Below are positions 1 to 64,000 of a stretch of 64,000 nucleotides of DNA, piece by piece. Positions within the stretch are counted from its first letter, which is position 1; each line of letters begins with the position of its first letter. Source of the stretch: Candidatus Endolissoclinum faulkneri L5 (GTDB taxonomy: Bacteria > Pseudomonadota > Alphaproteobacteria > Thalassobaculales > Thalassobaculaceae); assembly GCF_000510265.1 (NCBI RefSeq), contig NZ_CP006745.1:1323654-1387653 (forward strand), given 5' to 3'. The notes under the pieces were generated by a model, which saw nothing but the letters and a program-made list of their open reading frames with translations, ran no database searches and was not told where the DNA came from. A program made the position numbers and the translations under genes.

Positions 1-1
1 A

Positions 2-826
2 GCAATGTTTTGCTTACTTAAAGTAAATCGCGAAGTAGAAGATAAGCCAAAAGCTATTTCCCTAAAAAAAGGACCTGGACGAGTTGAATTTGAAAATGTA
101 TATTTTTCTTATTGTAAAGAAAGAGAGATCCTCCGAGGAATCTCATTCGTCGTAGAACCTGGTCAAACTGTCGCTATTGTAGGACAAAGTGGAGTTGGGA
201 AGTCAACTATTTCCCGTTTACTATTCCGCTTTTACGATGTTACAAGTGGAGCTGTTCGAATAGACGGTCAGGATATTCGTGATGTTACTCAACAGAGTCT
301 GCGTTGTACACTTGGAATCGTTCCTCAGGATACAGTACTATTTAATGATACAATTTACTATAATATAGCTTATGGTCGACCTGGTGCAAATCAAGCTGAA
401 GTTGAAGCCGTTGCTCGCCACGCTAGTATTCACGATTTTATTAGCGAATTGCCAGAAGGTTACCAGACTATTGTCGGAGAGCGCGGTTTGAAGCTTTCCG
501 GTGGTGAAAAGCAACGCGTCGCCATAGCACGCACGCTGCTTAAGAAGCCAAGAATTTATGTCTTTGATGAATCTACTTCTGCCTTGGATAGTCATACCGA
601 GCTTGCTATACAACAAAGTTTACGTAATATCTCATTAGGCCATACTACTTTGGTTATAGCGCATAGGCTGTCCACTTTGGTTGATTCTGATAGGATTTTA
701 GTGCTGAAGGATGGTAATATTATAGAATACGGACGCCATGAAGAACTATTAGCCCACAAAGGCATCTATGCTGCTATGTGGAGTAGTCAACTACATGATA
801 ATAATCAGGTTCCACAGAAAACCTAG
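2..826 (+). CDS. ABC exporter, Atm1/HMT type, C-terminal ATPase part (partial at window edge)
   Basis: This is the nucleotide-binding end of a half-size ABC exporter. The 5' part with the membrane domain lies outside the window, and the frame is open to the left edge. The sequence shows Walker A (GQSGVGKST), a Q-loop (VPQDTVLF), the LSGGEKQR signature, Walker B ending in FDEST with the catalytic Glu, and the switch His in IAHR. The linker VNREVEDKP just before the ATPase domain is typical of the Atm1/HMT1 group, which in bacteria and mitochondria exports glutathione-type or Fe-S-related sulfur compounds. The substrate here is inferred from family only. It ends in an ordinary stop and is followed by 3.5 kb with no gene. 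A lipid-A or peptide exporter is less likely because of the linker. Confidence 0.85.
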
Positions 827-3800
827 ATCACAATAAGTGTTAATACATAATCTGGACACTAGCACAATATTATTATTGACTTATTACTCAATAAGCGCAA
901 TGAATGTATTTTTGGTGTCAAGGGTTTTTATGCTTGAAATATAACATTTCAAAGTATAATGAATCAAACAACAGTCTTCTATTTGTAACAAATCTTTACA
1001 CACTGACTAGTGTATCAAAGCACTGCTTAATCAAAAAAAGTATAGTATTTTATTAAATGAGTACAATATTTTAGATGTTTACTTTATTAATATCCTTAAA
1101 GATCCAAAGTCCAATCTTTGGTTACATAAATAAACATTTCCTCATAATCTAAAGTTGAAGATTGACTAAAAGGCTAAGCGATAAATCATTATAAGCAAAA
1201 CAGATATTATTAATGTGAAAAAATTAATTTTTAATATTATAATTATTTTAATACATCCAAGACTTACCCTTAGTAATAATTCATAAATTTAATGATTATT
1301 GCTATTGCCCACATACCTATTTTAGCTAATACAGCTAATGTATAAAACTACTCCTCAGTTTAAAAACTGAAGTGATTATCTTAAATTTTAAACCTAAAAG
1401 AACAGTTTTTATTGTAATATTAGTGGCATCATTCCAGTTAATAATATTACATCCTAAACAAAGTTTTACGCACTAGAAATCTACTGTTTTTAGTTTACAT
1501 AACAATTTAATAAGCGCTTATGTCTTATTTTTACATGTAAGTAAAAGGCTAAAATACTTTAGCTTATTATAATTACATTTATTAATTACTCTTGTCGCAT
1601 ATTTTTCGAAGCATTTCAATACTATTAATCGGTCAATATAAATTTCCTACGAAATCATGATTAATAAAAAATCAGATTTTTGCAGAACTAACTCAATAAG
1701 TATGTATTTAGAAATATAATTAGTATATTATTGTACCTTTGTTTAAATTAAATAGCTCCAATAAAAGCTTTTGATTTTTCGATTAATATTATAAAGTAAT
1801 TAATATTATAAAGTATAATCCTCATTAAAGATATTGTTTGAATAGATAAATAAAGCTTTTCTCTAAAAAATTATTATTTTATTTACAACTCAGTCAATAA
1901 CCGTAGCTAAATCACTTTTAACTAGTTCTTAGATTAGGTAAAAGTTCTCTTAGAATGAAACAAAACACATTTTTGATGCTAATAATTGAGAACATTACCA
2001 TGCAACTAGTTGCATGGTAATTAACTAGTTGATTGACTGATTAATAACTAATTTCTCATTATTAATTATATTGTTAATGAGTAATTATATTGTTAATGAG
2101 TATTATGTTTACTATGAGGGGAATTAGCAAATGAATTTCTAATAAACAGCAATAATTAAAATATTGACCCAATTGCTTAATGATAAACGAATCAAAAGTA
2201 TGCTATGTGTATTTAATAAATCCAAAACTAAATAGTGGCTTACTAATCTATTTATATGCTCAAAATTTTCTTTAAAAAACTTGTAGCTGGTAAATTCTAT
2301 ACAATAACCCATCCTCTATGATGTTTTGCGCGAATTATTAAGAAAGATCAGAATATACCTGATATTATTTTAGCTTAATTTCCTAATTAATTATTATTCT
2401 GCCAAATAATACCTGTAACAACAAAAATCACTACATACGTTTGTAGCTAAGTAAGAAAGATTGAATTAAAAATGGTATAGTAGCATTATTTAAATCTTCT
2501 GAGGATATTACACTAAAATTTTTAGTTAACAAATCAAATAAAATTATAACAAAAATAATCTATTTGATTAGTAAAGTTAATTTAAACTTAACTGTTATTA
2601 ACAGTTCCAATGCACACGTTAATTTTTGATACCCACAGTACAAAAAGTCGTTTAAAGATTTATATTATATATAATAACCCATTATATAGACACTAATACA
2701 AAACAAAGCTCCTGATGTCTATTAAGAATCGATTTTAGCTAAAGATACTTAATGTAGATCAAAAACTAAAATTATACTTAATCTGACAGATTACTTATCT
2801 AAACTAGCATAACACTAACCTTAAGAGTAAGGAGTTTTTATTTGCATTACTCGTTTTAAGTCTAAACTTAATAACTCTAAACTTAATAACAAAATTATCT
2901 TAAAATCAACATTATGTATTCTTTAAAGGAATCTTTTTTAATTGAATCATCTGCTACAATTCCTTATTCTTCTCGTTATTTTATCATGATCACTAATTAA
3001 TTTTTATCACTTAGATATTAAGATCATCTCTAATAGTATACAGCTAATAATCAATTTAAAAAATTGCATAATTAGGGGGTTTATACTAGTGATACAAAGA
3101 GCACACTTTGGCATTTAAAAAATAATAGTTTATGTATAATTTTATATAAAGAAATTTTTTTCACATAGCGCAAGTTCAGCAATCAGTGCAATTATTTTGC
3201 TAAATAATTGCTATGTTTAAAATAAGTTTTGTGCCTTTATAATAAGTCGTCCAAGCTTATTGTTTTTATTAATTTAATAAAATTATGCTTTTGTTAAAAA
3301 GCTATTGCTTAACTTATATCTCTTATAATCTCTTTATTGTATGTTTTGGGGTAGGATTCTGCCATAATTTCAATATGTATTAACAGCACTTTAACAATAT
3401 TAATTGCACTATAAATGATTATTTATTGCTGATAAATAAATTAAAAAAGTTATTATAATCTACATCTTATAAATATTATTACTTTTAATAAGATTAAATA
3501 TGTAGCCCACTATTTCAATTATAGTTAAATTATACGAGAGAAGAAAGAACATTTCCTATTTTTAATTACAGGACAATCTAATCATTATCTAACTAGTTGT
3601 TTAATATAATCTAGAGATCTTTAAATGAAGAATTGCTAGCCGATAAGAATAGCCTTTTAATACAATAAATTATTTGAGCATTTCGATTGATGATTTACAT
3701 TGATCCTATTAATTGTCCATCTGCACTTTTTTAAGTGATTAAATTTTTTATTAGGTTAAATGGATTTATACACTAAAATTATCGATTTGTCTAAATAATT

Positions 3801-4312
3801 ACGCTTTAATTAAATACTTACTGGTCACTAAATACCTACTGAGCACCATATTGCTCTCACAATGGGATTGGGTTATGTAAATGGCAATAAACGATACACC
3901 ATATGTTATTTATCCCCAGTAACAAATTAACTGTTTACGTTATCTGATCCCATCATTGGTTTTTATTGAATGAATATCGATCTAATCGATAGATCTCATG
4001 CTTCAGAAAAACCACTAACTTATGATCATTATCCGAAAGTAATTAACTTTAAATTAATTAAATATTTGCTTTAATGAAAAATTAATTAAATAATTGCTTT
4101 AATGAATCCAATTTAATACGATAAATTTTAGGTTTATAAACCATTCTTAGACTGTATCGTTCTTCATTACAGTACCCAGCACAGTTGCTATAGCCGATTT
4201 TGCTATGCTTAGATGCTCAGATCTTTCTTCTAATAATGCTGTTTGTGTATATTCGTTCTTAATTTTTGGCTATTTCGCTGTACTTTAAAAACTATAGAAC
4301 AATCAGTATTGG
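827..4312. other. Long gene-free A+T-rich spacer (3.5 kb)
   Basis: No reading frame in this stretch resembles a known protein and stops are dense in all frames. It holds a perfect 28-nt palindrome (1994-2021), a 10-bp inverted repeat at about 3187-3210, and short tandem duplications, for example two copies of an AATTATATTGTTAATGAGTA-like unit near 2063-2103 and a TTAATTAAATAATTGCTTTAATGA-like pair near 4054-4105. It is most simply eroded former coding DNA. A slightly less A+T-rich patch at about 3830-4030 was examined and not recognised. Confidence 0.7.
1994..2021. repeat. Perfect 28-nt palindrome in spacer
   Basis: The arms 1994-2007 and 2008-2021 are exact reverse complements with no loop (centre AACTAGTT). 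It lies far from any gene, about 1.2 kb after the ABC gene and 2.3 kb beyond the uvrB stop, so a terminator role is unlikely. Confidence 0.95.
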
Positions 4313-6361
4313 CTATTGTTTTGTGACCGATTGTATTCGATTGATTCTGTCACGTATATGAGCAGCTTTTTCAAATTCTAAATTATCAACAGCTTCCTGC
4401 ATGCGACTCTTCATCTCTTGAATGATTTGTTGAATTGGTTTATTAACAAACATTTCCTCCTTGTTATTAATTTCGACTAAAGCGCGATCACCTCGCTCGT
4501 AGATACTATCTAGAATATCATCAATATTCTTCTTTATACTCTCCGGTGTGATGCCATGCTTGGTGTTGTATTCATTTTGACGACAGCGACGCCGATTAGT
4601 TTCGCTAAGAGCATATTTTATACTAGTAGTCATCTTGTCAGCATAAAGAAGTACCCTGCCTTCTACATTTCGTGCAGCACGGCCAATTGTTTGCACTAAA
4701 GCTGTTTTAGAGCGTAAATAACCTTCTTTGTCAGCGTCAAATACACAAACTAAAGCACATTCTGGAATGTCAAGCCCTTCGCGCAATAAATTAATACCAA
4801 CCAAAACATCAAAAATACCTCGTCGTAGATTACGAATAATATCAATACGATCTAGTGCATCTATATCGGAATGAATATACTGTACTTTGATTCCGACCTC
4901 TTTCATATATTCAGTAAGTGCTTCAGCCATCTTTTTAGTTAAAACAGTAATCAGCACGCGATGTTTTTTAGCTGCAACATCTTGACATTCGGCTATACAA
5001 TCATCCACCTGACTTTTAGTCGGACGTATCTCGCATATGGGATCGATTAGACCTGTTGGACGTACTAGCTGTTCAGTAAACAAACCGCCAGTTTGATTCA
5101 TTTCCCACGAACCTGGCGTAGCAGAAACAAATATTGTTTGTGGCCGCATTTCATTCCATTCTTCGAACCTAAGAGGGCGATTATCCATACAAGAAGGCAA
5201 ACGAAACCCACACTCGGACAAAGTGTACTTACGCGCGTAATCGCCCTTAAACATGCTACTGATTTGTGGAATAGTAATATGACTCTCGTCAACGATTAAT
5301 AAAGAATTTTTTGGCAAGTACTCGAATAGTGTTGGTGGTGGATCTCCAGGATTGCGCCCCGAAAGATAGCGAGAGTAATTCTCTATACCAGAGCAAGATC
5401 CAGTTGTTTCAATCATTTCGATATCAAAGATAGTACGTTGCTCTAGTCGCTGAGCTTCTAATATTTTGCCCGCTTTGTTCAGTTCATCAAGCCTGATATT
5501 CAGCTCTTGTTTAATTAGACGAACTGCTTGTTGTAGCTTTGATTTTTGCGTCACGTAATGCGAGTTAGCAAAAATTTGAATCGAATTGAGGGTAGAGTTT
5601 ATCTCACCTGTGATAGAGTCTAATTCCTGAATTGACTCTAATTTATCTTCGAAAAAGGATAAACGCCAAGCGCGGTCTTCGAGGTGAGCTGGATGAATTT
5701 CCAACCTATCTCCTACTACACGAAATACTCCACGCTTTAATTGACTACGCTTGCGCTTATATTGTAAATCAATTAACTTACGAACTATTGAGGTATAATC
5801 AACTTGCTCTCCTACTTTTAAGTTAATAACCATATTTCTATATGTGTCGATTGCACCAATACCATAGATACAAGATACTGAAGAGACAATGATTACATCT
5901 TTTCGCTCTAGCAAAGCTCTAGTCGTAGCGTGACGCATACGATCAATTATCTCATTCACTGAAGATTCTTTTTCAATAAATGTATCCGTGCGCGGTATAT
6001 ATGCTTCAGGTTGATAGTAATCATAGTATGATATAAAATACTCCACTGCATTGTTAGGAAAGAAGTTTTTCATTTCTCCATAAAGCTGAGCAGCTAAAGT
6101 CTTATTGGGTGCTATAACCATAGTTGATCGCCCTATTGCCTGAATTACATGAGCAATAGTAAAAGTCTTACCTGAACCGGTAACACCAAGTAAAACCTGG
6201 TCCATTTTGTTGTTTTTTATGCCGTAAATTAACTCTTTAATTGCTTGTTCCTGATCTCCAGCAGGAGAATATTCAGATACCAAATTAAACAATAGACTTT
6301 CGTCTTGGTCGGGAACATTTTCATTAATCTTAGTACTAAACACACTATTCGTAGAACTCAC
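4313..6361 (-). CDS. uvrB: UvrABC excision nuclease subunit B
   Basis: UvrB is the damage-verification helicase-like subunit of nucleotide excision repair. It is loaded by UvrA and is the platform for UvrC. Walker A (GVTGSGKT) is at residues 59-66, the beta-hairpin region YYDYYQPEAYIP is at about 112-123, a DESH helicase motif follows, then the C-terminal helicase motifs (QTIGRAARN), and a closing UVR motif at about 640-675 that binds UvrC. At 682 aa it is near the usual length. The start is uncertain. GTG at 6361 directly abuts a GGGGG run, which is too close for a normal ribosome site. GTG at 6343 is an alternative that would remove six residues. It stands alone, with 2 kb of empty DNA upstream and 3.5 kb downstream. 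uvrA and uvrC are not in this window. Confidence 0.97.
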   Translation of the reverse strand: MSSTNSVFSTKINENVPDQDESLLFNLVSEYSPAGDQEQAIKELIYGIKNNKMDQVLLGVTGSGKTFTIAHVIQAIGRSTMVIAPNKTLAAQLYGEMKNFFPNNAVEYFISYYDYYQPEAYIPRTDTFIEKESSVNEIIDRMRHATTRALLERKDVIIVSSVSCIYGIGAIDTYRNMVINLKVGEQVDYTSIVRKLIDLQYKRKRSQLKRGVFRVVGDRLEIHPAHLEDRAWRLSFFEDKLESIQELDSITGEINSTLNSIQIFANSHYVTQKSKLQQAVRLIKQELNIRLDELNKAGKILEAQRLEQRTIFDIEMIETTGSCSGIENYSRYLSGRNPGDPPPTLFEYLPKNSLLIVDESHITIPQISSMFKGDYARKYTLSECGFRLPSCMDNRPLRFEEWNEMRPQTIFVSATPGSWEMNQTGGLFTEQLVRPTGLIDPICEIRPTKSQVDDCIAECQDVAAKKHRVLITVLTKKMAEALTEYMKEVGIKVQYIHSDIDALDRIDIIRNLRRGIFDVLVGINLLREGLDIPECALVCVFDADKEGYLRSKTALVQTIGRAARNVEGRVLLYADKMTTSIKYALSETNRRRCRQNEYNTKHGITPESIKKNIDDILDSIYERGDRALVEINNKEEMFVNKPIQQIIQEMKSRMQEAVDNLEFEKAAHIRDRINRIQSVTKQ

Positions 6362-8348
6362 CCCCTAGAAAGAAAATACAGCAAATATTAAAATCCTCTT
6401 CAAGTATTATTCTATTTAGATACAAATTATATCTATGTAGATACAAATTATAATGTATATCTGCATAAAACTACTTCTTAGCTTAGCTAAACGTTCAATA
6501 GGTACCTAAGATTTAAAAAATTATAAGCAAGATCATTGACCATAAATTAGCTAATCGAATAGTACCTTTAAGGTTTGTATTTACTAAATCTTATAAACTA
6601 TCACTAAACAGTTGATTTGTTTGTAATATTATCATTATCAAATCTAAAAATATGATTTTTGCCCTTAGCACAGCAATAATATACTTTATCTTTAATTAAT
6701 TTATTCAATGATCGCCTTATGAAATAATCACCTAATAAAACCTATTTATTGATTTGTATCTATCCAATATGCCGTTCTTCAAACGGTTAAGATGAGATAA
6801 ATAATCCAATTCAGAATGAAAATGATTCCATTAAAAATCTTATCGCTATCCATTAATTAATTTAATTTTTCGCTTTTTTATGTACAGTTAAGTAACCCTA
6901 CAGTGCAGCTTAATAAGCTTGTGTGAGATTGTTACTATTAGTGATTCTTTATATACTAAGAAGTTATAAACGCATTGAAATGAAATTAATAAGCTAATTA
7001 CTGATTAGCTATATAACTAAAATAAGTATTAAGAATATAACTGTTTAATACAATATTCTGTAACACGATTGAAAAAATACTTTAAGAAAGCAAAACTAAT
7101 CTGCATGGTTAATTAACATCATCTCTATTAGTAATAATAAAGATTTATTTAAAGTTTTTATAGTTTTTCATCGTTTTTCGCCGTATTTTAAAAAAGTACA
7201 GAATGACTGGTATTCCTTAAAGTAATCCATAACTGCGCAAAGCAGTTAAAATTTTATAATTAATTGTCTTGACCAGTGGCTATATACTTCTAGCCTATTC
7301 AGGTAATATAACGACTTAATACTATAAAATCTTAAATCGCTATTTTATAATTTTGTTAACTTAGTATATAAAGATATGCTAAGAAAGAGAATATTTAGGA
7401 GAGTGAAATTAGCATCTATGATTCTTATCCACCCATAGATAATCCGAATTACTTTATTCTTGCTTTATAAGCAAGTGTAACTTAATGTTACAGGTAATTG
7501 TTTTGCGCAATTATTTTTTTCGATAGATGCAATAAAAATAAGACTTATTTAAGTAATATTAATCCAAGCAGAAACATTAAACCAACAAATATCTATATTA
7601 ATAGCAGACAGTTAATGGCAAAATTAGTTAAAATTTTTACTCGCAGCGGCGATGTTTGTTGATTTAAATAATTTTAATACATAAGTTCTACAAATATTAG
7701 GCGCTTGATATAACCTAATCGTCTTAGTGTCTGTTTGTAGAAGAATTATATTTGTATACTTTTAGACATGATTAAAATTTAGATGCTTCCTATAAAATTG
7801 AATGATCTTGTAGGCCAGCTTGATTGCATCTGCTCTATAAATTAGCTTTGACAAATAAATCAAACCTAAACATTGGCTGATCAATAGACAAAAAGATATT
7901 TGCTAAAGCTCTAGAATATAATATTCTAGGAAGTCTGGAATAATTAAAAGATTTAAATTAAGAACATTAACTAAAAGATCAACATTTAACTGTTTACGAT
8001 TAAATTTGTAATACCATAGTAAATTTAATCTCCTTATATGATATGCTTTAATCTTCTTATTATGATATGCTAGTACTTAAACTATAATAAAAATTAATAT
8101 AGTTAATATAGTATATAGTTGATACTTTAAATTAAAAACAATATTTTAGATATTTGTGCCATTTGACATGACATACTAAATATTCTTATATTCTTCAGCA
8201 TTGAGGGTTTTACGAAATGTAAGATAATTTTCTACTAAGCATATATTTATTGTTAATTTTAATATATCATAGTCGGATAATAAACAGCAATTAATTGACA
8301 TATTGTTTTTTTGTATTACCTAAAAATTTCCTCAATAAATGGAGAAGC
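6362..8348. other. Gene-free spacer between divergent uvrB and aroA-like gene
   Basis: About 2 kb of strongly A+T-rich DNA between two divergently transcribed genes, so both promoters should lie here. I could not pick out a convincing -35/-10 pair against this base composition. It contains a 9-bp inverted repeat with a 1-nt loop at 7911-7929 and short tandem duplications (for example a TAGATACAAATTATA unit near 6417-6451). No protein relic was recognised. Confidence 0.65.
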
Positions 8349-9728
8349 ATGATTCATTCAGATAATCACTTAACATCATCTGATATGGAACCCTTTGTGT
8401 CTAAGCGACTGATTTCATCGCGTTCTCGCTCATTAGCTGGAAGAATAAACGTTCCTGGCGATAATTTGATTTCTCAACTTTCTCTAATTTTAGGAAGCTT
8501 ATCGATAGGTGAAACCATAATCGAAGGTTTGCTAGAAAGCGATGAGGTGCTTGCAACCGCTAAAGCGATGCAATCCTTCGGTGTTACAGTTGAGCAAATG
8601 GACAAAAGTGTTTATTGGAGAGTTGTAGGCCGTGGAGTAGGTGGTTTAGATGAGCCAGCAGATGTGATTCGTTGCGATAATACCAGTTCTATTGTGCAAT
8701 TGCTGATAGGTGCTGCAGTGGGTCAACCGATAACTACTTTTTTTACTAGTAATGAATCTTTCCAGTATCAATCGCTATCTCAAATCGTGGAGCCCTTGGA
8801 AAATATGGGAGTTAAAGTTATTGCACACAAAGAATTTACTCTACCAATTGCGGTAACTGGTCCTGAAACATTGGTACCGATTAGCTATCTCATAACATCT
8901 TCTTCTGTTTCAATTAAACCCGCTATCCTTATCGCAAGCATAGCGGCTCCGGGCGAGACTACCTTGATTGAATCAGTAAAAACCTATGATCATACTGAAA
9001 ACATGCTGCATTATTTTGGCGCTGAAATTAACATAAAAAACACAGAAGCAGGTCGTTGTGTCTCAGTGTTTGGTGAAGCAGAGCTGACTGGACGTCAGAT
9101 CATAATACCTGCCAATCCTTCCTCAGCCATTTTCCCAGCAGTTGCTGCTTTATTGATAGAAGATTCTGAGGTATTATTGCCTAATGTAAGTATTAATCCG
9201 CTACGTTTTTATTTATTCGAGACTTTACAAGAAATGGGGGCTGATATTCAGCTGCTTAACAGGCGTATTAAATGCGGTGAGCCAACCGCTGATTTAGTCG
9301 TGCGTCATTCACCGTTAAAGGGTATAGAAGTACCACAAGAGCAAGCTCTATCAATGATCGATGAATATCCTATTTTTATAATTGCTGCCGCTTGCGCTGA
9401 TGGGGTGACTATTATGCGAGGACTTGTCTCTAGAATGAAAATAAAGGAACGCAACCGGCTAATTGATACTATTGATGATTTGATTGCAGCTGGCGTTCGG
9501 ATTGAAATAGATGGTGCTGATCTGAAAGTGATAGGGACTAGTAATGGTGTAGCTGGTGGCGCAACGATATCGGTTGATATTGACGATCATATTATCCTAG
9601 CTTTTCTCGTACTGGGCATGGTCTCAATAGATGCGATCGTTATCAATGCCGTAACGGGAATTATTAACTCTTTTCCCGGCTTTAGTAAACTCATGAATAA
9701 AGCCGGTGCATCAATCATATATCGATGA
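8349..9728 (+). CDS. aroA: EPSP synthase-like protein with a degraded active site (candidate pseudoenzyme)
   Basis: The fold signature is that of class II 3-phosphoshikimate 1-carboxyvinyltransferase, and the locus (directly before cmk and rpsA) is the usual aroA place. However, active-site motifs are altered. PGDKSISHR is PGDNLISQL (residues 36-44), so the positions of E. coli K22, S23 and R27 are N, L and L. The class II FGNAATGCR stretch is RCDNTSSIVQ (108-117), losing R100. The RPM loop with R124 reads QSL (141-143). SAQVKS with Q171 reads SVSIKP. DHR with H385/R386 reads DDH. D313 (in MIDEYP), K340, E341 and R344 are kept. Length (459 aa) is normal and the frame has no break. ATG 8349 is chosen because GGAG lies 5 nt upstream; an in-frame ATG at 8295 lacks such a site. 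The stop overlaps the cmk start. EPSP synthase activity is doubtful. Confidence 0.85.
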   Translation: MIHSDNHLTSSDMEPFVSKRLISSRSRSLAGRINVPGDNLISQLSLILGSLSIGETIIEGLLESDEVLATAKAMQSFGVTVEQMDKSVYWRVVGRGVGGLDEPADVIRCDNTSSIVQLLIGAAVGQPITTFFTSNESFQYQSLSQIVEPLENMGVKVIAHKEFTLPIAVTGPETLVPISYLITSSSVSIKPAILIASIAAPGETTLIESVKTYDHTENMLHYFGAEINIKNTEAGRCVSVFGEAELTGRQIIIPANPSSAIFPAVAALLIEDSEVLLPNVSINPLRFYLFETLQEMGADIQLLNRRIKCGEPTADLVVRHSPLKGIEVPQEQALSMIDEYPIFIIAAACADGVTIMRGLVSRMKIKERNRLIDTIDDLIAAGVRIEIDGADLKVIGTSNGVAGGATISVDIDDHIILAFLVLGMVSIDAIVINAVTGIINSFPGFSKLMNKAGASIIYR

Positions 9729-10384
9729 TCATTGCTATTGATGGACCAGCAGGAGCTGGTAAAGGTACTCTTTCGAGATCACTGGCAGCTTATTTAGGAT
9801 ATCCCTATTTAGACACAGGTACACTATATCGAGCAGCTGCTCTCTATCTTATAAAGAATGGTGGTGCTCTTGATGATCCAACAGTTATAAAAGCTACCGT
9901 GGAGTCTGTAGCAGTTGATATTATTGATGACGATAATTTACGTACTAGCGAAATAGCGTTAGCTTCTTCTAAGATTGCTAAAATTCCGGCTGTGCGTGAA
10001 GCTTTGCTGGAATTTCAGCAAAAATTTGCGCATCGTTCTCCTGGTGCTATTTTAGATGGTCGTGATGTTACTACAGTGATAGCACCGGAAGCTGATGTGA
10101 AGTTGTTTGTTACAGCATTGTTAGAGGTGCGCGCTCTTCGCAGACATCAGGAGTTGCTAGACCGAGATCAGGTCAGTATATATGCTAAGGTTTTGGCTGA
10201 AATTAAAGCGCGTGACGAGCAAGATAAGCATAGAATTAGTGCTCCAATGCGTAAAGCAGATGATGCAATTGAAATTGATACTTCCGACCTTAAACCGCTG
10301 GATGTTTTTCGTATTGCTTTAACTGTTATATCTGAGGTAGCAAAAGGAAAATTTAGTATGCCAAAGCTTTTAATTAATAAATAG
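9725..10384 (+). CDS. cmk: Cytidylate kinase
   Basis: Phosphorylates CMP/dCMP with ATP in pyrimidine nucleotide recycling. The P-loop GPAGAGKG is at residues 7-14, the substrate-binding segment YLDTGTLYRA at about 29-38, and DGRDVTTVIAP near 112-122. At 219 aa it has the usual length, and all family motifs look sound. Its ATG overlaps the stop of the aroA-like gene by four bases (ATGA) with no clear ribosome site of its own inside that gene. Translation is therefore probably coupled to the upstream ORF, which may be one reason that ORF stays open. A hairpin at 10483-10515 may end the transcript. Confidence 0.96.
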   Translation: MIIAIDGPAGAGKGTLSRSLAAYLGYPYLDTGTLYRAAALYLIKNGGALDDPTVIKATVESVAVDIIDDDNLRTSEIALASSKIAKIPAVREALLEFQQKFAHRSPGAILDGRDVTTVIAPEADVKLFVTALLEVRALRRHQELLDRDQVSIYAKVLAEIKARDEQDKHRISAPMRKADDAIEIDTSDLKPLDVFRIALTVISEVAKGKFSMPKLLINK

Positions 10385-10482
10385 CTGGTATAGTTTTTTT
10401 TAAAAAAGCTTTATGTTTAGAGAGAGGTTTTATAGAAATTTTCATCTATACTGATAAATTTTCATCTATACTGATATAAGCC

Positions 10483-10515
10483 AAAATGTCTTATTACTCC
10501 GTAATAAGACATTTT
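10483..10515 (+). terminator. Perfect hairpin downstream of cmk, possible terminator
   Basis: Arms of 15 bp (10483-10497 and 10501-10515) pair perfectly around a 3-nt loop (TCC), and the right arm ends in TTTT. It lies 100 nt after the cmk stop and 134 nt before rpsA. A short tandem duplication (TTTTCATCTATACTGATA-like, twice, about 10438-10475) sits just in front. It could be a weak intrinsic terminator, or one of the many long perfect inverted repeats in this window without such a role. Confidence 0.45.
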
Positions 10516-10649
10516 AATCTTCTTGGAAAGGAGCGATTTTATACCAAAGATCCAATACTTATGACATTACAATCTTTAGCTATTTTGTTGTGGTACTAAG
10601 GTTGTATTTGTTGTTATTTATACGTCTACGTATTTTCTGAGGAGAACTA

Positions 10650-12356
10650 ATGGCAGAGGCCGCTTACGCAGACGAATTTGAATCCATGTTAGAGGAGTCG
10701 TTCGGTCATATACCCTCGATTGAGGGAAGTGTAGTTAAAGGTAAAGTAGTTAGTTTGGAGAATGAATATGCACTGATTGATGTGGGGCTTAAATCTGAAG
10801 GGCTTGTGGCATTGAAAGAATTCGCTTCTTCTGGCCATGATGTTAAGTTAAACGTTGGTGATGAGGTTGAAGTTTATGTTGAGCGCTTAGAAAACAATAA
10901 TGGTGAGACAATACTGAGTCGGGACAAGGCACGTCGTGAAGAAGCATGGGCTGCTTTAGAGCGTGCATTTAATAGTAGCGAACGAGTTACAGGTATAATC
11001 TTTTCACGCGTCAAAGGCGGTTTTACCGTTGACTTATCTGGCGCTATGGCGTTTTTGCCTGGTAGTCAAGTGGATATACGTCCTGTGCGTGATATTGGCC
11101 CGTTAATAGGTACTCCTCAACCATTTCAGATTCTTAAAATGGATCGTCGCCGTGGTAACATTGTAGTCTCCCGTCGTGCTGTTCTTGAAGAGAGTCGTGC
11201 AGAGGCAAGAAGTGAATTAGTTGCTTCGCTTAAGGAAGGTATGATTCTTCAAGGAGTGGTTAAAAATATAACCGACTACGGTGCTTTTGTTGACTTAGGC
11301 GGTGTTGATGGCCTACTGCATGTGACTGATATTGCTTGGCGTCGTATTAATCATCCTAATGAAGCCCTACAGATCGGTCAAACTGTAAAAGTGCAAGTGA
11401 TTCGTTTCAATCCAGAAACACAGCGTATTTCTCTAGGTATGAAGCAGCTCGAAGTCGATCCTTGGGAAGATGTTGAAATGCGTTATCTTGTCGGAGCAAA
11501 ATTTGCTGGCCGTGTCACTAACATCACTGATTACGGTGCTTTCGTTGAACTTCAGCCGGGTATCGAGGGTTTAGTTCATGTATCTGAAATGAGCTGGACC
11601 AAGAAGAATTTTCATCCCGGCAAGATTGTTTCAACATCTCAAGAGGTTGAGGTAATGATATTGGATCTTGATCCCCAAAAACGTCGTATCTCTCTTGGTT
11701 TAAAACAATGTCTTGGTAATCCCTGGGAAGAATTTATGAATAAATATCCTTCGGGTGCAGAACTTAATGGAGAAGTAAAAAACATTACTGAATTTGGTTT
11801 ATTTATTGGCCTTCCTGGCGAAATCGATGGCATGGTACATCTTTCTGATATCGATTGGAATACTCCTGGCGAAGAAGCCATCCAAAATTACAATAAGGGT
11901 GATATAGTTCGCGCAAAGGTTCTAGATATTGACGTCGAAAAAGAACGTATTTCTCTTGGTATTAAGCAATTAATAGTTGATCCTTTTGAGCTCGGTTCTA
12001 CTAGTACTCGTAAAGGAGCGGTCCTAACCTGTGTAGTCACTAAGATTGCTGATATTGGCATTGAAGTTAGTTTAGGTAACGGTATGAGCGGCTTCATACG
12101 CAAGTCAGATCTATCCCGCGATCGTTTCGAACAGCGCTCTGATCGTTTTGCCGTTGATGAAAAAGTTGATGCTAAGGTGATCAGTATTGATAACAAGACA
12201 CGTAGGGTTTTGCTATCCATTAAAGCACGCGAAGTTGAAGAGGAGAAAAAAGCTATGCAAGAATATGGGTCATCTGATAGCGGTGCTAGTCTTGGGGATA
12301 TTTTGGGTGCTGCGTTAAATCAACGCGAAGAAAGTAAAAAGACAAATGATGACTAA
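10650..12356 (+). CDS. rpsA: 30S ribosomal protein S1
   Basis: S1 binds mRNA on the small subunit and helps initiation on structured or weak ribosome sites. At 568 aa it carries six S1 (OB-fold) repeats at about 24-90, 108-175, 196-264, 281-350, 366-437 and 453-522. The middle ones carry the clear core ITDYGAFVDL / ITDYGAFVEL. The tail is charged and Asp/Glu/Lys-rich, as usual. A good ribosome site (GAGGAGAA) stands 5 nt before the ATG. The cmk-rpsA-ihfB order is widely conserved in proteobacteria. Nothing in the sequence looks impaired. Confidence 0.98.
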   Translation: MAEAAYADEFESMLEESFGHIPSIEGSVVKGKVVSLENEYALIDVGLKSEGLVALKEFASSGHDVKLNVGDEVEVYVERLENNNGETILSRDKARREEAWAALERAFNSSERVTGIIFSRVKGGFTVDLSGAMAFLPGSQVDIRPVRDIGPLIGTPQPFQILKMDRRRGNIVVSRRAVLEESRAEARSELVASLKEGMILQGVVKNITDYGAFVDLGGVDGLLHVTDIAWRRINHPNEALQIGQTVKVQVIRFNPETQRISLGMKQLEVDPWEDVEMRYLVGAKFAGRVTNITDYGAFVELQPGIEGLVHVSEMSWTKKNFHPGKIVSTSQEVEVMILDLDPQKRRISLGLKQCLGNPWEEFMNKYPSGAELNGEVKNITEFGLFIGLPGEIDGMVHLSDIDWNTPGEEAIQNYNKGDIVRAKVLDIDVEKERISLGIKQLIVDPFELGSTSTRKGAVLTCVVTKIADIGIEVSLGNGMSGFIRKSDLSRDRFEQRSDRFAVDEKVDAKVISIDNKTRRVLLSIKAREVEEEKKAMQEYGSSDSGASLGDILGAALNQREESKKTNDD

Positions 12357-12565
12357 AATTGAGTTAAGTAGCTTACAAATTAAGCTAATTGTATTTTGTA
12401 ACTGGATTATTTTAGTGTTTTTACTACTAAACGGTTATATAACAAATAAATTTTTTAGCAAAAAACTTATATTTACTGCTATTTCTAGTGAGATAAGTTC
12501 TATGAAGGTGATAAGATATTAGGTCTGTTTAAGATTTATACGAAACCTAGCAGAGGTTCTAAATT

Positions 12566-12847
12566 ATGACTAAATCTGAATTGATCCTTCGACTCGTTGA
12601 AACAAATCCGCATTTGTTTCAACGAGATGTTGAATCTGTGGTTTCCACTGTGTTTGAAAAAATCACAGAAGCGTTGATACGTGGTGACCGTGTTGAATTA
12701 CGTGGGTTTGGTGCGTTTTCTATTAAGCATCGTGAAGCACGCGTAGGACGTAACCCACGTACAGGTAAATCCGTAAGTGTTGCAAGTAAATGCATACCTT
12801 TTTTCAAGACAGGTAAGCTGCTTCGTGAAAAGATAAACATTAGTTGA
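12566..12847 (+). CDS. ihfB: Integration host factor beta subunit / HU-family DNA-bending protein
   Basis: A 93-aa HU/IHF-fold protein that bends DNA as a heterodimer with IhfA. The beta-arm signature RVGRNPRTG is at residues 59-67, including the intercalating Pro. [10 protein letters not shown] near the N-terminus and its place after rpsA identify the beta subunit rather than HU. AGAGG lies upstream of the ATG. The 5' coding region contains a perfect inverted repeat (12593-12607 / 12612-12626, 15-bp arms, 4-nt loop) that falls at codons 10-21 and could fold into a strong mRNA hairpin just after the start. The protein motifs there are still conserved. Confidence 0.96.
12593..12626. repeat. 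Perfect 15-bp inverted repeat inside ihfB coding sequence
   Basis: The left arm 12593-12607 (CTCGTTGAAACAAAT) is the exact reverse complement of 12612-12626, with loop CCGC. It spans codons for [11 protein letters not shown], a conserved stretch of IhfB, so both arms are under coding constraint and still match at 15 of 15 positions. Confidence 0.97.
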
Positions 12848-12895
12848 AGCGATTTTTGAAAGTATGTCTTGTTGTTTTTAGACAACACAGCAAGC

Positions 12896-12913
12896 ACCTT
12901 GCTTCGGCAAGGT
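12896..12913 (+). terminator. Stem with TTCG tetraloop after ihfB
   Basis: ACCTTGC and GCAAGGT pair around TTCG, 48 nt after the ihfB stop. It is a stable, locally G+C-rich hairpin in otherwise A+T-rich DNA, but no T-run follows. Termination or mRNA 3'-end protection is plausible but not proven. Confidence 0.4.
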
Positions 12914-15021
12914 CATAGATCACTAAAATAGGATATGTTGACTTATTATTATAAGGTATCGCATTTTTTGATATAATCATTATAGAGGATCTGTGATAAT
13001 AGGCACTAGTTATTAATGAATTTAATATAACTTTATTCCTCCATCTAGCAATGATATTACTAAACTCAGAATAGTCGAATAAGTGAGAATTAATTACTAA
13101 AATTATTTGATGGATAATAGCTTAACACTAACTGGTTTATATATATCTTTCAATATATATTACTATATTCCCAAATAGCATATGCTTAAATTGTCTAACA
13201 TACAATAGTAGAATTACTAAGAATTAGTATTTGTGTATTGATTAGCTATCAATTAAAGCACAACTACTAATTCAGCAATAGATCAACAGCTGGATGAAAT
13301 ATTTTAAGATTTACCCTTGGCTTAAAAGAGGTAAGTCAAGTTTATCTGATAAATACAGAATTTTTTGGATGCTTTTAGCTTTGATAAGCTAAAATTAATA
13401 TCACAAAGCAATTTATTGCAGTCAAATTGCCAAGTTATATGACAATAAGTTAATTCATTGAAACAATTTTTATGCACAATTGTTTCAAACAATATTACTG
13501 CTTGTCTCTTTTGTAATAGATAATTAACAAAGTGACAGGTTACGATTTTAAAGTACTAAAAGCTCGCAATGTGCGTCTGGGTTCTATGTTTCTTAAATGC
13601 AGCTGTGAAAGCAAATAAATTTGATGAATGCAATATTACCTCTAAAAAGAAAAATATTTACCAGAATAGCAGTTTCCTTTATAGTACTTGCCGCAAACAT
13701 ACTAAAACAACTATTATCTGATAGATCTAAATTTATCACAATACGGCAATCCTCATTTATTGTTGCAGTAAAGAAGCAATAAGTTAGAAAGATTCATAAG
13801 ATAGTTCATGGCACACGTTTATATTAAGATACTAATGTTATTAAAATATACCAAAGTGCAAATTAATAATCCCAAACTAAGGTATATTCGCTGCAGTATA
13901 TGAAGTTTGAAATCGATAATACGCGATAACATAAGTAAAAATTACTTATAGTACAATGTGCTATTTTCATATCGTTTGTTCTTCGCTGATATTAGACTAT
14001 AATGCTCTGTGACTATCTTAATAGTGAAAAATTGTGAATCCTTATATCACTAGTTAACCATTTTCTCGTAAAATTATTAGTAGCAATATACAACGAATAG
14101 AAATTAATACAGTAAAAGTACATAAAAATAAAAATTTTATTGTATAATTTTATCTTTAATTATTTAGATGCGCATATGCAAAATTCGCTGATTGTTGTTA
14201 GAACTATTTTATTAACAATATAGGTAAAATATTAGTCTTAATTGGATTAAGCTTATTAAAGCTTACCATTTATTTCGCAAATAACTATAAGATTGATAAT
14301 TATTAAACGCATCAATATGCTAACAATTCTATTGAGTATATAACCAAATCCTTCGCTCCCGACTTCTGCTACGATAAAAAAAGATATCATCTAATATAAA
14401 TCAAATATATTAAAGTAGAGAACAACACTATAGATTTAATCGCTTATCGAATATTTAGTTAAAGGATAAATCAAAATGCGATGACGCCTTAAAAAAAAGA
14501 AGTAATAGCTATCGCTCCTCGACTGACAATTATTTTTCAAGATTTAGTATTTTACAAAAATCAATCTAATAATTTTTTTATTATTGCTTATGAGCATAAC
14601 ATAATAAAATTGTATCTTACTTTTACATATAGAAAAGTAATTTTGTGAGAAAAATTATTTAAACATTTCAATACAGGCCTCTAAAATAAACTAATTTCTT
14701 TTTTTTGTTATATGCCAGATCACATAATCTTTTCACATTATAAAATATAGATTTGTTCTATGCTATATAGCAAGTTTTACACTAGAAATACTAAGTACCA
14801 GTTATTACCTTTTTAAAGTAAAGACGTAATAATTAACGATATCAATAATACTAGAGTAACAAACTTAGCAATGTTTCTTAGTCCTTAGACTAAAATTGTA
14901 CAAGAGCATTTTTAATAGATTGCAAGATTAGTAGAATAAAAAATTAAAGATAATTAAGATATTTAATAATCAATAAATGTTGCTTTCTGCCGAAAAAGAG
15001 AATAGAAGTTAGCAATTATGA
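12914..15021. other. Gene-free spacer between ihfB and addA
   Basis: About 2.1 kb between convergent genes, with no recognisable gene. In free-living relatives this interval tends to hold lapA, tryptophan and accD/folC-type genes. None is visible here even as a relic, so the DNA has either been deleted or eroded past recognition. An 11-bp inverted repeat (TTGAAACAATT) lies at about 13457-13487. Confidence 0.6.
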
Positions 15022-18000
15022 TTATATTACATCATAATTGCTTTGAAGACAATCATCAGGTATGGGCATTAGATAAGGCCTACTTGTCCAAAGAAATGCG
15101 CAACGTACTAACCGACCAGGATATAAAGAAGATACTAATGTTCTATAGGCTGCCATCTGCTGCAAGTATGATTCTTCTACAGAATTAATAGACATTGGTG
15201 GCAATCGATTACTTTTGTAATCAACAATAAGTATACATTCTTCGCATACGACTAGCCGATCAATTACGCCAGAAATGGTTTGCAAACCATTTGGTCCATT
15301 TACTTGTCCAATAATTGGCACTTCTGCTCGAGAATTAAAAGCAAACACGGGAGCAAATTCTGGATGATTAAGAACCAATAATACTTCTTCCAACCAATCA
15401 TCCATTTTATTACCATTAGTATCGATATGTTTGCCAATTAAAGCAAGACCTGCTGCACGACGATATTGGGGCTCTAAATCAGGAAGCAATTGAAGCAAGC
15501 GGTGTAATAATACACCTCGCTTGAGGTGATCTGATCCATTCTTGTGTAAAGGTGAATTAACAATATTATTATTAACCAAAGCATGAGATGGAGCAACAGA
15601 ACGCAACCTAACTGTTTTGCCTGGAGCAATTACACTAACACGCGCCCAAGAAGGTAATAATTTAGGATAATGATATGGATTAACTACACTCGATTGAGAT
15701 ATATTTGATTTCTCTCCGGAAATGAATATTAAGCTACCGTCTTCTTTCTGCTCAGAAATGGAACGCATAGCCCAACAAACTTGGCCAAACCAACTTTTTT
15801 CAATTTTATCGTACTTTCCCTTCGAACCGTAGAAGATCAGCCAATCTTCAGCTCGAGTCATCGCGACATAGAGCAAGCGATAGTATTCTGCTTCCATTAG
15901 CGCTTGTGTCCTTGCACGCGCAGCAAAAGAAACACTATCGGCGCTAGAATTAGATGACAGCCATAGTGGCATATCTATGCCACTATGGTGCCAAATTATG
16001 CTGTTGCGTAACTGTGGTAGACGAACTGTATCTGGCAATATAACAATTGGAGCCTGAAGACCCTTAGCGCCATGAACGGTCATTACTCGCACCTGATTAA
16101 CTTCGGCACTATTTAATTGGCGTTTTACTTCATATTGACTAGTCGTAATCATATGCAGAAAGTTTTGTAAAGATGGTGGGTTATCCTGTTCGTCATCTAA
16201 AGCATGACCCAAAAATTCATCAATCGCATCATTACACTCAACTCCGTATCGAGAGATTAAGCGCTCACGAATACCTTCAGTTGACAAAAGTTGCTGATAA
16301 AAATCATGAGGTTGCAGGTGCTTTGCCATAATCGACCAACTAGCAAGTTTTTTAGCTGCCTGATCAAAAACGATATTTTTATTTGCTACACGCCACAGCT
16401 CTGCCCATAAGCGCTTCTCTTGGCGTCCATAAGCAAGATCCAGCAAATCCTCTTCTTTCAGCCCTATAAGCGGACCTTTCAGAACACAAGCTAGAGTCAA
16501 ATCATCATCAGGTAGCAACATTAGCTCACCCAAAGCTATTAAATCACGTACCGCCATATGCTCAGTTAACACCATGCGATCAACACCCCCCACTGGGATC
16601 CCAGTAAACTTAAAAGCACGAACTAATTCCGTCATAAAAGTACCTCGTCGACGAACTAGTATCATGATATCACCTGGACGAATAGGGCGGTTTTTTGCTT
16701 CTAATAACTCTCCCGAATTGAGCCAATTAGCGATGCGTTGAACAATAATCTGAGTTAAGCGCTTAACAGCATTATCTTCCGTAAGAGTAATGGATGATAA
16801 TGGTGACCAGCAATTAGGTTTTTCCTTTTCTGTTGCTTCAATCAATGGCCAAATCTCAACTCTTCCTACCTGCCCAATACGACTAGTTTGATGCGTGATC
16901 TTAGTCTTAACACCAGCAACGACATCTTCTACTCCATGATTTATGTTATCACAGCCAAAAACGGCATCTACTGCCTTTAGTACAGAAGCTGTAGAACGAA
17001 ATGATATATTCATTTCCACATCACGAAAAGCCTTATTGACTGTTTTTGCTCGTTCAGCTAAATATGATCTTGCATTCCTAAACTCCACTGGATCAGCGCC
17101 CTGAAAGCTATATATCGACTGCTTCGCATCCCCTACTACAAATATGGTACTCAAGCGCTCAGACTTTTTATCTATTACACTATTCTCTCCACTAAGAAAT
17201 ACCTCATCTGCCAACGCACGCACTATTTCCCATTGTGCTGAACTAGTGTCTTGAGCTTCATCAATTAATATATGTTCCAAATGGTTATCTAACTTAAATA
17301 GGGTCCAAGCAGCTTCTCCCTGAATAGTAAGTAAACGACGTAAATGTTCTACTAAATCCTCAAAATCAAGCAATCCGGAACGCGATTTAGCGGTCTCATA
17401 AGCAGTAATTACAGCAACAGATAAATGAATCAATGCAGCTGATCGTAAAGCTGTGTCTAGCGCCTTACGCATCTCCTCAACTGCTAAAATACGTTTTGCT
17501 TCAATGGCTAGATTATCGACTAGATTAGGTGTTTTATTCTGAATTTTTTTAGTGGCAAATCTGGACAGGATACTACCATCGTGTGTCAGAAAAGTTTGCT
17601 TATAATCATCCCAACCCAATGCCCTTGCATTGGTATTCGGTAGAGCAAGCCAAGCGAATAGTGTATTCGCACGCTTAATATCAGTTTTACTTCCGCCCGC
17701 TAAAGCTCGTGCAGAATCATACAAGGCCTTGCGCACAAAGGCGTTGTCTTTGCTGGCATTTCGCCGAATACTTAAGTCAGTATCCGCCGGATTAGTTCCG
17801 AGGGTATGATGTAAATTAGCGATGATTGCTTCGATACCACCTACTGCCTCTAATGAATGCATTAACCGTACACGCTGAAGCAGCATAGTCTTTAACAGAT
17901 CACTTACAGTCTGCTCAGTAGCTCGCTCGGCTATTATAGCTAAAGCTCTGGCTAAATCACTATCAGTTCCACTACACGCTATTTCCAGTACCAAGCGCTG

Positions 18001-18492
18001 TGCATCATCCAGCATAGATGCTGCCGTTCGATCGTTGGCAAGATGAAAATCTGGTGTTACACCAGACTCTAGTGGAAAGCGAAGTAACAAAGAATGAGCG
18101 AATGCGTGTATTGTTTTAATATTTAAACCACCAGGTGTGTCTAGCACCTTGGCAAACAAACGCCTTGCTTTATCTATACGATCCTGGGAAGCTGTTTGGT
18201 TATCCAACCCCTCCAATTCTGTCCTTAAAGCATCAGTGCTAATTGATGTCCATTTAGAAAGGATTCGCAATAAGCGTGTAGATATTTCTGTCGCAGCAGC
18301 CGTACTAAATGTCAAACAAAGCAAACCCTGCGGTTCGCAACCGAGCAACAAAAGTTTTAGCAACCGATCGATTAATACTTTGGTTTTACCAGAGCCAGCC
18401 GAAGCAGCTACCCAAACAGAAGTAGATGGGTCAGTAGCTTCTTGCTGATTACGAAGAGCTTTTTTAACTATGCTAAAAGAATCCAAAGGCAA
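15022..18492 (-). CDS. addA: AddA helicase-nuclease subunit (alphaproteobacterial type)
   Basis: AddA is the 3'-5' helicase and nuclease subunit of AddAB, which resects double-strand ends for RecA-dependent repair (the alphaproteobacterial counterpart of RecBCD). At 1156 aa it is full length. It shows Walker A SAGSGKT at 31-37, Walker B DEAQDTS in the first third, motif III FQGADPVEF, motif V VMTVHGAKGLQ, motif VI YVAMTRAEDW, and a C-terminal RecB-type nuclease motif VDYKSNR near residue 1100. It follows addB with 25 nt between them, so they are co-transcribed. A perfect 13-bp inverted repeat sits in the coding sequence at 15961-15988, and a 14-nt palindrome near 16594-16607. Confidence 0.95.
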   Translation of the reverse strand: MPLDSFSIVKKALRNQQEATDPSTSVWVAASAGSGKTKVLIDRLLKLLLLGCEPQGLLCLTFSTAAATEISTRLLRILSKWTSISTDALRTELEGLDNQTASQDRIDKARRLFAKVLDTPGGLNIKTIHAFAHSLLLRFPLESGVTPDFHLANDRTAASMLDDAQRLVLEIACSGTDSDLARALAIIAERATEQTVSDLLKTMLLQRVRLMHSLEAVGGIEAIIANLHHTLGTNPADTDLSIRRNASKDNAFVRKALYDSARALAGGSKTDIKRANTLFAWLALPNTNARALGWDDYKQTFLTHDGSILSRFATKKIQNKTPNLVDNLAIEAKRILAVEEMRKALDTALRSAALIHLSVAVITAYETAKSRSGLLDFEDLVEHLRRLLTIQGEAAWTLFKLDNHLEHILIDEAQDTSSAQWEIVRALADEVFLSGENSVIDKKSERLSTIFVVGDAKQSIYSFQGADPVEFRNARSYLAERAKTVNKAFRDVEMNISFRSTASVLKAVDAVFGCDNINHGVEDVVAGVKTKITHQTSRIGQVGRVEIWPLIEATEKEKPNCWSPLSSITLTEDNAVKRLTQIIVQRIANWLNSGELLEAKNRPIRPGDIMILVRRRGTFMTELVRAFKFTGIPVGGVDRMVLTEHMAVRDLIALGELMLLPDDDLTLACVLKGPLIGLKEEDLLDLAYGRQEKRLWAELWRVANKNIVFDQAAKKLASWSIMAKHLQPHDFYQQLLSTEGIRERLISRYGVECNDAIDEFLGHALDDEQDNPPSLQNFLHMITTSQYEVKRQLNSAEVNQVRVMTVHGAKGLQAPIVILPDTVRLPQLRNSIIWHHSGIDMPLWLSSNSSADSVSFAARARTQALMEAEYYRLLYVAMTRAEDWLIFYGSKGKYDKIEKSWFGQVCWAMRSISEQKEDGSLIFISGEKSNISQSSVVNPYHYPKLLPSWARVSVIAPGKTVRLRSVAPSHALVNNNIVNSPLHKNGSDHLKRGVLLHRLLQLLPDLEPQYRRAAGLALIGKHIDTNGNKMDDWLEEVLLVLNHPEFAPVFAFNSRAEVPIIGQVNGPNGLQTISGVIDRLVVCEECILIVDYKSNRLPPMSINSVEESYLQQMAAYRTLVSSLYPGRLVRCAFLWTSRPYLMPIPDDCLQSNYDVI
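15961..15988. repeat. Perfect 13-bp inverted repeat inside addA
   Basis: The arms 15961-15973 and 15976-15988 are exact reverse complements around a 2-nt loop (TC). On the coding strand the repeat encodes HSGIDMPLWL. The PLW part matches what I recall of the family, while the other arm covers a variable stretch. Confidence 0.95.
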
Positions 18493-18517
18493 TCATCTTT
18501 AATCGTTGTCCATGATA

Positions 18518-21517
18518 CTACCAATCACCAACACGCGCTAAATGTTCATAATCCCTAAAGCGTAAATTGTAATGCGAATGAGGAGCAGGACAATAAGGAG
18601 TCTTTTCCTCATCAAAGGTAGCAATCAATGACTCTAAACCACTACGCGCTTCACTAATCAAACTAGGTACAATCTTGTCCACAAGATCGATTTTACCAGA
18701 TTGATTGCCCAATCCAACTCTCCAGTACTCCAATGAAGAAATATCTGCAGCTAAAATATCAGAGAATCCTCCGGCGAGTAAGATCATGGCCTCCAAAGGA
18801 AGTTGCGATGCCCAACCAGTCTTCAAATCGCTTAATGTTGGGTTTAATCCACTCTTATAATCAACAATTGAATAGCTACCATCCTTGCGCTTATCAATAC
18901 GATCAGCAGTACCAAAAAGTTCGAAAAGTCCACCTGGAGCAGGTACAGCAATGGTACCCTTAAGCTCAATAGCGGAATAATTAAGCGACTTTCTTCGCTC
19001 CCGTTCAACTTTTACGAACCAGCTTGCTACTCGCTTAAAACATGGCCACCAAAAAGCCCAGACACTAAGCCTATTTGCATAAGCAGCAAAACTGCGCTTG
19101 CCGTATGCAATTAAAATTTTATTTGCTTGAGGTGGCAAAGTGCGAGGATAATCGCGCACAAAATCACCTAAAGCCGCATGAATGGCCTTGCCGTACTCAG
19201 CAGCTCCAAGCTTCATATCAAGCGGATCCAGCTTACGCAAATTTAAAATATAACGAGCATAAATAGAATACGGATCGCGTAACCAAGTATTAATTTGAGT
19301 TATAGGCAAACGGCGCGGCCGTTGACTCAAGCGCGGTCGAGGCTCTGGTCGGCGCCCAGGATCAAAAACTTTAGGCATGTCAAGCAAATTATAGCCGTAA
19401 GATGGTAATTTTTGCCAAAATGTTAATTTTTCCTCGCTATTTAGCACACGAGCAACAGTATCAAGACGTAACAGCCAGCGCGAAGGAATAGTAGGATTGC
19501 CGCTATTTCTTTGAGAACGAGTAAGAAATATCTCTTGACTTCCCATAGCCATAGCTATATCATGAGCCGTTTTACCAATACTCAAATTAAGATCCGGCAA
19601 ACCAAAATTTCGACGCATGAGACGGCTTATCCATGGGTCTGATTCTGGCTTTGACGGACAATTACCTTCGTTGAGCCCGCCCAAAATCAGTCGATCAAAG
19701 GTCTGCAGCCTAGCCTCTGGTAAGCCTAAAATATGCAATCTTGCATTCATATTATAGTAGTGCTTAACAACTCGTTTTTCTAGCAACGCATTAAATAATC
19801 CTGGCCAATCCTTCCCAGCAATCGGATAAACATTAGCAGCAGCTGCGATAAATTCTCTAAACAGTTGAGCTATAACCGCGCCATCCTCCCCAGCCCATAA
19901 TCGTAAACTCCCATGAGCATCATGGGATGTTGCAAACATCTCCGCTGTACGCAAATGCACATTCATAATATCAATTAGTAATATCGCAGGACGGGATAAA
20001 GCGATTTCAAGTGGTCCAAGCGCCTTAGCCAACCACTGACAAAAATAAAGCAACAAATCAGCAGCAGCCTGATTAATCGTTCTTGATGGAATTATCGCCT
20101 CAATCGCTTTTAATAATCCAGCCAATCCAGCTGGAGGACGAGGCCCACGCAAGACTTCGCGATCAATGAGTCTAACTATCCACTCTAAGCGTTCTGGCGT
20201 TAGCCCACAATTACTTAACTGGTGTTTAAGTAGCGATAACAAAGCTACTGGAGCACAATCTATTGCTGCTCGAACCACGAGGCGCATAAATATTGCTGGT
20301 ACGCTATTAGACAATAGAAAACCACCGCAATCTTTAATTGCTATTTTTTCATTATCTTCCTGGTTGATTTGCCAACGATCTAGTTCATTCGAAACTCGAC
20401 GAGCAAGATCACGATCATTAGTAACAAGTGCAGCATTCTTGTCAGGCTGCTCCAGCACTTCTCGCATAAGTAATGCGATGATCTCAGCCTCTTCGCGCGA
20501 AGAAGATACATCTATTTTAATAATTTTCTCAAAATCAACTGGCTTAGGTGCTGCAACAGCAGTAAAAAGACTACACCAAACGTCAGTAGTAACAGCAGGT
20601 CGCATAATCTCATGGATTAACCGATCACGTCCGGTAATACTAAGCGAAGATGTCCAGTACTGGACATTAGCACGAGTAATACCTAGTGCGTTTATAAGTT
20701 TATTCATACCATGCTGTGGATGGGATGGGTCATTGGCAATGGCACTCCAGGTCAATTGATCACTATAAATATCCAAACCAGGTAGTACAATTGCACCGTT
20801 AGGCAAAGTTAATACAGCTTTCATTAATTCGGCAGTAGCAGGAATTAAATCGGTAAATCCAGCTAGGATAACCAAACTTCTAGGTTTTTTAGCAAGCAGG
20901 TGCGCAGCTTTAGCTCTTATTAAAGCACCTCGTCGAACCATTGGATCAATCGCTGATAATGCCTTCAACCGTGTATACCAACCTTCCACCACAACTGTTA
21001 GCAATGCAAGAGTCTTATCCCAAGAGCCGGCATACAAATTTGGAACAAGGTCCTTTAGCGAGGCAAAGCATAATTCATGCGTTTGTATTTCGTCGATCAG
21101 GTTAGCTAACTTTGTGGCTAGAAGATAAGCTTGTTCTGGAGTATGCGAAACATCACTACTAACATATGTATCAAAAAAACCTATTATTAGACGCATCAAT
21201 TCTAAATTACGCTGCAAGTTAGGTACTGCTGGAAGTATTTCTAGAGCGTAAACTTCATCACTTTTAGGGATTACCTCGCAATTCGATAAATATTCCTGTT
21301 CATCTGCTATAGTAGATAATTTTGGCAGCAATACTGCAGGAGTTGGTACTAAACGCAAGAAGGCTTTCGCAGTTGCACGTACTGCGATACGACTCGGTAG
21401 CACTACCTGTACATCGGTTAACTCAATAAGATTGCCATTAACCCTTTCCCATATCCCTGCTACCAAACAATCCAAAAATGGTGCGGTGATGGGGATGCTA
21501 TACAATCCGCCAGTCAT
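18518..21517 (-). CDS. addB: AddB double-strand break repair nuclease subunit
   Basis: Partner of AddA in the end-resecting helicase-nuclease. The 999-aa protein matches the alphaproteobacterial AddB family: a helicase-like N-terminal part without an obvious intact ATP-binding loop, the segment LILGGLNEGNCP near residue 600, and a C-terminal nuclease domain with PITQINTWLRDPYSIYARY followed by the catalytic IVDYKSG near residue 900. I see no four-cysteine iron-sulfur arrangement like that of Bacillus AddB. The start ATG at 21517 is preceded by A+T-rich DNA without a strong ribosome site. A perfect 18-nt palindrome lies in the coding region at 20650-20667. Keeping 6.5 kb of addAB in a genome this eroded implies strong selection for break repair. 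Confidence 0.93.
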   Translation of the reverse strand: MTGGLYSIPITAPFLDCLVAGIWERVNGNLIELTDVQVVLPSRIAVRATAKAFLRLVPTPAVLLPKLSTIADEQEYLSNCEVIPKSDEVYALEILPAVPNLQRNLELMRLIIGFFDTYVSSDVSHTPEQAYLLATKLANLIDEIQTHELCFASLKDLVPNLYAGSWDKTLALLTVVVEGWYTRLKALSAIDPMVRRGALIRAKAAHLLAKKPRSLVILAGFTDLIPATAELMKAVLTLPNGAIVLPGLDIYSDQLTWSAIANDPSHPQHGMNKLINALGITRANVQYWTSSLSITGRDRLIHEIMRPAVTTDVWCSLFTAVAAPKPVDFEKIIKIDVSSSREEAEIIALLMREVLEQPDKNAALVTNDRDLARRVSNELDRWQINQEDNEKIAIKDCGGFLLSNSVPAIFMRLVVRAAIDCAPVALLSLLKHQLSNCGLTPERLEWIVRLIDREVLRGPRPPAGLAGLLKAIEAIIPSRTINQAAADLLLYFCQWLAKALGPLEIALSRPAILLIDIMNVHLRTAEMFATSHDAHGSLRLWAGEDGAVIAQLFREFIAAAANVYPIAGKDWPGLFNALLEKRVVKHYYNMNARLHILGLPEARLQTFDRLILGGLNEGNCPSKPESDPWISRLMRRNFGLPDLNLSIGKTAHDIAMAMGSQEIFLTRSQRNSGNPTIPSRWLLRLDTVARVLNSEEKLTFWQKLPSYGYNLLDMPKVFDPGRRPEPRPRLSQRPRRLPITQINTWLRDPYSIYARYILNLRKLDPLDMKLGAAEYGKAIHAALGDFVRDYPRTLPPQANKILIAYGKRSFAAYANRLSVWAFWWPCFKRVASWFVKVERERRKSLNYSAIELKGTIAVPAPGGLFELFGTADRIDKRKDGSYSIVDYKSGLNPTLSDLKTGWASQLPLEAMILLAGGFSDILAADISSLEYWRVGLGNQSGKIDLVDKIVPSLISEARSGLESLIATFDEEKTPYCPAPHSHYNLRFRDYEHLARVGDW

Positions 21518-21892
21518 ATAATATTTAATATTAGTTTAATAAAGAAAATTATTCTAACAGAATTAGCAAAACAAAACATTAAGTGAAGCATCAGAAATTA
21601 ATTAGTACATTGCTTTAAAATTCCTAAAATATTCATCATATTACTGTAGTATAATAATGAGCATTAATTAATATGCATAAAAATTATGTGTAATGAATCT
21701 TTAAAATCATTACATCTAAATAATTAAGATTAACAAGAATAGATACTGCTATTCTGAACTATTAAAAATAATATTATCTTAAAAAATTATTTTATCATAA
21801 GTTGATTACAACAAAACAACAAGATAAATTTCTAATTTTTCTATTATTGTGTTTAGCAACCCACACAACGCATTATACTAATCTAGCTGCAA

Positions 21893-21931
21893 AGTAAGTT
21901 ATTTTAGATTAGTCAAAAAAAATAACTTACT
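21893..21931. repeat. 13-bp perfect inverted repeat in spacer
   Basis: AGTAAGTTATTTT at 21893-21905 pairs exactly with 21919-21931 over a 13-nt loop. It lies between addB and tsaE with no gene adjacent. Confidence 0.9.
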
Positions 21932-21989
21932 AATATAATTAGGTTATTTTGAGTTATTTTGATCAATATATAATTTTCCGATAACTTAT

Positions 21990-22027
21990 AATCATACAAA
22001 GATTCGGTTACAAATCTTTGTATGATT
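21990..22027. repeat. 15-bp perfect inverted repeat in spacer
   Basis: AATCATACAAAGATT at 21990-22004 pairs exactly with 22013-22027 over an 8-nt loop. It is about 60 nt from the previous repeat and unrelated to it in sequence. Confidence 0.93.
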
Positions 22028-22643
22028 TGACAAAAAAATAAATTTAATTAGACTTTTATTTTTATTTATTAATTAATGTTACTATAAGAGTATATTTAAA
22101 GTTTAGGAAATTTATTACTGCTTCTTCAAAGTTCTTTTATTAATGCAGAACCAAATAGTTAATCAATTTCTTGCTAATCCAACCTCTAACAGCTCTGTTA
22201 TAGATTGCTATATGCAAATAGGTATATAATAATTAAATTATACTATGACAACTTTTAGCTACAAACCAATATATCTACTATTAAGCAATATTTCCCTAAT
22301 CACTAATTAGCTTAAACTTTACTAGTATTTTAGAACTCTATGTTACTTCATGTTTACTTGATTAAAATTAGTAAAGCAGTAGCAGCCAAAATAGTGCAAG
22401 GTCATTTGCGGGTAACAAAATAATTTAATTAAGGTCAATAATATCTAATAAATTACCTAGACTTCACTTTTAAACTATAAGCTCGACAATATTAAGCGAT
22501 ACATCAAGTAAAACTGTACTCGCTAGTGTAAGTTATTTAAACAGTGCATTTGAAGTAATGATAAATGATATATACAAGCAACCTTACTAATAATCCCATA
22601 TTAAAGCTCTTTGTATGATTAGTCTAGCAAGATAGCTTATTAT

Positions 22644-23123
22644 TTAAAAGTCTAAGAACAGTTTGTTAAGGTCACTAAAATGATTAATCCAAGTACCGTA
22701 TGGAATTAAATTCGCAATACGCCATTCGCAGCTGTCGCAGACTTCAAGAGTCAATTCAAGCCGATTAAACGGTATATGCATACCCAGCTGATCTGGCCAT
22801 TCCACAAGAACAATGGACTCATCGAATGCTTCTTCCAATCCCAGCCCGTCAATTTGACCTGGATTACTCAGATAATATAAATCGCAATGACAAACAGTTC
22901 CGCGTGTAGATTCGTAGAATTGCACCATAGTAAAACTAGGACTAGGCACTTCTGCATTTGGTTCATTTAGCCAGGCACGTACGAAAGCACGAGAGAGCTC
23001 AGTTTTTCCAGCACCCAACGATCCTTTCAATAAAATTGCCATGCCAATTGTAGCTCGTTTAGCAAGAAAAGAAGCAAGATTCTGTGTAGCATTTAGATTA
23101 TCCAACAAAACGTATTTCAGCAA
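22644..23123 (-). CDS. tsaE: tRNA threonylcarbamoyladenosine ATPase subunit TsaE
   Basis: TsaE is the ATPase of the TsaB-TsaD-TsaE complex that makes t6A37 in ANN-decoding tRNAs. The 159-aa protein has the P-loop GSLGAGKTE at about 34-42, SPSFT at 61-65, the family HCDLYYLS motif (normally HxDLYRL), and VLVEWPDQL. The length is normal. It lies upstream of addB-addA on the same strand, which matches the alphaproteobacterial order, but is separated by a 1.1-kb empty stretch. It may therefore need its own promoter or leave a long untranslated transcript. Confidence 0.93.
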   Translation of the reverse strand: MLKYVLLDNLNATQNLASFLAKRATIGMAILLKGSLGAGKTELSRAFVRAWLNEPNAEVPSPSFTMVQFYESTRGTVCHCDLYYLSNPGQIDGLGLEEAFDESIVLVEWPDQLGMHIPFNRLELTLEVCDSCEWRIANLIPYGTWINHFSDLNKLFLDF

Positions 23124-24514
23124 TCTGTACGCTCCTAAACTTCTATATTGATATTTTCAGATTATACGCTAGCAACAGCAGCAGGAGTAAGTAGTAGTAA
23201 TTTTAATTAACTTTACGACTTTATTCTCTACTATATTCAACAGTCCACGATTTAATCGTGCAGAAAAATTATACTACAATTTACATAGTAAGCAAAAATC
23301 AATAACAGCTTTCAATCACTTACCCAGCTAATTTTGCTTTTCGCACAAACTGTTTAAAATACTGATATTACGCTCTATAAAGCCACTTATTCACCACATT
23401 GGTCAATAACAATATCAAACTTTCTACACCCGAATCAACTAATACATAAAAAACATAGCCTGCTACCATGATTCCAAAAGTCATTCAATATTCATAAAAC
23501 AAAAAAATCAATATCGTAAGTATCAAACTTAATTAGATACTAACCTAAGTAAATTAGATATTGAGAATAATTAGAAATTAAAAATTGATGTTCTACGCCC
23601 AATCCCATTCCCTAAAATATTTTGTATATTTTAATGCAAATAATCAATACATTAGATTGATAATAAAATACAATAGCCAAGCCGTATACCTCTTAAACAC
23701 AACTGTTTGTAAACAATACAATAGTACAGCTTAACTAATTATTTGTCGTTAAGCTACAGCTAGGATTAGACGGCGAATGATTTTCGGTTTATTTTGTAAA
23801 GCTTCTATCCTAATAAACACATAATATTGAATTTTACTACATAAACATATTAAAAGCGCGTAAATGAAATAGAAAAGCACTGCTTATACTATGTTAAACA
23901 TCATAATTACTTTTACATCTGTAAATTTTTAAAAAGAGAGCAAAGCATTTTAATACCAATTCAAGTTTTTAGTTATAATCTTTTATTATTATACAAAGCT
24001 AATAAGAATTATTCACAACCTCACAATCTAAATTAAGTGAGATAACAAACGTAAAATCAATACCAAGAATATTGCAAGAAATTAATCTTTCATTAATTTA
24101 GCGTAAAAATAAAGTTACATATATTTAAATTAATATTAAGCTTGCGTAGTATATGCTAGGCTAGCACGGTGCAACTGCTCGGTATGATAATCAAATACCT
24201 TTTCTTTGGCCAATGAACTAACTTATAATCGATCCATGTCTATAATGATTTTTTTAATAAATCTTATTAATGTAAAATAATTTAACTTTCTTAATAGCAT
24301 ACTGCTATAAGAACTAATTCCAAATCAACGCTAGTAAATTTTTGTCATTCAATATACAATCAAAGACTTTTGCGATTAAATAAAACTTTATGATTTTAAC
24401 TTTTGTTAAATGGCAGCAGAAATTTTGCTATAATTTAAAGCCAGTACCTAACTAAGTTATACTTGTATGACACGGAGTATAGCATAGATTAAAGATTTAA
24501 GTGTGGAATTTATT
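23124..24514. other. Gene-free spacer between divergent tsaE and folK
   Basis: About 1.4 kb of A+T-rich DNA with stops in all frames. A 7-bp inverted repeat with a 1-nt loop (CACGATT T AATCGTG) lies near 23246-23260. It must contain the tsaE and folK promoters. No relic gene was recognised. Confidence 0.6.
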
Positions 24515-25018
24515 ATGATTCTTATCGCCATTGGTGCAAACCTTTCAGCGAATGGATACAAAACCCCTTTAGCTACCTGCGAAGCAGCTGTCGTTCTTTT
24601 AAAACAAGAAGTAGATATTGAGGTGGTAGGCTGTTCCCGTTGGTTTAAATCTGACCCGGTACCAATGTCTAAGCAACCGAAATTTATAAACGGCGTCGTT
24701 GCTATTAACACTACGCTCTCTCCTGAGAGCCTTTTATCACGTCTACATACTATTGAGAATGCTTTTGGAAGAGTTCGTCAAGTACGCAATGAAGCACGAC
24801 AAATGGATCTTGATATTATAGACTTTAATGGAAAAATTAGAGTTAGTTCGACTCCTCCAATATTGCCACATCCACGTGCAGCAGAAAGAGCCTTTGTTTT
24901 ATTGCCAATTCGTGATCTATTCCCAAATTGGCAAGATCCGATCACTGGTGAAACAGTCTCCGATAGGATCAAAGCATTATCTTCAGATATACTAGATATC
25001 TGTCCGCTTACTACCTAA
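24515..25018 (+). CDS. folK: 2-amino-4-hydroxy-6-hydroxymethyldihydropteridine pyrophosphokinase
   Basis: Transfers pyrophosphate from ATP to 6-hydroxymethyl-dihydropterin in folate synthesis. The 167-aa protein opens with ILIAIGANL, carries SRWFKSDPVP, QPKFINGVV, FGRVRQVRNEARQMDLDII (the metal and ATP loop with DLD) and LPHPRAAERAFVLLP, all standard for HPPK. ATG 24515 is preferred, with GGA 7-9 nt upstream, over a GTG at 24503. It leads the folK-rpoZ-rsh order of the Rhodospirillales-type cluster. The gene is intact although the aroA-like gene suggests a broken shikimate/chorismate supply, so p-aminobenzoate would have to come from elsewhere. Confidence 0.95.
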   Translation: MILIAIGANLSANGYKTPLATCEAAVVLLKQEVDIEVVGCSRWFKSDPVPMSKQPKFINGVVAINTTLSPESLLSRLHTIENAFGRVRQVRNEARQMDLDIIDFNGKIRVSSTPPILPHPRAAERAFVLLPIRDLFPNWQDPITGETVSDRIKALSSDILDICPLTT

Positions 25019-25153
25019 GTAGCCGATTTTATTTTTCCTTACAAGATTAGATCTTAACTTGTTTTCTCTGTATTTAGCCAGTACAATAGTGCACCGCTTT
25101 ATGCTATACGTTATACATTGACATTAAAAACACTTAAAATTTACAGGTTACTG

Positions 25154-25429
25154 ATGGCTCGCGTTACTGTTGAAGACTGCATAGTTAAAATTTTTAATCG
25201 ATTTGATCTGGTTATGATTGCAGCTCAAAGATCGCGCAACATATCTTCTGGTTCAAATGTTACAATTGACAAGTATAATGATAAAAATCCAGTTATTGCT
25301 TTACGCGAAATTGCTGAGGAAACTGTTGACGTTTCTTGGCTAAGGGAATCGCTTATTAGAAGCTTGCAAAAACAAGCAGATTTTGATAAAACTGAGGATG
25401 ATAACGTGGAAGGACTGATGGGTTCTTAA
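25154..25429 (+). CDS. rpoZ: RNA polymerase omega subunit
   Basis: The omega subunit assists assembly of the beta' subunit into RNA polymerase. The 91-aa product starts MARVTVEDC and contains the family core [15 protein letters not shown] and [18 protein letters not shown]. An upstream in-frame start at 25118 would add 12 residues foreign to the family. ATG 25154 with AGG seven nt upstream is preferred. The omega N-terminus forms part of a (p)ppGpp-binding site in E. coli RNA polymerase. Here the (p)ppGpp synthetase gene that normally follows directly is a pseudogene. Confidence 0.96.
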
Positions 25430-25759
25430 TACCACTTCACTGGGATCAAGATGATGATCCTGTTTATCGCAGTTTAATAATTAGTATGTCAAAAATAGCT
25501 AAGTGCAATGACGTTGTGATCTAACAACCTAGACTTATCGGGGTATATTCGCATAGAGTAAAATATATAGCAAAGGAAGCGATTGCAGCGACTATGCATA
25601 ACTAAAAACTAAAAATTTTTTAAAGCTATAACTGTTTATCAGTCAAGATATTCATGTGTTACTAGTAAAAATTTCACATAAAAACACAATATGTGCTCTT
25701 TAATCTTATTAAAAATTAGCAGACGGCTATAATAACACATCCGCTAGCATGCAACCATA

Positions 25760-27211
25760 GGTTTATCTTGCATTTGGCATTAGTGAAATTTTAAAAGAAC
25801 AGAAAGCATCACATTAGTAGAAATCAAACAATTTCGAAACAACCTACTTAATCAGAGACTCGATTTGAATTATTTGCGCAATCAAGAAGTAGATATTCGC
25901 AAAAGCACAATCTAATGAATTGCATGATAAGCTATTTGCTTTATAATAAATTACTTCTATCATTCCGAGTAGAATATAAGAAAACCATACTAGATATCAC
26001 AAAAATGCGACGAAAAGTCGAAATTGAGCAACTAATTCGATATTATAACCTTCCGTTTATTGCTTAATGATATCAGTGTTTGCTAGTAATTTATTAGCAT
26101 CATGCATAACCTTCAATCTGGTAGTGTCAAGTGTTTTAAAAAATTACATGTCTATACCAAAAATGAATAGATATCATTTACTACATAATAACTTCATTAT
26201 CCAATATTGCCAACGTATTGAGATGCACTTATTGTTGAGTTTTGAGTAGCTGCCCAGTGCAAATAAAAAAGAATGTTATTGAACTAATGATGGCAAATAA
26301 TATAAGTTAATTCATGAGTTATTCGATATTTTTTAAGCGAGCTTCAAGTAGTGAAAAGTTTTTTTTGAGCAACCACTAAAAAACGACTTACCAAGATAAT
26401 AGTTTTGCTTGCCGCTAAAGGAAATCTAATTTTTCTGCAACAAGTACGTGAGGGCAATTGATTTTACTTAAGCTGTCCGCTCAGATCGTGCGCTTAAAGG
26501 GAAAGCAACACTGATTTGTCTTTAAGTAAGCCTTTATTATATAAAATATTCACAAGAAGATTATTATTCTTTACTAAGAGAAAACTTGAAAAACTTCTCG
26601 ATAAGCTCAATACTTGATGTATTAGCAATCTCCATGCTTCTAGAATCGCGATGTAATCTGAAAGGTGCTTATAGAAATCTTTCTGTAGGCTTTATCTGCC
26701 AACTATCAGATAAAACCAGTAGTATCATTGTCAATCGCTTAGCATAAGCTACTATAAAGTAAGAAGTTTACAAGATCGCAATGCCGATCCGATCATTAAG
26801 CAAATGCCACGACAATGTATTTCATTAAAACTACTCTCATCCGTTACCTGTAAAAAATATCTTCGATATCGTAAATCATAACAAAGAGACACAAATCATG
26901 TTAGTTGATTGCAAGACCCTGGGGGTCACAAAACTAGCCAATGCACTTGATTGAAGTAGTCTAGGATAATGGTATCAGTCAAATCGATATTAATCATCAA
27001 AAAGTAGTAATATCCAACAAGAGACGGATTGTTGATTCTTATCAATTATTATCGGACAATAATCGTAGTACAATCGTTAACTTAAAAAAATTAATGAATC
27101 GATCCATCAAGTTTTAAAAATCATGATTGACCTGTAATATAGTTTATTTTACCTGCCTAGTATAATTATAACTGCCTACCTGCACCACAGGTAATCAATT
27201 CTGTGGATCAT
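25760..27211 (+). pseudogene. Decayed relA/spoT homologue (rsh)
   Basis: A frameshifted relic of the bifunctional (p)ppGpp synthetase/hydrolase sits where it belongs, between rpoZ and lepB. Family blocks appear in order but in different frames with stops: RLDLNYLRNQEVDIRKSTI (about 25856-25912); synthetase-domain KMRRKVEIEQL (26002-26034, family KMQRKNVGFEQL) then FDIITFRLL (26036-26062, family SDIMAFRVI); KNYMSIPKMNRYHLLH (about 26139-26186, family KDYISTPKPNGYRSLH) and QRIEMHL; TGS-domain AIDFT-stop-AVRSD (about 26454-26486, family PVDFAYAVHSD); LVDCKTL (about 26900-26921); ACT-domain NRSTIVNLKKLMNRS (about 27060-27107, family GNISNLKITNRS); and QVINSV (27188-27205, family PVINSV). The N-terminal hydrolase domain is not recognisable in 25430-25760 and is probably partly deleted. 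It cannot be translated as one protein. Confidence 0.85.
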
Positions 27212-27685
27212 GTATAATTAAGAAGATGATCTTATGTTTATAAAAAATACTATAATGATTGCTTATAATTAATGAGTAATTAGTCATTTAAGCAAAATTT
27301 ATTTATAAAACTTTTAGAACAAACTATTTTTTTATTTATTGTGGTAATCATAGATTTATAATTAGTGTAATAAGAAGACACATAAATATAAAGTTATAGT
27401 ATTCTCTCCCTAGGGAGCAAAAGCTAAGTCAGCTCATTCTATTCCTCTATATGAGAATATAGTTCAGCTATTTTTTGTTATTAACTAATAATGAATTATT
27501 AGTTAATAACAGACTACTTGTTCTTAATATTTAGTTCTGCTAAGATCGCTAATATACTTATAAACACTCAATTGGCTTTAGTATACAATCAATCCATTGC
27601 TTGCTGCTGCAAGTAAAATTCTGCATACCTGCTAAGTACTGGAATATGAACTAAAAATTAAAATTAATGTGAAGATGGTTAATTG
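27212..27685. other. Spacer before lepB with a 17-bp perfect hairpin
   Basis: In relatives pdxJ and acpS often lie here, but the interval is too short and shows no relic of either. It contains a 12-nt palindrome (27406-27417) and a 17-bp inverted repeat at 27476-27511. Confidence 0.6.
27476..27511. repeat. 17-bp perfect inverted repeat upstream of lepB
   Basis: The arms 27476-27492 and 27495-27511 are exact reverse complements around a 2-nt loop (GA). It lies 174 nt before the lepB start. There is no T-run after the right arm. Confidence 0.95.
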
Positions 27686-28402
27686 ATGACTGGAAAAAAA
27701 TCGGGTGTATATGGTGAATTTCTACGCACAGTTATAATTGCCTGCGCTCTATCATTCACTATCAGAACCTTCTTTTACGAACCCTTTAATATCCCATCAC
27801 AATCGATGATTCCTACCCTTCTAGTTGGAGATTATCTTTTCGTCTCCAAAGCATCTTACGGATACAATCTTTATTCTATACCAATCATTAATCGACGCAT
27901 CTTTTTCACACCGCCTAAGCTTGGTGATGTTGTAGTCTTCAAACTAGCTAGCGATAATAAAACTAACTACATTAAACGCATTGTTGGACTTCCTGGAGAT
28001 GATATACAAGTGAAGAATGGAATATTACATATAAATGGTAAACCAGTAAAACGCCATCAAATCAAGAATTTTCATTTTGAAAACGACAAAAAATCTTCGA
28101 GACAATTTATAGAAACCTTACCTAATGGTCGAGAGCATCTTATTGTAGAATACAGTGACAATAGTAGTGCAGATAACACTCCAATTTATCACGTACCTGC
28201 CAAACATTATTTTGCAATGGGCGATAACAGGGATAATTCCCAAGACAGTCGTTTCCCCGAAGTAGGAACGATATCTGAACAAAACCTAGTAGGTCGCGCT
28301 GATATCTTATTTTTCTCTCACAGCGAAAAAGCTAAGTTTTGGGAAATATGGAAATGGCCTGTCGTAATCCGTTACAGCCGTATTCTGGAAAAGATTGAAT
28401 GA
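27686..28402 (+). CDS. lepB: Signal peptidase I
   Basis: A membrane-anchored serine protease that cleaves signal peptides after Sec/Tat export. An N-terminal hydrophobic segment (about residues 15-30) precedes the catalytic Ser40 in IPSQSM. The general-base Lys lies in NYIKRIVGLPGD near residue 108, and box E is MGDNRDNSQDSR. At 238 aa it is typical for alphaproteobacteria, with one membrane segment. ATG 27686 is used; TTG 27683 would add one residue. The end overlaps rnc by four bases, and the lepB-rnc-era group is an operon in most proteobacteria. Confidence 0.96.
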   Translation: MTGKKSGVYGEFLRTVIIACALSFTIRTFFYEPFNIPSQSMIPTLLVGDYLFVSKASYGYNLYSIPIINRRIFFTPPKLGDVVVFKLASDNKTNYIKRIVGLPGDDIQVKNGILHINGKPVKRHQIKNFHFENDKKSSRQFIETLPNGREHLIVEYSDNSSADNTPIYHVPAKHYFAMGDNRDNSQDSRFPEVGTISEQNLVGRADILFFSHSEKAKFWEIWKWPVVIRYSRILEKIE

Positions 28403-29082
28403 AATCAAATAGCATAAATTTATCCGTTCTCAGCAACATCCTTTATCACAAATTTAAAAACATCGAAGTGCTACGACAAGCGATTACCCACGCTAGTGCC
28501 TCATCTCGTACTTGGAATGCCTATGAACGTCTAGAATTTTTAGGCGACCGAGTGCTAGCACTTATAGTAGCAGAACAACTTCTCGAACGTTTTCCACGCG
28601 AACGTGAGGGAGCAATTGCTAAACGTCACGTTAACTTAGTGCGCTGCGAAGCTTTAGCAAAAGTTGCACGCACCATCCACCTCGGAAAATTCTTGATATT
28701 ATCAAAAGGTGAGGAAAATGCTGGTTCACGTAATAGTAATACAATTCTGTCCGATGCAATGGAGGCAGTAATTGGCGCTCTTCATTTTGACGGGGGAATA
28801 GAAGCTGCTAGACGTTTTGTGAGAGTGGAATGGAATAAACTACTAGAAGTTGACCTAATTCCACCCCAAGATCCAAAAACAACTCTTCAAGAATGGGCGC
28901 AAAGCCATAAGTTAGCTTTGCCGCACTATACGATAACAGATCAATCTGGCCCAGCTCACTCACCGCAATTCACCGTTCAGGTTATAGTAGATGGTTATGA
29001 ACCAAGCATTGGCGTAGGACGATCTAAACGCTCGGCTGAGCAATCTGCGGCTGCTAAGTTAATTAAACTAGTAAGCGAATGA
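28399..29082 (+). CDS. rnc: Ribonuclease III
   Basis: A double-strand-specific RNase that matures rRNA precursors and trims structured mRNAs. The catalytic signature ERLEFLGDRV is at 43-52, the second acidic cluster DAMEAVIGALHFDGG near 120, and a C-terminal double-stranded RNA-binding domain runs from about 155 to 225 (DPKTTLQEWAQ to RSAEQSAAAKLI). At 227 aa it is full length. Start and stop overlap lepB and era by four bases each, so translation is coupled. With many long perfect hairpins in this genome, RNase III may have unusual numbers of RNA substrates; that is inference. Confidence 0.97.
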   Translation: MKSNSINLSVLSNILYHKFKNIEVLRQAITHASASSRTWNAYERLEFLGDRVLALIVAEQLLERFPREREGAIAKRHVNLVRCEALAKVARTIHLGKFLILSKGEENAGSRNSNTILSDAMEAVIGALHFDGGIEAARRFVRVEWNKLLEVDLIPPQDPKTTLQEWAQSHKLALPHYTITDQSGPAHSPQFTVQVIVDGYEPSIGVGRSKRSAEQSAAAKLIKLVSE

Positions 29083-29963
29083 ATCCATCTAAATCTCACT
29101 GTGGCTTAATCGCCTTACTTGGCCCACCAAATGCTGGCAAATCAACATTGATAAACCGAATCGTCAACAGCAAAGTGTCAATCGTTTCTCACAAGGCACA
29201 AACAACTCGTACAAGAGTTTGTGGAATAGTTTCAGAAGGCCAAACTCAAATTATTTTATTTGACACGCCTGGAATCTTTAGGCCTAAAAGGCTGGCTGAC
29301 CAGCCTATCATAGAAGTAGCCTGGAGAGGAGCAAAAGATGCTGATCTACTTGTCCTAGTTGTAGATGCCCACCTTGGGTTTGATGAAAATACAATGCAGA
29401 TTATTCATGGTTTAAATAAAATTAACCGTAATACGGTACTTGCTTTAAACAAGGTGGATAATATCAAACGTGAAAAGCTGCTGCCATTAGCTGCACAGTT
29501 AAACGAAGTATTTAAATTTGAAAAGATATTCATGATATCTGCTTTAACTGGTAGTGGATGCAAAGATCTAAAGATTTATCTTAGTACAAGAATACCATCT
29601 GGACCGTGGCTTTATACCGAGAACGAGTTAAGTAATATACCGATGCGATTAATGGCTGCAGAAATTACTCGAGAAAAAATATTTTTACATCTGCATAAAG
29701 AATTGCCGTATTCAATAATAGTAAAAACCGATCGATGGACTGAGCGTGACGATGGATCGATAAAAATTGACCAAGTCCTGTACGTAAAACGTAACAATCA
29801 TAAAAAAATTACCCTTGGTAAGGGAGGTAAAAATATCAAGCACATCAGCTTCCTTGCGCGCAATGAGCTAGAAAAAATGCTAGAACATCGAGTTCATCTA
29901 TTTTTGTTCATAAAAGTTCGCAAAAAAATGTCAAGAAAACTTTCAAAACCTGTGTTAGTGTAA
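29079..29963 (+). CDS. era: GTPase Era
   Basis: An essential GTPase that binds the 3' end of 16S rRNA during 30S assembly. G1 GPPNAGKST is at residues 15-23, then G3 DTPGI, G4 NKVD, and a C-terminal KH domain with the GKGGKNIK loop near residue 250. At 294 aa it is normal. Its ATG overlaps the rnc stop (ATGA), completing the lepB-rnc-era operon. recO, which commonly follows era, is absent: 560 bp of spacer follow. Confidence 0.97.
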   Translation: MNPSKSHCGLIALLGPPNAGKSTLINRIVNSKVSIVSHKAQTTRTRVCGIVSEGQTQIILFDTPGIFRPKRLADQPIIEVAWRGAKDADLLVLVVDAHLGFDENTMQIIHGLNKINRNTVLALNKVDNIKREKLLPLAAQLNEVFKFEKIFMISALTGSGCKDLKIYLSTRIPSGPWLYTENELSNIPMRLMAAEITREKIFLHLHKELPYSIIVKTDRWTERDDGSIKIDQVLYVKRNNHKKITLGKGGKNIKHISFLARNELEKMLEHRVHLFLFIKVRKKMSRKLSKPVLV

Positions 29964-30523
29964 ATTTAAATTATCAATCAATTCATCTAACAAGATAACA
30001 TTCAAAGTATCATACTATTTAAAATAGCCGAAAATAGCAAAGCCAGCCTTCATTTCCAGAACAACTAAATTCGACAAATAGGCTGTAGCTAAATCTCCTG
30101 CTATCTCTGTTAAACCAGGGCTTATTTAAAAAAAAATAACTAACGCAACTAAACCTCTTTTAAACTACACATAAATCTTCCTAATATTGCAGTGTAACTA
30201 TATGTTTGACTGACATAATCTGCTCTGCCGAGCAGATGATTAATTATCTCATGCATTCTTCTAAAATTATTGATAGTTTATACTCTTGTCTAGCGCTCAT
30301 AAAAAGGTGATAAAGCAGCGGTCTTTTCCCCAGTGCATTGTTAAAAACTTTACAATTAGTAGTATTGCAGGTTGTATAACTTTTATTACTATAATAACGT
30401 TATATAGATTTTATCTTTTTTTTCTAAAATTGCGTATCGCTGTTTAATCATACTTCTATGAAGAAGAATGATTAGTTAAAAATTTTATCAAGTAAGCTAT
30501 GATAATCAAATAGGTTACAAAGC
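29964..30523. other. Spacer between era and parC
   Basis: No intact gene. recO, often found here, is not recognisable. An 8-bp inverted repeat with loop TGCC lies at 30218-30237. On the minus strand, 30015-30125 holds a short open stretch resembling the start of a MucR/Ros regulator (listed separately). Confidence 0.6.
30015..30125 (-). pseudogene. Possible relic of a MucR/Ros-type zinc-finger regulator N-terminus
   Basis: The minus strand reads TEIAGDLATAYLSNLVV, close to the N-terminal helix of MucR/Ros proteins as I recall it (VELTADIVAAYVSNHVV): E, D, A, Y, S, N, V, V match in register. The frame stops after about 37 codons and no zinc-finger part (CLECGxxFKSLKRHL) follows, so this would be a short fragment. 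The match is short and could be chance. Confidence 0.35.
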
Positions 30524-32794
30524 ATGAGTATGCCATTTTCTCTGTTACCTACACCGCCACAACAGCCGAGCCAGGCAGAAGTTATTCACGATACTTGGCT
30601 AGCAGATGCGTTGAGCGAGCGCTACCTAGCTTACGCATTATCAACCATAATGGCACGATCTTTACCGGATGTGCGCGATGGATTAAAACCAGTACATCGG
30701 AGACTTCTATTTGCAATGCGAAAGCTTAAACTATCTCCAGATAGGGGTTTTAAAAAATCAGCACGTGTAATTGGTGACGTTATGGGTAAATTTCATCCTC
30801 ATGGGGATGCTGCAATTTACGATGCAATGGTGCGTTTAGCTCGAGATTTTGCCGTACGTTATCCATTAATTGACGGACACGGAAACTTTGGCAATGTCGA
30901 CGGTGATAATGCAGCGGCAATGCGATATACTGAGGCAAGATTAACAGAAGTAGGGCAACTTTTGATGGCAGAAATCGATGAAGATACAGTTGATTTTCGT
31001 GCCACTTATGATGCTGAAGGAAAAGAACCGGTTGTTTTTCCAGCAGCATTTCCTAATCTGCTAGCTAATGGCAGTCAAGGTATCGCAGTAGGTATGGCAA
31101 CCTCTATTCCGCCTCATAATCTAGATGAGGTCTGCGAAGCACTGCAATGCTTGATAAAGAACTGGGATGCTGGAATTGAAATTTTATTAGAAAAACTGAC
31201 AGGTCCGGACTTTCCAACAGGTGGTATACTAGTAGAGTCTCGTGAAACTCTGCAAAACGCTTACCGCATTGGTAAAGGGTCTTTTCGTCTACGTGCTCGT
31301 TGGAATGTTGAGAGATTAAAGAATGGTACTTGGCAAGTTGCTATTACTGAGATTCCTTATCAAGTTCAAAAATCTCGACTAATTGAGCGTATTGCGGAAC
31401 TGCTTCATGCTCGTAGGCTTGCTTTTTTAGGTGAGATCCGAGACGAGTCAGCAAATGATGTACGAGTAGTGCTGGAGCCAAAAAACCGTAACGTTGATCC
31501 CGCAGTGTTAATGGAAAGCTTGTTTAAACAAACTGAGTTGCAGATTAAAGTTATGTTAAACCTGAATGTACTTGATAAAGATAACATCCCACGAGTAATG
31601 GGAATGTCTGAAGCATTAAAAGCCTTTCTTAATCATCGCCACGAAGTACTTATACGTAAAACTAAACATAGATTAAACAATATCGCTCATCGTTTGGAAA
31701 TACTTGTTGGCTACCAAATTGCTTTTTTTAACATGGACCAGATAATTCTGATCATCCAAGAAAAAAAGGAACCAAAAGCCGAACTGATGCGAAAATTTCA
31801 CTTAACTGAAGGGCAATCTGAAGCTATTATGGATATGCGCTTACGTTCTCTTCGAAAACTAGAAGAAATAAAATCAAGACAAGAGCATGAGCAGCTCTCT
31901 ATTGAGCGCGATAATTTAATTGATTTGCTTGCTAACGAAAAAAGAAGATGGCAGATTATAAGCGAACAACTTAGCCAAATTAAAAGAAAATTTGGCAAAT
32001 CTACCGAAATCGGCCGCCGTCGCACTGATATTGTTCCAGCTCTACCTATCTTAACCATTCCGAACGAGGCTATGATCGAACGCGAGCCCATTACAGTAAT
32101 TTGCTCAGAAAAAGTTTGGATACGAGCACTTCGCGGATCTATTGATCTAGACCAAGAGGTAAAGTATAAGGAAGGCGATAGTGAACGTTTTCGTTTTCAT
32201 GCGGAAACTACTGACAAGATCATTTTATTTGCTACAGATGGCCGTTTCTATACCATATGCGGCGATAAGCTTCCCTCTGGGAGGGGACATGGCGAACCTG
32301 TTCGCTTGATAATAGACCTTGCCAATGACGACGATATTGTTGCTATCTTCCCGCACAGATCTGGAGAGAAACTTTTAGTTGCTTCAACCGATGGGAGAGG
32401 TTTTATCGTAGCATCTGACGAAGTGCTAGCTCAAACTAGAGCTGGCAAGCAAGTACTAGGAATAGATGAAGATTCTAAAGCATTGGTTTGTATTCCAGTT
32501 AGTGGTGATACAGTGGCAGTAATCGGTACTAATCGCAAAATGTTAATATTTGACGTAAATAATTTGCCTGAGATGAGTCGTGGCAAAGGTGTTATTTTGC
32601 AAAGTTATAAATCAGGTGATTCAATGGCTGATTTGATAGTTTTTAACGCTAAAGAAGGCATGTCCTGGCCTATAAAAAGTGGGTTTATTTATCCTGAAAA
32701 TGACCTTGCTACTTGGAGAGGGAAAAGAGCAACTGCTGGTAAGTTGCTCCCTAGCTACCTTCCACTTCCTGCGCGCTATAATAGTCTCGCTTAG
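30524..32794 (+). CDS. parC: DNA topoisomerase IV subunit A
   Basis: The breakage-reunion subunit of topoisomerase IV, which decatenates sister chromosomes. The N-terminal core shows RSLPDVRDGLKPVHRR, the quinolone-region helix HPHGDAAIYDAMVRLARDF, and the catalytic Tyr in AAMRYTEARL near residue 130. A coiled-coil hinge with charged residues follows (about 430-490), then a C-terminal beta-pinwheel region with GRGHGEPVR. The 756-aa length and alphaproteobacterial features (WLADALSERYLAYALSTIMARSLPD) favour ParC over GyrA. The end LPARYNSLA is short but within the family range. parE is not in the window. Confidence 0.94.
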   Translation: MSMPFSLLPTPPQQPSQAEVIHDTWLADALSERYLAYALSTIMARSLPDVRDGLKPVHRRLLFAMRKLKLSPDRGFKKSARVIGDVMGKFHPHGDAAIYDAMVRLARDFAVRYPLIDGHGNFGNVDGDNAAAMRYTEARLTEVGQLLMAEIDEDTVDFRATYDAEGKEPVVFPAAFPNLLANGSQGIAVGMATSIPPHNLDEVCEALQCLIKNWDAGIEILLEKLTGPDFPTGGILVESRETLQNAYRIGKGSFRLRARWNVERLKNGTWQVAITEIPYQVQKSRLIERIAELLHARRLAFLGEIRDESANDVRVVLEPKNRNVDPAVLMESLFKQTELQIKVMLNLNVLDKDNIPRVMGMSEALKAFLNHRHEVLIRKTKHRLNNIAHRLEILVGYQIAFFNMDQIILIIQEKKEPKAELMRKFHLTEGQSEAIMDMRLRSLRKLEEIKSRQEHEQLSIERDNLIDLLANEKRRWQIISEQLSQIKRKFGKSTEIGRRRTDIVPALPILTIPNEAMIEREPITVICSEKVWIRALRGSIDLDQEVKYKEGDSERFRFHAETTDKIILFATDGRFYTICGDKLPSGRGHGEPVRLIIDLANDDDIVAIFPHRSGEKLLVASTDGRGFIVASDEVLAQTRAGKQVLGIDEDSKALVCIPVSGDTVAVIGTNRKMLIFDVNNLPEMSRGKGVILQSYKSGDSMADLIVFNAKEGMSWPIKSGFIYPENDLATWRGKRATAGKLLPSYLPLPARYNSLA

Positions 32795-33702
32795 ACAACT
32801 AAATCCGCTAATAATTAATTATAAAGCACAAATAAATTAGATAATGCTAATCGCTTTAATTATTATTAATTAAAAAATGATTTATCAGATAAAAATAAGT
32901 TACAGTTGCGATTAAAACCTAAGAAAAACTCTCTTACAATATAAGAAACGATAAATCAATAAATTAGAATTATAACAATAATCAGGTTTATTTTTTAATA
33001 ATAGAATTTTTAATCTAAATTTATACATCAGTATATCTTAAAACTTTTATCACTAACATGATTTAGTTAACGACAATAATAAACCAAATAATGCATCTTA
33101 AAACAAATTATTGATTTTCATTTTTCTGACGTAATTAATAATTATCTATAAAAATAAAATACTCATCATTAAATAGTGGCTATTAAAAAGCCCATTGATT
33201 CGATCAATTCATCTAATACAAGTTAATATGTAAATTTTTACTAATGGATAAAAATAATATTTTACTCTAATCTAAGATGCATACAGCTTTGCTGTATAGC
33301 AACATTATCTTATCAAGAACAGTCTGGACTTGCGGTAAAATCAATAAGAAAATAAACCAAAAACAGATTGCTCAAATCCACATGTGAGCAACGAATACCT
33401 GAAAAACAAGCTTATAAATATTTCCTTACTTTATTTATGTAGCGCAGCCAGAAGCACGATCCTCATTGTTTATCTAGACTACAACAAAGCACATATGAGA
33501 TATAACATTAGGTAAAATCGCTATGGAGGCAATTAACCTCTTATCAATTTAATGATAAATCTTCTATCATATAAAAAACTTAAGTCAAATAAGCACAATC
33601 AATTTATTCAAAAAAATCTTAATCTTGTATTTAAGTCAAGGATAAACATTAGTTTATAACTTTACTCAATTATTAGCACAATTATTAATTAATTTTTTAC
33701 AT
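32795..33702. other. Gene-free spacer between convergent parC and mntP
   Basis: About 0.9 kb, A+T-rich, with stops in all frames. A 7-bp hairpin (ATACAGC TTT GCTGTAT) lies near 33280-33296. I recognise no gene relic. Confidence 0.6.
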
Positions 33703-34251
33703 CTATAAGTGCTGTAGTAGTATAACACTACCAATAGTAATTAAAATAATTCCACCGATCGCACCCGCTGGTTTACCAATGGCTGTACCAGCCACCCTTC
33801 CTAACAACATACCTAAACAAGCCAGCACAAAAGTAACTGCAGCTATAGAAAACGCTATTGAAAATAGCGAATCCTCTATTAAAGCCAACACGGCACCTAC
33901 ACCTAAAGTATCTACGCTGGTACCAATAGAAGTTAGCGCAAGAGTTGGCCATATCATGGCAGGTCTGGAATGGCTAGGTGGTGAAGATATTAAGCTTTCC
34001 CATATCATTCTCAAACCAACCCCCCCAAGGATGCTGAAAGCAAACCAATGGTCAACTACAGCGATATAGCTGTTAGCAGCACGCCCAAACGACCAGCCAA
34101 TCAAAAGCGCGATAGTCTCCGCCAATGCAAAAACAAAAGCGATTGTGAGAATATCTATTGTCCGGTGTCTTTCTTGTCTAGCACCCTTACCAATCGCTAC
34201 TGTAAAAGCATCAGCTGAAACACCAACCGCAATAGCAAGAGTAGAAAACAT
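33703..34251 (-). CDS. mntP: Manganese efflux pump MntP
   Basis: A small inner-membrane exporter that removes excess Mn2+. The 182-aa protein has about six hydrophobic segments and the two family repeats with acidic residues: GVSADAFTVAIGKG near the start (family MDAFAASIGKG) and TSVDTLGVGAVLALI (family SIDAMAVG). The start is placed at 34251 (MFSTLAIAV) because GAGG lies 9 nt upstream and this matches the family start; a frame-extended start at 34272 would add MLIEDIK. A 24-bp perfect inverted repeat lies just upstream and would be in the 5' leader. No match to the yybP-ykoY manganese riboswitch motifs was seen. Confidence 0.92.
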   Translation of the reverse strand: MFSTLAIAVGVSADAFTVAIGKGARQERHRTIDILTIAFVFALAETIALLIGWSFGRAANSYIAVVDHWFAFSILGGVGLRMIWESLISSPPSHSRPAMIWPTLALTSIGTSVDTLGVGAVLALIEDSLFSIAFSIAAVTFVLACLGMLLGRVAGTAIGKPAGAIGGIILITIGSVILLQHL

Positions 34252-34273
34252 TTTAATATCCTCAATCAGCAAA

Positions 34274-34327
34274 AAGATACAATTATTCTTTAATCTTATA
34301 GAGAAGATTAAAGAATAATTGTATCTT
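34274..34327 (-). repeat. 24-bp perfect inverted repeat immediately upstream of mntP
   Basis: The arms 34274-34297 and 34304-34327 are exact reverse complements over a 6-nt loop. The inner edge is 22 nt from the mntP start, next to the ribosome site. As RNA it would form a very stable hairpin in the leader. It could be regulatory, or simply another product of the palindrome-forming process seen elsewhere. Confidence 0.96.
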
Positions 34328-36522
34328 GCTATTAAGTCAAAAAATTAATTTATAATAACTTAAGTTAAAAAAATTAGTTGATGATTAATTAATATTAATC
34401 ATTATAACTTTTTATACATGGTATGATTTATCTAGTACTATAATAATCATTAGCTAATTTACTGTTATTTTTTTAATTTTATAGTATATAAGCTAAAAAA
34501 AAGTATTGTGAATACAAATTAAATCAACTAGACATTAAAATGTGTTAAATATTTATTAAGCTAGCAAATAAATTTAAGAAAAAGGATGTATTATGAAATA
34601 ATAAATAATATTACTTATTAAGAACAGAATGAAATATACCCTTAGTAGACTTTAAAATGCTAAAGATTAAAATCAATTACAAAAGGAATTATTAAACTAA
34701 AGCAAATAATTATTATTAGTAATAACTTAAAATTTTATTTTTCATCAATAGAAAAATTTTATCTAGAAATGTAACAGCTAATTAATGTTTATCGTAAAAT
34801 TATTTTTAAGCTATTTTTACTTAATTGATTTAAGGTTTTTATTAGGTTAGTTAAACTCAATTATAATCATAATAAAAATATGATTATAATTACACTAGTA
34901 GTTTGATACTACTAGGATTTTATGACTGTAATATAATTTGCTATTAAGAAATATGTGACAAGTATTAGTTTGTAATCAAAACCTTTATATCATCATACAG
35001 AAATATCAATACCGCAAAATGCTTTAGGCTAATTATTTTTACAAAAAAAGGTAATTTATTAAAGGCTAATAATTTTTATATCATTTAGTTTTTTTAGCCA
35101 TTAAACATAACAATATTTAATTGTATTAAATTTGATCATAATAATAAATTTAAATTATTTTATTTAACTTTAACAGGACACAGCTAGACAATTATACTAA
35201 CTAAATCAAAAAATTTTATATAACTATTTAACTTTCTTATAATAGTTAATATTCCTAAAGGAAATTGGAAAATGCTAATTTACTAAGTTAATGATTAAAC
35301 TTTTGTTAATTATAGCTAAATCACAATGGCTATTTTATACGACTCCGTACTATATCTCTTTAGTAAAGATCAAAGTTTCTGTTACTAAATAGAATATTTA
35401 TTTTTTTTAACAAAATAAAAAAGTATTTTTCATATTACTCAGGCCTATACTGGATTGCTTTTCGATCTATCTAAAGATAAGTTGATGCACAAATTAAGAG
35501 TATCCTTGCAAGGATAATTAATTTTTTAAATTTTAAAAGTACTCATAACTATTCAGAAACGATCATGATTTTGTTTAGTATCCCTGAATATTATACAATT
35601 AGCAATATTATCTATCCGCACTATAATTTTATAATAAATATATTTTCTGATTGGATTTATTCGCTACGCAAAAAAAATTCTAAATTTCCTCCAAAAATAA
35701 ATATCAAAAAATTTTTAATATGTGAAGTGTTAGTGTTTTAATCAGTTTAGACTAAAATCAATATTAAAATCTTCTTTATTGTGAAGCAATAAGATGCTAA
35801 TATACCCCGATATAATTAGTTCATTAATCAAATTTGATAATATAAATGCTGAACAGCAATGCTTTGTGCGCAACTCAAAGTAAAAAACAAAGATTGCAGT
35901 ATATTCTATATGTTTAACCTCTTTTAGTAAATTGACTAGAATTTATTCATTTAATAAAAGCTTAAATACCAAAGTATAATTAAATAAGTATTTAATTTAT
36001 ACGCACTAGCATCCAAAAATCCCTACTAATAATCTCTTTTTCTCAAAAATTATAAGAATTTCCTATACCTAGCTATACTATCATAAAAGAAAATCTTTAG
36101 AAGACAATCTATTTACATTATAAAATAAACTTTTATTTCAATTTTTCTTAATAGAAAACTTACTACGATATGCTTGGGATTGAAATCCATTTAATGCATT
36201 AAGAATTTTAAAACTCCCTACAGGTAAACTATAAGCATTAAAAATAATGAATAAAAAATCTCTACTTTTAGCAAATCACTAGGGAAAACAAACAACTTTG
36301 TATATTTTGCAGCAGCAAAAATATTGTTAAATCTTAGTAAGGAAATTGAACAATAAGTATATATGGAATATACACAAAAAAATTTTTTTTGACTTATAAA
36401 ATAAAGAGACAAAAACTGATCTCTATATTAATGATATAATCAGTTACTTTTTTTTCTAATAACAATAAATTAGTTTCGTATATTAAAGTAAAATCATACT
36501 ATCATTAAATTAGTAAATATTT
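34328..36522. other. Gene-free spacer (2.2 kb) between mntP and thiE
   Basis: Extremely A+T-rich, with no protein similarity recognised. It contains a 13-bp inverted repeat (34859-34871 / 34879-34891, 7-nt loop) and an adjacent 8-bp one (34895-34902 / 34908-34915). The only longer frame, at about 36218-36412 on the minus strand, is Phe/Leu/Ile-rich with no family resemblance and was not called. Confidence 0.65.
34859..34891. repeat. 13-bp perfect inverted repeat in spacer
   Basis: AATTATAATCATA at 34859-34871 pairs with 34879-34891. A second, 8-bp hairpin (CTAGTAGT / ACTACTAG, 5-nt loop) follows at 34895-34915. Confidence 0.9.
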
Positions 36523-37146
36523 TTAGCTTTTTAGTAATAGCTCAAATGCTTTTATTCCAGCAACTGGACCTGCATGATGTCCCCATACTGCATTAATCAC
36601 AGCTAAGAAATCTGATCCAGATTTCACAAGTAACTCGCAATTATATGCATTAATACCCCCAATAGCGACACAAGGAATAGTCATTAGTTCTGCCCACCAA
36701 ATCAATGTCTCTATTGAGGCTATAGAGACATTGTACTTAGAAGTAGACGGGAAAAAAGCACCAAAAGCAACATAATCAGCTCCAGCTTCACCTGCTTGCA
36801 TAGCTAAATGGCGACTGTTATTGCACGTTATTCCAATCTGTGCCTCTGGCCCCATAAGCGCGCGTGCATCATAGTAAGAAATGTCATTTTGCCCTAGATG
36901 ACATCCATCGCAACCAGCCTTTACCGCTAAATCAGGACGGTCGTTCAGCAACAACGGTACTCCACGCTCGTGGCACAGCGGTAGTATTATTTCAGCAGTT
37001 CTTACTACGATACTATCTTTAACATTTTTCAGACGAAGTTGAACACAAGCAACTAAACCAATATCCAGAACAGCACTAAGGTCATCGCAAAATTTTGCCA
37101 GATTAGGAATGCGCGGTGGTGTGATTAGGTAGATTTCTGCTGACAT
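36523..37146 (-). CDS. thiE: Thiamine-phosphate synthase
   Basis: Joins the pyrimidine (HMP-PP) and thiazole halves into thiamine phosphate. The 207-aa TIM-barrel protein shows VQLRLKN (phosphate/pyrimidine site), LLNDRPDLA, GCHLGQND, and GADYVAFGAFFPSTSK (family GPVFPTxTK), then VAIGGINA. It overlaps the end of fba by 22 nt and is read in another frame. The fba-thiE pairing is standard in alphaproteobacteria. The coding sequence contains a perfect 12-bp inverted repeat (36703-36714 / 36722-36733). Thiamine diphosphate is the cofactor of the 2-oxoglutarate dehydrogenase encoded later in the window. Confidence 0.93.
   Translation of the reverse strand: MSAEIYLITPPRIPNLAKFCDDLSAVLDIGLVACVQLRLKNVKDSIVVRTAEIILPLCHERGVPLLLNDRPDLAVKAGCDGCHLGQNDISYYDARALMGPEAQIGITCNNSRHLAMQAGEAGADYVAFGAFFPSTSKYNVSIASIETLIWWAELMTIPCVAIGGINAYNCELLVKSGSDFLAVINAVWGHHAGPVAGIKAFELLLKS
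36703..36733. repeat. 12-bp perfect inverted repeat inside thiE
   Basis: CAATGTCTCTAT at 36703-36714 is the exact reverse complement of 36722-36733, over a 7-nt loop. It covers codons for NVSIASIET, a variable surface stretch after the conserved FFPSTSK. Confidence 0.95.
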
Positions 37147-38084
37147 AGGTATTTAATCGAATTACCTTTATAAATATTTATGATCTGATCTAGCATCAGC
37201 ATAGCTTCATCACGAGATCGCTGAAATGTGTTACGGCCAATAATCGAACCATTCGCACCACCTTTATATAGACTATGAATCTCCTCCATTAGACCTTCTA
37301 CTCCCTTAGCATCACCGCCGGAAAACAACACGATACGACGTCCATTAAAGCTTGATTGCATCAAATGACGAACGCGATCAGATAAAGTTGAAATTGGTAT
37401 GTTATTTTTTTCATACAACTTACGCTCTGGCTCGCGAAGAATAGCAGCTTTTGGCGGCTTAATTTTTATAATATGAGCACCTGCTAAGGCCGCGATGTGT
37501 GCAGCGTAAGAAGAAATATCAATAGCAGTTTCAGACTCTTTTGACAAATCTCCGCCACGCGGATAAGACCATATAACAACAGCAAGACCAACCGCCTTAG
37601 CTTCTTCAGCTATCTCACGCATCTGTCCCATCATTTCAAACTGAGAATCCGATCCTGGATAAATAGTAAAGCCGATTGCTGAGCAGCCGAGCCGTAAAGC
37701 ATCGTTGACCGAACCAGTAATAGCCTGAGATGGACTTTTTTTATCGCGGGCTAAACTATTGGAAGAATTTACTTTTAATATTGTAGGAATTGCACCAGCA
37801 AAACTATAAGCTCCTGCCTCCAGCATGCCAAGAGGAGCAGCATAGGCGTTAAGTCCTGCATCAATCGCTAACTTATAATGATAATGAGGGTCGTAACCAT
37901 GAGGATTAGATGCGAAACTGCATACTGGACCATGCTCAAATCCCTGGTCAACTGGCAATATAACCATTTTACCAGTACCAGCAAGTTTACCATGCATTAA
38001 TATGCGAGCAAGGTTAGATTTTGTCCCAGGATTATCACTTTCATAGTAATCCAAGATTTTTTTAACTTCATTGGTAATCGCCAT
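37125..38084 (-). CDS. fba: Fructose-bisphosphate aldolase, class I (DhnA/FbaB type)
   Basis: Reversible cleavage of fructose 1,6-bisphosphate into DHAP and glyceraldehyde 3-phosphate. The 319-aa protein belongs to the archaeal-type class I aldolases: ILPVDQGFEHGP near residue 43, AIGFTIYPGS, VVIWSYPRGG, the Schiff-base Lys in HIIKIKPPK near residue 205, and VLFSGGDAKG. There is no class II zinc signature. A ribosome site (AGAGAGGACTC region) precedes the ATG. It lies downstream of gap on the same strand. The 1.2-kb gap between them is the size and position of the missing pgk. Confidence 0.95.
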   Translation of the reverse strand: MAITNEVKKILDYYESDNPGTKSNLARILMHGKLAGTGKMVILPVDQGFEHGPVCSFASNPHGYDPHYHYKLAIDAGLNAYAAPLGMLEAGAYSFAGAIPTILKVNSSNSLARDKKSPSQAITGSVNDALRLGCSAIGFTIYPGSDSQFEMMGQMREIAEEAKAVGLAVVIWSYPRGGDLSKESETAIDISSYAAHIAALAGAHIIKIKPPKAAILREPERKLYEKNNIPISTLSDRVRHLMQSSFNGRRIVLFSGGDAKGVEGLMEEIHSLYKGGANGSIIGRNTFQRSRDEAMLMLDQIINIYKGNSIKYLCQQKST

Positions 38085-39309
38085 GAGTCCTCTCTCTAAT
38101 AAAATTATGCGGTTCTAGCTAAATCTTTAAAGAACTATTTTAAGAGAGCAATCATTATTGCTGCACTATACAATGACAGCTCTGGTTGATTTTTAACACA
38201 TCTGTAAGCACTATTTCACATCATTCCCATTTGCTCTATATAAACCTTAAGGCTAGGCACCAATTTTATTAAATTATGACTAAATTACAATTATAAATTT
38301 CTTAATCTATAGAAAGGCAAACTATAATAAAATCAATTGTGATTTAACCTAAAATGTCATAAAATTTATTCATATCTCTTAGGAAGAAGAGATATTATCT
38401 GTTTGTAATAATCCCATAAAATAAATTATCGAATTATTTGTTCTAGCGTTATCTGTCGTCTTAATTTTCGCTAACAAAAATAAGAAAAAATGACTTGCGT
38501 AAATAAATCTTTTTTTTATATACCTTACATAGATTTGTTACGGTTCAATTTAAAAAAGTAACATAGCTACAAAACTAATCATAGGTTACTATAACAAAGC
38601 ATTAAGGTTGTATCTACATAAGTAATCAGTTAGTATAAGAAAGCTAATACGAAATTTAACATTCGATATAATAAGCTGCAATAAGGGCGCCTTAAATAAC
38701 TTTTCCAATGAATATTATCGCCCCCTCTTAAGCACAAGGCTACAAATTACATTAATTTATAATCCCTGAAATTAGAATATAAATTATATTTTATCCTTAT
38801 TACTGATATAGAAATTCTAGAATGATTATAATATATCGTTTGATTAACACAATCTATTGTCATTGTTCGATAATTATAATGTTCTGACTAACAGTACATG
38901 GACAATGCAAAGCACTAGAGTATACTGAATTGTTAGTAATAATCGTTGCAGAGATATTGATAATCGACTTGTAAATCCGCACTACCAAATTAGTGTCTAT
39001 CTAAAATACCTTCTTAAAATAATTCATTATAGATTTTGTTTAAATGCTTAAATATTTTTACTGCGATAATCACAACCACACGATTATTTTACATAAAAAA
39101 CATATCGTTATTTCACCTTAACTGCACTTTATCTTTAGGATATTACTTAGAAATTTTAGTTAAAAATCATTAGTTGGTTAAAAAAAGGTGCTGTAATATC
39201 AATGCTACATTTATCATTAATGAATAAAAATATCGATAAATGTATTATTTGCAATGGAGTCAACTAGGATATGTTCACCTAGTTTATAGATTACAAATTA
39301 ATCTATATG
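38085..39309. other. Spacer where pgk would be expected
   Basis: In alphaproteobacteria gap-pgk-fba is a common order. Here the gap-to-fba interval (1.2 kb) is about one pgk gene long but has no reading frame. I found no convincing phosphoglycerate kinase block; one weak RGGDN string on the minus strand near 38715-38730 recalls GGGDT but stands alone. Hairpins: 7 bp at 39262-39284 just after the gap stop, and 9 bp at 38372-38395. Confidence 0.5.
39262..39284 (-). terminator. Hairpin just downstream of gap
   Basis: AACTAGG and CCTAGTT pair over a 9-nt loop 26-48 nt after the gap stop. No T-run follows on the minus strand, so intrinsic termination is only possible, not clear. Confidence 0.35.
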
Positions 39310-40317
39310 TTAAAGAGTTTTAGCTAAAACAGCAGCAGTATCTATCATGCGATTAGAAAAACCCCACTCGTTATCATACCAAGACAAAACTCTAACCATC
39401 TTGCTTTCGATGACTCGCGTTTGCCCTAAATCAAAAATCGATGAATGACTGTCATGGTTAAAGTCTGCAGATACTAATGGTTCAGAGTTAATACCAATAA
39501 TCCCCTTCAATGAACCATTAGCAGCCTCAGAAATCGCCATACTGATCTCTTCCACATCGGTATCTCGTTTAGGTACAAATTTAAAATCTATAAGGCTAAC
39601 GTTAGCAATCGGAACACGAACAGAGCTACCATCCAATTTGCCGGCCAGTTCTGGTAATACTATACCAACAGTTTTAGCCGCTCCGGTACAGGTTGGAATG
39701 ATTGATTGGCCAGCAGCCCGAGCACGCTGTAAATCATTATGGAGTCTGTCAAGAATGGGTTGATCGCCAGTATAGGAATGTATCGTAGTCATATATCCAC
39801 GTTCAATGCCTACTGTATTGTTTAAGACGAAAGCCACTGGAGCAAGACAGTTAGTGGTACACGAAGCGTTAGAGACAATTTTATGCTCTGTTTTAATTTG
39901 ATGATCGTTCACCCCATAAACGACGGTTATGTCTGCCCCAACCGCTGGAGCAGAAATGAGAACTTTCTTAGCACCAGCCTTGATGTGCTTGGCGGCTTCT
40001 TCTCGTTTAGTAAACTTACCGGTACACTCTAGCGCTATATCAACAGCAAGATCATTATGTGGCAAATTAGCCGGATTTCGCTCAGCAGTTACCTTAAATC
40101 TACCGATACCGACATCCATCCAGTCTTTACCAGTACTTATTCTACCAGAGAACCTACCATGAGTAGTGTCGTAACGAAATAAATGAGCATTGCTCTCAAT
40201 AGAGCCTAAGGCATTTACCAAAACAACTTTAATATCTTCACGCTTTGATTCATATAATGAACGCAAAACTAGGCGGCCAATCCGCCCAAAACCATTAATC
40301 GCAATATTCTTGACCAT
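39310..40317 (-). CDS. gap: Glyceraldehyde-3-phosphate dehydrogenase
   Basis: NAD-dependent oxidation and phosphorylation of glyceraldehyde 3-phosphate. At 335 aa it is full length, with the Rossmann start INGFGRIGRLVLRS, the catalytic Cys in SNASCTTNCLAPV near residue 153, the phosphate-site HSYTGDQ, GAAKTVGIVLPEL, and the closing SWYDNEWGFSNRMIDT. It is the first gene of the gap-fba-thiE set on the minus strand. tkt, often upstream in relatives, is not present. Confidence 0.97.
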   Translation of the reverse strand: MVKNIAINGFGRIGRLVLRSLYESKREDIKVVLVNALGSIESNAHLFRYDTTHGRFSGRISTGKDWMDVGIGRFKVTAERNPANLPHNDLAVDIALECTGKFTKREEAAKHIKAGAKKVLISAPAVGADITVVYGVNDHQIKTEHKIVSNASCTTNCLAPVAFVLNNTVGIERGYMTTIHSYTGDQPILDRLHNDLQRARAAGQSIIPTCTGAAKTVGIVLPELAGKLDGSSVRVPIANVSLIDFKFVPKRDTDVEEISMAISEAANGSLKGIIGINSEPLVSADFNHDSHSSIFDLGQTRVIESKMVRVLSWYDNEWGFSNRMIDTAAVLAKTL

Positions 40318-41361
40318 ATATTTCTTTCCTAATCATGCATTTTAGTGAGTAATATTTCATCGCAACCAGCATCAAAAGCTTTAGTGAATATTGCAAAAAA
40401 TAATTGTTTACATGTTTATTATCTTTAATAAAATGCTTTCAATAATTGAGTAAATTTTAGTTATCCCAAACTCCTTTATTTTACTCAACATCAATAACGT
40501 TAATCCCCTATGAAATTAATCAGGCGAAGAAATAGTTCGTAATGAATCCTTTGTTATTGTAGTTTAGCGAATGTATCAGCATCCTGCTCAAGAATTAAGA
40601 CTACAATGGCAAGTTTTCAGTAAGAAAATACTTGTAATTAGCTATTTTTAAGGATAAAGTCTACATTAGGCGTAATTCAAAATTCATGAATTTACCAAAG
40701 AACTTGTTCAGAACCTAACTTTTGAACTATTTTTGATTATCGCAGAATTAATATTTTCTACTTTACTGTTTTAAGTAAAATAGGTTGAACCTACTTAATC
40801 TAAATCAAATAAATTATAAAATAAAAAGCGTGACTAACAAAATTTCAGCTTATAACTAGTCCATCTACTCGTCTTGCGCACACAAAAATAATAATAATAA
40901 TGAGAATTAACTAAAATTAAACGATTTGTAATAAAAATTAATTATATTACAGCATTTATCAGATAGCAAAGAATTAAATTACCAGCTTATTAAAATATTA
41001 AATCAACTGCACTCTCCGCCAATAATGGTATTATAATGCATTTTAGATTTATAAAGTTCAATCATTATTAATATTCGCGATAGCACTGCCTTAATGTTGA
41101 AACTGATCCGATTAACTTACTTAATATATAATATAACAAATAATATAACAAATTTATAGTAACTACATTTTATATTCATTTTATTTTCGCTTTTTAACGA
41201 ATCAATCGCTAAGTAGCAAAAATTCATTATCAATCATCATAAAAATATCATCAGCTCACTAAAATATCAATTGCTCAACTAGATATTTATTTAGGTCAAA
41301 AATTCAAATTTAGCTTTTTTAAACCAGCCAAGCTAACCCAAAAGCAAATCAAATAATTTTG
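40318..41361. other. Gene-free spacer between gap and trxB
   Basis: About 1 kb, A+T-rich. A short minus-strand open stretch (KAFDAGCDEILLT) ends at about 40334, just upstream of gap, but I could not assign it to a family. A small tandem duplication (ATAATATAACAA twice) lies near 41125-41153. Confidence 0.55.
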
Positions 41362-42327
41362 CTATTGTTTATGCGTAGCCTTATTCGCAAATCTACTTAA
41401 GTACTTCTCTGCTTCCAAAGCTGCCATGCAGCCCATTCCAGCAGCCGTAATCGCCTGACGATAGATCTTATCTGCACAATCGCCAGCCGCAAAAATGCCC
41501 GACACTGACGTCCTGGTTGAACCAGGTTCGACAACTAAATATCCATCCTGGTCAAGTAATAATTTATCGCGAAATATCTTAGTATCTGGTTCATGACCAA
41601 TAGCTACAAACAAACCTTCAGCAGACAAATCGATTGTCTTACCTGAATTTAAATTATTGATACGAATAGCTTCCAGTCCTTTCGAAGGGGAGATGCTACT
41701 CAGCACTTCCTCAACTACACTATTCCATATTATAGTAACTTTATCGTGATCTAATAACCTATCTTGCAAAATTTTTTCTGCACGCAAAGTATCTCGACGA
41801 TGTACCAAAGTCACTGAGCGACAAATGTTAGCCAAATAAAGAGCTTCTTCAACTGCGGCATTGCCACCACCAACTACAACTACATTTTTATTCCGATAAA
41901 AGGCACCATCGCAAATAGCACAGGCAGAAATCCCACGACCTTTAAAATGCTCCTCATTTGGCAAACCAAGCCAGCGAGCTCGGGCACCAGTGGCGATAAT
42001 AATACTTTTAGCCAAATAAACAACGCCCTGATCTGTTAAGCAAGAAAATGGATATTGCGAGAAATCAACCGAATTTACAATATCATAAACAATTTTAGCG
42101 CCTACATGCATGGCTTGTTTTTGCATTTTTTCCATTAGCCACGTACCCTGAACAACATCAGTGAAGCCAGGATAGTTCTCCACCTCTGAAGTAAGAGTCA
42201 TTTGTCCACCAGGTTGCAAACCAGTGAGGATCACCGGTGAAAGGTTTGCTCGCGCAGCATAAATTCCGGCAGTTAACCCAGCAGGTCCAGCGCCGAATAT
42301 AAGTAAATTTTCCTGATAATTAGGCAT
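41362..42327 (-). CDS. trxB: Thioredoxin reductase
   Basis: An NADPH-dependent flavoenzyme that reduces thioredoxin. The 321-aa sequence has the FAD-binding start LLIFGAGPAGLTAGIYAARA, the redox pair in CAICD near residue 138 (family CATCD), the NADPH motif VVVGGGNAAVEEALYL, and the closing FAAGDCADKIYRQAITAAGMGCMAALEAE. The length is normal. A perfect 14-bp inverted repeat lies 31-60 nt upstream of the start and would be in the promoter or leader. Confidence 0.96.
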   Translation of the reverse strand: MPNYQENLLIFGAGPAGLTAGIYAARANLSPVILTGLQPGGQMTLTSEVENYPGFTDVVQGTWLMEKMQKQAMHVGAKIVYDIVNSVDFSQYPFSCLTDQGVVYLAKSIIIATGARARWLGLPNEEHFKGRGISACAICDGAFYRNKNVVVVGGGNAAVEEALYLANICRSVTLVHRRDTLRAEKILQDRLLDHDKVTIIWNSVVEEVLSSISPSKGLEAIRINNLNSGKTIDLSAEGLFVAIGHEPDTKIFRDKLLLDQDGYLVVEPGSTRTSVSGIFAAGDCADKIYRQAITAAGMGCMAALEAEKYLSRFANKATHKQ

Positions 42328-42357
42328 TATAATATATATTTCCTCAAATCGTCAGGA

Positions 42358-42387
42358 AATTAGATAGGTACTCGTACCTATCTAATT
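42358..42387 (-). repeat. 14-bp perfect inverted repeat upstream of trxB
   Basis: AATTAGATAGGTAC at 42358-42371 pairs exactly with 42374-42387 over a 2-nt loop (TC). It is an operator- or hairpin-like site 31 nt before the trxB ATG. No known regulator consensus was recognised. Confidence 0.93.
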
Positions 42388-43404
42388 AAGGTAAAGTAAA
42401 CGAGATTATTTTATCTTTTAATAGCATAAATTTGTGCTTAGCCCACACTAACTATAATAATTTAATTCAAATAAATTATAAACTAACTTAATTGTCAATA
42501 AAATTGAGTCAAAATAAAAGACGCTCTGGAATAAATTATACAATATTTAATTAAACATTTGGAGGAGAAAGATAAGCCTATGGAGAATAACAAATTAATC
42601 TTAACATTAAGGAGTATTACTAAAAACAGATTATAAAACTTACTTAACTGAAGTATTGCATCTAGTTGCTTTTATTGTAACCACGAAAGTAAAACTAGAT
42701 TTAGCACTTAATAATTTTGATGTTAATTGGCAATATCGAAAACCAATAAAACAATCAAATTAAAAATTGGGTAATGAGTGTTTCTACAATAAAAAATGAA
42801 AATTTTTAATTTTATGATCAATCTCAGGCTACTCAAGCAATGCATTCTTTAATGCAAAAGAATTAATAAAATAACTGCAGTTAAGGTAATGAGAAATAAA
42901 TAAAGTTTACTATAGTATAAAGTACCAGATGATAAAATTTTTAATTTTGTTATCGAAGACTTTATTATCATTAAAATTAAAATAAAAAAACGTGCAAGCT
43001 TACTATTACTCAAATTAGTAATTAAAAAATAAATTTTATTTAGTAGTACAGGTTAATTTTTCATTAAAACAAAGTAGCCTTTATTGATTAACGTTTACCA
43101 AGGCGAGCGCTACAGCTTAAAAACAGTTAAGCATTTTACAACCAAAGTTTTTATATGTCTGCGCAAACATAATTGTGTATATTCTTTTGTACTAGATAGA
43201 TGATTTTGCAGAAATTTTTTAAATATCTTTGGTGGAAATTTTCATTAAATTTCCTTGATAGAAATTTTAATACTGTAAATTTGCTACAAAAGCGAATGTT
43301 GTTCTTTAATTTTAATTGAACAGCTTAGGATAACTTGGATGTTCTAAGTGAATTAACAGCTGGTTTAGCAGCACTATAATAAACTTATCGAAATAGGTCT
43401 AAAT
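42388..43404. other. Gene-free spacer between divergent trxB and the hydroxylase gene
   Basis: A strong ribosome-site-like GGAGGAG (42561-42567) precedes an 18-codon frame at 42580-42636 (MENNKLILTLRSITKNRL). This may be the remaining start of a lost gene. Nothing after it is recognisable. Confidence 0.5.
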
Positions 43405-44526
43405 ATGCAAGTAGATGCAATAGTAATTGGAGATGGTATTACTGGTCGTCTTGCTTACCGTGTTTTAAAGCGGTTGGGACTAGATACAATAATCATTGCT
43501 CCTAAAAAGTTAATTAAAGCTGATCCTCGCAATACCGCTATACTACCGTCAAGCGTTAATTATCTGTACGGTTTAGGAGTTAATGTTCCATCAAAGGCCA
43601 CACCCTTGCTTGGGATAGTCATTGAAAGCTTTGGATCATTTGGATTTATCGAGGAAAGATTTTCTGCTAAGGAAGTTAAAGAAACTTATTTAGCATTAAA
43701 TTTGCCGATCGGCGATCTTGCTAACCTAATGCAGCCGGAAAAGCACCTAGAAGATAAGATCAGTGCAATCAATAGCAATAAAAAACGTGTTACGATAAAG
43801 ACAAACAGAGGACATCAAGTAACCGCTCGATTAGTAATAGCAGCGGATGGAAAACTCTCGATTGCTTGTAAAAGTGCAAGTATTCGCATGCGTCAACGTC
43901 TACTTGGACTAAGCGCTCTTTGTGTTCCGGTCGCATTAAACGCTCCTCACTACGGGCTTTGTATAGAACGCTACGATGATATGGGATCTATCACAATTGT
44001 TCCTCTTGGAACTCATAATGGATCACTTATTCGCATCGCGCGAACTGAAGTAATTGATAAGATGATGTCGACTGGTTTATTGGGAATTGAAAGCGATACT
44101 CGCATTCGTCAACCAGCCTACAAACAGCTTAAAATCACGACACTACCAACGGTCTTCCCTCTATCCATAGGATGTTCATTATCTCTAGCACGAAATCGAG
44201 TAGTGGCTGTAGGAGATGCAGCGCATCTCCTACCCCCTATTGGAGCGCAGGGATGGAACTTAGCAGTGCGTGATATGATCACTTTAGAAAAAGTCCTCGC
44301 TACTGTTGCACGCTTAGGTGGTGATATTGGTAGCTCTGACACCTTATCGCGATACGCCTATCGGCGGCGTCGCGAGTTACCTGCTTACCTTATAACGATA
44401 GGAATACTATCCAAGGTAGCTACTAACACATCTCTATTTGGGCAATTAACTCGAAAATTTTGGCTAAGAAGGCTATCGGCTAACATAAACATCAAGCACT
44501 GGCTGATGCGTAAAGGCCTATCGTAA
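43405..44526 (+). CDS. UbiH/UbiF-family FAD-dependent ring hydroxylase
   Basis: Probably one of the flavin monooxygenases that hydroxylate the ubiquinone ring. The 373-aa protein has the FAD dinucleotide motif VIGDGITGRLAYRVL (GxGxxG present), the family RNTAIL start of the substrate domain (RTTAL in relatives), AADGKLS (the usual GADGxxS with the first Gly replaced), and the diagnostic VGDAAHLLPPIGAQGWNLAVRD. It is slightly shorter than the usual 390-410 aa. Which ring position it modifies (UbiH, UbiF or UbiL) cannot be told from sequence alone. It is flanked by large spacers and is probably transcribed alone. Confidence 0.82.
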   Translation: MQVDAIVIGDGITGRLAYRVLKRLGLDTIIIAPKKLIKADPRNTAILPSSVNYLYGLGVNVPSKATPLLGIVIESFGSFGFIEERFSAKEVKETYLALNLPIGDLANLMQPEKHLEDKISAINSNKKRVTIKTNRGHQVTARLVIAADGKLSIACKSASIRMRQRLLGLSALCVPVALNAPHYGLCIERYDDMGSITIVPLGTHNGSLIRIARTEVIDKMMSTGLLGIESDTRIRQPAYKQLKITTLPTVFPLSIGCSLSLARNRVVAVGDAAHLLPPIGAQGWNLAVRDMITLEKVLATVARLGGDIGSSDTLSRYAYRRRRELPAYLITIGILSKVATNTSLFGQLTRKFWLRRLSANINIKHWLMRKGLS

Positions 44527-45616
44527 ACGACATCTTCTGCATCAAACGCTGCATGACATTGCTATTGAGTATTTTATTAGTTCTAAGTATCTTCTAGAGT
44601 ACTAAATAAAACATGCTGCACTGAGATATGCTTATCTTCTAATAAGATATTATTTTTGTATTTCATATTTAAAGTGATATTAGATCAATCATCTGCTGAT
44701 TGATAGTTTAGTTAAATCTTATTCCATATGAATATTTATTAGCCTCTGGCAGGTAGAGGAAATTTTGTCTGTATAACATTATCACCGTCTATTTACGTGA
44801 ATAGGGGGCAGTAAAAATTTTCACTCTTAATTTTTTAGTTAATTTAGATAAATTTAGTCATTATGATATGCAAGCACTGCAACTTGTTCACAGAGTAGAT
44901 TGTTGTCTTGGTATTGGCAAGACATCTTGCTGTTTTCTTATAGTAAGAAGATTAAAATTACGAAGGCCTTCGTAATTTTAAAAAGCAACGATAAACCTGA
45001 AATTGCATATTAAATTCAGTATATTTTCCTTAATATTTTAAACAACCCACGAGGAGCATATTTTTAAAACTACCTAATTAAAAATGATTGTATTTTTGCT
45101 GGAATTAGTTATTCGATTGATTAATAATCTAAGTAAAACCTAAGCTTTTTGTTTACTGTTTTCCCTAACCTGTTTAATTGCAAACAATATATCATACTAA
45201 ATAAATACCAAATCCTCTTTCTTTGATATTTTATAAATGATTATAGCTTATTCTCTAATCATAGAGAACCAGAAGTTATTCGTATTTCTTACAGAAATGC
45301 AGTTTATCTAAACTGAGTGTTGCAATTTTATCCAAAAAACAAAACTTAGCCTTAAGTTTATATTAGTTGAGAAATTCTAACATCTAGTCAATCGGTAATT
45401 TTGCTAAGAAATCCAACAACTATGATTCTTGTTCAGTTTTTTACCTAACGTATTGAATCAGTATAATGATTTATTTAATAAACTTTGCTGCCAACATTAA
45501 AAACTTAATAAAAAGTTTTTAAGCTATAAGGTCACTTAGTAGTAAGTTATTTAAAGGTTACTTATAAATAACTTTTTAATAACGCCTAAATACTAGACCA
45601 TTACAAAGATTATCCA
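44527..45616. other. Gene-free spacer with a perfect 30-nt palindrome
   Basis: About 1.1 kb before pyrB without any recognised gene. It contains the palindrome at 44952-44981 and a 9-bp inverted repeat near 45543-45573. Confidence 0.65.
44952..44981. repeat. Perfect 30-nt palindrome
   Basis: The arms 44952-44966 and 44967-44981 are exact reverse complements with no loop (centre AAGGCCTT). The right half ends in TTTTAA. It lies 426 nt after the hydroxylase stop and 636 nt before pyrB, so it is an unlikely terminator. Confidence 0.96.
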
Positions 45617-46603
45617 ATGATCAAAGCTAATTCACAGACCTCGACATTAACATCAGCGAATCATCAACATAAAGTCTACCCACATCATCACCTGCTAGGC
45701 ATTGATGGGCTTACTAAACTAGACATTGATCATCTTCTTAACAGGTCTGAATATTTCGTTAAACATAACCAACAGATAAATAAAAAATGCAGCAACTTAC
45801 AGGGCCGCACCATAATTAACTTGTTTTTTGAAAGTTCTACGCGAACCAAAACTAGCTTCGAGCTGGCTGGCAAGCGCCTTGGGAGTGACGTTATCAATAT
45901 GTCAATCGAATCTTCCTCAATAAAAAAAGGCGAAAGTTTGATTGACACTGCAATGACTCTTAATGCCATGCATCCAGATGTTTTAGTCGTACGTCATCCA
46001 GAATCCGGTGAGGTACAGTTGTTGTCACAGAAAGTTAAATGCTCGGTTATTAATGCGGGCGACGGAAGTCATGAGCATCCTACCCAAGCATTATTAGATG
46101 CCTTAACTATACGCCGACGTAAGGGATCTCTGGAAGGGTTAGAAGTTGCGATTTGCGGCGATATCACCCATAGCCGAGTTGCTCGCTCTAATATTCACCT
46201 ACTATTAATCATGGGCGCTCGAGTACGCCTTATCGCACCACCTACTTTGCTGCCAAGCAAAATCGAGTGCATGGGGGTTCAGATACACCACAACATGAAA
46301 AGCGGCATAGCTGGTTGCGATATTATAATGATGCTTCGTTTACAAAAAGAAAGAACGCATGGGTCATTTGTACCTTCTGCGCGTGAGTATTTCCGATATT
46401 TCGGCCTAGATATGAATAAACTTCAAGCGGCCAAACCAAACGCGCTAATTATGCACCCAGGACCGATGAATCGTGGTGTAGAAATCGATAGCTTAGTGGC
46501 AGATGACATTAAACGGTCATTAATTCGCGAACAAGTAGAAATGGGGGTTGCTGTCCGCATGGCTGTACTTGATCTCCTTGTGGGTGGCCAGGGCAAAATT
46601 TAG
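45617..46603 (+). CDS. pyrB: Aspartate carbamoyltransferase catalytic chain
   Basis: Condenses carbamoyl phosphate and aspartate, the committed step of pyrimidine synthesis. The 328-aa sequence shows the carbamoyl-phosphate loop [10 protein letters not shown] near residue 75, the flexible-loop region [31 protein letters not shown], and the C-terminal [11 protein letters not shown]. There is no PyrI-type regulatory gene nearby. It is followed after 15 nt by pyrC, consistent with a pyrBC operon in which ATCase and dihydroorotase chains associate, as known in Pseudomonas. Confidence 0.97.
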
Positions 46604-46618
46604 ATAAAAAATTAATTA

Positions 46619-47908
46619 ATGACAACACTTTATAATAATGCTCGACTGCTTGATCCGGCTAGCGGACTTGACATGATAGGTGCGCTAGTAGTTCACGAAG
46701 GCAAAATTGCTAAGGTAAGCAATAAGGTATTTGTTGATTCCTCGCGGGTGGATAGTGATATTATCGACTGTGGAGAACGTTGTCTCGCTCCTGGACTAGT
46801 TGATATGCGAGCACAAGTACGTGAACCGGGTAATGAGCATATCGAGAATATGTCCTCAGCACAAAAGGCAGCTGTAGCCGGAGGTATAACCACCTTTGCT
46901 CCTCTACCAAATACTAATCCAGTAATCGACGATGTTTCGTTGCTTGAATTCGTACAACGAAGAGCTCTGGAAATCGGTCTCGCTAACGTGCACCCTTATG
47001 CTGCGATCACTAAAGGGCTAAGAGGACATGAAATAACAGAATTTGGAATGTTAGCAGATAGTGGAGCGGTCGCTTTTACTGATGGCAAGCATTCGGTCGC
47101 TAACTCTTTGGTAATGCGTCGAGCACTATCTTACGCTAGCATGTTTAAACGCACTATAGTCCAGCACCCAGAAGACCCTTATTTAGCTAGTAAAGGGTCA
47201 GCTAATGAGGGCCAAACTGCGACGCGGTTAGGATTATCTGGCATTCCCTCAGCAGCAGAAGTGATAATGCTCGAACGAGATTTACGACTAGTAGAATTGA
47301 CCGGGGGTAATTATCATGCGGCTCACCTTTCTACGGCAGCAGCTGTAGAAGCCATCCGTCAGGCAAAAAAAAGAGGACTACCAGTTACATGTGAAACCGC
47401 TCCACCATATTTTGCACTAAATGAAGATGCTATTATCGGATACCGCACATTTGCTCGGCTTTCCCCTCCATTACGTAGCGAACAAGACCGACTAGCAGTT
47501 GTTGCTGGTCTCGCTGACGGCACCATAGATGCTATAGCTAGTGATCATGATCCACACGATCCCGATAGAAAAAACGTCCCATTTTCACAAGCAGCGCCGG
47601 GGGGCATCGGATTAGAAACTCTACTTACTATAAGTTTAGAGTTAGTCCATACTAAAGCTATGAAATTAATAGATTTGCTGCAGCGACTCACCGTTGCTCC
47701 AGCACGTATCTTAGGCCTCCCATACGGTACACTAAAAGTAGGTGGAGATGCTGATTTAGTGATATTTGATTTAAACCGGATAGGCAAGGTAGCGCCTGAA
47801 CGTTTTGCATCTAAATCTCGAAACACACCATTTGATAAAAGGCCGATAGAAGGTCGCGTCTGGCGAACAGTTTACCGTGGTAACGTGGTTTATGATGTCG
47901 AAAAATAA
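46619..47908 (+). CDS. pyrC: Dihydroorotase-like protein lacking the HxH metal motif (PyrC/PyrX type)
   Basis: A member of the cyclic amidohydrolase superfamily in the pyrBC operon, 429 aa. The usual zinc motif after strand 1 (DxHxHxREPG) reads DMRAQVREPG, so both metal-binding His residues are absent. Later family motifs remain: PNTNPVIDD, VQHPEDP, YHAAHLS, and ASDHDPHD. Alphaproteobacterial pyrB-linked copies commonly lack HxH, and Pseudomonas PyrX is a non-catalytic partner needed for ATCase assembly. This one is therefore probably structural, with an active dihydroorotase encoded elsewhere. The rest of the sequence is sound and the C-terminus (GRVWRTVYRGNVVYD) is typical. Confidence 0.9.
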   Translation: MTTLYNNARLLDPASGLDMIGALVVHEGKIAKVSNKVFVDSSRVDSDIIDCGERCLAPGLVDMRAQVREPGNEHIENMSSAQKAAVAGGITTFAPLPNTNPVIDDVSLLEFVQRRALEIGLANVHPYAAITKGLRGHEITEFGMLADSGAVAFTDGKHSVANSLVMRRALSYASMFKRTIVQHPEDPYLASKGSANEGQTATRLGLSGIPSAAEVIMLERDLRLVELTGGNYHAAHLSTAAAVEAIRQAKKRGLPVTCETAPPYFALNEDAIIGYRTFARLSPPLRSEQDRLAVVAGLADGTIDAIASDHDPHDPDRKNVPFSQAAPGGIGLETLLTISLELVHTKAMKLIDLLQRLTVAPARILGLPYGTLKVGGDADLVIFDLNRIGKVAPERFASKSRNTPFDKRPIEGRVWRTVYRGNVVYDVEK

Positions 47909-47966
47909 ACTTTTGCAAAGAAACAATTCGGGCTTTAATTTATAATCTATTTCTGTTAAATTGATC

Positions 47967-48566
47967 ATGCATGCATATGAGTGTTGTGTTGTCGTTGTAG
48001 CTACTTATCTAATTGGCTCAATCCCTTTCGGTCTGATCATTACTAAGTGTTTCGGACTTAATGACATTCGTTTAATTGGTTCTCATAACATTGGCGCCAC
48101 TAACGTTCTACGAACCGGTCACAAAAGTCTTGCATTAGCCACAGTGCTATTTGATAGCTGCAAAGGCATCATCGCGGCATTAGGTGGCTGCCAATTTGGC
48201 AACGATACGGCTAGCTTAGCCGCAGTCTGGGTGGTTATCGGGCATTGTTTTCCATTATGGATAAAATTTAAAGGCGGGAAAGGGGTAGCAACAGCTATCG
48301 GTGTATGGTTAGCCTTAGCTACTGATATTGGAATTATCGTTTGTCTACTTTGGCTAATCGTCGCTTCTGTATTTCGTTATGCCTCAGCTGCTTCGTTAGC
48401 AGCTATAGCGGTAGCACCTTTGCTCGCATGGAATATGGGCAATATTGAATTTGTTCAAGCTGGAATAGTAATCGTGAGCATAATATGGCTACGCCATTAT
48501 CATAACATTCGCAGGATTATTGCAGGTTGTGAAAGCAAGATTGTATTGCACGAAAAAAAACAATAA
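47967..48566 (+). CDS. plsY: Glycerol-3-phosphate acyltransferase PlsY
   Basis: A membrane enzyme that acylates glycerol 3-phosphate from acyl-phosphate, starting phospholipid synthesis. The 199-aa protein has about five hydrophobic segments and the three family motifs: SHNIGATNVLR near residue 40, KFKGGKGVATAIG near residue 105, and RHYHNIRRI near 180. ATG 47967 is used rather than TTG 47961. It lies 58 nt after pyrC, in the usual pyrB-pyrC-plsY order. dprA and topA normally follow: topA is present, dprA is missing. Confidence 0.95.
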   Translation: MHAYECCVVVVATYLIGSIPFGLIITKCFGLNDIRLIGSHNIGATNVLRTGHKSLALATVLFDSCKGIIAALGGCQFGNDTASLAAVWVVIGHCFPLWIKFKGGKGVATAIGVWLALATDIGIIVCLLWLIVASVFRYASAASLAAIAVAPLLAWNMGNIEFVQAGIVIVSIIWLRHYHNIRRIIAGCESKIVLHEKKQ

Positions 48567-49475
48567 ATACAGCAAAGTTAATAAAGATTTTTCTTAATTC
48601 GATAGTGCAAACATTTTAATTTGCGATCTGACATAATTCCCACGCTTGCTTCTTATTAATTTAATGTTATTCCGTTTGCTGCGTAAGATTGCAGCCAGCA
48701 CGAATTAATTTTTTTATATTAATTAGTTGATCTACATCAATGAGCTTCAAAAAATATTTTCTAAATCCTTAATACACTTTTGTAAAATTTTTTTAATAAC
48801 AGTAAAAAATAATTAATATATTAATTTAATACAATAACAAACGCGCTTACCAATTACTAGTTACACAGAAAATTACGATTCATTGAAAATGAATCAATGA
48901 TAAAGCATATTTACAATAATCTTTTATTAGCAGTATGGCTTACTTATTACATAATTAGATAAATTAAAAATTGCTTTTGGTGTAGATAATTACTCAATTA
49001 AGGGCTATCGGACTATAGAACAGACTTAATTAATTATGAGGTTTGAATTTAACTGAGAAGAATTGAGCAATTAATTGATTGAATTTATTGATAAATAAGA
49101 TCTAATATCTAACTACAGACCAATTGGTATTAATCTTTTAATACTCAATACTAATGTACTCTACGAGTAAAACAAGATTTTTATTATACTTACAGTATGA
49201 ATTGTTTATTATAATGGCAATTATTCATATAGATTATTAGGAGTATAACATATAGATTATAGGAGTATAATACATTTATTCTATAAATTTACAAATACAT
49301 TAATCATAAAAGTATTTTTACTTGTGGAAATGAGGTTGAGAAAATTAATCTTAAAAAGTTAAAATATTAATAATTAACAATTATGCTCTTGTATGTATTT
49401 TGAATTTTATTCAAACCTATCTTCTATTTGCATACTGCTAATGAGAACAAATCTTAAAAAGGCGAGTAGTACGGT
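48567..49475. other. Spacer where dprA would be expected
   Basis: 0.9 kb between plsY and topA, the usual site of dprA. No dprA motif (GSRGID, GGG(V/L)D, RNRI) could be found; one weak string (LFRLLRKIAAS near 48670) is not enough to call a relic. A near-duplicate pair, CATATAGATTATTAGGAGTATAA and a copy lacking three bases, lies at about 49226-49268. Confidence 0.5.
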
Positions 49476-52034
49476 ATGAGTAAAATAGTTGTCGTTGAGT
49501 CTCCAGCTAAAGCTAAAACTATCAACAATTATCTGGGTAAAGAATATTATGTGTTAGCGAGTTACGGCCACATTTGCGACCTACCTCCCAAAAAAGGCTC
49601 AGTGAATCCAGAACATGACTTTCAGATGATTTGGCAAACTGATCAGCGTTCTGAAAAACAAATAAAAACGATTGCCGACGCCGTGAAAGGAGCAAAGCAA
49701 CTCATCTTAGCAACTGACCCAGATCGAGAAGGTGAAGCTATAAGCTGGCACATCTGCAATGAATTGGATGCCCGCAAGGTACTTGATGGGGTAAAAGTTC
49801 AACGAGTTGCATTCAATGCAATCACTAAAGAAGCAGTTATGAATGCTATAGCCAATCCACGCAGCTTAAACCAAGATTTAATTAACGCATATCGAGCACG
49901 ACGAGCTTTAGACTATTTAGTTGGATTTACCTTATCACCAGTACTATGGCGCAAACTACCCGGTGCTCGATCAGCTGGACGTGTACAGTCTGTCGCTTTA
50001 CGGCTTGTTTGTGAGCGCAATTCAGAAATCGAGAAATTTGTAGCTAAAGAATATTGGTCACTTAAGGCAACATTTCTTACTAAAGAAAATGATACATTCA
50101 CCGCACTATTAACCAATTTAAATGGCAATATCATACAACGACTTGACATAAAATCAGAAGATGAAGCCAACGCTGCAATGGCTATTGTAGAGAGAGGAAT
50201 ATTCCTTATAGACTCTGTAGAAAAAAAACTTGTCAAGCGTAATCCAACCACGCCTTTTACTACTTCTACTCTACAGCAAGAAGCTTCAAACCAACTTGGA
50301 TTTCGTACCAGGCGTACTATGCAAGTTGCTCAATCTCTTTATGATGGTGTGAATATCGCCGGCGAGACTACTGGTCTTCTTACTTACATAAGAACCGATG
50401 CTATACACATAGCGCCGGAAGCGATAACACAAATTCGTGAAACTATTAGGTTTGAATATGGCGAACGCTATCTACCCAATACACCAATAATTTATAAAAG
50501 TAAAGTGAAAAACGCCCAAGAGGCGCACGAAGCAATCCGACCAACCGACATTACACTTACACCAGATATGCTGCACGCATATCTAAATCACGATCAATGG
50601 AAACTGTATTCGCTAATCTGGAAACGAGCTGTAGCGAGCCAAATGGCCAGCGCAGAACTAAGCCAGACTACAATAGACGTGATAGATAAAGATAAGCTCA
50701 CTATTCTGCGCGCTACTAATTCGGTTTTCACATTTGATGGTTTTCTTAAACTCTATCGAGAAAACTGCGAATCGAATAAGGTAGCAAATCAAATCGATAA
50801 CGAACACAATAAATCCCTACCTACCGTTAGCAACGGCGACATCGTTATTCAACAAAACGTAATCCTGACACAACACTTCACACAACCGCCAGCGCACTAT
50901 TCAGAAGCAAGCCTTGTAAAAAAAATGGAGGATCTTGGAATCGGCAGACCGTCCACCTACGCAAATATCTTGCAAGTACTGCATGATCGTGAATATGTTC
51001 GCTTTGATGGTCGACGCTTTATGCCAGAAGATCGTGGCCGTCTAGTCATAACCTTTCTTTCCAGTTTTTTCAAGCGTTACGTTGAATATGGCTTTACTGC
51101 CGATTTAGAAAATCAGCTTGACAATATATCTGACGGTCAGATGGATTGGCGCCAAGTATTGGGCGAATTCTGGAAAACATTTAAGTGTTTAGTCGATGAT
51201 ATCAATAAACTATCTATTAGTGAAGTGCTTGAAAGGCTGGATGATGCTCTAGCAGATTATTTTTTCCCTGATACTAACAAAAGAAACGAAAATCGCAAAT
51301 GTCGAAACTGCAGTGAGGGAACCCTATCTCTGAGGCTTGGCAAATTTGGTGCATTTATTGGATGTTCTAATTATCCGATATGCAAGTTTACAAAACAAAT
51401 TAGTGAAGGCATTACAAGCAAGTCGATTGAAGAGGAAAAGGAAGCTAATACTCTTCCTCGAGTACTTGGCTGCGACCCGGAAACAGGTAAAAATGTTAGT
51501 ATAAACAACGGTCCATATGGCGTATATGTACAACTAGATCAAGGAGAACAAGAATCAAAAGAAAAACCTAAACGTACTCCCTTACCAAAACAAATCTCAC
51601 TAACCGATATCGATTTGGATACCGCTCTAGGTTTGTTATCACTACCTCGATTAATCTGCGAGCATCCAGAAACTAAAGACATTATTCAAGCGGGAATTAG
51701 TAGATTCGGTCCTTACCTCAAATATGGCATACATTATGTCAAACTGCCAAGCGACCACACAGTACTCACAATTGGTATAAAGCAAGCAATACAGCTAATC
51801 TCTGAAAATATTTCTAAGACAAAAATTAGACGCGTGCTAGGTCATCACCCAGACGACGGTAAGCCAGTAATAATCCAAACCGGCCGGTTTGGATTATATG
51901 CAAAACATGGGTCCTTACGAGCTAGTCTATCAAAAAAAGAAGAGATAGACAAGCTAACTCTAAAAAAAGTGATTGATTTGCTGAATTCTAAAGGAAAAAA
52001 TATTCACAAAAGTAAGTGCAAAAAATACCGGTAA
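49476..52034 (+). CDS. topA: DNA topoisomerase I
   Basis: A type IA topoisomerase that relaxes negative supercoils. The 852-aa sequence starts with the Toprim signature VVVESPAKAKTI, carries ATDPDREGEAISWHI, and the active-site Tyr in GLLTYIRTDA near residue 307. The C-terminus has a four-Cys zinc ribbon (CRNC ... GCSNYPIC) followed by topo C-repeat segments including NNGPYGVYV, GPYLKYG and GRFGLYAKHG. Length and layout match alphaproteobacterial TopA. A perfect 28-nt palindrome lies in the coding sequence at 51870-51897, within a C-repeat. Confidence 0.97.
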   Translation: MSKIVVVESPAKAKTINNYLGKEYYVLASYGHICDLPPKKGSVNPEHDFQMIWQTDQRSEKQIKTIADAVKGAKQLILATDPDREGEAISWHICNELDARKVLDGVKVQRVAFNAITKEAVMNAIANPRSLNQDLINAYRARRALDYLVGFTLSPVLWRKLPGARSAGRVQSVALRLVCERNSEIEKFVAKEYWSLKATFLTKENDTFTALLTNLNGNIIQRLDIKSEDEANAAMAIVERGIFLIDSVEKKLVKRNPTTPFTTSTLQQEASNQLGFRTRRTMQVAQSLYDGVNIAGETTGLLTYIRTDAIHIAPEAITQIRETIRFEYGERYLPNTPIIYKSKVKNAQEAHEAIRPTDITLTPDMLHAYLNHDQWKLYSLIWKRAVASQMASAELSQTTIDVIDKDKLTILRATNSVFTFDGFLKLYRENCESNKVANQIDNEHNKSLPTVSNGDIVIQQNVILTQHFTQPPAHYSEASLVKKMEDLGIGRPSTYANILQVLHDREYVRFDGRRFMPEDRGRLVITFLSSFFKRYVEYGFTADLENQLDNISDGQMDWRQVLGEFWKTFKCLVDDINKLSISEVLERLDDALADYFFPDTNKRNENRKCRNCSEGTLSLRLGKFGAFIGCSNYPICKFTKQISEGITSKSIEEEKEANTLPRVLGCDPETGKNVSINNGPYGVYVQLDQGEQESKEKPKRTPLPKQISLTDIDLDTALGLLSLPRLICEHPETKDIIQAGISRFGPYLKYGIHYVKLPSDHTVLTIGIKQAIQLISENISKTKIRRVLGHHPDDGKPVIIQTGRFGLYAKHGSLRASLSKKEEIDKLTLKKVIDLLNSKGKNIHKSKCKKYR
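51870..51897. repeat. Perfect 28-nt palindrome inside topA
   Basis: ATAATCCAAACCGG (51870-51883) and 51884-51897 are exact reverse complements with no loop. It encodes IIQTGRFGLY. GRFG.Y is a conserved topo C-repeat element (right arm), while the IIQ part (left arm) differs from the more usual TLKKGRYGPY as I recall it. Confidence 0.96.
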
Positions 52035-52721
52035 AGATTAGTAATCATAATCTAAATACGAGGAAAAATAAGAATAAGAATATTTCTTAAAAAAATGAAA
52101 AAAACACTTAAAACAAGCGGATGACCAAAAATACTCTAATCAGAGTCGAAAGCCAACAGCTTATTTTTAACGCCTCATCAGAACAAAGCACCAACTGGTA
52201 TAAGTTTGTTAACTTAAACTTAAAATTTGCTAATAATATAGTAAAAATATATAGTAAAAATGTAGCAAATAACGATAGTGTTATTAGTTGTCCGGTTTAA
52301 AATACGAGAAACAAAGCTTTCGATAACACGCGGACAATACATTCTTTACAATTCTACCTGTTCGCACTATAATCTCAGAAAAATCATCATTAATAATCTA
52401 ACAATTATTTTTCCATAAATTATAGATTAAATATAGTAAATTATAGATTAAATATAGATTAAATACACATAATTAAATTATTAGATTAAATACACATAAT
52501 AATTAAATACACATAATATATACAAGCAATCATAAGGATTAATTCGTACGTATACGAATATCATATCGTCAGCAAGATTAATGTTTTTAATTACCTCCCC
52601 CATTAAGGTTTAAATTATATTTTAGAGTCAGCTACAAGATCTGTAGTAATTTGATATTTTCTAGTATATTAACTGTTATTTTATAATCGTATCGTTATAG
52701 ATTATAATCTTGTCGTAATTT

Positions 52722-52774
52722 ATATAATTCAGTATAATAATATAATTCAGTATAATAATATAATTCAGTATAAT
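52722..52774. repeat. Three tandem copies of an 18-nt unit
   Basis: ATATAATTCAGTATAATA occurs at 52722-52739 and 52740-52757, and as a slightly truncated third copy at 52758-52774. It resembles a slippage product and contains TATAAT-like strings by chance of composition. Confidence 0.9.
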
Positions 52775-53149
52775 CAATTTTATAATTAATCACTCAAACA
52801 CTAACTAGCCCTACGTATAAAAATAAATTAACAAGTCAAACTAAAAAGTTTTTTCGAATATTTAACAGGAGTTAAGATTTTTCTACAAAGTACTTATTGA
52901 AGACTACTCGTTTATAATATCTCCTTGGAGATTAAAATATTGCTATCTTTGGCAATAGGGTAGTAGTTTGTTTTTTATTTCTTGCTGCGAAAATATAAAA
53001 TATTGATCTGAGAAAGATACCATAACTATGCTCTTGACGATTATGATTTAATAATTGATTTAATAATATTTTAAAAAATTATTTATCCAAATTGAGCTTG
53101 CTTCCTTTTTTTCTAGACTTTTGGAACACGCTTTGTAGATTTAAACGCA

Positions 53150-53272
53150 ATAATTAAGATTTTATATTCACACGATAATTAGGATCATTACACAATGATT
53201 AGAATTTTATAGTTTACACAATAATTAAGATTTTATTATAGTTTACACAATAATTAAGATTTTATAGTTTAC
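53150..53272. repeat. Degenerate tandem repeats in the mdh promoter region
   Basis: A unit of roughly 26-30 nt (TATAGTTTACACAATAATTA + AGATTTTAT) is present in two near-exact copies (about 53209-53265), flanked by diverged or partial copies on both sides. It ends about 48 nt before the mdh ATG, so copy number could alter the promoter of the mdh-suc operon. Confidence 0.8.
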
Positions 53273-53301
53273 TTTAAAATTCTATGGACGCTTAATCTTA
53301 A

Positions 53302-54276
<975 letters not shown>

Positions 54277-54316
54277 CGGATAAGATCAGTTAGCACCTGG
54301 CGGAAATGAGTGAACA

Positions 54317-55486
54317 ATGAATATTCATGAATATCAGGCTAAAGCTCTTTTTGTAAAACATGGAATACCAGTACCAAAAGGTGGAGTGGCGTTCAGCCCA
54401 GAGGAAGCTGTTAGGGTAGCTAAAGATTTGAGAGCTCAGACTTACGTAGTCAAAGCCCAGATCCATGCCGGAGGTCGAGGTAAGGGTGGGGGAATTAGAG
54501 TAGCTAAGTCAATCGATGAAGTTCGATACCAAGCTGAGCAAATTATCAATATGAACCTAATCACAAACCAAACTAGTCCAGAAGGGCGAATGGTAAAGTG
54601 CATATACATCGAAGAATCCTCTAATATTGCGCGTGAACTTTACATGTCACTTTTAGTTGATCGCGGAACTTCCCGAATTGCCGTGATCGCTTCCAATGAA
54701 GGTGGTGTGGATATTGAAGAGCTTGCCAGAAAAACGCCAGAAAAAATTCTCACTGTACCAATAGATCCAGCAATTGGTATGGCCGCACATTACGCGCGGC
54801 GTATTGCATTTGCGCTTAAACTTCGGGGTAAGCAAATAAATGCTATGGTGGAATTTCTAACGAAATTGTATGACTTTTGTACTAGTTGCGATGCATTGTT
54901 GGTAGAAATTAATCCGCTAATCGAGAGCGTTGCTGGTGATATAGTAGCCCTTGATGCAAAGATTAACTTTGATGATAGCGCTCTCTACCGCCATCATGAG
55001 ATAGCTGCTATGCGGGATGAGGACGAAGAAGATCCGATAGAAGTAAAAGCAAATAAATGTGGGCTAAACTATGTAAAATTAAACGGTTCAATTGGTTGTA
55101 TGGTCAACGGTGCCGGTCTAGCTATGGCTACTATGGATATAATAAAGTTATACGGTTGCGAACCAGCTAACTTCCTTGATGTTGGCGGTGGTGCAACAAA
55201 AGAGCAGATTGCAGCAGCTTTCGAGCTTATCTTATCAGATAAAAATGTGAAAGGTATTATGGTCAATATTTTTGGTGGTATCATGCGTTGCGATTTAATC
55301 GCCGAAGGCATTGTCGCAGCGGCAAAAAAGATCGATCTGCATATGCCTCTAGTAATACGCCTTGATGGTACTAACGTTGCAAATGGCAAGCAAATCCTGG
55401 CATATAGCGGTATGAAAATTATTGCCGCTGATACTCTGGAAGATGCTGCTAGGAAGATAGTTAACGCTGTGGGAGAGTTAGCGTAA
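54317..55486 (+). CDS. sucC: Succinyl-CoA synthetase beta subunit
   Basis: The nucleotide-binding subunit of the enzyme that converts succinyl-CoA to succinate with formation of ATP or GTP. The 389-aa sequence opens [12 protein letters not shown], has the ATP-grasp elements [16 protein letters not shown] and EINPL, the signature [12 protein letters not shown], and [10 protein letters not shown]. Its stop overlaps the sucD ATG, so the two chains are made in step. Confidence 0.98.
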
Positions 55487-56364
55487 TGGCCGTGCTGATT
55501 GACGAAAACACTAGAGTGATTTGTCAAGGATTCACTGGTAGTCAGGGAACCTTTCATAGTCAGCAGGCGATTAAGTACGGGACTAATATTGTTGGCGGTG
55601 TCACCCCCGGTAAGGGGGGAGATATTCATCTTGATCTGCCAGTATTCGATACTGTAGAAGAAGCAGTTTATAAAACCCAAGCAAATGCCAGCGTGATATA
55701 CGTCCCATCGCATTCTGCCGCTGACTCAATTCTAGAGGCTATTGATGCTAAAATACCGCTCGTCATCTGCATTACTGAGGGCATTCCAGTAATGCAGATG
55801 ATTATGGTTAAACGCGCCTTAATTGGCTCGAATACTCGACTAATAGGTCCGAACTGCCCGGGCGTAATAACACCAAACGCTTGCAAAATTGGCATAATGC
55901 CAGGACATATACATAAAAAGGGTAAAATTGGAATCGTATCTAGATCGGGTACACTGACATACGAAGCGGTTGCACAAACTACAGCTATAGGTCTTGGTCA
56001 ATCGACTTGCATCGGTATCGGTGGAGACGCCATTATTGGCTCTAGTTTCGTCGATATACTAGAGCTGTTTTTAGCTGATGAAGAAACTAGTGGAATTATT
56101 ATGATCGGCGAAATTGGCGGATGCGAGGAGGAAGAGGCGGCTGAATTCTTGAAGTCAAACTACAATAACAAACCAATTACCGGTTTTGTTGCAGGTATAA
56201 CGGCACGTCCTGGAAGACGCATGGGACACGCCGGTGCGATCATTTCAGCCGGCAAAGGAGGTGCAGACGATAAAATTGAAGCTATGAAGTCTGCTGGCGT
56301 TAATGTATCAAACAGCCCAGCTAAAATAGGTAAAACCATGATTGCTGCGATGAGTGGTGGCTAA
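55486..56364 (+). CDS. sucD: Succinyl-CoA synthetase alpha subunit
   Basis: Carries the CoA site and the phosphohistidine. The 292-aa sequence has [60 protein letters not shown], and the phosphorylated His in [11 protein letters not shown]. The start overlaps the end of sucC. A perfect 15-bp inverted repeat (55763-55777 / 55787-55801) lies around the CITEGIP codons. The residues after GIPV (MQM) differ from the usual LDM and are encoded by the right arm. Confidence 0.97.
55763..55801. repeat. 15-bp perfect inverted repeat inside sucD
   Basis: TCATCTGCATTACTG (55763-55777) is the exact reverse complement of 55787-55801, with a 9-nt loop. The left arm encodes the conserved VICIT. The right arm encodes PVMQM, where the family normally has PVLDM. 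Confidence 0.97.
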
Positions 56365-56583
56365 TTAATGAAGTTAGACCTAGACTTCCAATAACACTGC
56401 TTCTTTAGCTATTACCGTTGATTAGTCAAAGTCAGTTTTCGGACCAGAGTTACATAAAACGAATAATTATCAATTCATTCGATATAACAACAGGATATTG
56501 CTAGGTATTCTTGCCGGTGGAGCTGTCAGGTTATGGAATTAAATAATAATGCTACACAGCAAGCAGATAGGTGGTGAGGGCAA

Positions 56584-59466
56584 ATGTCTATAGAATATCA
56601 TGACTGCACATTTTTGAACGGTGTTAATGCTTCGTTTATATCAGAACTTTTTGCAAAGTATCTTGAAAATCATAATGCAGTAGATTCTAGTTGGCATCAG
56701 TATTTTGATCTACTTAACGATGATATAAAAGTGGCTAATATGGATTTGCGTGGTCCAAGTTTTGCAACGCGAACAACGAAGATTATTACTGCAGTTGATT
56801 CTAGTGCACCAGAAAAAGCCCTCGAAAAAGCAACTGTTGTTAATCCTCAGTGGACCGATAGCGCACTTGCTTGCTCGCGAGATTCATTACGTGCAAGTAT
56901 GATTATCCAAGCCTATAGAGTTAACGGCCACCTGAAAGCCAATCTTGATCCACTAGGTTTGAAAAACTCATCTTTACATCCAGAACTTAATCCTGAGACT
57001 TACGGATTCACAAAAAACGACTGGAATCGACCAATCTTTATTAACAATATGCTCGGCTTAGAAAGAACAACTTTAAGCGAGATAATGAACGTTCTAGAGA
57101 GCATTTATTGCCGTTCTATTGGTGTTGAATTTATGCATATTCAAGATCTAGCGCAAAAAACCTGGATTTTAGAGCGAATTGAGCAGCAAGGCTGCAAAAT
57201 AAATTTAACACCAATAGAAAAAAAAATTATTCTGCAGCGTATCACCGCTGCTGAGAGCTTCGAAAAATTTCTCGCTATAAAGTGCGTTGGAGTTAAACGT
57301 TTTGGTCTTGATGGTGGCGAGACCTTAATCCCAGCACTTGAACAAATTTTGATAAGAAGCAGCGAGCTTGGCCTAGAAGAAGCGGTACTGGGTATGCCAC
57401 ATCGCGGACGTTTAAGTGTACTTTGCAACTTCATGAACAAGCCATTTCGCGCTATTGTTGCAGAGTTCTTAGGTAAATTAGAATATACTGATCAAATCGG
57501 TGATGTTAAATATCACATGGGTTTCTCTTCTAACCGTGAGTTTAATGGGATCAATGTACACTTAACTTTAAACTCCAATCCTTCTCACCTCGAAAGTGTT
57601 AACTCAGTAGTGCTTGGTCGTGTTCGAGCAAAGCAAGAGCAAAAAAAAGATAAACTTCGCCAAAAGGTAATGGGCATATTAATGCACGGTGATGCAGCAT
57701 TCGTTGGTCAAGGAGTAGCAGCAGAAACATTGGAATTATCTGGATTACATGGTTATAGAACTGGTGGCACGATCCATATAATCATAAACAACCAAATTGG
57801 ATTTACTACCGACCCACAACATGCTCGTTCGTCCGTTTATCCTACAGATATGGGTAAGATGGTGCTAGCCCCTATCTTTCATGTGAATGCTGACGATCCA
57901 GAAGCTACGGTTCATGTTGCTAGAATAGCAGCAGAATTTCGCCATAAATTTAACGCAGACGTTATCATTAATATCATTTGTTATCGACGCTTTGGGCACA
58001 ATGAAACTGACGAACCGCGATTTACTCAACCACTAATGTACGAAAAGATTTGTCACCATCAAACTACTCGTGAAATTTATGTTAAACAATTGATCGATGA
58101 AGGAACTTTGGATAAGCAAGAAGTAGATAAAATTCTTGATGAAGAAAAATCTCATCTTATGCAAGAGTTTGAATATGGCTTAACTTATAAGCCAGGAAAA
58201 GCAGATTGGCTGGAAGGTGCGTGGTCTAATTTAAAAAGCACTTCCGGTGAGGGTGCACGAGGGAATACAGGAGTTGACATCAAAGAGCTCCAGCGTATTG
58301 GAGCCAAGTTATGTGATGTACCTAAAGGATTTAATCTGCATAGTAAGCTTAATCGCTTCATTGCCTCTCGCAAAAAAGCAATCGCTAGTGGTGAAGGGAT
58401 AGACTGGGCTACGAGTGAAGCACTTAGCTTTGCTACTTTACTGACAGACGGATTCATGGTTCGTCTGTCTGGCCAGGATAGTCAACGCGGTACATTTTCC
58501 CAGCGTCATTCGGTATACATAGACCAAAAAACTGAGAAAAGCTATATACCATTAAACAACATTCAGGAAAAGCAAGCTAATTATGAAGTTATAAATAGTC
58601 CTTTGTCAGAAGCGGGCGTGCTTTGTTTCGAATATGGTTATAGTCAAGCAGAACCCAATACGCTTATCTGTTGGGAAGCTCAATTTGGTGATTTTGCTAA
58701 TGTAGCACAAGTCGTCATGGACCAATTTATCACCTCTGGTGAAAAAAAGTGGTTACGAATGTCCGGACTAGTATTACTTTTACCCCACGGTTATGAAGGT
58801 CAGGGACCAGAGCATTCATCAGCGCGTATAGAGCGCTTCTTACAGCTTTGCGGTGAAGACAATATGCAAGTGGTAAATTGTACTACGCCTGCAAATTATT
58901 TCCACGTATTACGCAGACAAATGCACCGTGATTTTCGTAAACCGTTGATCATTTTTACACCAAAATCAATACTACGACACAAAATGGCAGTGTCAAAGCT
59001 AGAAGAAATTAGTGGTTCTACTACTTTTCATAGAGTACTATTTGATGATAGATTAATGTGCGAAGATAAGGAAGTGAAACGAGTCATAATATGTTCCGGT
59101 AAGGTGTATTATGATCTTTACGAAGAAAGTATAAAACGCAATATCAACAATATTGTATTTCTAAGATTAGAGCAAATGTACCCATTTCCTCGTGAAGTGA
59201 TTTTACACAAACTTTCTCGCTTTCCGCAAGCTGAAATTATATGGTGCCAGGAAGAACCTGCAAATATGGGTCCATGGACCTTCGTTGATCGTCGTATAGA
59301 AGATGTGTTAATTGAGATAGATGGCATGTGTAAGCGTCCACAATATATTGGTCGTCCCATATCAGCTGCACCTGCCACTGGCAGTGCTGTTCGGCATACA
59401 AATGAACAAGCTGCTCTGGTTAACAAAGCGTTAACTCTTAATTTAAAGAAATTTAATAACGTATAA
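56584..59466 (+). CDS. sucA: 2-oxoglutarate dehydrogenase E1 component
   Basis: The thiamine-diphosphate-dependent decarboxylase of the 2-oxoglutarate dehydrogenase complex. The 960-aa protein has SFISELFAKYLENHNAVDSSW near the start (E2-binding region), MPHRGRLSVLCN, the ThDP/Mg site HGDAAFVGQGVAAETL ... NNQIGFTTDP, CYRRFGHNETDEP, and the C-terminal WCQEEPANMGPW. The length is normal for alphaproteobacteria. A purine-rich GGTGAGGGCAA lies before the ATG. It sits 219 nt after sucD. Confidence 0.98.
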   Translation: MSIEYHDCTFLNGVNASFISELFAKYLENHNAVDSSWHQYFDLLNDDIKVANMDLRGPSFATRTTKIITAVDSSAPEKALEKATVVNPQWTDSALACSRDSLRASMIIQAYRVNGHLKANLDPLGLKNSSLHPELNPETYGFTKNDWNRPIFINNMLGLERTTLSEIMNVLESIYCRSIGVEFMHIQDLAQKTWILERIEQQGCKINLTPIEKKIILQRITAAESFEKFLAIKCVGVKRFGLDGGETLIPALEQILIRSSELGLEEAVLGMPHRGRLSVLCNFMNKPFRAIVAEFLGKLEYTDQIGDVKYHMGFSSNREFNGINVHLTLNSNPSHLESVNSVVLGRVRAKQEQKKDKLRQKVMGILMHGDAAFVGQGVAAETLELSGLHGYRTGGTIHIIINNQIGFTTDPQHARSSVYPTDMGKMVLAPIFHVNADDPEATVHVARIAAEFRHKFNADVIINIICYRRFGHNETDEPRFTQPLMYEKICHHQTTREIYVKQLIDEGTLDKQEVDKILDEEKSHLMQEFEYGLTYKPGKADWLEGAWSNLKSTSGEGARGNTGVDIKELQRIGAKLCDVPKGFNLHSKLNRFIASRKKAIASGEGIDWATSEALSFATLLTDGFMVRLSGQDSQRGTFSQRHSVYIDQKTEKSYIPLNNIQEKQANYEVINSPLSEAGVLCFEYGYSQAEPNTLICWEAQFGDFANVAQVVMDQFITSGEKKWLRMSGLVLLLPHGYEGQGPEHSSARIERFLQLCGEDNMQVVNCTTPANYFHVLRRQMHRDFRKPLIIFTPKSILRHKMAVSKLEEISGSTTFHRVLFDDRLMCEDKEVKRVIICSGKVYYDLYEESIKRNINNIVFLRLEQMYPFPREVILHKLSRFPQAEIIWCQEEPANMGPWTFVDRRIEDVLIEIDGMCKRPQYIGRPISAAPATGSAVRHTNEQAALVNKALTLNLKKFNNV

Positions 59467-59593
59467 ATCATCTATAATGAAATGATGATATGAAAGCTTT
59501 TTAGAATCGCTAAATTGGGTTAGTATAAATTATTAATTGTCTATGTAGATTTATTGATTAATAATAAAATAATAAAGAGGACTAAACATAGCC

Positions 59594-60826
59594 ATGGCGA
59601 CAGAGATTAAGGTTCCAGCACTCGGTGATTATGTCTCTGAAGCGACAGTTGCGAAATGGATTAAGTCGCCCGGAGATGCCGTAAACGCCGATGAGCCTTT
59701 ATTGGAGCTTGAAACGGATAAAGTGACCATAGAGGTCAATGCGCCAGTAAGCGGAATCCTAACAAACATCAATGCTAGCGGTGGGGAGAGTGTTAAGGTT
59801 GATGCAGTGCTTGGCATTATTGAACAAACTATATCCAATACTATGCGAAAAGAGGAATTAAGAAAAATAGTTATACAACAAAAAATTAATACACCGGTAC
59901 CGCCTTCATCTCCCGGTAATAATATTTTTGAATTAAAAACTATGTCTCCTGCTGTTCGTAAGTTAGTCGAAGAAAACGATCTAGATCCAACAAAAATTAC
60001 TCCTACTGGGAAAGATGGCCGGTTAATCCGAAAAGATGTGCTACAAGCGGTTGCTGCAGGTACAGCGAAGCGTCTATTTAGCAATGATGTATCCATGCCA
60101 GAGAATATGCAAGATTGTCCAGAAAATCCACGCGAAGAACGCGTGAAAATGACAAGACTACGTCAGGCTATAGCCAATCGTTTAAAGGAAGCTCAAAGCA
60201 CTACAGCCACATTAACTACATTCAACGAAGTTGATATGATAGCGGTAATGAATTTGCGTAAACAGCACAAAGATAGTTTTGAAAAGAAGTATGGCGTAAA
60301 GCTTGGCTTTATGAGCTTTTTCGTTAAAGCTTGTGTTCATGCCTTACGCCAACTTCCAGTTCTGAATGCTGAAATATATCGTGATGAAATTATTTATAAA
60401 AACTTTTTTGATATAGGAGTTGCTGTTGGCACGTCTACAGGTCTGGTAGTACCAATCTTGCGTAATGCTGATCAGCTTTCCTTTGCTAATATTGAAAAGA
60501 CGATATATGAACTTAGCGTAAGGGCACGCGATGGTAAGCTTTCTCTTACTGAAATGCAAGGCGGAACTTTTACTATATCTAACGGTGGCATATATGGCTC
60601 TATGATGTCTACCCCGATTCTTAATCCACCTCAATCTGGCATTCTTGGTATGCATAAAATTCAACCTAGGCCAATGGTGGTTGGCGATTCTATTGAAATT
60701 CGCCAGATGATGTATCTAGCGCTAAGTTATGATCACAGGATTGTTGATGGCCGTGAAGCTGTCACTTTTTTAGTTAAAGTAAAGGATGCTATTGAAGATC
60801 CCAACCAACTGTTACTAGAATTATGA
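59594..60826 (+). CDS. sucB: Dihydrolipoyl succinyltransferase (E2 of 2-oxoglutarate dehydrogenase)
   Basis: The core acyltransferase of the complex. The 410-aa layout is: lipoyl domain at 1-78 with the lipoylated Lys in [11 protein letters not shown]; a shortened linker; the peripheral subunit-binding domain at about 115-152 ([27 protein letters not shown]); and the catalytic domain to the end with [16 protein letters not shown] (His/Asp). The single lipoyl domain is typical. Ribosome site AGAGG is 12 nt before the ATG. Confidence 0.97.
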
Positions 60827-61292
60827 ATTATTAAGCATTTTCAACAACATTTAGCTGTTTTATTATAGTTATTGGTATTGTGATGTCATTTGGCTAAAAA
60901 TATTATTTTTTTAAACTTGATAAGGTTAAGAAAACTTCTTTAATTTATTTCCTCGCTTTGCCTTAAATTAAAAACCTTTTTTAACTAATCTTGAAGATGG
61001 TCGAGTCACATTCTATAATGTTTTAAAATACATTTAGCTAAAAACCACGTTTGTGATTTAAGAATTATTAGCGCATAGTTTTTAGAAAAATTTAATTTAT
61101 TGATGATGCTACACTATCTATTATTATTAGTCCAATAAAACAATAAAAATATTACAAATAGCTAATTTAATAGCTTTCGTTGGGTAATTGCGTTAAATCT
61201 TCTATTTTTATTACTAATACTTTTTAGTCTATTCTTAATTTACCATAATCTGTTTCATCTTTCTAAATAGATGACCCAAATTAGGAGTAATC
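60827..61292. other. Spacer between sucB and lpd
   Basis: 466 nt with no gene and no clear terminator. lpd may be reached by read-through or have its own promoter. Confidence 0.55.
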
Positions 61293-62699
61293 ATGTCTAT
61301 TGACTATGATGTTGTAGTTATTGGCTCTGGACCAGGCGGTTATGTTGCTGCAATCCGAGGCTCACAGCTTGGCTTAAAAATTGCTTGCGTGGAACAGCAC
61401 AGATCGCTTGGTGGAACCTGCCTGAATATTGGATGCATACCATCCAAAGCGTTGCTCAATGCTTCAGAAAAATATTTAGAAGTTGAGAGCCGATTAGAGC
61501 ATTTAGGGATCGAAGTTTCACCTCCTAAACTAAACATAAATAAGCTTATGAAAAAGAAAACTGAGATCGTCAATAGTCTTACTGAAGGCATAAATTTTTT
61601 ATTTAAAAAAAATAATGTGGATTGGCTGCAAGGAGTTGGTAAAATTACTGAAGTAGGCGAGGTGGAAGTTATTGCCGCAAATGGTGATAAAAAAATAATT
61701 AAATGCCAAAATATCTTGATTGCAACTGGTTCAACAACGGTTCCAATCCCGGGAATTAAAGTTGACGAAAAGCATATAGTTACATCTACTGGCGCACTTA
61801 ATTTAAGAAGTGTACCTCAACAATTAATCGTAATTGGCGGTGGTGTGATTGGCTTAGAATTGGGTTCAGTATGGAAGAGATTTGGTGCTAAAGTAACCGT
61901 TGTGGAATTTTTAGATCGCATTATATCTACTATGGATCAAGAACTAGGTAAGCTATTTAAACGCACCATGGAAAGGCAAGGCATAGATTTTAAGATGTCA
62001 ACAAAAGTAACTCAGGCTAAGGTTGACAATAATCATGTGGAGCTAACTATTAAAAATACTACAAGCGACACTGTTGAAGAATTAAATGCTGACATAGTTC
62101 TCGTAGCTACCGGTCGTCGCCCATATTACACAGGATTAGGCTTAGAAGAGTTGGGAGTAAGATGCGATAAATATGGCTTTATTCAGGTTGATCAAGACTT
62201 TCAAACAAGCATAGATAGCATATACGCAATCGGTGATGTTATTAATGGTCCTATGTTAGCTCACAAAGCTGAAGAAGATGCTATCACTGCCGTAGAGATC
62301 ATGGTTGGGCAATCAGGAAGGGTAGACTATAACTTAGTTCCAATGATCATTTACACTTCTCCAGAAGTAGCCTCTGTTGGTAGGACAGAAGAACAATTGC
62401 AAGAATCTAAAATTGAATATTGTAGAGGTGTATTTCCGTTTTTTGCGAATAGTCGGGCGCGAGCAAATGTTGATACTGAAGGGCAAGTAAAAATCTTAGC
62501 TGATAAAAACACACACCAGATTCTTGGCGCCCATATTATAGGCCCAAATGCTGGTACGCTTATACACGAAATTTGTGTAATTATGGAGTTTGGAGGATCA
62601 GCAGAAGATATCGCGCGTATATGCCATGGCCATCCGACACTAAACGAAGCAATTAAAGAAGCAGCTATGGCTATAGCTGATCAAACAATTCATATTTAA
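61293..62699 (+). CDS. lpd: Dihydrolipoyl dehydrogenase (E3)
   Basis: The FAD enzyme that reoxidises lipoyl groups with NAD, shared by 2-oxoacid dehydrogenases. The 468-aa sequence has VVVIGSGPGGYVAAIRG, the redox disulfide in GGTCLNIGCIPSK at about 40-52, the NAD motif VIGGGVIGLELGSVW, AIGDVINGPMLAHKAEEDA, and the catalytic His-Glu pair in HGHPTLNEAIKEA (family HAHPTLSEA). It closes the TCA cluster in the usual order. Confidence 0.98.
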   Translation: MSIDYDVVVIGSGPGGYVAAIRGSQLGLKIACVEQHRSLGGTCLNIGCIPSKALLNASEKYLEVESRLEHLGIEVSPPKLNINKLMKKKTEIVNSLTEGINFLFKKNNVDWLQGVGKITEVGEVEVIAANGDKKIIKCQNILIATGSTTVPIPGIKVDEKHIVTSTGALNLRSVPQQLIVIGGGVIGLELGSVWKRFGAKVTVVEFLDRIISTMDQELGKLFKRTMERQGIDFKMSTKVTQAKVDNNHVELTIKNTTSDTVEELNADIVLVATGRRPYYTGLGLEELGVRCDKYGFIQVDQDFQTSIDSIYAIGDVINGPMLAHKAEEDAITAVEIMVGQSGRVDYNLVPMIIYTSPEVASVGRTEEQLQESKIEYCRGVFPFFANSRARANVDTEGQVKILADKNTHQILGAHIIGPNAGTLIHEICVIMEFGGSAEDIARICHGHPTLNEAIKEAAMAIADQTIHI

Positions 62700-63032
62700 G
62701 ATAAAATCTATGCTTTAAATTGAATATTTAATTTTAATATATTTTGATCTTAGTTTTTTACTAATAAATTAGATTTCACGCTAACAACTTTAATTGTTTT
62801 AGTTAGTTATTCTAGATTTTTTTAATTAAAGAAAGCGTTTTATTGTTTTTAAGATTACTCTAAAAGAGTTTTTGGCTTTTTACTTTAATTTTAATCTACA
62901 CTGCTAGTGTCATCGTGTAAAATAATATTCGCTGATTTATAATTGAACGAAGCAATTTTTATAAATCTTTGAGGTTAGGTTTTTAATAGCAATCTAAATA
63001 TCATTTTTAATATTCCCTAGCAGTATCCCAAA

Positions 63033-63063
63033 AAATTTATTAGCTTACTAAGCTAATAAATTT
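63033..63063. repeat. 15-bp perfect inverted repeat with 1-nt loop
   Basis: AAATTTATTAGCTTA at 63033-63047 pairs with 63049-63063 around a single C. It lies 333 nt after lpd and is followed by mixed A/T without a clean T-run. Confidence 0.93.
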
Positions 63064-63153
63064 ACTTTATTTTTAAAAATATAACTATATTCCATATATT
63101 TGATTTTGTTATCGATCATTATCCAAAAATTAATTAGTTTGCTTAACTGCTTA

Positions 63154-63207
63154 ATAACAACAACAGTATTGAATACTATGTATAGTATTCAATACTGTTG
63201 TTGTTAT
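63154..63207. repeat. 26-bp perfect inverted repeat with 2-nt loop
   Basis: The arms 63154-63179 and 63182-63207 match at all 26 positions around GT. This is the longest perfect inverted repeat seen in the window. It lies 454 nt after lpd with no adjoining gene, no terminator T-run and no sign of flanking target duplication. It could extrude as a cruciform. Confidence 0.97.
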
Positions 63208-64000
63208 GTTGAAATATTTAGAGTGTATCTTCTCTCATAGAATATACGTTAATTTGTAATCAAATTATCAATAATTTAACATAATCTATATTAAACTACA
63301 TCACTTAAAAACTTAAACAAAATTAACTAATACTTTATATATCTCTGAAATTAAATTAAACAACTAAGCTGATAAGCACATAAATTAATAGGTTATGTTT
63401 TAATATAACAATAATGGCTTTTAACTATATAATATATCTATATTATTGTCTTTACTGCAAAAACAAGAAAAAATTTTAAAAACCTCCTCAATCTAGCTAA
63501 AACCACATATAAATTTTAATATAAAACCAAGATACACCGCTTATCAATTATTACGTTACTAAAAATATGACTTTAAATACAATTGACCAAGAAGTCAACA
63601 ATAAACCAGAAGTGCGGAGAAACATCTAGGGTCAGATAATCTGCTAAATTATTATACTACATTCCAGCAAACAAAAACTTTAAAAAAAGTATTAAATAAA
63701 ATGCCTAATATGACAAGTGTAATTTTTAGGTATTGTAAGCAAATCTAATCAAGATAGATAAATCTAATTTATGTTAAAAAATTTGCTATATTATATACTT
63801 TAAATATGTCAGTAAATAAGTATAACGCTTAATACCTATTGCTCTTAGTCATTAACATTAGGGAATGTATTATACTTAATCGAGTTTCTTAGTATGGTAT
63901 ATAAATTAGCTTGCATGTTTTTATTGTGCTACTATTGTTAAATGATGTAAATATTATTATAAATGTAAACCACACTAATAATTAATTAGCCTAAATTTTA

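Follow-up and report, generated by a model that had tools for sequence, protein, structure and literature searches.

An EPSP synthase-fold protein with a lost catalytic pocket is retained under selection in the tunicate symbiont Candidatus Endolissoclinum faulkneri

EPSP synthase is the target of glyphosate and a very well studied enzyme. The described system closest to the locus studied here is class II EPSP synthase (AroA, EC 2.5.1.19; CP4 type, 2gg6), which has the same fold, length and position before cmk and rpsA as an ORF of Candidatus Endolissoclinum faulkneri L5. The two differ in that eight of twelve core pocket residues are replaced in L5 (nine of twelve in the sister strain L2), in the absence of the pathway and in a sub-cut-off score against the curated aroA family. 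MurA, the UDP-GlcNAc enolpyruvyl transferase, belongs to the same enolpyruvyl transferase fold superfamily as the product of this ORF (pseudo-AroA); it differs in that a separate, normal murA is present in the symbiont genome, and takeover of the MurA role by the aroA ORF was ruled out on that ground. In AroA-Cmk fusions (NCBIfam PRK11860) the same two proteins are joined, whereas aroA and cmk of L5 are two ORFs that overlap by 4 nt and do not form one polypeptide. Pseudoenzymes in general have lost catalytic residues and kept fold and selection, as is the case for L5 aroA. No report of an EPSPS pseudoenzyme was found in a search of the open-access literature.

Ca. Endolissoclinum faulkneri L5 and L2 are symbionts of the tunicate Lissoclinum patella, with a divergence estimated at 6–31 million years (PMC3851785). 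Amino-acid biosynthesis is deficient in Ca. E. faulkneri according to that paper, whose main text makes no mention of aroA or shikimate (PMC3851785). The L5 genome is a single contig of 1,518,636 bases and that of L2 (G005) comprises 1,481,191 bases; the other congeners, at about 5 Mb, are evidently not reduced. The DNA analysed is a 64,000-nt stretch of the L5 genome, referred to below as the window, and positions are given within it. Two long, intact minus-strand ORFs in the window (15022–18492 and 18518–21517) were named by eye as AddA-/AddB-like (helicase-nuclease) and gave omega values of 0.25–0.30 between the strains; Ca. E. faulkneri is reported to be without recA (PMC3851785).

The gene order at the locus is aroA-cmk-rpsA, followed by an integration-host-factor-like gene (Table 1). 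The 459-codon uninterrupted frame described at this place in the first-pass annotation was confirmed at 8349–9728 on the plus strand, with 459 codons plus stop; an upstream in-frame TTG lengthens it to 8295. The TTGACA box found there is a possible operon promoter. In L2, the first codons of aroA as it begins in L5 do not lie in frame, and the start is therefore not the same in the two strains; the TGA of a 7-codon ORF directly abuts the ATG of the main L2 aroA ORF (L050:12967-12992). The L2 aroA stop is displaced downstream, which lengthens the overlap with cmk from 4 to 17 nt (L050:14349-14365). The cmk gene is unusually divergent between L2 and L5 (75% identity, dN/dS 0.25) and changes faster than aroA; its conserved motifs are apparently intact.

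Table 1. Features of the pseudo-aroA locus, in window positions; residue numbers are those of CP4 EPSP synthase unless indicated otherwise.
Feature	Position	Strand	Basis or remark
TTGACA box 5′ of pseudo-aroA	8295..8300	+	sequence; common to both strains
pseudo-aroA, EPSPS-fold ORF with catalytic pocket lost	8349..9728	+	GGAG about 8 nt upstream of start
former KSISHR substrate-binding turn, codons 39–44, now NLISQL (L2 NLISQR)	8463..8480	+	alignment
former RPMGR (Arg128 to Arg132), codons 141–145, now QSLSQ	8769..8783	+	alignment
former SAQ (173–175), codons 186–188, now SVS (L2 SDS)	8904..8912	+	alignment
former Arg200, codon 213, now Tyr in both strains	8985..8987	+	alignment
catalytic Asp (Asp326, E. 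coli D313), codon 338; kept in L5, Asn in L2	9360..9362	+	alignment
former His-Arg of DHR (404–405), codons 413–414, now Asp-His (L2 Asp-Cys)	9585..9590	+	alignment
ATGA overlap, aroA stop/cmk start	9725..9728	+	sequence read
cmk, (d)CMP kinase, apparently intact	9725..10384	+	TIGR00017 167 bits, cut-off 135.6; alignment
rpsA, 30S ribosomal protein S1	10650..12356	+	above curated family cut-off

Homology of the aroA ORF to EPSP synthases extends over its full length (Pfam EPSP_synthase, E 2e-62), and a match to CP4 EPSPS spans residues 22–456. Identity to CP4 EPSPS is 39%. The score against the curated aroA family TIGR01356 was 240.6 bits, below the cut-off of 287.25, and that against the curated murA family was 33 bits for a cut-off of 392.7. 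When the gene is compared with the genus, the only length changes in its body are two insertions of one residue each, and there is no deletion. A model obtained by using AlphaFold2 reached a pLDDT of 88.2 and a pTM of 0.87 from an input alignment with 18 relatives, which may draw the model towards the family fold. Its best structural match was liganded CP4 EPSPS, 2gg6 (Z 48.8, rmsd 2.6 over 436 residues), and the EPSP synthase fold of pseudo-AroA is thus predicted to be intact.

The core of the S3P/PEP pocket was taken, from 2gg6 and 1g6s, to consist of Lys28, Ser29, Arg33, Arg128, Gln175, Arg200, Asp326, Lys353, Glu354, Arg357, His404 and Arg405 (CP4 numbering); this list of twelve combines structural knowledge with invariance measured among relatives. 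Glu354 is also named in PMC3371024. The twelve residues read KSRRQRDKERHR in 49 other EPSP synthases, which range from Alphaproteobacteria to Firmicutes and include those of Nitrospira, Synechococcus, Blautia and Enterococcus; the exceptions are the most distant sequence, which has one gap, and L018, in which two of the positions lie beyond the aligned stretch. The corresponding residues are NLLQSYDKERDH in L5 and NLRQSYNKEQDC in L2. L5 and L2 agree in the residues that replace Lys28, Ser29, Arg128, Gln175, Arg200 and His404; Arg405 is also gone from both, but its replacement differs between them. Arg33 (E. coli R27) is lost in L5 only and kept as Arg in L2, whereas Asp326 and Arg357 are lost in L2 only; L5 still has Asp326, Lys353, Glu354 and Arg357 (E. 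coli D313, K340, E341 and R344). Losses in L5 beyond those first noticed are R200Y, A174V, T101S and E349R in CP4 numbering. The eight substitutions listed in the first-pass annotation, in E. coli numbering K22N, S23L, R27L, R100Q, R124Q, Q171S, H385D and R386H, were all found to be correct and in register. The alignment with the relatives is collinear, which rules out that the catalytic residues have been displaced to another part of the protein.

The claim that the loss is concentrated at the active site was examined in 80 columns that are at least 95% conserved in 48 relatives, 20 of them in the pocket and 60 elsewhere. Changes in at least one strain were present in 16 of the 20 pocket columns and in 16 of the 60 others, a concentration beyond chance (Fisher p = 4e-5). 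Columns that differ between L2 and L5 were likewise more frequent in the pocket (8/20) than among the other conserved columns (6/60; p 0.005). The seven pocket losses common to L5 and L2 are therefore older than the strain split. Independent loss is unlikely for six identical core replacements, which indicates that catalysis was lost before the strains separated. The L5 aroA product is almost certainly a dead EPSP synthase.

The two genomes were searched for the remainder of the pathway. AroB, AroK, AroE and AroC gave no match in L5 (G000) or L2 (G005), and neither did class II DAHP synthase or chorismate-binding enzymes of the TrpE/PabB type; the set of enzymes sought did not extend to dehydroquinase or to DAHP synthase of class I. 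Pathway enzymes were clearly matched in the free-living congeners G001 and G003 and in G007. There was no second AroA in either strain, the only other superfamily member found being a normal MurA in both. Apart from aroA, the shikimate pathway thus appears to have been lost from the symbiont, as no further enzyme of those sought was found. In a survey of 385 alphaproteobacterial genomes, aroC was present in 293, and 374 gave a match to aroA or its paralogue murA. Six aroC-negative genomes were followed up: the match was MurA in G215, G374 and G178 and was left unclassified in G273, and G344 and G365, for which an aroC match is absent, carry an AroA with an intact pocket. These six yielded no further case of a full-length AroA that is an orphan and has lost its pocket; the other aroC-negative genomes with strong aroA scores are drafts outside the follow-up, and 72 aroC-negative genomes lay outside those listed.

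Selection on aroA was estimated between L2 and L5 with a pairwise codon model, which gave dN 0.104, dS 0.42 and omega 0.25; omega = 1 was rejected (2dlnL 73). Controls were taken from the 64,000-nt window only, with omega 0.246 for cmk, 0.06 for rpsA and 0.06–0.36 for 31 window genes. The aroA ORF therefore encodes, with very little doubt, a selected protein and not a decaying pseudogene. Sites were further divided into a pocket class and into buried-like and surface-like classes, the latter two being proxies based on family composition and not on solvent exposure. Rates in these classes show that the old pocket drifted and that core and surface-like sites stayed under purifying selection after catalysis was lost.

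The cmk gene is generally essential. Its start falls within the aroA ORF in both strains, and no Shine-Dalgarno site at usable spacing was found for it in either; the only pairing in L5 lies about 20 nt upstream. This arrangement suggests termination-reinitiation, and cmk presumably depends on ribosomes that finish aroA. Breakage or deletion of aroA would then silence cmk, and the aroA frame may have been spared because its stop and the start of an essential gene share nucleotides. The chances that coupling to cmk was the reason for the first retention of aroA are about even.

The arrangement also lends itself to another explanation, namely that aroA is only a translated leader for cmk, with a sequence kept just for harmless folding and no function in trans. 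The overlaps in L5 and L2 and the lack of a usable cmk Shine-Dalgarno site fit this explanation, which would also account for the survival of aroA alone from the pathway and for a core (buried-like sites, omega 0.15) that is more constrained than surface-like sites. A pure leader, however, predicts omega near 1, which was rejected, and should tolerate in-frame deletions, yet none has been fixed; surface-like sites, moreover, are well below neutral (omega 0.32, different from 1 with p 4e-7). Coupling accounts for the open frame, but not by itself for surface-like conservation or for the absence of in-frame deletions, and a role in trans is therefore favoured. Avoidance of misfolding in an obligatorily made protein could yield part of the low omega. 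On balance, the leader explanation is considered unlikely, and a specific role in trans is slightly preferred to mere maintenance of the fold.

A remodelled pocket with a new ligand or new enolpyruvyl-transfer chemistry, the former having been offered as an option in the first-pass annotation, is very improbable. The persistence of Asp326, Lys353, Glu354 and Arg357 in L5 and the six replacements that are identical in the two strains would be in keeping with it. Most of the residues in contact with PEP and phosphate have been lost, however, and L2 is also without Asp326 and Arg357. The pocket class, of only 20 codons, had omega 0.72, a value compatible with 1 (p 0.40) and above that of the remaining sites (p 0.007). 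These data speak against a different ligand bound by the old pocket, and the function still selected apparently does not use that pocket.

Still less credit is given to the explanation that aroA is a decaying pseudogene that by chance is undisrupted. The pathway is gone, the pocket is drifting, and Kwan and Schmidt have pointed out that some intact genes of Ca. E. faulkneri may be nonfunctional (PMC3851785). Against this stand the dN/dS of 0.25 at dS 0.42 and a neutral simulation to the aroA divergence, in which a mean of 16 stops and never fewer than five arose in 2000 runs; none was observed. True decay is displayed in the same window by the relic of relA/spoT, a pseudogene of L5 published at 1349258–1350574 (PMC3851785), which corresponds to window 25605–26921. 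The relic was located at 25616–26465, contains many stops and frameshifts, is common to L2 and was used as a decay control. Its L2-L5 alignment has 67% identity and 38 gap openings in 873 columns, as compared with 86% identity and one gap in 1310 nt for aroA, in the body of which there is no frameshift between the strains. Pure decay is thus rejected over the L2-L5 divergence by dN/dS, stop simulation and relA control alike, and the first-pass preference for a pseudoenzyme over simple decay is upheld. The ORF combines homology to active enzymes and loss of catalytic residues with a retained fold and purifying selection, and shows none of the stops, frameshifts or dN/dS near 1 that mark a pseudogene. 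That aroA still encodes an active EPSP synthase, whose missing residues have moved or are not needed, is scarcely credible, since, for all that fold and operon are intact, the collinear alignment reveals no displaced residue and no enzyme was found that would make shikimate 3-phosphate or use EPSP.

The best reading, to which we assign a probability of roughly 0.6, is that pseudo-AroA is an EPSPS pseudoenzyme whose structure is maintained for a role independent of the pocket, and that it was probably first saved by the overlap with cmk. The pocket would have been destroyed before the L2/L5 split, with the shikimate pathway otherwise lost, and the gene would have been spared deletion through its stop. 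The obligatorily made protein would then have preserved or acquired a function in trans that does not involve the pocket; the most plausible is that of a structural partner, either for Cmk, which is translated along with it, or for another protein. Cmk is the foremost candidate, since it is produced together with pseudo-AroA and since some bacteria have AroA-Cmk fusions (PRK11860); the step from pseudo-AroA to a protein partner is one that we infer. The full sequence of events, in which an EPSPS was made non-catalytic and, after rescue by translational coupling, acquired a new role that is essential or beneficial, such as partnership with Cmk, is put forward tentatively, at somewhat less than even odds.

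The tempo of change was read from a fixed protein tree. For aroA, the stem to the symbionts measured 0.568 and the tips 0.223, a ratio of 2.55; the ratio was 1.45 for cmk, 1.66 for rpsA, 1.63 for murA and 2.57 for ihfB (91 residues). The long aroA stem is in keeping with rapid change when catalysis was lost and a later return of constraint, and is suggestive only, since the very short ihfB has the same ratio. When scaled to free-living divergence, the aroA tips were as fast as those of cmk and faster than those of murA and rpsA, so that constraint on pseudo-AroA is weaker than on a standard enzyme.

Both sequenced strains of this obligate sea squirt symbiont keep a pathway-orphaned EPSPS that is intact and selected and has its pocket destroyed; the protein probably does something other than the textbook reaction. 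Reduced symbiont genomes are usually taken as inventories of retained functions, and annotation by homology would call this aroA a leftover amino-acid enzyme; the evidence is that the enzyme is dead and that the protein still matters. The locus raises the testable question of whether operon architecture and translational coupling act as arbiters of gene survival in genome reduction, and the related one of whether survivors saved by coupling turn into pseudoenzymes. If the reading is true, this would be an example of an operon overlap that seeded a pseudoenzyme in a genome-reducing chordate symbiont.
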